NCBI GenBank assembly: GCA_024762925.1 | Contig: JANTGM010000063.1 | Location: 1-32,280, forward strand | Direction of reading: 5' to 3' | Length of the DNA: 32,280 bases | DNA from: Kofleriaceae bacterium | GTDB lineage: Bacteria; Myxococcota_A; Polyangia; Haliangiales; Haliangiaceae | Shown: positions 1 to 32,280 of the stretch, in pieces | Layout: every line of letters starts with the position of its first letter | How positions within the stretch are numbered: the first letter of the stretch is position 1 | The notes under the pieces: generated by a model | Database searches by the model: none | Seen by the model: only the letters and a program-made list of their open reading frames with translations | Told to the model about the DNA's origin: nothing | Position numbers and translations under genes: made by a program

Positions 1-20
1 GCAGACTACGGCCAAGCTTT

Positions 21-81
21 CCTCCACCGAAACATAGAAAGGGACTTGCAACGAAGTCCCTTTCCATTTCCTCGGTGGAGG
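21..81. repeat. 10-bp inverted repeat around the tRNA terminator
   Basis: CCTCCACCGA at 21-30 is the exact reverse complement of 72-81. The right arm covers the acceptor 3' strand of the tRNA and its unencoded-CCA junction. The smaller terminator hairpin lies inside it. In the precursor transcript the downstream arm could pair with the tRNA 3' end. This could be chance or a processing element. Confidence 0.5.
38..63 (-). terminator. Rho-independent terminator of tRNA-Ala
   Basis: A perfect 10-bp stem (AAAGGGACTT / AAGTCCCTTT) with a 6-base loop lies 12 bases downstream of the tRNA on the minus strand. The stem ends in TTT and is followed by a T-rich stretch (CTATGTTTC). The position and the stem fit an intrinsic terminator, although the U-tract is interrupted. 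Confidence 0.75.
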
Positions 82-148
82 TAAGCGGGATCGAACCGCT
101 GACCCCTTGAATGCCATTCAAGTGCTCTCCCAGCTGAGCTATACCCCC
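76..148 (-). tRNA. tRNA-Ala(GGC)
   Basis: A complete 73-base cloverleaf on the minus strand. The acceptor stem is GGGGGTA/TACCTCC, the D arm contains AGCTGGGA, the anticodon stem is CTTGA/TCAAG around the loop ATGGCAT, and the T arm holds TTCGATC. The anticodon GGC reads alanine GCC and GCU codons. The third acceptor pair is G3:U70, the classic alanine identity element, which supports the call independently of the anticodon. The discriminator base is A. The sequence continues CCG, so the terminal CCA is not encoded and must be added by nucleotidyltransferase. Confidence 0.97.
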
Positions 149-160
149 TGAGTGAGAACG

Positions 161-189
161 TATCTATCAAAGCGGGTTCGGCAGGTCAA
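161..189 (-). promoter_or_regulatory. Sigma-70-type promoter of tRNA-Ala
   Basis: On the minus strand TTGACC (184-189) and TAGATA (161-166) are separated by exactly 17 bases. The -10 box ends 12 bases before the mature tRNA start at 148, leaving a leader of a few bases. Box sequences, spacing and position all fit a housekeeping promoter for this stable RNA gene. Confidence 0.75.
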
Positions 190-264
190 TAGGCCAGCAG
201 CGACTTAGCAGCCCACTGGTTACAAGCCTCGGCGGACCGAGTGGCACTTGTGCTAGAAGCGGCC

Positions 265-1341
265 ATGCGCGCGCGCTCTACTTTGCTCCTGCTCCTCGTT
301 CTCGTTGTGAGTTGCAAGTCCAGCTCACGAGCACCGGAGCCGGCGAGCATTGGTGCTCTTTCGGCAGCCCAAGCCCAGACCTTAGCTGATTCGCTGACGC
401 CAGTTCTGGCTTCTTGCGATGAGCAGGCGCTGGACGCACATTTCAATTGGGAGTGGCTCTTTCGCGTGGCCGCTCGCCAAAGCGGAAACGGCGCCAAACA
501 AGAGAGAGCCCTCTACAAGATGCTTCGCGAGCGCCAAGGCCTCGCTAGGGAATTCCTCTGCGTGGATGGTGAGATCGCCTACGTTGGTTTGCGAAACCGA
601 AGCGACGGGCAGGCGCTCGTCTATCGAGTGAAAACCGACGAGGGCTTGGACTTTGTCGAGTTCGACATTGGCAAAGAGGCGAGCGGAGAGCCTCGTTGTC
701 TCGATCGGCAGGCGTACCGCTCCGGTTGGCGACTACGTGATCTTCTGGCTACAGGGCCACGACTTGAAGGCGACATTGCCACGCTGGTCCGAATGCGCTC
801 GGCTCTGGCGTCTGCCCCCAAAGACGCGATTGATGAGTCTAAGAAGTATTCCGATGTTTCTCCGATTCAAAGCCTGGCCGTCCTGGCGGCAGCGCATATT
901 GGAGCAGATGCATACCGCGCGGCTCTAAGCGACTTCCATGAGCGGTTTCCCGATGATCTTAGCGTTTACCTACAGGCTTATGATGTGCTCGCGGGACTTG
1001 GTCACTACAAGCTTGCTGATGAGGCGGTGGTGGCACTGCAAGAGGGGATTGGAGACGAGGATGGCCTGCTCACCACACGCGTGGCTTTGCTTATTGAAGC
1101 AAAGGATTTTGATCTCGCCACCGAGTTGGCCGAAAAAGCCCTTCGCGCGCATCCAGAGCAGCAAGAAGCGCACTACCGGTTGCTGGAAGTGCACGTCGAA
1201 CATCGCAACTTCGCGGGCGCAGTCGCGGTGATGCGTCTGCTGGGAGAGCGATTTAACGTGCGCTTCACAGAAGATAGCATGGATACGTCTCACTCCGCCT
1301 ACGTCGAACTACTCGCATCCGATGAGTGGAGCGCGTATTAG
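265..1341 (+). CDS. TPR-repeat lipoprotein, function unknown
   Basis: A 358-residue protein if started at ATG 265. That start is preferred over the GTG at 241 because it opens directly into a signal peptide: Arg-rich n-region, a Leu/Val run, then the lipobox VVSC with the lipidated Cys at residue 17. Residues 20-200 hold no domain I recognise. Roughly residues 205-340 have the alternating small/aromatic pattern of TPR helices (for example DLATELAEKALRAHPEQQEA), suggesting a protein-protein interaction surface. It is expected to be anchored in the envelope. The gene is divergent from the tRNA and converges on the SDR gene. No specific function can be assigned. Confidence 0.8.
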   Translation: MRARSTLLLLLVLVVSCKSSSRAPEPASIGALSAAQAQTLADSLTPVLASCDEQALDAHFNWEWLFRVAARQSGNGAKQERALYKMLRERQGLAREFLCVDGEIAYVGLRNRSDGQALVYRVKTDEGLDFVEFDIGKEASGEPRCLDRQAYRSGWRLRDLLATGPRLEGDIATLVRMRSALASAPKDAIDESKKYSDVSPIQSLAVLAAAHIGADAYRAALSDFHERFPDDLSVYLQAYDVLAGLGHYKLADEAVVALQEGIGDEDGLLTTRVALLIEAKDFDLATELAEKALRAHPEQQEAHYRLLEVHVEHRNFAGAVAVMRLLGERFNVRFTEDSMDTSHSAYVELLASDEWSAY

Positions 1342-1403
1342 AAGCAAGCAACCTACTCTCTGCCTGGGAGTGAGCGTGTTCAATGCACGACGTTCGCACT
1401 AGG

Positions 1404-2189
1404 TTAGCGACGTGTTTGGGCAAAGTGCACAAAGCCTGGAAAGTGCCGACCGAGGTATCCGCCGAGTTTGCCATGACCTGTGAAGACAAACTCACGCTTG
1501 CGGCGAGCGATTGCATTGACCATCACAGTCGCAGCTTTGTCGGCAGGCCACATGAGCTTCGCAGGACGGCGGTCCTCTCGGTCTTCATGCAAAACGCCGT
1601 TGTTGTCGACAAGGGCAATCTCGGTGGCCACATATCCTGGGTGAATGGTTGTGCAGCTCGCGCCAGATCCGTGGAGTTCTAGGCTAAGAGTTTGTCCAAT
1701 GGAGCGTACAGCGAATTTGGAAGCAGAGTAGGCGCCAGCCTTTGGGGTTGAGAGCATCGACATCACGCTGCCTACGAGCGCCAAGCGGCCATGGCTTTGG
1801 CGAAGTTCTGAGAGCGCGTACTTCGCGGTGATTGCCGCTCCAACAACATTGACGTCAAACTGCCGCCGCCAGTCCTCGGCAGAGAGGCTCTCGATGCGAC
1901 CACTGACGCCAAACCCCGCATTCGCGACGGCGCAGTCGAGTTTCCCGTGGGCTTCCACAATGGCACGAACTGTTGCTGCGACATCGTCTTCAACCGTGAC
2001 GTCGCAGGGAAAGGCATAAGCCTGGCCACCAGCTTCCCCAATGGTCGCTACGAGTTCTTCTAGTCGCTCTCGGCGTCTTGCCGAAATGCAGACGATTGCC
2101 CCGCGATTCGAAAACTCGCGAGCGAGTGCCGCACCGATGCCAGCGCTGGCCCCAGTAATCCAAACCACCTCGTCTTTGAAGCTGTGCAT
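1404..2189 (-). CDS. Short-chain dehydrogenase/reductase (SDR)
   Basis: A 261-residue classical SDR, probably an NAD(P)-dependent oxidoreductase of an unknown alcohol or keto substrate. Visible motifs are the cofactor glycine motif TGASAGIG (12-19), the NAG structural motif (90-92), a catalytic Ser near 141 and the YSASK active site with Tyr154 and Lys158. Start ATG 2189 is chosen because the upstream codons (to 2225) give a non-SDR extension, whereas SDRs usually begin a few residues before the first beta strand. It lies 47 bp downstream of the TetR-family gene on the same strand, so the two are probably cotranscribed and the regulator may control it. Confidence 0.9.
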   Translation of the reverse strand: MHSFKDEVVWITGASAGIGAALAREFSNRGAIVCISARRRERLEELVATIGEAGGQAYAFPCDVTVEDDVAATVRAIVEAHGKLDCAVANAGFGVSGRIESLSAEDWRRQFDVNVVGAAITAKYALSELRQSHGRLALVGSVMSMLSTPKAGAYSASKFAVRSIGQTLSLELHGSGASCTTIHPGYVATEIALVDNNGVLHEDREDRRPAKLMWPADKAATVMVNAIARRKREFVFTGHGKLGGYLGRHFPGFVHFAQTRR

Positions 2190-2236
2190 GGTCGCACTGT
2201 GCCTCGCGAGCGGGCAGCCGGGCAAGAGCTTTGAGG

Positions 2237-2857
2237 CTATGCTTGGTTGGCTTCCATTCCGCTGAGCAGCTGGTCGATAACCCAGTGAAGGTGCTCACGA
2301 CGCTCGCGACGATTCGACGCAGAGAGCGGGTCACCATCCCAGATTTCGTCAAGAGCGGGAGCATAGGTAAAATACGCAACGACGAGTCCGGAGAAGCTCA
2401 GGAAAAAGTGCCTAACATGTAGAGGCCCATCGCCCGCCATATCGGCAAGCACCTCCTGAACCCGCGAAAAGAGAAGGTTCATACCCTCGCGAATCATGCC
2501 CACGTTCTCTCCATTCGCGAGTAGCTCGTGCTGAACAATGTGGATGTAGCGACTATTATCCTCGATGAAGTCCAGGTACGAGGTGAGCAGAGCGTGCACT
2601 TGCTCGCGAAGACTGGTCGTTGGATCTGCAGGACTCAGTGCCTCGGCGTGGGAGGTGTAGTACTGCTCAAGCACTTTGCGAAGCAGCGTGGCCTTGTTTT
2701 CGTAGTAGTAGAAGACAAGCGCTTTGTTGACTTCGGCCAACTGAGCAATGTCGCGAACACTTACCGCCGCAAAGCCTTTTGCCGCAAAGAGTTCCTCAGC
2801 GGCCCGCAGGATCCTGCGCGACGCCTCACCCTTCTTCTTTGGCGCGTTGCCTGACAT
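2237..2857 (-). CDS. TetR/AcrR-family transcriptional regulator
   Basis: A 206-residue protein with an N-terminal TetR helix-turn-helix. Residues 11-60 read as the usual helix 1 (RRILRAAEELFAAKGF), then VSVRDIAQLAEVNKALVFYYY as the recognition region. The remaining ~145 residues are the divergent ligand-binding domain; the ligand cannot be predicted. ATG 2857 is used because AGGTGG lies just upstream and the upstream in-frame codons add only seven non-conserved residues. It is divergent from the transporter genes and upstream of the SDR. An 18-bp near-palindrome between it and the transporter is the likely operator, so it probably represses both directions. Confidence 0.92.
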   Translation of the reverse strand: MSGNAPKKKGEASRRILRAAEELFAAKGFAAVSVRDIAQLAEVNKALVFYYYENKATLLRKVLEQYYTSHAEALSPADPTTSLREQVHALLTSYLDFIEDNSRYIHIVQHELLANGENVGMIREGMNLLFSRVQEVLADMAGDGPLHVRHFFLSFSGLVVAYFTYAPALDEIWDGDPLSASNRRERREHLHWVIDQLLSGMEANQA

Positions 2858-2933
2858 ACTTGACCACCTGTATACCAAGTCGCCATCGGTAAGTCTCTGA
2901 AGAAACTAGATATCTCAGGCGCAGGGGAAATGT

Positions 2934-2951
2934 GTTGACCGAGCGGTTAAC
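2934..2951. promoter_or_regulatory. Candidate TetR-family operator overlapping a promoter
   Basis: GTTGACCGAGCGGTTAAC is an 18-bp inverted repeat with arms GTTGACCG and CGGTTAAC (one mismatch in eight pairs) around a 2-bp centre. ACCG..CGGT palindromes flanked by TTG/CAA are typical TetR-family sites. It lies between the divergent TetR and transporter genes. The left arm contains TTGACC, which could be the -35 box of the plus-strand promoter, with GATACT 15 bp downstream as a weak -10. Binding there would block transcription of the transporter. Confidence 0.6.
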
Positions 2952-2975
2952 GATTGATACTTGGCGTCACAGCGC

Positions 2976-3887
2976 ATGGACGGACTTGATGACATTCGCC
3001 TGAGTTTTAGCGCAAGCTCACTCTGGGTTCTCAAGTTCGTACTCGCAAGCCTCATGTTTGGTGTCGCGCTGGAACTGTCTCCGCGTGACTTTGCTCGGGT
3101 CGCGCGTGCACCCAAATCTGTTCTTGTGGGGCTCTTTGGCCAGTTTCTCTTGCTTCCCGCCGCCACCTTTCTCTTGGTGCAAATCGTTCGCCCCCCTGCG
3201 AGTGTCGCATTGGGAATGTTCTTAGTTGCCTCTTGCCCAGGAGGAAATATCTCAAATCTGATTGTCCACCTGGCGGGCGGTAACACGGCTCTGTCGGTTG
3301 GCATGACAGCGGTCTCGGGAGCAGCGGCAACGTTTCTCACTCCACTCAATTTTGCTTTCTGGGCTGGACTCGACTCCGAGGCGAGCGCACTGCTCACCAA
3401 GGTGGCGATCGAACCCATGGGGATCCTCTTCTCTGTCGCATTCCTCTTGGGGCTGCCCATGGTTCTTGGCATGTGGGTAGGCACGCGCTTTCCTCGGGTG
3501 CGGGCACACGCCCGGCGACCACTTCGCATCGTCTGTGGGCTGGTCTTCTTTGGACTGGTGACAAGTACCGTGGTGACCAATGTCGAACACCTAACCGTTG
3601 CATTGCTGCCGGCCTTTCTCCTTGTGATCGCACACAACGCCCTTGCCCTTAGCACGGCCTATGGAGTCGGACGTATCTTCTCGCTTCCGCCAGCGGATTT
3701 GCGCGCGGTTTGCGTGGAGGTTGGCATTCAGAATAGTGGTCTAGCCTTGGGCATCATCTTTAGCGTCTTTGGGGGGCTGGGAGGCATGGCCATGATCGCA
3801 CTCCTATGGGGAATCTGGCACATCGTGGCAGGTTCGCTGTTGGCGCTTTTTTGGTCTCGACGCCCCCTTGTTGCAAGGCCCGCATGA
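2976..3887 (+). CDS. Bile acid:sodium symporter (BASS) family transporter
   Basis: An inner-membrane protein of about 303 residues with some nine hydrophobic segments. The BASS signatures are visible: CPGGNISNLIVHLAGGNTAL in the N-terminal half and an EVGIQNSGLA motif (the ExGxQN crossover motif) near the C-terminal half, followed by the usual glycine-rich helix. The family moves organic anions together with Na+; the substrate here is unknown. ATG 2976 is preferred to the TTG at 2961, which would fall within a few bases of the predicted transcription start. The last codons overlap the start of the next gene (ATGA), so the two transporters are translationally coupled and probably act together. 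Confidence 0.88.
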   Translation: MDGLDDIRLSFSASSLWVLKFVLASLMFGVALELSPRDFARVARAPKSVLVGLFGQFLLLPAATFLLVQIVRPPASVALGMFLVASCPGGNISNLIVHLAGGNTALSVGMTAVSGAAATFLTPLNFAFWAGLDSEASALLTKVAIEPMGILFSVAFLLGLPMVLGMWVGTRFPRVRAHARRPLRIVCGLVFFGLVTSTVVTNVEHLTVALLPAFLLVIAHNALALSTAYGVGRIFSLPPADLRAVCVEVGIQNSGLALGIIFSVFGGLGGMAMIALLWGIWHIVAGSLLALFWSRRPLVARPA

Positions 3888-4621
3888 CATTTGTACTTGC
3901 AGGGATTCTCTTCATCGCCTTTGGCGTTCAAGCAACCGCAGGCTTTGGATCGGTGCTGCTCTCGCTGGCGCTCGGAACCCTCTTCTGGCCAATCACGGAA
4001 CTTCTGCCCATCGTAGTCCCGCTATCCCTAATGCTCTCAACGTACATTGGAGTGCGACACTGGCGACACATCGAGTTTCGTTTGCTCCTGCGATCCGTAC
4101 TGCCACTGATGGGCGCGGGTGTCTTGGTGGGAGTGATGCTAACGCCGCACGCTAGCCCCCAAGCTCTCAGGCTCTTGCTTGGAGTCATTGTCTCTGCCGC
4201 AGCAGCTCGCGGGCTCTACTCGCTGTTCACAGGCAAGGTGGTCATTGCCAAGCGCGGCGGCATCGCTGCCTATATATGGGTTGCGTTTGCCGGCGTTGTT
4301 CATGGGCTCATCGCCACCGGAGGCCCAGCGCTTGTGTACGCCATCGAAGCGATGGGGCTCGGAAAAAACAGCTTTCGAAGCAGCCTGGCCTTTGTCTGGA
4401 TCGTTCTCAACGGCATCTTGGTTGCGCGCTATATTGCGACGGGTGCTTTGGATGGGCCCCAGGTTGGGCGCTTTGGCATGATGGTTCCGGTGGTGCTCGC
4501 AAGCACGCTCCTAGGCGAGGTACTGCACTCGCGAGTGAGCGAGAAGGTCTTCCGAGCCGTTGTCTTCCTTCTTCTCGCTGTTGCGGGCATGCTGCTCTGT
4601 GTGCCGCTGCTTTTAGGATAA
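3884..4621 (+). CDS. TauE/SafE-family sulfite exporter-like permease
   Basis: A 245-residue polytopic membrane protein of TauE/SafE (DUF81) type. The N-terminal segment with FGVQATAGFGSVLLSLAL is the conserved first half-repeat (GxxxGxGGG-like), and AGVVHGLIATGGPALVYAI is the equivalent second half-repeat. The length is normal for the family. Known members export sulfite, sulfoacetate or other small organic anions; the substrate here is unknown. ATG 3884 overlaps the stop of the BASS gene by four bases, which fixes the start in preference to upstream in-frame codons. The gene after it begins only 6 bp beyond its stop. Confidence 0.88.
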   Translation: MTFVLAGILFIAFGVQATAGFGSVLLSLALGTLFWPITELLPIVVPLSLMLSTYIGVRHWRHIEFRLLLRSVLPLMGAGVLVGVMLTPHASPQALRLLLGVIVSAAAARGLYSLFTGKVVIAKRGGIAAYIWVAFAGVVHGLIATGGPALVYAIEAMGLGKNSFRSSLAFVWIVLNGILVARYIATGALDGPQVGRFGMMVPVVLASTLLGEVLHSRVSEKVFRAVVFLLLAVAGMLLCVPLLLG

Positions 4622-4627
4622 ACTCGT

Positions 4628-5248
4628 ATGGTGCGCACTTTTCTCATTCTTGCCGCTCTCGCGGTTCAGTTTGACTCTGCTGCGGCGTTTGCACAGGACA
4701 CGGAACAATCATCCCCCTGCGACAGTCGCGCGGCAAAGCTTCTCAGGGCCGACGCCAAGCGCGCGACTCAGTGGAACTGGGGCTGGGGCGCTATCTATCT
4801 GGCTGCATCGGTGGGCCAGGGCGGCGTTGCCATGTCAATCAACAACGAAGACCTCAAAGTCGGGCTCTGGACGGGAGCTGCGAAATCGACGTTGGGGGTG
4901 CTTAACCAAATCATCTTCCCCAAGCGCATCTACGCCCCAAACGCTGGGTGCACCGACTTGGCAAAGCGCGTGGCAGAAGCCCGCGAAGTGGAGCGCAAGG
5001 GGCACAACTGGATTGCACATGGCACCGTGGTGGCCGCCAATGTTGCGGGCTTTGCAATTGTCGCAGGCACAACGGGAAACTACGTTTTGGCAACAACTGG
5101 CACGATTGTGGGCAGTCTAGTTGGCGAGTTTGCGATCTATACGAGCCCGAACAAACTGCGGGCGGCAGGGCTTGGGGGTGGCAATCTAACGCTGATGCCC
5201 CAGGTGACGTCTGGGTACTCTGGCCTGCTCCTGCAAGGCTCGTTCTAG
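4628..5248 (+). CDS. Exported hypothetical protein with hydrophobic segments
   Basis: A 206-residue protein I do not recognise. A signal peptide is clear: Met-Val-Arg, a hydrophobic core, then AFA-QD cleavage near residue 22. Further apolar stretches (around residues 57-75 and 135-170, rich in Gly, Ala and Thr) could be membrane helices or beta segments. Two Cys residues (in PCDSRA and AGCTDLA) could form a disulfide in the periplasm. It follows the TauE-like gene by 6 bp, so it is probably the third gene of the transporter operon and could be an envelope accessory protein. That role is inferred only from position. Confidence 0.75.
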   Translation: MVRTFLILAALAVQFDSAAAFAQDTEQSSPCDSRAAKLLRADAKRATQWNWGWGAIYLAASVGQGGVAMSINNEDLKVGLWTGAAKSTLGVLNQIIFPKRIYAPNAGCTDLAKRVAEAREVERKGHNWIAHGTVVAANVAGFAIVAGTTGNYVLATTGTIVGSLVGEFAIYTSPNKLRAAGLGGGNLTLMPQVTSGYSGLLLQGSF

Positions 5249-5278
5249 GACCACGGCTGAGCGCAAAGCGAATCGCTT

Positions 5279-7885
5279 CTAGGTGTTTCTCTGAGCCGCG
5301 CGAAGGGCATCGATAAGTAGCTGCTGTCTCACGGGTTTTGCAAGGAAGTCTGATGCTCCTAGAGACTCCGCTCGTTTGCGGTTCTCGGCCGTGTCCTTTG
5401 ATGAGATAACAAGCACCCGCATCTGTGTTTGGCGAATGTATTTGCTCGCTCGAGTGAGAAGCGTAAATCCATCTTCTCCAGGCATCTCGAGATCGGTGAC
5501 CATCGCCGAGTAGCCTTGCTCCTGCAAACTCTGCCAAGCGCTTGCACCATCACTGGCTGTAACAACTTCGTAGCCGGCCTTGAGCAGCATGTGGCGCATT
5601 GCTTCGCGAATTGCTTTGCTATCGTCAACGACGAGAATGCGCCGAGCAACGGGAGGTTCCGCGGAATCCTGCCGAATGTCGGTGAGTTTCACAGGAGGTC
5701 CTGGATACGCGAGGTTGACGAGCGCCGCAGGATCGAGAATGAGTTGCACCTTCCCCGAAGGGCTTATGGTGCCGCCTGCGTAAAGCGGGATGCCTGCGAG
5801 CATAGGCCCCAGATTCTTGATGACGATTTCTCGCGCACCGATAATCCGATCGCAACTAATGGCGAGTCGCTTGCCCATGAACTCGAGCAACACGACAGGG
5901 CAGCGCCGCAGATTTGCAGGCATTGGGAATCCCAACAATTCGTGAAGCGGCACAAGGGGCAGGTCGCGGCCCTGGGCGTCGGGAGCGGTTTCGCGCAAAG
6001 GCAGCGCAATCTCACTTTGATCCAAGACATGCACATTCGATATGGCAAAGACGTGCCCACCAATCTTGAAGAGCATGGCGTTTGCCACCGCTGTTGTCAG
6101 CGGGAGCCGCATCGTGAATCGGGTGCCCAAGCCCGGTTGACTGGAAACCAAAACTTCGCCGCCGAGTCGGGTCACGGTTTGGCGCACCGTACTAAGACCC
6201 ACACCACGACCCGCCAGCTGATCCGTCGTCGAGCGCGAGGAGGTGCCCGCATCGAAAATCATTTGCAGCGTTCGCTCATCGCTGGCTTGCCGCGCTTGCT
6301 CTGTGCTCCAGCGTCCGTCTTGCACGAATCGCTTTCGTAGGTCGTCGGTTCGAATGCCAGCCCCATCGTCGCTCACCTCAATGACGACGACATTGCTCTC
6401 ATGTCTGGCCGTGACCATGATGCGCCCTTCGGCGCTCTTGCCATTCGCCTCCCGATGGGAAGGGCTCTCAATGCCGTGCACGACCGCATTGCGCAAGAGC
6501 TGAATGAGGGGGTCGACGAGCTGGTCGGCAACGGTCTTGTCGAACTCGGTTTCACCACCCGCGGTTACCAGTCGAACCTGCTTGTTGGTTTGCCGCGCCA
6601 TGGCCCGCAATTGTGGCGTTAGGCGGCTAAAGAGGGAGCGAACCGATTGCATGCGCACCGCTGTGAGGCCGTCTTGTAGTGCAAATTCGGTTCGTTTGAG
6701 AAGCGAGGTGTCGTCGCCAAGCCTGCCAAGCTCTTCTTCTAGGGCGGGCATGATTGTCGCCAGTCGACCTTCGATCTCGGCCAGAGCGGAACCCAATTGG
6801 TCCACGCGCACAGGAGCACCCGATTCGACCCAGCCGGCCCGCTGTGAGTTGAGCGTGTCCATCGCTTCACGAATTAAGGAAAGTTCTGATGCGAGCTTGC
6901 TTGCGCGCTTTTCGATCCGGCTGCGGTCAAAGACAAGCTCACCAACGCAGTTCATCAGACGATCGATGCGGCCAGGATCCACTCGCAGCATGGGGCTATC
7001 CACACCGCGCCGATCGGGGCGCCGACGCTCCGCGTAGCTCTGGTCTTTGTGCGTCTCGGTAATCTGCAGTGGCGGAACTTCGTCTGTTGGAATCTCGGAG
7101 GACGCAGCGTCGTCTGCCTTCGCTTTGCCGATGCCTGCCAGCCGTTCTCGGAGGCCCTCCACACCCGCGGCGGCTTGGTCCGGGCCGCTGGCGCTCGCGA
7201 TCGAGAGATGCATGCCATCGGCGATTTCGACGAGGTCGTCTCGCACACTGTTTGACCATTGACTCTGGCCTGTGCGGATGCGCTCGATGGCGCTCTCGAA
7301 CTCGTGAGCGAGGCTGGCGATCTGTGGCAAGTCCACAGTGCCAGCTGCGCCTTTGAGGCCGTGTGTGAGGCGCATCAGCTCGTTGAGTTGATCGTCGTCG
7401 GGCTTCCCACCCGTGTTTGCGATGAGAATTGCGGTGATTCGTTCAAGTCCCTCTCGAGCTTCTTCCCGAAAGATATTGAGAAGTGTTAGGTGCTCACCTG
7501 TGTCAAAACTGCTCTTGTTGCGGCGCGCCGTGCGATGCACCCGTGTTGGCGACGAATCTCCTATTGTTGGTGAATTGGGCTTTGAGATCGTCGGGGCATC
7601 TTCAGCGAACTCTTCGACAGCAGTGTCCTCTTCCGGGCGGAGCTGGGCCCCAAGAGTCTCTACGAATTGTTCTAAGGCGAGAACGCCTTCATCGCGGTGT
7701 GCCGTAATCTTCTCTGCAATGGATCGAACGTTGCGTTCGAGCTCCTCATCACCAACCAGCTGTGCTGCTCCAAAGAGGTCGTCGAGTTGACGCTCGCGCT
7801 CTGCATCGTTGCCGCTCTCTTGCCGCAAGGCTCCCAGCGCATGTCGCGCTTGGGTGAGAACAATATCCAGCAGACTATTCTTCAT
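5279..7885 (-). CDS. Hybrid chemosensory histidine kinase CheA with C-terminal receiver
   Basis: An 868-residue CheA-type kinase. Domain order: an N-terminal helical segment (1-85, perhaps a degenerate Hpt); an Hpt domain (about 130-230) with phosphoacceptor His175 in RLTHGLKGAAG; an acidic linker; a dimerisation/P3 region (303-430); a P4 ATPase with N box LLRNAVVHGIE (463-473), G1 DDGAGI (506-511) and G2 GRGVGLS (559-565); a CheW-like P5 domain (about 600-735); and a receiver (748-865) with Asp754/Asp755, phosphoacceptor Asp798 and Lys850. The long P3 insert resembles the ChpA/PilL/FrzE kind of CheA. The start overlaps the CheW gene by 11 bp, so they are cotranslated. It probably phosphorylates its own receiver and the upstream PATAN regulator. 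Confidence 0.95.
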   Translation of the reverse strand: MKNSLLDIVLTQARHALGALRQESGNDAERERQLDDLFGAAQLVGDEELERNVRSIAEKITAHRDEGVLALEQFVETLGAQLRPEEDTAVEEFAEDAPTISKPNSPTIGDSSPTRVHRTARRNKSSFDTGEHLTLLNIFREEAREGLERITAILIANTGGKPDDDQLNELMRLTHGLKGAAGTVDLPQIASLAHEFESAIERIRTGQSQWSNSVRDDLVEIADGMHLSIASASGPDQAAAGVEGLRERLAGIGKAKADDAASSEIPTDEVPPLQITETHKDQSYAERRRPDRRGVDSPMLRVDPGRIDRLMNCVGELVFDRSRIEKRASKLASELSLIREAMDTLNSQRAGWVESGAPVRVDQLGSALAEIEGRLATIMPALEEELGRLGDDTSLLKRTEFALQDGLTAVRMQSVRSLFSRLTPQLRAMARQTNKQVRLVTAGGETEFDKTVADQLVDPLIQLLRNAVVHGIESPSHREANGKSAEGRIMVTARHESNVVVIEVSDDGAGIRTDDLRKRFVQDGRWSTEQARQASDERTLQMIFDAGTSSRSTTDQLAGRGVGLSTVRQTVTRLGGEVLVSSQPGLGTRFTMRLPLTTAVANAMLFKIGGHVFAISNVHVLDQSEIALPLRETAPDAQGRDLPLVPLHELLGFPMPANLRRCPVVLLEFMGKRLAISCDRIIGAREIVIKNLGPMLAGIPLYAGGTISPSGKVQLILDPAALVNLAYPGPPVKLTDIRQDSAEPPVARRILVVDDSKAIREAMRHMLLKAGYEVVTASDGASAWQSLQEQGYSAMVTDLEMPGEDGFTLLTRASKYIRQTQMRVLVISSKDTAENRKRAESLGASDFLAKPVRQQLLIDALRAAQRNT

Positions 7886-8414
7886 GTGAAGCCACAGCCT
7901 GCAGCGCCAAGGAGCGATTGTTCATGGCGGCATCAAAGAGTTCTGGCGGATCCAAGAGAACGACGGGCCGATGCCGGGAATCGAGCAGCGCCCCCGTGCG
8001 TGAATCAGCGAGCAGCGAGGAGACCTCATCGATGGTGCCCGCACGAAGCGCCACTTGGCAGCGATCAACTTCGAGTAGGAGGGCGCTCTCACCTTTGCTT
8101 GCCTGCGCCAATCTGCTGCTCAGGCCACGGATGTCGAGAATCGATAGGATGGAGCCTCGGAAGTTTACGACCCCTGCGATGGCAGTTGGTGCATGCGGAA
8201 CAGGCGTCACATGTGCCAAGGTGAAGACCTCGCGAATCCATCCGAGTTCAACGGCATAGGCGGTAGACCCAATGCTGAAGACGATCACGTTTTTCATCTT
8301 CTTGCCCACGGCAAGGCTGACGGTACCGGTTTGCTTGCTAGGGGCCAAGGCTGGGGTCCGCCGAATCGAAGCGTTGGCGGGTGGTAGCAGCGATTGCCAT
8401 GCGGCCAAGGACAC
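7875..8414 (-). CDS. CheW-like chemosensory coupling protein
   Basis: The CheW fold begins at NVIVFSIGSTAYAVELGWIREV and continues through the conserved AIAGVVNFRGSILSILDI segment, so this is a CheW-domain adaptor that would bind the P5 domain of the neighbouring CheA and a receptor. The frame is open from GTG 8414 (179 residues), but the first 39 residues are Pro/Ala-rich with no CheW similarity. ATG 8297 (140 residues) is an equally possible start, and neither has a strong Shine-Dalgarno sequence. The gene sits between the PATAN response regulator and CheA on one strand, and its stop lies inside the CheA start region. Confidence 0.85.
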   Translation of the reverse strand: MSLAAWQSLLPPANASIRRTPALAPSKQTGTVSLAVGKKMKNVIVFSIGSTAYAVELGWIREVFTLAHVTPVPHAPTAIAGVVNFRGSILSILDIRGLSSRLAQASKGESALLLEVDRCQVALRAGTIDEVSSLLADSRTGALLDSRHRPVVLLDPPELFDAAMNNRSLALQAVASHEE

Positions 8415-8439
8415 GTAGCGAGCTCGCTTGGTGAGCGTG

Positions 8440-9876
8440 CTAGACGGCGATGGGCATCACCCGCTTGCGGATGAGTTTGATCGAGAGCAGGCGGAAGAGC
8501 ATCTTGCTCACTTCGTAGGAACCCATGCGCGACTCACGAATCAGTTCCTTGACGGTATTTTTGCCATTCACAAGCTCAAGCACGGTGAGCTCTTCGCGAG
8601 TGAGGCGGCCGCGCCCCATTTGCGCGACAGCGTCTTCGTTTCGAAGGAAGACCATTTCAAAGTCGTTGATCTCGCGCTCGATGAGATGCCATTCGTCCAC
8701 CCGACGAAACCCTTCCATCAAGATTCCTTCAACGTCGAGTCCGAGCATGGCATCGACCGCTACCGGTGGCAGGTCGCGTGTGCGGATAAACTGAAAGGCT
8801 CCAAAACTCCAACGCAGCACCTCGTAGGTGAGTTCGCGGGTTTGTTGCTGCAAGACAAGCTTGAGTTCGCTCTCGCTTATGTAGCCGAGCTTGACCAGCT
8901 GAGCACCGAGAAGCTTGGAACCTTGCCCGCGAGATTCTAGAAAGCCGCTGAGGTCTTCTTGGCTTATGAGTTCACTCTCGAGCATGTAGCGTCCAAGCAA
9001 GTACTCGTTGGAGAGCTCGCTAGCGATGGCCATATCTACGAGTCCATCGCGGAAGTAGACTTCGATCTTGGCCTCACCACGAGTGAGCTGGAGAATGCCT
9101 GATTGCTGTTGTGCATCTAGGAGCTGCAAAACTTCCGCGATTGGTATGATGTGCAAGTCGCCGCGTAGCGAGGGCCCCATTGCCGCTTCTTCGAAGGCAG
9201 GTTGGGCCGAGATGAAAAGCTGATGCAAGGTCTCGTCATCCAAGACAGAACGCGCTGCAGTGGCCACAGCATCGGTGTCGATGGTGACCTCGGTGTCATC
9301 TTTATCGTCTTCACCAGCGGCGCACACCAAACTCAGCAGTTCCGTGAGCCTCGGGGCAATCGCATCCGTAATGCGTTCACGCAGTTCTTGGAGCGCATGT
9401 TCCTTCGCCTCTTTGCCGACCTTGATCGCGCGTACTCCAGCTTCCGTGTCAGCTTCGGTGGTTTCGGTTAATGCGGATCGCGAGAGCGTGTCTTCGCTGG
9501 TTGGATACTTTGAGACGGTGTGTTGCACGACGGCCGTGATTGCTTCGGGAGAAAATGGTTTGGTGATGTAGTCGACGATTCCCATCACTTTGACGAAACG
9601 CTCGCCAACTTGATCGCCTTTGGCACTCATCAGCACGACTGGAATACTGCTAAGTTCATCTTCAGCTGCCAATGCGCGACACACCTGGTAGCCGTTCATC
9701 TTTGGCATCACGAAGTCGAGCAGGATGAGCCCGGGGAGATTTTTCCGGGCGAGTTCAAGTCCTTCCTCTCCGGTCTCTGCAATGTCGACGACAAAGCCGG
9801 CCTTGCTAAGCACAAGGTGCACCACCTTGAGGATGGTGGGGCTGTCATCAATAACTAAGACGCGTGGCGCCGTCAT
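8440..9876 (-). CDS. Response regulator with PATAN (DUF4388) output domain
   Basis: A 478-residue protein from ATG 9876; the frame stays open to a TTG at 9930 with no recognisable sequence, so the ATG directly before the receiver is preferred. Receiver residues 5-120 have Asp10/Asp11, phosphoacceptor Asp54 (LLDFVMP) and Lys106 (ITKPF). A charged linker (about 125-230) follows, then a PATAN/DUF4388 domain starting at LRGDLHIIPIAEVLQLLDAQ (near 238) and continuing to about 400. The C-terminus (405-478) is helical and winged-helix-like. PATAN domains serve protein interaction and occur in PatA-like regulators of cyanobacteria and in deltaproteobacteria. As first gene of the CheW/CheA cluster it is the likely output target of the kinase. 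Confidence 0.92.
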   Translation of the reverse strand: MTAPRVLVIDDSPTILKVVHLVLSKAGFVVDIAETGEEGLELARKNLPGLILLDFVMPKMNGYQVCRALAAEDELSSIPVVLMSAKGDQVGERFVKVMGIVDYITKPFSPEAITAVVQHTVSKYPTSEDTLSRSALTETTEADTEAGVRAIKVGKEAKEHALQELRERITDAIAPRLTELLSLVCAAGEDDKDDTEVTIDTDAVATAARSVLDDETLHQLFISAQPAFEEAAMGPSLRGDLHIIPIAEVLQLLDAQQQSGILQLTRGEAKIEVYFRDGLVDMAIASELSNEYLLGRYMLESELISQEDLSGFLESRGQGSKLLGAQLVKLGYISESELKLVLQQQTRELTYEVLRWSFGAFQFIRTRDLPPVAVDAMLGLDVEGILMEGFRRVDEWHLIEREINDFEMVFLRNEDAVAQMGRGRLTREELTVLELVNGKNTVKELIRESRMGSYEVSKMLFRLLSIKLIRKRVMPIAV

Positions 9877-10100
9877 CGTGGAACTTGGAACTTCTTGGTT
9901 TGTCACCGGACTGGAGATCTCCGCTTCCAACGCACTGTGAAGGAAGGCCCCGATCTTACGTCCTTGTGTCCTGAAAATTCAACGTGAGGGTGCGATGGAG
10001 AAGGGGCCAGACCTACATTGCATCCAATTTTGTTCGCAGCTCAGAAGTGGAGCGCTGGGGGGCTGCGTGATATCGTCGGTGCCTCAGCCAAGCTGAATTC

Positions 10101-13100
10101 ATGTCAAAGCCCGCATCATCGAGCGACCACTTTCCACGAAAGTTTGGCAAGTATCACCTCCTGGCCCCCTTGGCTCAGGGCGGAATGGGTGCGCTATATC
10201 TCGGAGTCACAGGCGACCAAGGCTTTGAGCGCTTGATGTGCATCAAGACCGTCTTGCCACACCTCGCTGATAAAGAGTACGTCGCGCGATTCCGCGACGA
10301 AGCGAAAATTGTAGTCAAGCTGTCGCACGGCAACCTCATCCCTGTCTTCGATGCAGGGCAGGTTGAAGGCGAGCTGTTCCTTGCCATGGACTTCGTCAAG
10401 GGCAAAGACCTGCGAGCTGTTTGGAACCGCTGTGCCAAGAAGGCCGTCGCGTTTCCTGTCGATGTCGCCGTGCATCTCACAAAAGAGTTATGCCGCGGGC
10501 TCGGTTATGCGCACAGTTTTCAAGACATCCATCTTGTTCATCGGGATGTCTCTCCACCCAATGTTTTGGTCTCATACTCCGGGGAGGTGAAACTCACCGA
10601 CTTCGGTCTCGCCTCTTCCACGATGAAGATGGAGAAGACGCTGCCAGGCATTATCTACGGCAAGGTCGCGTACATGTCGCCCGAGCAAGCTCGCGGTGAG
10701 ACGCTCGATGGTCGTTCCGATGTGTACGCAGCCGGGATTATTCTGTGGGAGTTGCTCACGGGACGTCAGCTGTTTCCCCCCGGGCAAGAGCAGCCACAAG
10801 ACCTCCTAAAGCGTGCGCGAAATCCTGAGGTCGTCGCTCCCTCGAAGAAGGCGCCGCGAGTGCCAACAGAGCTCGATGAGGTTGTGCTCAAGTCGCTGTG
10901 CGCGAATCCAGACGATCGCTACCAAAGCGCAGAAGAGTTCCGAGATGCGCTTGGAACGTGGCTTGCTGCAAACCATCCAAGCACGGACACAGCTCGAGTG
11001 AAGAGCTTTGTTGGGCACCTCTTCGATGAGGACATCGTGAAGGAGGAAAACGAGCGAAAAGCTCTAATGCAGCGAACTCGTGAGCGGGTCAACACACTGC
11101 CCCCGACCGATGAGCTGCGAAGGCTGCTCGAGAATGCGGGACCAGAGGCCCGTGAGTCACTGCAGAAAGTTGTTGATCGCCGACAGAGTGAGGTCGAGGA
11201 AAATCCTGGGAGACGCGCGCCTGATCGCGGGGAAGATCGTTTCGATCGACGCGGCGTTCAGGGGCGCCGCCTGCTTGACGCGGTTGATCGCAGTCAGCGG
11301 CGCGTCGTCGTCAACGTTCCGAAGCCTGGACCAGGAGGCTCGACGGTAATCTCCGGTGGGAATTCGACTGGCGGAGTCGCTGTGGCCGCTGCAACGTTCG
11401 AGGACACGAGTGCTGGAACCACTCGCGACATCATTGGCCAAGTGCTCGAGAACCGCTACACGGTGAGCAAGCTTATCGGCGAGGGTGGAATGGGCCGGGT
11501 CTACCTTGCCGAACACATCGACATCGGCAAGAAGGTTGCTGTCAAGGTCTTGCACCCCGTGTACGGCCGCATGCCCGATTTGGTGGAGCGGTTTCGTCGC
11601 GAGGCTCGCGCCGCCAGCCGAATTGGACATCCCAATATCGTCGACGTCACCGACTCTGGCACCACAGATGATGGATCGGTGTACTTTGTCATGGAGTATC
11701 TTGAGGGTGTCGAGCTTGCGGCTGTCATCGATCGTGAAGGTGCCATCGACATTCGCCGCGCTCTGGATATTTCGACGCAAGTTTGCCGCGCTCTCTCTGC
11801 GGCGCACGCAGTAGGCATTATTCACCGAGATCTCAAACCTGAGAACGTCTACTTAACCTCTAGGGAGGGAACTGCCGACTTTGTGAAGGTCTTGGACTTT
11901 GGCATTGCAAAGAGTAGTGAGGCGGAAGAAGCCCGCTCAAAAAAACTCACAAGCCCTGGCATGGCAATGGGAACGCCTGAATACATGGCGCCAGAGCAGG
12001 CTGCTGGCAAGCCCGCCGACGAGCGCTGCGATGTGTACGCCCTTGGTGCAATCCTTTACGAGATGCTTACCGGAAGTGCGCCATATACTGGCGATAACTT
12101 CATGGAGATCCTTACGCGCAAGGCGACGCTTGAGCCGACACCGCCACGGGAGCTGCGGCCCGAGATTCCTGATGCAGTAGAAGAACTCTTACTGCGAGCG
12201 ATGGCGCGAACCCCAGACGCTCGTCCTCCATCGATGGAAGCATTTGAGTACGAGCTGACAAAGTGTCTAGCCGGGCGAAGCACCGCAGTCGCAAACATGC
12301 TTGGCATCTCCCAAGATGACAATTTCGACTCGGTTACAGGGTTTGAGAACACCGTCGGGGTTGCGAGCAATCAAGTACTCACGCCAACCGACTTTGGGAC
12401 GCGACGCCCGAGCCAGCCGATGGCCAGCGTTGCCGAAACGACTGTGGACACCATCCCCACTCCTGCGCCGAGCGAGCTGAGCGTTGACATGCCCGGGCTC
12501 ACAGGCGATGACGCGGTGCCAGATGTTAGCGGTGGTGGCATGCGAGCCTTTGGCTGGATCCTCTTTGCTGCAGTACTACTCGGCGGGGCGGCAGCCGTGC
12601 TGTTTGTTGCCAAGGGAGAGGGCGATGCTCAGCGCGCTTCTGCCAATGCAGAAACTGCCAACAAGGCAAGGGCAGTCGAGCCTGCTGCGGTTCCCAATCC
12701 AACCTCGATCGAGCCTGCAGCGCCGATTGTCGTTTTGGATGCTGGCGCTGCGACCCTAGGCAAGGACGCTGGTGGCGATCCGAATTCGGTGCTGCCCCCA
12801 GAAGTAGCGACAGATGCTGCGGTCTCAAAACCGGTTGAGCCCACCAATCCCAACATCAACAACAACAAACCGAAGCGGCGGGGGCCACCACGCACGCTCA
12901 AAGAAGCGCAAAAGCTCCTAAAGCAAGCCCAGAGTCTGGCTGGCAACAGGAAGTGGGACGAAGCTCGCGAGAAGTATGAGCGTGTTGTGGCAGGTCGCTT
13001 TCTCAAGCAGCGTGGCTACCTCGGTTTGTCGGATGTGGCTTTCCAGAACAAGAATGCCGACCAGGCAATCAAGTTCGCAAAGAAGGCCGGCAAGAGCATT

Positions 13101-13247
13101 CCTGCGCAGATGGCGCTTGGCAACGGCTACTTCAAGAAGGGCAACTACAAGGCTGCTCTTGAGATCTACAATCGTGTGCTGGCCAAGAAGCCGAGCCATC
13201 GCGAGGCGCAAAGCTCTGCCAAAGAGGCTCGCAGCCGCCTGAAGTAA
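10101..13247 (+). CDS. Membrane Ser/Thr protein kinase with two kinase domains and TPR tail
   Basis: A 1048-residue PknB-like protein with two Hanks-type domains in tandem. Kinase 1 (18-285) has the glycine loop AQGGMG, beta-3 Lys49, HRDVSPPN (147-154) and DFG (167-169); the usual Lys of HRDxK is Ser151 and APE reads SPE. Kinase 2 (453-720) has all standard residues: GEGGMG, Lys482, HRDLKPEN (575-582), DFG (599-601) and APE (630-632). Between them is an Arg/Asp-rich, probably disordered linker (about 330-440). A single membrane helix (814-836) puts a Pro/Ala-rich stretch and TPR-like repeats (935-1045) outside the cytoplasmic membrane. ATG 10101 opens directly into the kinase. The periplasmic TPR tail may be the sensor. 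Confidence 0.95.
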
Positions 13248-13278
13248 GGCGATCTAGGCACTTCCCTTTGAGCAGTTC

Positions 13279-14280
13279 CTAGAAGTCGAACGCGATTCCA
13301 GCAGAGGCGCCGCTTGGACCGATGCTAAGTGTTGGCCGCTCGCGCCTCGAGTCGCTCCAAAACATCCAACCCGCTGCTGCACCCGCCGCAACCGAACCCA
13401 CGATGGATACAACCCCACCGAGCATGGTTTGGCGAAGGAATTTGCACTGCCCAGTGCTTGAACCGCAGGTTGGATTATTGTCGATGACGATCAGAGTTGT
13501 TCCTAGGACAAGGAGCGTTCCAGATGCAGCAACCGAGCCCCATTTCAAGTAGCCATAGTTTGGTCTCTCTCCTGCGGAGTCTCCAATCGGCTTTGTTAGT
13601 GCGAGTTCAAACGTCCGAGCATCTTCGCCCCCAGCGACCACTTTGATGGTTTTTGCGGTCGTGGCATAGCCGTCCCGGACTGCGCTAACTCGGTGAGGGC
13701 CGGGCTCAAGGTCCGCTACAACTGGACTCTTTCCTGCTTCGAGACCATCGATCGAAACGATGGCTCCATCTGGACTGCTCGCTATCGTCACCGTCACAAG
13801 CTCATTGCTCTCAAAGATGAGAAGCTGCCTGGCGGCATTTGTGGTCCGCTCGGTCAGATCCGCAATCGTGCAGACTGCACAGCTTGTCATGGTGCTGTTG
13901 AGTAGCCGCTTGTCCCCAACATGCAGCAGTTGCAGCTTCAGTTCGTAGTGCGCGCCGCTTGTTGTGAGCACCGCACGAACAAAGCGCGTTACACCAATGC
14001 TATCGCTGATGCGCTCAAGACAGTCACTTGTGAAACAGCCGATGAGGTCGGAGGAACCGTCGAGCGCAGCGTGTGTTTCCTTGAGGTCCATGACCGTGTG
14101 GCCCTCTCGAAGCCCGGTGACGATCGCGAGCTGCACTTGGGTTTGAAGCTCCCTTGGTGCGTCACCTGAGATCTCAAGGGCGAGAAGAGCGATGCCATCG
14201 GCTTCCTCAGCATGCGCGTGGGTACCAGCACCAGCGACAACGGCTGCGGCCAAGAGGACGGCGAGACACAGAGCACGCAT
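13279..14280 (-). CDS. PEGA-domain envelope protein
   Basis: A 333-residue protein from ATG 14280, where a clear signal peptide starts (MRALCLAVLLAAAVVAGAG...HA-EE, cleavage near residue 24). The upstream open frame to 14652 lies across the divergent gene and is not coding-like. Residues 25-155 form a domain of myxobacterial type with four Cys (GCFTSDC, SCAVC) that probably pair. Residues 162-230 match PEGA-type surface beta repeats: SPDGAIVSIDGLEAGKSPVVADL with the LEPGPHRV turn. Two hydrophobic helices follow (about 247-266 and 287-307). The topology suggests an inner-membrane protein facing the periplasm. It is divergent from the SppA-like gene with a 94-bp shared control region. The specific function is unknown. 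Confidence 0.85.
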   Translation of the reverse strand: MRALCLAVLLAAAVVAGAGTHAHAEEADGIALLALEISGDAPRELQTQVQLAIVTGLREGHTVMDLKETHAALDGSSDLIGCFTSDCLERISDSIGVTRFVRAVLTTSGAHYELKLQLLHVGDKRLLNSTMTSCAVCTIADLTERTTNAARQLLIFESNELVTVTIASSPDGAIVSIDGLEAGKSPVVADLEPGPHRVSAVRDGYATTAKTIKVVAGGEDARTFELALTKPIGDSAGERPNYGYLKWGSVAASGTLLVLGTTLIVIDNNPTCGSSTGQCKFLRQTMLGGVVSIVGSVAAGAAAGWMFWSDSRRERPTLSIGPSGASAGIAFDF

Positions 14281-14374
14281 TGACAGCAACTTTAGCAAAT
14301 TGTCGATAGCAATCTTCGCTGAAGGAGATTCGCAGGGATACCAATGGCCCAAGTTGAACGTAGTATTGCGGACA

Positions 14375-16993
14375 ATGCTTCGACGAACCGTCACAGCCTT
14401 TTGCTCTCTGTGTGCCTCCTTGCTGCTCTCGCTCGCAATGGTTCCAAGAGTACACGCCCAAGATCGCATCCACGCAGAGGAACCCACGGGAGGCATGCAC
14501 TTGCCGAGCGCTCCGTTGGCCGGGCAGTTTGATGCAACCGCCATCACCATGAACCCAGCGGGATTGAGTTTGCTCGAATCTTCGAACTTGACGCTTGCGT
14601 TGGATCTTGCCCGTGAAGAAGGTGCGGCTCGGAGTGGTCCGGGGGGAGGCATTTTCTATGCATCGAAGCTCGGTGGTGGTGCGCTGCCCAGTCTTGGCTG
14701 GGGCATATCGCTTGAGTGGCTTAGACCGCCACGAGCTGAATTGACGCCAGATCCGGGAACGCCAACCCGTCTCACGAACAGCTTCTCCTTGCCCATGGGT
14801 AGAAACGCGAGCTTGGGCTTTGGCTGGCATCATTTCTACGACGATGTCGGCACCCTCGGTGGCTTGGATACCTACGATCTCGGCTGGCAGTCGCGCTTTG
14901 GTGCGCACTTGGCCGCAGGACTTGTGGTGCGGGACTTGGGCGCGCCAAAGGTTGCTGGGGAGACGGTTCAACGTCGGTATGAAGCGGAAGTTGTGACTCG
15001 TCCGCTGGGCACAGACCGCCTTGAGCTTGCGCTAGGGGGCCGCATCGGAGAGACCGATGCAGATTTCGGCAACGGAAGGTCGATCGACGGTTGGCTGAAA
15101 TGGTCAACCCGACTTGCTCGTGGCATCTATTTTCGCGGCGAGTTGGGCACCGAGAGCCTGACGCGAGTTACGACCACGGGGACGGCCAGAACAGAAGAAT
15201 ACCTACGAGATTATCGGGTGAGCACCGGACTAGACTTCTCCTTTGGAAGCCTTGGTACCGCCGCCTATGGAACACTTCTCCGTGACGCTGACGGTGACGT
15301 TGCGGCCACGGGTGGGACGTTGGTCGCACGCATCAGCCCTGTTGGGGTTCCCTCGGTCCTTCCCCGCGGCAAGCGAATCGAGCGACTTGACCTAAAGGGC
15401 GGCATCGGGCAGCGCCAACTCACATCGATTGTGGCGAGACTACGGCGTATTTCCAAAGATGACGACGTGGTAGGCCTCTTTGTGAACCTTGATGACGCAG
15501 CGGGCGGATGGGCCACGTTGCACGAGATTCGCGCGCAGATTGTGAACGTACGTGGCGCGGGTAAGAAGGTGTTCGCCTTCATGGTTGCGGGCGATACAAG
15601 GCAATACTTCTTGGCGTCGGCGGCAGACAAGGTCTTCGTAGATCCGGCGGGCGGCATTCGCCTGCAAGGATTCGCGGGAACATCGCTCTACTTCAAAGGT
15701 CTCTTTGACAAGCTCGGCGTCAAGGCCCAATTCGAGAAGATTGAGGAGTACAAGAGTGCACCGGAATCGTGGACTCGTTCAGGACCCACCAAGCCCGCAT
15801 TCGACATGCGAAACGCACTCTACGACTCCATCTATGGGACGATTGTTACTGACATTGCCAAGTCGCGCGGCCTTAGTGAGGAGCGAGTTCGCACACTCAT
15901 TGACAATGGACCGTACACCGCTGGCGACTTAGAGAAACTCCCAGATCTTGTTGATGGCATTGTGATGCCAGATGATCTGGGCAAGACCATCGCTAAGGAG
16001 ATGGGGGGCAACTATCGCTTTGGTTCGGCGCCTCGAGAGCGACGCGAACGTTGGGATCGCCGCAAGGTCGCTGTGATCTATCTGGCCGGAGATATCGTCG
16101 GTGGCAAGAGCCGAAGCATCCCTCTGCTTGGCCGCCAACTCGTGGGCGCCAAGACGGTAGCCGAGGCTCTCGCAGCTGCCCGCGCAGATAGCGCAATCGA
16201 AGCGGTCGTGCTTCGAATCAACTCTCCTGGTGGCAGCGCGCTCGCCTCCGAGGTCATGGCTCGAGAGGTCAAGAAGCTGCGAGGCGTCAAACCCATTATC
16301 TGCTCGATGGGCGATATGGCGGCCTCCGGTGGCTATTTTGCCGCCGCGTATTGCGATCGCATCTTTGCGGACTCGATGACGATCACAGGCTCGATCGGCA
16401 TCTTTAACGGCAGCTTCGACGTTTCTGGTTTGCTCTCGAAATTCGGTCTGTCGTGGACCACATACAAGCGCGGCGAGAACTCCGACCTGGGATCCATGTA
16501 CAGGACTATGCAGCAGAAGGAAAAACGCCTGATGAAGGAGAAGCTGCACTACTACTACGGGCGCTTCATCGGAGCCGTTGCCGAGGGCCGTGAGATGAGC
16601 CGTGATGATGTAGACAACGTCGGACGCGGCCATGTTTGGACGGGGGAGCAGAGCTTGAGCATCAATCTCGTAGACGAGCTAGGTGGGCTCATTGATGCGA
16701 TTGCCTACGCGAAGGAGAAGGCGGGGTTTCGGGAAAACGAAGTCGCTTCGCTCATTCTGCTGCCCAAGGTGCAGCAAAGCCTGCTCGGAAGAATTCTGGG
16801 TGGCCCGTTTGGCTCGGCAAGCATCTCGAGCAAAGAAGATGCAACGATGAAGACCCTCGAACCGGTTGTTCGCCTCATGGGCCTAATGCCCGGCGACTGG
16901 GGAAAACAGCTCCTCAGTGCCGTTCCAGGGAGCATCTGGGCTGAGCCTGGCAGTGTCCAGGCCCGCTTACCATTCTCCGTGATCTGGGACTGA
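14375..16993 (+). CDS. sppA: SppA-type S49 peptidase fused to an outer-membrane barrel-like domain
   Basis: An 872-residue exported protein. Residues 1-30 are a signal peptide (cleavage after VHA). Residues 35-325 are not part of ordinary SppA: they contain FATA-to-NPAGL type wording (DATAITMNPAGL) and many short amphipathic beta strands with aromatic and glycine alternation, as in FadL/PorV-like barrels. Residues 335-560 are the N-terminal S49 repeat with the general base Lys460 in EYKSA. Residues 560-790 are the C-terminal S49 repeat with SPGGS and nucleophile Ser651 in AASGGY, followed by TGSIGIF. The Ser/Lys dyad is complete, so protease activity is expected. ATG 14375 is used because it begins the signal peptide; earlier in-frame codons lie in the divergent gene. 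Confidence 0.92.
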   Translation: MLRRTVTAFCSLCASLLLSLAMVPRVHAQDRIHAEEPTGGMHLPSAPLAGQFDATAITMNPAGLSLLESSNLTLALDLAREEGAARSGPGGGIFYASKLGGGALPSLGWGISLEWLRPPRAELTPDPGTPTRLTNSFSLPMGRNASLGFGWHHFYDDVGTLGGLDTYDLGWQSRFGAHLAAGLVVRDLGAPKVAGETVQRRYEAEVVTRPLGTDRLELALGGRIGETDADFGNGRSIDGWLKWSTRLARGIYFRGELGTESLTRVTTTGTARTEEYLRDYRVSTGLDFSFGSLGTAAYGTLLRDADGDVAATGGTLVARISPVGVPSVLPRGKRIERLDLKGGIGQRQLTSIVARLRRISKDDDVVGLFVNLDDAAGGWATLHEIRAQIVNVRGAGKKVFAFMVAGDTRQYFLASAADKVFVDPAGGIRLQGFAGTSLYFKGLFDKLGVKAQFEKIEEYKSAPESWTRSGPTKPAFDMRNALYDSIYGTIVTDIAKSRGLSEERVRTLIDNGPYTAGDLEKLPDLVDGIVMPDDLGKTIAKEMGGNYRFGSAPRERRERWDRRKVAVIYLAGDIVGGKSRSIPLLGRQLVGAKTVAEALAAARADSAIEAVVLRINSPGGSALASEVMAREVKKLRGVKPIICSMGDMAASGGYFAAAYCDRIFADSMTITGSIGIFNGSFDVSGLLSKFGLSWTTYKRGENSDLGSMYRTMQQKEKRLMKEKLHYYYGRFIGAVAEGREMSRDDVDNVGRGHVWTGEQSLSINLVDELGGLIDAIAYAKEKAGFRENEVASLILLPKVQQSLLGRILGGPFGSASISSKEDATMKTLEPVVRLMGLMPGDWGKQLLSAVPGSIWAEPGSVQARLPFSVIWD

Positions 16994-17008
16994 GCGCCGA
17001 GAGTCGTC

Positions 17009-18070
17009 TCAGTCTTCCAAGAGGTCCTCGAGCCAGGCATCGTCGTCTTGCTCGTCCTCGTAGACGCAACCGCGCTCCATAAATGCTCGCATGTCCTCGG
17101 GCATGGGGCAGGTGATGGTCATCATGCCTTTGCTGGGATGCGGGAATGAGAGCTCGGTTGCGTGAAGCGCGTGTCTTGGCAGCTCAAACTGCCTGCGAGT
17201 CTCTGGCGTGAGGCCACTGTCGCAAAACTCTCGGAACGCATCATCACCGTGCCCGTAGAGTTTGTCTCCAACGATGGGAAATCCAAGTGCTGCCAAATGC
17301 GCTCGAATCTGATGCTGCCTGCCGCTAACCGGCTTGCATTGCACCAAGGAGTAGCCAGGCGCTGGTCGTCCCAGGACTCGTACCAGCGTTTGCGCTGGTG
17401 GTGCATCCTCGCGCACCGTCATGCGAATCGTGATGGGCTTGTCCGGATCGACAAGGCCAATCGGCAGGTCGATGGAGTACTCCTCGTCCCAAGGGGCGTC
17501 TCCATGAACAATCGCAAAGTAGGTCTTCTTGGTTTGCTTCTTGGCAAATGCTTGCTTGAGCTGGGCCGCGATGGGCTTTGTGAAGGCGACAAGCAGGCAG
17601 CCCGAGGTCTCCATATCGAGACGGTGACAAATCTGTGGAGGCGGCTCTCCATAGTGCTCTAGCAAAACGCGGGTTAGGGTGTTGAAGTAGAACTTCGCTG
17701 TGGCGTGCACAGGCAAGCCCGCTGGTTTGTCCAAGACCATGAGCAGCTCATCCTCGTATAGCGAGGTGAATCGCCGAGGGCAGGGGGGCTCGGGACGAGC
17801 GGGCAATTCGATCACGATTTCCTCGCCGAGCTCCACCCGCGAGGCAGGTCGCAGTGCGCGACCACTGTCCCGTCGCACGTGGCTTTTTATGATGGATTGG
17901 ATGCGAGTACGCGAGATCCTGGGGATCTTGGTAGTGAGGAATTGGTCAAGTCGCGATCCAGCCGCTCTCTCGTCAACCACGATAGTGCGCGGAATCACCC
18001 GGGGAACCCCGTTTTGGTCGAGGTGGATGTCGACCCCATCTTCCCGAGACATTTGCCCGCGATACCACAT
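17009..18070 (-). CDS. RluA-family pseudouridine synthase
   Basis: A 353-residue RNA-modifying enzyme that would isomerise specific uridines in rRNA or tRNA. An S4-like RNA-binding region lies at about 32-92 (SRLDQFLTT...RTRIQSII). The catalytic domain starts near 103 with LYEDELLMVLDKPAGLPVH and has the RluA signature HRLDMETSG with catalytic Asp152. The later motifs SGRQHQIRAHLAALG and IVGDKLYG are also present. The C-terminus is a short acidic tail. ATG 18070 has GAGG 8 bases upstream, so it is preferred over ATG 18052. The gene is divergent from the FHA activator with only 39 bp between starts. Family members modify different sites, so a specific target (RluC or RluD) cannot be named. Confidence 0.92.
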   Translation of the reverse strand: MWYRGQMSREDGVDIHLDQNGVPRVIPRTIVVDERAAGSRLDQFLTTKIPRISRTRIQSIIKSHVRRDSGRALRPASRVELGEEIVIELPARPEPPCPRRFTSLYEDELLMVLDKPAGLPVHATAKFYFNTLTRVLLEHYGEPPPQICHRLDMETSGCLLVAFTKPIAAQLKQAFAKKQTKKTYFAIVHGDAPWDEEYSIDLPIGLVDPDKPITIRMTVREDAPPAQTLVRVLGRPAPGYSLVQCKPVSGRQHQIRAHLAALGFPIVGDKLYGHGDDAFREFCDSGLTPETRRQFELPRHALHATELSFPHPSKGMMTITCPMPEDMRAFMERGCVYEDEQDDDAWLEDLLED

Positions 18071-18109
18071 GGCAGGGACCTCGGGTAGTCATCGCGCGGT
18101 CGCCTGCGT

Positions 18110-19648
18110 ATGATATCCGGGATGTCAGATACCGAACAGGGAGCAGCGGGGGACAAGCGCAAGAAGAGCAAGTTCCCAGATTTCGTACCACCAACGAAGA
18201 TCGCCTACGCCTCCGACACCAAAGGTGGGACCACGCTCCACCTGCGGCGCTGCACCCTGACTCTGCTAGGTCCTGATGGGCGAGCCATAAAAGAGTACTC
18301 ATTCGAGAAAGAAGAGGTCTCGGTTGGCGCCATGAGCGACAACGATGTGGTGGTCAAAGATCAGACGGCATCTCGGTATCACGCAAAGATTGTGCAAGAG
18401 AGTTCGGGGTATGTGCTGGTGGACTTGCGTTCGACCAACGGAAGCTTCGTAAACAAAGTTCGCATTCGCGAGGCGTTCCTCACTCCGGGAACGACCATCG
18501 CCATCGGCCAGACCCGCTTTCGCTTCAACGCCCAAGAAGAGCAGGTGGCCATCGTGCCCTCCAGCGCTGACCGTTGCGGAGACATCATTGGCGGCAATGC
18601 TGGCATGCGTCAGCTCTACTCCATCATCGAGAAAATCGCGCCAACCGCAACGACGATTGTCATCGAGGGAGAGACCGGCACTGGCAAGGAGGTGGTTGCG
18701 CAAAGCGTTCACAAACTCTCGCCACGTGCCAAGGGGCCCATCATCATTTTCGACTGCGGTGCGGTTCCACCCAATCTCATTGAATCAGAACTATTCGGGC
18801 ACGAGAAAGGCTCCTTTACTGGCGCGGTAATGACGCGTCAGGGCCTCTTTGAGATGGCCGACGGCGGAACGCTCTTCCTCGACGAGCTTGGCGAACTTCC
18901 CATCGACTTGCAGCCCAAGCTTCTGCGGGTTCTTGAGAATCGTGAAGTACGTCGAGTTGGCTCATCAAAGTCCACAAAGGTCGATGTTCGCATTATTGCC
19001 GCTACCAACCGCAACCTTGAGGACGAGGTCAAGGCTGGCAATTTTCGCCAAGATCTTTTCTACCGACTCTCTGTTGTTCGAGTGCGACTGCCCGCTCTTC
19101 GGGAGCGAACCGATGACATTGGCCTCTTGGTGAGTCACTTTCTTGAGCACCAGCGATACAACCGTACGCCTTCCGGCGAGAAGCGAAGTCGAGGAATCTC
19201 ACCTGCAGCCTTACAGGTTCTTCAGCGCTACAACTGGCCGGGCAATGTGCGCGAGTTGGTCAATGTCATCGAGCGCGCGGTGTCATTTTGCGAAGACGGC
19301 ATCATCGAGCCTCAGGACCTTCCCGAGCACCTGCTGAGCGCACAGCCGATGCAGGTGACGCCGTACCAACCGCCAATGACCGACCCCGACTCCACTGTTG
19401 GAACGGGCGTTTCACTCGCTTCGGAAGCGCCGAGACCTCCAGCAGATCTTGTTTCTGGCGAGGTGACTTTCAAGGACGCCAAAGAGAAGTGGGTTTCTGC
19501 CTTTGAGCGCGACTACATCATCTCGCTCCTCAAGCGCCACGACGGCAACATCTCTCATGCCGCACGCGAGTCGGACATTGATCGCAAGTACTTTCGAAAA
19601 CTCATGAAAAAGTACGACATTGATGCGGCCATTGGCAAAGAGGCCTAA
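18110..19648 (+). CDS. FHA-domain sigma-54-dependent transcriptional activator
   Basis: A 512-residue bacterial enhancer-binding protein (from ATG 18110; ATG 18122 is also possible). Residues 48-145 are an FHA domain, which reads phosphothreonine (SRYHA and [10 protein letters not shown] motifs). Residues 157-390 are the AAA+ domain with Walker A GETGTGKE (187-194), the sigma-54 contact loop as GSFTGA (234-239) instead of GAFTGA, Walker B GGTLFLDE and the WPGNVREL sensor II region. Residues 465-505 are a Fis-type helix-turn-helix. FHA-linked activators are characteristic of Myxococcus xanthus and are thought to be switched by Ser/Thr kinases, such as the tandem kinase 5 kb upstream; that pairing is inference. 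Confidence 0.95.
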
Positions 19649-19675
19649 GCCTCACAGGACGCGAATCACAAGCGG

Positions 19676-20461
19676 CTAGAGGCCGCGCTCGTCAATTCGG
19701 CGGGCGCCTTCCATAAGAAGCGCTGTTGTGCTCGACTCAATCTCCGCCTCGCGCTCCACGGTGGCCGCCTCAAATGAGAAACGCCCATTCGACCACTCGA
19801 GGATGAAGTAGATGGCCAGTTCGTTGCGCGGCTCGTCCAAGCCGATGATCTCTGCCGCGATGGGCCGACCCTGTCGAAGGTAGAGCTTCGCCTCAACTTC
19901 GGTGTCACCCTCACGGATAACGGTGAGGACGCCATCCTTTCGATCCATATCCATCAGGACCAACAGTGATGAGACGCCGACTTCACTGAGGTTGCCTGCC
20001 AATGCGGCCCCCTCGCTCTCGCTCTCAGCGCGGCGTTTCGGTGCACCATTGCCTGCGATCTGCTGCCGTGCCGAGTTCTCAAGCCGCGAGGTTCGCTCCA
20101 TCGTCTTTGCAACCCGAAGGTCGAGCTCTTCAAAGCGAAAGGGCTTTGGCAGGTAGTCATCCGCTCCTAGGCGGAAGCCACGAATGCGATCGTCATCTGA
20201 GCCAAGTGCTGTCAAAAAGATTACGGGCATGAAGGCGCACTCAGGTCGGCCTCGCAGCGCTTTGACAAGAGACCATCCATCCATGTGCGGCATCATCACG
20301 TCTGTGATGAGTAGCTGTGGTGGGTCGGCCATCGCTTTCTCGAAGGCCTCTTCGCCATCGCATGCGGTCTCAACTTCGTAGCCGCGCTTCTCGAGGACCG
20401 TCGTGACCATGCGCAGGATCCAAGCATCGTCGTCGACGACTAGAATGCGTGGCTTCTCCAT
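19676..20461 (-). CDS. Response regulator with C-terminal PATAN (DUF4388)-like domain
   Basis: A 261-residue protein. The receiver spans residues 4-125 with Asp10-Asp12, phosphoacceptor Asp54 (LITDVMMP) and Lys106 (LPKPF). A short charged linker follows. Residues 150-258 begin LAGNLSEVGVSSLLVLMDMD and continue KDGVLTVI, a PATAN/DUF4388-like pattern similar to the one in the regulator at 8440-9876. There is no DNA-binding domain, so output is probably by protein interaction. No histidine kinase is adjacent; the partner may be the CheA in this window or encoded elsewhere. It is the last gene of a minus-strand run that starts with the CDP-alcohol transferase. Confidence 0.9.
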   Translation of the reverse strand: MEKPRILVVDDDAWILRMVTTVLEKRGYEVETACDGEEAFEKAMADPPQLLITDVMMPHMDGWSLVKALRGRPECAFMPVIFLTALGSDDDRIRGFRLGADDYLPKPFRFEELDLRVAKTMERTSRLENSARQQIAGNGAPKRRAESESEGAALAGNLSEVGVSSLLVLMDMDRKDGVLTVIREGDTEVEAKLYLRQGRPIAAEIIGLDEPRNELAIYFILEWSNGRFSFEAATVEREAEIESSTTALLMEGARRIDERGL

Positions 20462-20511
20462 GGCCGAGCTAGGGTAGCGGTGGGGATGTGTTGGGTCAAC
20501 TCGGCATGGCG

Positions 20512-21594
20512 CTAGCGAGCCTTTGCAGGACCAGAGTGCGGAAAGCGCAATGTTGGATCGACAGGGGCATTCGCTATAGAGGCGTTCTTCCAGGCCCCAT
20601 TGACGAGCCTAACTCGAATTTGCCCGAGCTTGGTGCCAACAAGAATCCCCTTTGGGTGCTCTGTGATGATCGAAAACTTGTCACCCTGTGAAACGGGCCA
20701 GAGCTCGCCAACAGGGGCCAATGCCTTGGTGCCCACTTTGAGAAGCACCGTCTTGTTTGGATGCCTGGCTGCAGCCATCAAGGTGCCCTCGACAACCCCC
20801 AGCGCTTCGATGCGCAACTCGCTTCCTAGAGAGTCGGCCCTCAGGAGCCTCGCGACGCGTTTGTCGAGCAAGAAGAGCCGGCCACGACTTGTGAGGGCGA
20901 CCGCGAGCTTGCCTGCGACTCCATGGAGTTGGGCGATGGTTTCATTGGGAGCTAGGGTGATGGAAATCTTCTGCCAACCACCACCGCGACCAGCCCAAAG
21001 CTTCCCATCTCGATCTGCGAAGAAAACTCGGTTGGAGGATGCCGCCCAGAGGTGTTGCACGATTGCGGGCGTGACGGCCAGAGCACGCCAGCCAACGGCG
21101 CCGAGTTCATAGAGTTGCCGTCGCAACGCAATGATTGGTGCCGAGCCCGTGCTCGCAGCAGCAGGGCCTTTGCGAGCGAGTGAGTAGCCGGCCCACAGGC
21201 CATCTTTCCGGGAGAACAGAGGCGCCCGATTCCCAACGGCGAAGAGTTTGCCATTGCCACCTCGAAACACTCGCGAGACTGAGACGGAGACACCGCCAGT
21301 TCCAGCGCGCTGCCACGCGAGTTCACCCGCGGACTCGTACTGCTGGCCAGAGCTACCAATGAGAGTGAGAGAACCGTCCTTGTTCCGCAGGACCGATACG
21401 AGCTGAGCGTCGAAGGTTGGGGCCGCGGGAAGTGGATCCGGGACTGGTGCCGCGTCGGGTTGGATCGGTCCAGCGTCATGGGCGGTCACCGGTGTCGCCC
21501 CTGGTTGAGCGCGCAGTAGTCTTGTCACGCCCCCAAACGCGATGAGAGCTGCGAGGAGGACGGCGCCCTTGCGTGGGAGTGCGACTCGGAACAT
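20512..21594 (-). CDS. Exported beta-propeller-like protein, function unknown
   Basis: A 360-residue protein I cannot assign to a named family. The N-terminus (Arg/Lys then AVLLAALIAFGG) is a signal peptide or membrane anchor, followed by a Pro/Ala/Asp-rich linker to about residue 60. The rest has repeated short strands of the form (G/N)xLxAVGxxxxLFxRxxGLWxxxSL, for example GKLFAVGNRAPLFSRKDGLW and NRVFFADRDGKLWAGRGGGW, which fits a Kelch- or photosynthesis-type beta-propeller. ATG 21594 lies three bases beyond the stop of the upstream lipoprotein gene, so the genes are almost certainly cotranscribed. It is probably located in the periplasm or on the outer membrane. Confidence 0.75.
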   Translation of the reverse strand: MFRVALPRKGAVLLAALIAFGGVTRLLRAQPGATPVTAHDAGPIQPDAAPVPDPLPAAPTFDAQLVSVLRNKDGSLTLIGSSGQQYESAGELAWQRAGTGGVSVSVSRVFRGGNGKLFAVGNRAPLFSRKDGLWAGYSLARKGPAAASTGSAPIIALRRQLYELGAVGWRALAVTPAIVQHLWAASSNRVFFADRDGKLWAGRGGGWQKISITLAPNETIAQLHGVAGKLAVALTSRGRLFLLDKRVARLLRADSLGSELRIEALGVVEGTLMAAARHPNKTVLLKVGTKALAPVGELWPVSQGDKFSIITEHPKGILVGTKLGQIRVRLVNGAWKNASIANAPVDPTLRFPHSGPAKAR

Positions 21595-21597
21595 TTC

Positions 21598-22191
21598 TTA
21601 GGGCGTTGCTGAGCCGGTTTTCGCGGAGTCAGCGTTCGCGGAGTCAGCGTTCGCGGAGTCCGCCTTCGCGGAGTCAGCGTTTGCAGAGTCCGCCTTCACG
21701 GAGTCAGCGTTTGCAGCCTCAGCGTTCGCGGAGTCAGCCTTCACGGAGTCAGCGTTTGCAGCGTCTGTGTCCGCGGGTACCTTCGCAGCTCCAGCATCAC
21801 CTCCCAAGCCTGTGGCTTGCACCGCGTGGCCGACAGGATCGATTGCGGGCGCCTCGGTAGGCGCAGGCTCGGTGGCTGGTGGTCCTTTGGCCTCTGTTGC
21901 TGGTGCAGCCAAACCACCCTCTGCTTCGCACTTCTCAAGGTCAGCGATGGTTTTTGCCGTTCGCATGCATTCAACCGCTGCCTTGCTGGAGTTGCCTCGG
22001 CAGCTTCGCACCGCAGCGATCGGGTCGGCTCCAACGTCATTGGCGTCCTGCCCCGAGATACGGCGAATATTCTCGATAGCCTCGCGACAGGCTTTTTCAG
22101 ATGGCTTGGCCTTGCAGCCAAATCCCGCTGCGGTTGTGCCAAGCCCCAGAGCAAGCACAAAGGGAAGGACGCGTGTAATGCGAGCGCTCAT
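21598..22191 (-). CDS. Lipoprotein with pentapeptide-repeat tail
   Basis: A 197-residue lipoprotein. Signal peptide residues 1-25 end in AAGFGC, placing the lipidated Cys at residue 26. Residues 27-95 form a small domain with four Cys (KACREAIENI, RSCRGN, VECMRTAK, EKCEAEGG) that probably pair in the periplasm. From about residue 95 the protein is low-complexity and Ala/Pro/Asp-rich. Its last ~50 residues repeat (A/N)ADS(V/A)K-like pentapeptides encoded by the 15-bp DNA repeat at 21621-21770. No function is recognised. It lies 19 bp below the CDP-alcohol transferase and 3 bp above the propeller gene, so it belongs to that operon. Confidence 0.78.
   Translation of the reverse strand: MSARITRVLPFVLALGLGTTAAGFGCKAKPSEKACREAIENIRRISGQDANDVGADPIAAVRSCRGNSSKAAVECMRTAKTIADLEKCEAEGGLAAPATEAKGPPATEPAPTEAPAIDPVGHAVQATGLGGDAGAAKVPADTDAANADSVKADSANAEAANADSVKADSANADSAKADSANADSANADSAKTGSATP
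21621..21770. repeat. 15-bp tandem repeat, 10 units, in the lipoprotein tail
   Basis: Ten consecutive 15-base units follow tcgcggagtcagcgt (21621-21635) to 21756-21770, with point differences such as tcgcggagtccgcct and ttgcagagtccgcct. Each unit is a multiple of three and encodes a pentapeptide on the minus strand (ANADS, VKADS, AKADS). Units at 21621, 21636 and 21666 are identical, showing recent copying. Changes in unit number would not shift the frame. Confidence 0.9.
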
Positions 22192-22210
22192 GAGATAAGC
22201 CTACGCCTTG

Positions 22211-22936
22211 CTACGAGCGAAAGCGACCCAAGCGCCAGGCAATGGCAAGGCCTGCTCGGCCGATATACAGTACATTTACCGCACCATAGGCCCAAAAATA
22301 GATGTCGATCCGGTCGAAGATCGCGACGATCCAAATGTACTGCGGGTAGTGCACAATCGACCTTGCCGCATGCTCCACCAAGCTTATCGCACCGCCACCG
22401 AGGCCTTGGCGCTTGGCGATGACAGCCGGTTGGCCATCCTTCGTTGGGGTCTGCCCACTGTACTCGGGGCGTCGCATGAACGAAGTTAGCGTGAGCCCTG
22501 TCGCGAGCGCGAACAAGAAACCAAGCCCATAGAGTAAATAGTGCTCATCGCCCGTGACGCGCCACATTCGAATCGTGACGCATCCAAAGATCAGCATCGC
22601 CTTCAGCTCGTCCATCAAGAAGTCGAGCAAATGCCCCAGGTGCGATGCGATGTTCTTGCACCGCGCCAACATGCCGTCAGAGCAGTCGAAGATGAAGCTT
22701 ATGTGGTTTACCGCCACAGCGGCAATGAGCCATGGATGGCCTGGGCCCAACGCAAAGATGGCTCCCGCTCCTGCTGCAATGATGAGTGAGAGAAACGAGA
22801 CCTGATTCGGGGTTATCGGCGTGCGGCGCAAAACGTAGACGAGGACCGCCGCAACAGGGCGACACAGCCACTCCGTGAACCAGTTGATGTCCTTTTTCTT
22901 CTTGCAGGACCGATAGATTTCGGCGATTTCGCTCAT
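22211..22936 (-). CDS. CDP-alcohol phosphatidyltransferase
   Basis: A 241-residue integral membrane enzyme that would move a phosphatidyl or related group from a CDP-alcohol to another alcohol in phospholipid or phosphoalcohol synthesis. The family motif D(x)2DG(x)2AR(x)8G(x)3D(x)3D is perfect at residues 84-109 (Asp84, Asp87, Gly88, Ala91, Arg92, Gly101, Asp105, Asp109). About five to six membrane helices surround it, and [10 protein letters not shown] is the usual entry to the first helix. The acceptor alcohol cannot be told from sequence. ATG 22936 is the first of the minus-strand operon that continues to 19676; its promoter must lie in the 215-bp gap shared with the giant TPR gene. Confidence 0.93.
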
Positions 22937-23060
22937 GAGGATTGCGCTTGGACCTGCTGTTTACCAGAGCATGGCGGCCAAGATGGTTTGAAATGAAGCG
23001 TAATCCCGAGCGCTTGCGATGCTCACAGCCGGGAGTTGCAAAAAACACCACACTTGGCAG

Positions 23061-23073
23061 TGAGCAATGCTCA
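23061..23073. promoter_or_regulatory. Perfect 13-bp palindrome in the divergent control region
   Basis: TGAGCAATGCTCA (six-base arms around one A) lies in the 215-bp gap between the CDP-alcohol transferase and the giant TPR gene. A weak sigma-70-like pair, TTGCAC (23084-23089) and TAGTTT (23107-23112) with a 17-base spacer, begins 10 bp downstream and points to the TPR gene. The palindrome is therefore placed as an operator might be. No regulator can be named. Confidence 0.4.
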
Positions 23074-23151
23074 GCTTTTGTGCTTGCACTGGCATGTCGG
23101 TATCTGTAGTTTCCCTCAACTTGAAAACCTCTAAGGATAAGGGAGTTTAGG

Positions 23152-26100
23152 ATGCCAGAGCACACAATTCCCAATTCACTGGTCGAGAACATCCGTAATG
23201 GACGCGCCGCAATTATTGTTGGCGCGGGTATCGGCGCAGCGTCTTGGAAACAACTACTTGAGAAAATGAACACCGAGCTTCGTGCGCGGGGAGTGGAGGG
23301 CGACGAAGCCGCCGCCAAGGATGTCGACAAGCTTCTTCACAAGGGCAACATGGTCCGCGCCGCCGCCTTCTTGGGTCGGCAGCTTGGAAGTGAAGTTTGC
23401 GACAAGGTCGTAGCGGAGACATGGGGGGATTCAGGGGATATCCCCGAAGTTGCCAAGGCCCTCGCAGCGCTGCCGATGCGGCAGATGTGGACGACCTTCC
23501 CCGGTGATGTCTTGGAAAGGTCGATGGAGCAGAACCTGCCCGAAGATTGGCCGCTTCCAACCGTACTTACCTACAAGCAGGCCGGTGAAATCGACAAGCG
23601 TCGCCGAACCGTCTTGAAGGTGCTCGGCGATTTCGACTCGTTCATCGCTACACCAAAATCCATTCGCCAAGCGCTCTCCAATGCGGATGAGCTGCGCGAC
23701 TTTGTGCGCCCCTACTACGCGGAAGGTTCGCTGCTCTTTGTGGGCTTCCGCTACGGTGACCCCGACTTGGCAGCGCTCCTCGATCGCGTCTTCGGCTCGT
23801 TTGAGCCAACCGAGAGCGAGCACTTCATGGCATCGGCTGGCGTTGGCCCAGTAACTGTCGACGAACTCGCCTCTGAGCACCACATCACCGTGCTGAACCT
23901 GCCTGGCAAGGGCACTGACGAAGAGGCCAGTGCGGCCCTTCTCGAGCTTCTGGAGTCTCTTCGCAGCAAGTGCGAGGAAAGCGGTCTGAGTCTCGCGAAA
24001 ATGCGACCAGAGGCGGATGACCTCGAAGGCTGGATTGGAATCCTGCACGAGAACGAGTTTGACAAAGAAGCTCTCGAAGCCGTTGCCGCAATCGAGACGC
24101 AAGCCCGAGATGGGGAAAACTCTGAACGCCTCGTCGAAGTATTGATGCTTCGAATCGAACTGACCGGTGAGAGCTCCGAACGCGCCGCACTCTTGCGCGA
24201 AGTTGCCGGCGTCTTTGAGACATCGGAAGATGCAGCTGGCGCGTTTACAGCGTACACCGCAGCTTTGGGTGAAGACCCAAGTGAAGTGAGCGCGCTAGAA
24301 GCCGCAGAGCGACTTGCAGGCGAGATTGACGGTTGGGGTGAACTGGTTGCCGACGTTGGATCCGTGGCCGGTGAAATTGCCGACAAGAAACTTGCCGCGA
24401 TCTACTACGCCCGTCTCGGTCATTGGTACCACCGCAAGCTCGACCATATTGACTACGGAATTGCCAGCTACCGTGAAGCGCTTCGCCGCGACCCTGAGTT
24501 GCTCGATGCCTACCAGGGCTTGGGAGAGGCCTACCGAGTGCAACAGCGCTGGGGAGAGCTTGCCGATCTCATTGATGCTCAGCTTGAGCACACAACCGAT
24601 GTCGAGGCGAAGTTCGACTTGTACCTGGCCATCGCCGACATCTGTGAGTCACAACTCGCATCAACTCCGCGCGCTATCGACGCGTATGAAAGTGCACTGG
24701 CTCTCGACACCAATGTTGAAGACGCCTTTGTGGCCCTTGAACGCCTGTTCCGACAGAGCGAGCACTGGGGCAAGCTCGCCAAGGTGCTCGAACGCAAGGC
24801 CGATTTCCTTGAGAAGTCGGGCAATGCCGCCCAAGCAACTCAAGTCCGTCGCGACATCAACTCGATGCGTGCCGACAAGCTTGGCGACTTGGAAGGCAGC
24901 ATCGGTAAGCACGAATCTGCACTCAAAGCCGATCCAAACGACATAGAAGCGCTGCAAGCGCTCGAGGACCTCTACGACAAGTTGGGTCGCACCGAGGACT
25001 ACCTCAATGTGCTCACCACACTCGCCAAAGTGTCACCGGACGAAGAGCGTCCTGCTCTCTTGCGCCGCCTCGCGATGGAACTCGAAGAGCAAGAGGACGG
25101 CCAAGCTGCAGCAATCTCAGCTCTCACCCAACTCATCGATCTCGACTCGGAAGCGCAAGACGCATATCGCTCGCTTGAGCGTCTGCACCGCGATTCCAAA
25201 GACTGGCAAGGGCTGGTCTCGGTTCTTGAGCGCCACGCGTTTGTTGAGAAGAACCCCAGTGAGCGCACGATCATCAATATCAAGATCGCTGACGTTCAGG
25301 AGACGGAACTCTCCGATCCACATCGTGCCGTCGAAGCCCTGGAGAGTGCCATCTCCGATAGCCCCGATAACGTCGATGCGATGAGCGCACTGGCTCGCAT
25401 GTACAAGCGCACCGAAGCCTGGCAACAGGCGGCGGATATGTTCGCTCAACATGCCGAGCATCTGGGAAAGGCGGGCGCCGCACAGTGGGCACACGCTGGT
25501 CACATTGCTTTCGACAATCTGCAAGATGTCGAGACTGCACGGCAGTACCTTGAGAAGGCGCTGGAGCTGAGCGCACACAACCTCGAGGCACTCACGTGCT
25601 TGGCTCGTCTGCACAAGAGCGAGGGAGCTTGGGAGAGCGCCATCAACCGCATGGTGGACGCCGCTGATGCCAGCGCCAATCGCCTTGACCGCGTTGCGCT
25701 GCTGCAGCAAGCGTCAGCGCTCTGCGAGAGCAAGCTTGGTGATGCAAAGCGCAGCCTGAATCTCCTCCGTCGTGTGCTTGAGGTCGATCCCGAGAACCTC
25801 GAGGCTGGCCTGCAAATCGCTGAGAGCTTGGTTTCTGCAGAGCGGTGGCGTGAAGCGCTGCCGGTTCTTGAGATGGTTGTTCGACGCACCGATCCAGAAG
25901 ACCGTGTCGAGTTGTCGGCACGGAGCATGGAAGTGGGGCGCATTTGCACCCAGCTTGGCGAGCACGACAAGGCGGAAGAACACCTAAGTAAGGCTGTCGA
26001 ACTCGATCCGCAATCTCTCGATGCCGCACTGGCACTCGGTGATGCACTCTTCGCTGCTGCATTGGCCGAGAAGGAGAACGAACGCTGGCTTCGCGTGGAC

Positions 26101-27990
26101 AAGCACTATCGCTCCATGCTGGCTCGGCATCGCTCGGGACTCGCCGATAGCCAGGTTGTCGACCTGTGGCACCGCCTTGGAGTCACCGCTCAGCATCTCG
26201 GCGACGCGGGCAAGGCCGAGGCCGCGCTACGCCGTGCCCTCGAACGCGATTCTGGCCACGACCAGTCCCTGCGAAGCCTTGCAGAACTCGCCGCTGGCAA
26301 AGAGGATTGGAAGACCGTGGTTGCGTGCAAGCGCGACCTACTCGACTCGCTTGGCGAGGAGGAGCGTTGCACCGTGCTTGAGGAAATCGGTGACCTCTGC
26401 CAACAGCAGCTCAATGATCCTGAGACGGCTCTTGGGGCGTATCTCGAGGCTAGCCACTTAAAACCGAAGTCGCGGAGGCTTCTGCACAAGTCGCTTGAGC
26501 TCCTTACGGTGCAGAAGCAATGGCGGCAAGCGGTGGATGTCCTCGACGCTCTGTCGAAGTCAGAAACTGCGCCAACCCGTCGAGCTAAGTTCCATTACAC
26601 GGCGGCTGTTATTTGTCGCGATGAACTGCAGGATGCCGATTTGGCCGTCGAGTTCTTCACTCGAGCGCTCGATGATAACCCCGAAACCGACAAGGCGTTT
26701 GATGCCATCGACAAGCTTCTATCCTCCAAGGGGGATTGGAAGGCACTTGCCCGCGCACACAGAAAAATGCTGAAGGCGATTGGCGAAGACAGCCCAGAAG
26801 ACCTGCAGCTTCGTCTGTGGACACGGCTCGGCGACATTTGCTCAGAGCATCTCGGCGATTCGGCTCAGGCGATTACCGCTCTCGAAGTGGCAACGTCTCT
26901 CGACCCGAGTGATATGGGGCGTCGTGAGCAACTAGTGAACCTCTACCTCGAAGCCGGCGATCGACGTGATGACGTAATTGAGGAGCTTCAAGCGCTCATC
27001 GCCGCGGACCCGGATCGCGTCGAACTCTACAAAGTGCTCAGCGAGCAGTACCGAGCTCAGGGCGAGACCGACAAGGCCTTCTGCGTGGCACAGGCGTTGG
27101 TCTTCCTCAAGGCTGCCAATGAAGAAGAGGGCAGCCTCTTCAAGTCAGCCAAGCCTCAGTCGTTTGTGGCTGCTAAGCGCCGACTCACCGAGGAACTCTG
27201 GCAAAAAGCTGTCATTCACAATCGTGAAGACCGCCACGTCAATGCCATCTTCTCGTCCATTATCGGGCAGGTTGCCGCAACAACAGCTCAGCCGCTCAGC
27301 GCCTTCAACTTTGATGGCAAGAGCGTCTCCGACGATGGCTCGACCATCTCTAAGGTGTTCCGATACGCAAGTGGCGTGTTGGGACTTTCCCCAGAGCCAA
27401 CACTCTTTGTCGAACCGGAGAGTGGAGAGGGCTTGCGGGTTGCAAACACCGTTGCTGAGGGCAAGCTTCGCCCAACGCTGGTGGCCGGAAAGCCACACGC
27501 AGCCAAGGGGAGCGAAGCGGAACTCGCTTTTGAACTCGGAAAGCGCATGGCGTACTTCCGACCAGAGCGATATCTCAACTTCGCACTACAGACCTTGCCA
27601 AAGCTCGAGGGAGCCTTCTACGGAGCCCTCGACGCCGCCGGCAAGACTGTCGAAGGTCATGCCAATGGCACGATGAGCGCGCAGCTAAAGAAGAGCGTTC
27701 CAACCGCAGTTCTTGAGCAGGTCGGAGTGGTTGCATCAAAAATGCACATCAAACCCAGCAACGGCGTCATCTCCGGGTGGCGCTCGGCAACTGACCTTAC
27801 AGCAAATCGCGTTGGCCTCATCTTGTGCAACGACTTGCAGGTCGCGGCACGTTCGGTGGCAACGGAGAAGTCCTCGCAAAGCACACTGAGTGCGAAAGAC
27901 CGTTTGCGTGACTTGTTGGCTTACTCGGTTTCCGAGGAGTACTTCGCCGTGCGCAAGCACTTGGGGCTGGGCATCGACGCCAACTCGTAG
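23152..27990 (+). CDS. Giant protein: degenerate SIR2-like domain, about 30 TPRs, degenerate M48-like domain
   Basis: A 1612-residue protein without a signal peptide. Residues 10-270 align by eye with SIR2_2-like NAD+-binding domains: LVENIRNGRAAIIVGAG, a short loop, TTFPGDVLE, LKVLGDF, LLFVGFRYGDPDL, then HITVLNL. The active-site residues are replaced: GAGxS plus GxP is GAGIG without GxP, TTNYD is TTF-PGD (Phe116 for Asn), and LHGD is VLGD (Leu158 for His). Residues 290-1390 are TPR pairs, with Trp at 395, 467, 539, 685, 757, 827, 899, 1053, 1124 and 1196 marking units of about 72 residues. Residues 1400-1600 resemble an M48 peptidase with FELGK (1460-1464) in place of HExxH and D1548-x3-N1552 in place of ExxxD. 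ATG 23152 has GGGAG upstream. Likely a cytoplasmic scaffold; the function is unknown. Confidence 0.85.
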   Translation: MPEHTIPNSLVENIRNGRAAIIVGAGIGAASWKQLLEKMNTELRARGVEGDEAAAKDVDKLLHKGNMVRAAAFLGRQLGSEVCDKVVAETWGDSGDIPEVAKALAALPMRQMWTTFPGDVLERSMEQNLPEDWPLPTVLTYKQAGEIDKRRRTVLKVLGDFDSFIATPKSIRQALSNADELRDFVRPYYAEGSLLFVGFRYGDPDLAALLDRVFGSFEPTESEHFMASAGVGPVTVDELASEHHITVLNLPGKGTDEEASAALLELLESLRSKCEESGLSLAKMRPEADDLEGWIGILHENEFDKEALEAVAAIETQARDGENSERLVEVLMLRIELTGESSERAALLREVAGVFETSEDAAGAFTAYTAALGEDPSEVSALEAAERLAGEIDGWGELVADVGSVAGEIADKKLAAIYYARLGHWYHRKLDHIDYGIASYREALRRDPELLDAYQGLGEAYRVQQRWGELADLIDAQLEHTTDVEAKFDLYLAIADICESQLASTPRAIDAYESALALDTNVEDAFVALERLFRQSEHWGKLAKVLERKADFLEKSGNAAQATQVRRDINSMRADKLGDLEGSIGKHESALKADPNDIEALQALEDLYDKLGRTEDYLNVLTTLAKVSPDEERPALLRRLAMELEEQEDGQAAAISALTQLIDLDSEAQDAYRSLERLHRDSKDWQGLVSVLERHAFVEKNPSERTIINIKIADVQETELSDPHRAVEALESAISDSPDNVDAMSALARMYKRTEAWQQAADMFAQHAEHLGKAGAAQWAHAGHIAFDNLQDVETARQYLEKALELSAHNLEALTCLARLHKSEGAWESAINRMVDAADASANRLDRVALLQQASALCESKLGDAKRSLNLLRRVLEVDPENLEAGLQIAESLVSAERWREALPVLEMVVRRTDPEDRVELSARSMEVGRICTQLGEHDKAEEHLSKAVELDPQSLDAALALGDALFAAALAEKENERWLRVDKHYRSMLARHRSGLADSQVVDLWHRLGVTAQHLGDAGKAEAALRRALERDSGHDQSLRSLAELAAGKEDWKTVVACKRDLLDSLGEEERCTVLEEIGDLCQQQLNDPETALGAYLEASHLKPKSRRLLHKSLELLTVQKQWRQAVDVLDALSKSETAPTRRAKFHYTAAVICRDELQDADLAVEFFTRALDDNPETDKAFDAIDKLLSSKGDWKALARAHRKMLKAIGEDSPEDLQLRLWTRLGDICSEHLGDSAQAITALEVATSLDPSDMGRREQLVNLYLEAGDRRDDVIEELQALIAADPDRVELYKVLSEQYRAQGETDKAFCVAQALVFLKAANEEEGSLFKSAKPQSFVAAKRRLTEELWQKAVIHNREDRHVNAIFSSIIGQVAATTAQPLSAFNFDGKSVSDDGSTISKVFRYASGVLGLSPEPTLFVEPESGEGLRVANTVAEGKLRPTLVAGKPHAAKGSEAELAFELGKRMAYFRPERYLNFALQTLPKLEGAFYGALDAAGKTVEGHANGTMSAQLKKSVPTAVLEQVGVVASKMHIKPSNGVISGWRSATDLTANRVGLILCNDLQVAARSVATEKSSQSTLSAKDRLRDLLAYSVSEEYFAVRKHLGLGIDANS

Positions 27991-27997
27991 GAATCCA

Positions 27998-28882
27998 GTG
28001 AAGTTACTAAGCAAATATCTGATGCTCACAGCTGTGGCGGTTCTTGCCGTCACAGCTTGCGGTAGCGATGATCCATTCTGTGGTGACAAGAACCTTGATA
28101 TGGGAGAGGAGTGCGACGACGGAAACGACGACGAGACCGACTTCTGTCTCTCAACGTGCAAGGCGCGCCAGCTCTCGCAGCTCACCGTCAAGTGGGCCTT
28201 TAGCAAGGATAGCGCTGAGGGCTTCACTGGCGACACCTGCATCGATTTGGGGGCCTCGACCGTCGAGATTGAACTCATTGGTGGGCCCGAGCCACTGGTC
28301 TTGTCGGACCGCTGCTCCTTCTACCAGGCAGTTTTTGTGGACATCCCGGCCGGAGACTATGAAGTGCGGGCTAGAGTGCTCGGTCGATGCCAAGCGGGGG
28401 TTGACTGCCCAGGTGAGGATCCTGAAGACGTCTTGCTAACAACCAGCGTTATCTCAGAGAACTTCACCTTTGATGGCGGCACAGACATGAAAGAGTTGGT
28501 GATTCCATTCGACTCTCTCACCCGCTCCTACGATGGAGACTTCTTCTTCCGAGTTGCCTGGAACGCGACTGACTGTGCTCTTGCAGATCCTGTGGTGGTG
28601 GAGCAACGCCTCACCTTGGTGGCAGGAGGCGAGACCTTCACCGGAAGTACAACGGATGGGGCTGCTCTTGATGGCAGTGCAGCTTCGGCCTGTGTCTCGA
28701 TGGAAAACGAGTTCCCACAAGCAGCTCTGGATGTTCCTGCGGGACCAGCGGATCTGCGTATTGAAGGGCTCGATGGATTGGGAGAGGTGGTATTCTCACA
28801 AGACTTTGAGACCTTTGTTGGGGCAGGGGTGGCCAACCCGGAACTGATTTTCGACGTGGACGCTGTTCCGCCGCCTGTGTAA
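27998..28882 (+). CDS. DUF4215-containing lipoprotein
   Basis: A 294-residue lipoprotein starting at GTG 27998, which has AGGA five bases upstream and opens directly into a signal peptide ending VTAC, so the lipidated Cys follows about 20 residues. Just after it, CGDKNLDMGEECDDGN with further Cys (FCLSTCK) is the Myxococcus cysteine-rich (DUF4215) repeat, one copy. The rest (about 60-294) alternates beta-strand-like segments with four more Cys and is rich in Asp and Gly; no enzyme motif is visible. It begins 7 bp after the giant TPR gene and is followed by a terminator hairpin, so the two form an operon. It is probably exposed on the outer membrane. Confidence 0.85.
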   Translation: MKLLSKYLMLTAVAVLAVTACGSDDPFCGDKNLDMGEECDDGNDDETDFCLSTCKARQLSQLTVKWAFSKDSAEGFTGDTCIDLGASTVEIELIGGPEPLVLSDRCSFYQAVFVDIPAGDYEVRARVLGRCQAGVDCPGEDPEDVLLTTSVISENFTFDGGTDMKELVIPFDSLTRSYDGDFFFRVAWNATDCALADPVVVEQRLTLVAGGETFTGSTTDGAALDGSAASACVSMENEFPQAALDVPAGPADLRIEGLDGLGEVVFSQDFETFVGAGVANPELIFDVDAVPPPV

Positions 28883-28934
28883 CTGCTGTTTTCAAGCGTC
28901 CAAGCACACCCGCTTTCCAGGCGGTGATCGCAAC

Positions 28935-28962
28935 TGGCCCCAAATTGTGGGGCCACACTTTT
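28935..28962 (+). terminator. Rho-independent terminator after the DUF4215 lipoprotein gene
   Basis: A perfect 8-bp GC-rich stem TGGCCCCA / TGGGGCCA with the loop AATTG is followed by CACTTTTA. It lies 52 bases past the lipoprotein stop and before the next gene's likely start. It closes the TPR/lipoprotein transcript and argues that GTG 28947, inside the hairpin, is not a start codon. Confidence 0.7.
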
Positions 28963-28979
28963 ACGAGTATCATTGTCGC

Positions 28980-30788
28980 GTGATACTGCGGATTTGTGGA
29001 GGAACGAGGGGCCTGGCACTGGCAGCTCTCTGTGTTGGCGCCCTTGGCTGTGGGCCGCGCTCTTCTGCGAAGACGATGCTCGAAGTTGAAGGGGGGAATG
29101 ATAGCGATGTTCGCTACAACGATCGCGACCCGCTGCTTCCGCCCGCGAAGCTCCAGTCGGGCGCGCCAGACGCGGAATATCTGAAGGCCGTAGCCGAGGC
29201 AATTCAGCCCGCCTGGTCGAGCTTTCTCGAAGACTGCCGGGTGCGATTGCCTGCAACCCACGACCTCAACAACAGCTCGCTTGTGACAGAACTTGTCCTA
29301 GTGATGAATCGTGAGGGGACGGTTCTCGAAGTTCGGCCATCCAAACCTAGTGGCAACGCGGAGTTTGACCAAGTCGCCCAGGAAATCACTGGCGAGCTCG
29401 GCGCACTGCCAAAGCCGCCGATGACACGGCTCTCCGATGATGACCGCGTCTATCTCGTTTGGAGTTTTGCGCGTGATAGGCGTCAGGCTGGACCCGCTAC
29501 AGCAACCTGGAAGCACGTTGAACTGCCGCTTGCCCAAGCGCTTCCAAAGCTGCTCGAGGGATTGCAGTTCGCGACAGCCACGCAGCGAGTGATGGACTCA
29601 AACGGCACGCTCGCTGATAAGGCCGGCTTGCTTGCTCAGGTCGCAGTCTCGGTTGTCGGTGATGGCCTGCAGCGCACAGAACCAGAGCTCCAAGCGCTCG
29701 CATTGCACACTGTTGGGGCCGCGCGCCTAAAACAGTACCTGCCACAGGCAAGGCTCGCACTGCGTTCAACGGAGCCAGCGGTGTCGGTGGCGGCCATTGG
29801 CGCCCTTGCAGCAATCGGCGAACGAAGTGACTCAGAACTTCTCTCAACGTTCGCGCATGGAGCATCGGGCGTTAGTGCACAAGCGAGTTCGGCCGCTGCT
29901 CTCGCCGTTCAGACGCTTGGGCAGGGGCCGGCCGTCAGCACGCGCGCGATTGCAGATTTGGCGAGCGGAAATGGAGAGGCTCGGCACTCGGCGCTCGCTG
30001 TTCTCTCCGTTTTGCCCGCAGTAGATTCCGTTGTTCCGCTCTCCTCTTTGATGCTAGGCAAGCGCAAGGCATCGCGCGCCGAGAGGACCGCCGCTGCTGC
30101 TGCCTTGGGGCGACAGGCATCAGAATCGAGCAAGGCCGTCAAAGCGCTGCTATCAGGAACCTCTGATGGCGATGCTTCGATCCGGATAGCGTGCACAAAC
30201 GCGCTCGCCAAGGCTGCCCACAATGGGCTTCGCAGTCGCGTTGCCTATTGGCGAACCCTTGAGCTACTCAAAGACAAAGACGAGCGAGTTCGTGCTGCCG
30301 CAGTCTTGGCGGCCGCTGCGCTCGACACAGGACGGTTTGGCAAAGAGCTGTCGGCGATTCGTGCGGGCGGTTCAAAGCTGGTCCTCTTGAGCATCGCTGA
30401 GGCGCTCGCAGAAATCCCCGGCCCAGTCGCGCTCGAGCGCTTGCTCGACCTGTCTAGCGTTGCCGATGAGAGCATGCGAATCTGGGCCGCCAAAGGGCTC
30501 GCGAAGCGAAGCGAACCAAAGGCAAAGAAGGCACTGCTCATCCTGTTGGGAGACGAATCGGCCGAGGTTCGAGGCACTGCCATCGCAGGTGTTGCCGACA
30601 GCAAGGACATCACACCGCTTCTGGACGATGCCTCGGCACTGGTGCAGGCACGCGCATTGGCGGTGCTGACAAAGCGCGAAGGCCGAAGCCAAACAGCCTC
30701 GTCGCTGGCGGGGGTACTCACCATGCCTGATCTCGACCCGCTAACACAGCTCCTCTGGGTTGATGCCTGGCTCACAAGCGGTAAGTGA
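28980..30788 (+). CDS. HEAT-repeat lipoprotein with TonB-C-like segment
   Basis: A 602-residue protein from GTG 28980, which opens directly into a lipoprotein signal peptide (ILRICGGTRGLALAALCVGALGC, lipidated Cys near residue 24). The longer frame from GTG 28947 starts inside a terminator hairpin. After a linker, roughly residues 90-150 (LVTELVLVMNREGTVLEVRP, then FDQVAQEITGELGALPKPP) match the TonB C-terminal pattern. Residues 180-600 are alpha-helical HEAT-type repeats: VSVAAIGALAAIGERSDSE, ERVRAAAVLAAAALDTG, ESMRIWAAKGLAKRSEPKA and VRGTAIAGVADSKD. No catalytic motif is seen, so it is probably an envelope scaffold. It precedes the FGE-like gene by 14 bp. A GTATCA...TGATAC inverted repeat (28967-28986) lies at the start. 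Confidence 0.82.
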   Translation: MILRICGGTRGLALAALCVGALGCGPRSSAKTMLEVEGGNDSDVRYNDRDPLLPPAKLQSGAPDAEYLKAVAEAIQPAWSSFLEDCRVRLPATHDLNNSSLVTELVLVMNREGTVLEVRPSKPSGNAEFDQVAQEITGELGALPKPPMTRLSDDDRVYLVWSFARDRRQAGPATATWKHVELPLAQALPKLLEGLQFATATQRVMDSNGTLADKAGLLAQVAVSVVGDGLQRTEPELQALALHTVGAARLKQYLPQARLALRSTEPAVSVAAIGALAAIGERSDSELLSTFAHGASGVSAQASSAAALAVQTLGQGPAVSTRAIADLASGNGEARHSALAVLSVLPAVDSVVPLSSLMLGKRKASRAERTAAAAALGRQASESSKAVKALLSGTSDGDASIRIACTNALAKAAHNGLRSRVAYWRTLELLKDKDERVRAAAVLAAAALDTGRFGKELSAIRAGGSKLVLLSIAEALAEIPGPVALERLLDLSSVADESMRIWAAKGLAKRSEPKAKKALLILLGDESAEVRGTAIAGVADSKDITPLLDDASALVQARALAVLTKREGRSQTASSLAGVLTMPDLDPLTQLLWVDAWLTSGK

Positions 30789-30802
30789 GCTAGCGTTAGA
30801 AG

Positions 30803-31780
30803 ATGCGTCGGTCACTCATGCGAATGGCTCTCCTCATTGCAGGAGTTGCTGGAGGCGCGACGATCGAGAGCAGCGCTGGCGCCAAGCCCGGCTCTGTGCA
30901 AATTCTCGCTCACCAGCCAAGCGAGATGGTCTTTGTAGGCAGTGGTGAGTTTTCCATGGGAATGCCCGAGACCGAGAAAGAACTCGATTTCTTCATTCGG
31001 CTCTGCGTTAGCGACTTTCGCCGAATTGCATCGCGCTTGTGCACGCAACAGCTCACCACGATTCCCTCGCGAGGTGCGCGCTCTGTCGAGGTCTCCAGCT
31101 TCTACATTGATCGCCAAGAAGTGCGTGTTAGAGACTATCGCCGCTGCGTTCGCGCGGGTGTCTGTGATGTTGATCCGCTGCTTTTTGGCGACCAGCGGTA
31201 TCACGAGGATGCGTTTCCTATCGTCAACGTAACCTGGAATGACGCCGTTACCTACTGCGGCTGGCGGCATGCGAGGTTGCCAACCGAAGCGGAGTGGGAA
31301 AAGGCCGCTCGTGGGCCAAAGAGTCTCCGGTTTCCCTGGGGAAACCGCTGGGCCTCCGGTAGCGCAAATCATGGGCAGCTTAGCTTTCAGTTGGAGTTCC
31401 AGCTTCTGGCTGAGCCACCGGATCCGGCCTCCTTGTACAACCTTCACAGTCTCGGTCTGTATGCTGCCGATGGCAGCGATGGCCACGAGTATGTGAGCAT
31501 CCCAGGAGCTCAGGTCTGGGGAGCGAGCCCATACGGCGCTGTGGACATGGCGGGCAATGTCTCCGAGTGGGTGGCCGACTACTTTTCAGCTGAAGGCTAC
31601 AAGGGGCTTCCCGATGCCGACCCGGTGCGTGATGTTCCGCTCAATAACGAAAAATCTCGCGCAGTTAGGGGGGGATCATGGATGGCGCCCCGCACACTCT
31701 TGCTCAGCTACATCCGCCAAGGAGCACCAGCAGACGAGCGTTCCTACCTGCGCGGATTCCGATGTGCCAAGGACCGTTAG
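30803..31780 (+). CDS. FGE-sulfatase (SUMF1)-domain protein, not a genuine FGE
   Basis: A 325-residue exported protein with a signal peptide at 1-25. The formylglycine-generating-enzyme-like fold is clear: EMVFVGSGEFSMGMPETE, SSFYIDRQEVRVRDYRRCV, FPIVNVTWNDAVTYCGW, RLPTEAEWEKAARG, YGAVDMAGNVSEWVADYF, RAVRGGSW and RGFRCAKD. Genuine FGE uses two active-site cysteines in GGSYMCHKSYC-like sequence. Here the matching positions are Ala295 and Leu300, so sulfatase Cys oxidation is not expected. Such proteins often act in other roles, as with kinase-linked or EgtB-like members. It follows the HEAT lipoprotein by 14 bp and is probably cotranscribed with it. Confidence 0.9.
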   Translation: MRRSLMRMALLIAGVAGGATIESSAGAKPGSVQILAHQPSEMVFVGSGEFSMGMPETEKELDFFIRLCVSDFRRIASRLCTQQLTTIPSRGARSVEVSSFYIDRQEVRVRDYRRCVRAGVCDVDPLLFGDQRYHEDAFPIVNVTWNDAVTYCGWRHARLPTEAEWEKAARGPKSLRFPWGNRWASGSANHGQLSFQLEFQLLAEPPDPASLYNLHSLGLYAADGSDGHEYVSIPGAQVWGASPYGAVDMAGNVSEWVADYFSAEGYKGLPDADPVRDVPLNNEKSRAVRGGSWMAPRTLLLSYIRQGAPADERSYLRGFRCAKDR

Positions 31781-31874
31781 GTCCAGATTTTTGGCAACCC
31801 TTTCCCTGGGGCCCCAGTCTTACTTCTCGCAGACCTCCTGTGCTATGCACCAGAACTCGATGAGGAACCCGGCC

Positions 31875-32174
31875 GTGAAACTTGCTAGCGTATTACTCCT
31901 GTCTCTGCCCCTTTTTGTCGCTTCCGCGTGTCAGCAAGGCGAGGGGGACTTCTGCCAAGTGACCGTTGATTGTGCGAGTGGGCTGGAGTGCAACGCGGGC
32001 ACCCAGCGCTGCCAGAAGCCAGGATCTGGAGGGAATATTCCCGATGCTGCGGTTGTCGTGCTTCCCGATGCTGCCCCGGTGGTGGATGCGGCGCCGGCGG
32101 ATGCGGCAGCGTCAGATGCTGCTCCAAGTGACGCAGGGGCTGATGCCAGCGCTGACGCCGCCCCTCCAGTCTAG
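31875..32174 (+). CDS. Small cysteine-rich lipoprotein with Asp/Ala tail
   Basis: A 99-residue lipoprotein from GTG 31875, chosen because GAGGA lies 8 bases upstream and the signal peptide starts immediately (KLASVLLLSLPLFVASAC). In-frame ATG codons at 31845 and 31860 lack a ribosome binding site. The lipobox is ASAC. A short domain follows with four Cys (FCQVTVDCASGLECNAGTQRC), the spacing seen in small disulfide-rich domains. The last ~55 residues are Asp/Ala/Pro-rich repeats such as DAAPVVDAAPADAAASDAAP, probably a disordered tether. No function is recognised; it may belong to the operon of the two preceding genes. Confidence 0.8.
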   Translation: MKLASVLLLSLPLFVASACQQGEGDFCQVTVDCASGLECNAGTQRCQKPGSGGNIPDAAVVVLPDAAPVVDAAPADAAASDAAPSDAGADASADAAPPV

Positions 32175-32251
32175 TGTGCGGCTCAGAGGCATAGAACGCC
32201 CTGGCTCGGTTCTTCGGCCTTTGAACGCCTTCGGCTCATCGTTGCTCAGAT

Positions 32252-32271
32252 CCTTGCTTGCCCCAGCAAGG
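32252..32271. other. Short hairpin near the window end
   Basis: CCTTGCT (32252-32258) and AGCAAGG (32265-32271) form a 7-bp stem around TGCCCC. There is no T-run after it on either strand, so it is a poor terminator. The 106 bases from 32175 to the window end hold no gene that I can support. Confidence 0.3.
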
Positions 32272-32280
32272 TCGTCCTTC

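Follow-up and report, generated by a model that had tools for sequence, protein, structure and literature searches.

To our knowledge, bacterial SIR2_2 domains have been studied almost only as immune effectors that destroy NAD+. SIR2 enzymes ancestrally possess the Asn/His pair, and systems such as DSR2, KomC, Avs5, SIR2-APAZ and SIR2-HerA have the patchy distribution that goes with defence. In DSR2, four residues (N, Y, D and H) make up the catalytic pocket (PMC11263360). The use of inactive domains as sensors is a known principle in multicellular bacteria, as exemplified by inactive STAND modules (PMC8195603), and giant TPR proteins have been described among the myxobacteria: GltI/AgmK of Myxococcus xanthus, 4132 aa long and without a signal peptide or membrane segment, belongs to a group confined to myxobacteria and their relatives (PMC3169522). 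A search of the open-access literature found no description of an inactive SIR2-TPR family in myxobacteria, absence being weak evidence in such a case.

The gene considered here lies in a 32,280-nucleotide stretch of myxobacterial DNA, which was analysed as a whole and is referred to below as the window. Its features and neighbours are collected in Table 1. Searches with the protein sequence itself matched the open reading frame in 43 of 56 relatives, and wherever the contig was long enough the matches were mostly open frames of about 1620-1690 aa; orthologues of equal length across many genomes rule out a chance frame or a frame artefact. No signal peptide was seen by eye in the protein. The fusion of the N-terminal domain to a TPR scaffold, part of the first-pass annotation of this DNA, was upheld by Pfam, which places many TPR families above cut-off downstream of the domain; an NCBIfam scan gave generic TPR models only, all below cut-off. 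A scan for promoters and terminators returned nothing above chance.

Table 1. Positions of the gene, its domains and motifs, and the neighbouring genes within the window
Feature	Position	Strand	Evidence or remark
CDP-alcohol phosphatidyltransferase (phospholipid synthase), divergent upstream neighbour	22211..22936	-	close to the gene in 25 of the 69 further clade loci whose flanks are long enough
Whole gene: pseudo-SIR2 domain, TPR array, C-terminal domain	23152..27990	+	ATG start, 1612 aa
SIR2-fold domain, catalytic residues lost, residues 1-285	23152..24006	+	PDB profile, AlphaFold2, fold match
GAGIG nucleotide-binding loop, residues 24-28, Ser replaced by Gly, next loop 4 residues shorter than in ThsA	23221..23235	+	alignments
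WTTFPGD in place of TTNYD, residues 113-119	23488..23508	+	alignments; F116 codon 23497-23499
LKVLGD, residues 155-160	23614..23631	+	alignments; L158 codon 23623-23625, in the catalytic His position
GFRYGDPDL, retained SIR2_2 hallmark, residues 198-206	23743..23769	+	G198, D203 and D205 invariant in the alignment (domain + 37 homologues)
TPR array, about residues 286-1317	24007..27102	+	Pfam TPR families
C-terminal domain (residues 1318-1612); M48/gluzincin-like fold predicted, zinc motif absent	27103..27987	+	AlphaFold2, fold comparison
ELAFELGKRMAYFRPE, residues 1457-1472, helix taken as the putative HExxH-helix equivalent, motif absent	27520..27567	+	suggested by order of elements and folds
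Lipoprotein-like protein, Cys-rich myxobacterial repeat, starts 8 bp past the stop codon	27998..28882	+	relative in 25/61 loci with enough flank
TonB-C-like + HEAT-repeat protein, lipoprotein-like N-terminus	28947..30788	+	relative in 14/51 loci with enough flank
FGE-sulfatase (SUMF1)-like protein, signal-peptide-like N-terminus	30803..31780	+	relative in 14/32 loci with enough flank

The first 285 residues of the protein have the SIR2 fold. Pfam SIR2_2 (PF13289) matches residues 125-229 with 36.3 bits against a cut-off of 24.5, and the PADLOC models for ThsA match residues 8-226 (1.8e-13). A 38-member profile, composed of the domain and 37 homologues, found ThsA as its best match in the PDB (E 3.1e-33), followed by KomC, DSR2 and human FAM118B. 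The AlphaFold2 model of the domain (pLDDT 89.9, pTM 0.89) gave ThsA, DSR2 and KomC as its top fold matches, with a Z of 22.9 and an rmsd of 2.8 A over 251 residues against SeThsA (7uxt), so that SIR2 is also the best structural match, in keeping with what had been read from the letters. The fold does occupy the span of roughly 270 residues first assigned to it, the one adjustment being that the domain ends nearer residue 285 (24006), slightly past the 23970 proposed at that time.

What the domain lacks is the machinery of a SIR2-type NADase, and neither the catalytic Asn nor the catalytic His is present. In the profile-to-PDB alignment, ThsA N112 aligns with F116 and ThsA H152 with L158, which confirms the earlier reading that Phe116 stands for the Asn of TTNYD and Leu158 for the His of LHGD. 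If anything that reading was conservative, since TTNYD has lost its Tyr and its Asp too (F-P-G), and Asn112/Tyr113/Asp114/His152 of ThsA are represented in the window protein by Phe116/Pro117/Gly118/Leu158. Misalignment at positions 116 and 158 is ruled out by the agreement of the profile-to-PDB and family alignments. The GAGxS loop is likewise reduced to GAGIG, as had been noted, and is four residues shorter than in ThsA: it reads "GAGIG-AASW" in the window protein and "GAGLSMSVGYVSW" in ThsA, and it is "GSSIGSFAGMPSW" or "GAGLGTAAGRPSW" in those members of the order that lack the deletion. Elsewhere in the class several members have lost GAG itself (GSSI, GVRF, GSIF).

Loss of these residues extends well beyond a single genome. 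A profile match of some kind was found in 82 of the 144 genomes of the class. The TPR-type group numbers 73 domains, which come from 13 different families, and 58 of these domains share a reading frame with the C-terminal domain; the remainder mostly run into a contig end or have split frames. Not one of the 73 keeps both Asn and His (Asn is kept in one, His in five), and the claim that a non-enzymatic copy has been conserved thus holds when homologues are compared at positions 116 and 158. Of the SIR2_2 segments found in the class outside this group, 32 in all, 21 retain both residues. The TPR-type domains form one branch (SH-aLRT 99), within which they mostly cluster according to host family, in a quick tree with SH-aLRT as its only support measure and some long branches, such as that of the paralogue L035, which makes its inner details unreliable. 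The absence of the pair from all 73 domains, together with their position on a single branch, argues for a loss common to the whole clade that would most simply have happened once, many parallel losses being less parsimonious; the direction, loss and not gain, rests on the ancestral state of the pair and not on a root inferred by the tree method.

The gene is near-universal in the order to which the window belongs, and near-universal and usually single-copy in its own family. It is under purifying selection: comparison with the same-genus orthologue L054 gave dN/dS values of 0.107 for the SIR2 part, 0.106 for the TPR part and 0.081 for the C-terminal part, rough figures only, as dS is 1.5-2.1 and near saturation. 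All told, the protein is in all likelihood a long-conserved, clade-wide non-enzyme and probably an assembly or sensing platform.

A scan of genome contigs found two loci only. The one other SIR2_2 match in the genome is a paralogue that is likewise degenerate. This second, fast-evolving copy (L035:3145-7866 (-), on contig C2 of G000) encodes 1573 aa, scores 44 bits with SIR2_2, reads TTSLG for TTNYD and LFG for LHG, and adjoins a cysteine/cystathionine-synthase-like gene; it was not found in two same-genus genomes, both of which are incomplete. The genome also has two classical sirtuins (PF02146), a family present in 10 of 14 control genomes. In large genomes of the class, SIR2-like genes also occur as pairs (L114:2862-8828, L117:2865-8822, L118:2272-8240, L120:2807-9430), in which a member of about 1120-1520 aa without Asn and His lies beside a neighbour of 465-480 aa with TPNLD and HG or NG; these could be pairs of a dead and an active protein.

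The C-terminal 295 residues make up a domain that is present in 144/144 genomes of the class and 75/140 of the phylum, often in several copies per genome that include paralogues of 3500-4200 aa. TPR giants carrying the domain were seen at L134-L137, L139, L143 and L144, beside rsmI-like genes in L135 and L136. A profile of the domain found nothing significant among PDB sequences or in Pfam. Its AlphaFold2 model (pLDDT 91.0) had no Foldseek match with E below 0.001, with metallopeptidases (MATCAP, Ste24/ZMPSTE24) ranking high in the list, and VIA-align placed BepA first (Z 8.7) and the M48-type peptidase 3c37 next (Z 8.6) in a list led by zincins. HExxH is absent at the aligned helix, and two other HExxH strings occur among 96 domains. 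We hold with moderate confidence that this predicted fold represents a second dead enzyme domain; against that reading, the fold match is itself only moderate and in fact borderline.

In other lineages the same chassis of TPR array and C-terminal domain carries different N-terminal modules, namely a Ser/Thr kinase, EAD7 plus kinase, or a receiver plus DUF4388, so that the N-terminus seems to be a slot into which modules for signalling or sensing are fitted. Some of the kinase-headed proteins (open reading frames of about 1770-1815 aa at L146, L147, L148, L150 and L152) appear to have Arg in place of the VAIK Lys (YRLRVL in L146), and these are possible pseudokinases. One kinase chassis (L161:1654-6987 (+)) has in front a match to the effector-associated EAD7 of 26.9 bits, below the Pfam cut-off of 32. 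The receiver plus DUF4388 head belongs to one chassis paralogue (L141). Near the gene, the window itself encodes a CheA-like kinase (5279-9930 (-)) and a receiver plus DUF4388 protein (19676-20461 (-)). As a tentative picture, in which we have rather less than even confidence, these proteins would make up a myxobacterial family of giant modular pseudoenzyme scaffolds that share a TPR and dead-peptidase-like chassis and exchange signalling heads, one of which would be a domesticated, dead SIR2 of the anti-phage type, serving core envelope biology or signalling and not defence.

The surroundings of the gene bear on its role. Within the order the same neighbours turn up at most loci, and they do so in some of the class as well; outside the order their conservation fades. 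PADLOC gave only generic domain matches on the neighbours, and the Pfam and PADLOC scans of these genes showed no adjacent thsB (TIR) gene. The setting is that of a core genome region tied to the envelope, not of a defence island.

On balance we lean towards a cytosolic, non-enzymatic scaffold whose SIR2 fold serves assembly or recognition and not NAD+ hydrolysis. Sequence, tree and fold together show that the SIR2 head comes from ThsA-like SIR2_2 proteins and had already lost the Asn/His pair when today's families of the clade split from one another; selection would have kept the fold for something other than NAD+ hydrolysis. That use may be assembly into oligomers or filaments, a remodelled pocket that recognises a protein or ligand, or both. 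We infer oligomerisation because oligomers or filaments are known for the SIR2_2 domains of ThsA, KomC, FAM118B and Avs5, according to the titles of their PDB entries. The TPR array would hold client proteins, and the pseudo-peptidase-like domain at the C-terminus would bind a polypeptide and not cut it. The conserved lipoprotein neighbourhood and the adjacent phospholipid synthase gene suggest that the protein may help to build the cell envelope or to monitor it. That said, the synteny may reflect slow rearrangement.

Conservation of the pocket raises another reading, in which the remodelled site acts as a sensor that binds NAD+, ADP-ribose or some other nucleotide without hydrolysing it and relays its state through the TPR array. 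Among 22 near orthologues, drawn from the two closest families, G24-A25-G26, F116-P117-G118-D119, L158 and G198 to D205 (except 201) are invariant, and invariant residues are enriched in the pocket motifs (23/44, compared with 59/241 in the rest of the domain; p 4e-4), the pocket set being one that we chose from known SIR2 motifs. The site is therefore not drifting. Cryo-EM structures show NAD+ still bound to DSR2 H171A (PMC11263360), and the signalling modules on the chassis of other lineages would suit a sensor as well. On the other hand, ThsA N112A and H152A show no NAD+ binding in solution (PMC7272460), and a phosphate-binding loop that is four residues shorter, with GAG lost in several class members, is unexpected for a conserved NAD+ site. 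Because the ThsA mutants fail to bind and the GAG loop is shortened or lost, the odds of canonical NAD+ binding are lowered; binding by the window domain may be possible but is disfavoured, and we regard the sensor as unlikely, if still worth serious thought.

A role in anti-phage defence, in which the dead SIR2 domain would sense or sequester either a signal derived from NAD or a product of the phage, appears improbable. Its closest folds are the anti-phage proteins ThsA, DSR2 and KomC, the PADLOC ThsA model matches, and EAD7, weakly matched in one chassis relative, was named from conflict systems. Yet the gene shows no patchy distribution in defence islands: throughout the order it is nearly always present and is inherited vertically, it is syntenic with envelope genes, and the defence matches of its neighbours are to generic domains. 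A scan of viral contigs, run with one pattern only, found no C-terminal domain in them. The link with anti-phage systems hinted at by the first-pass annotation is accordingly not supported so far.

That the domain is still an enzyme, with a different chemistry or with activity only beside a partner in the manner of FAM118A/FAM118B, is more doubtful again. Five class members keep His with Gly for Asn, showing that the site may survive in part, and FAM118B activity requires FAM118A; but each FAM118 partner needs its own Asn and His (PMC12700824), all four DSR2/ThsA pocket residues (N, Y, D, H) are replaced in the window protein, and a search of the same genome for an intact SIR2_2 gene as a complementing partner found none. 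The scarcely credible notion of a decaying relic of a former NADase, its SIR2 part functionless, accounts for the missing catalytic residues and is ruled out by a dN/dS of about 0.11 in the domain and by invariant motifs, the replaced motif among them, as retention across 13 families and a SIR2 identity above that of the TPR part in every pair compared also argue.

Set beside known systems, the non-enzymatic scaffold that we favour is closest to ThsA, the Thoeris NADase, which shares the SIR2 fold over the whole domain and is the best match by both profile and structure. ThsA retains N112 and H152 and ends in a SLOG domain, whereas the window protein lacks the N, Y, D and H, has a shortened GAGxS loop, and consists for the rest of a TPR array and a pseudo-peptidase-like domain. 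For annotation this is a warning, as PADLOC-type profiles match the protein to ThsA, yet neither an NADase nor a defence role can be assumed from the match. DSR2, KomC, Avs5 (SIR2-STAND), SIR2-APAZ and SIR2-HerA resemble it in having the same SIR2 fold fused to, or in complex with, large helical or sensor modules; they differ in being NADase effectors with catalytic residues intact. Human FAM118A and FAM118B are SIR2_2 relatives (profile E 1.4e-14, Z about 18) and filament formers, but both carry the Asn and His required for activity (PMC12700824). SAMD9 and SAMD9L combine a variant Sir2-like domain with TPRs (PMC5445408) and match in fold (Z 11.9); unlike the window protein, where none was seen, they also have AlbA_2, a P-loop NTPase and an OB fold.

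The rest of the protein has parallels of its own. GltI/AgmK is similar in size to the paralogues of 3500-4200 aa that carry the C-terminal domain, a likeness that serves as a lead only. The M48 peptidases (BepA, Ste24, 3c37) and the minigluzincins are candidate fold relatives of the C-terminal domain, on a moderate and borderline match of its predicted fold (Z 8.7 to 6), and differ in that HExxH is missing at the aligned helix of the window's C-terminal domain. If the tentative picture of a modular pseudoenzyme scaffold family is true, that family uses a domesticated immune-type head outside defence. An inactivated SIR2_2 domain, clade-wide and long conserved, also provides a clear test of what the SIR2 fold does without the chemistry, be it assembly, ligand sensing or protein binding.
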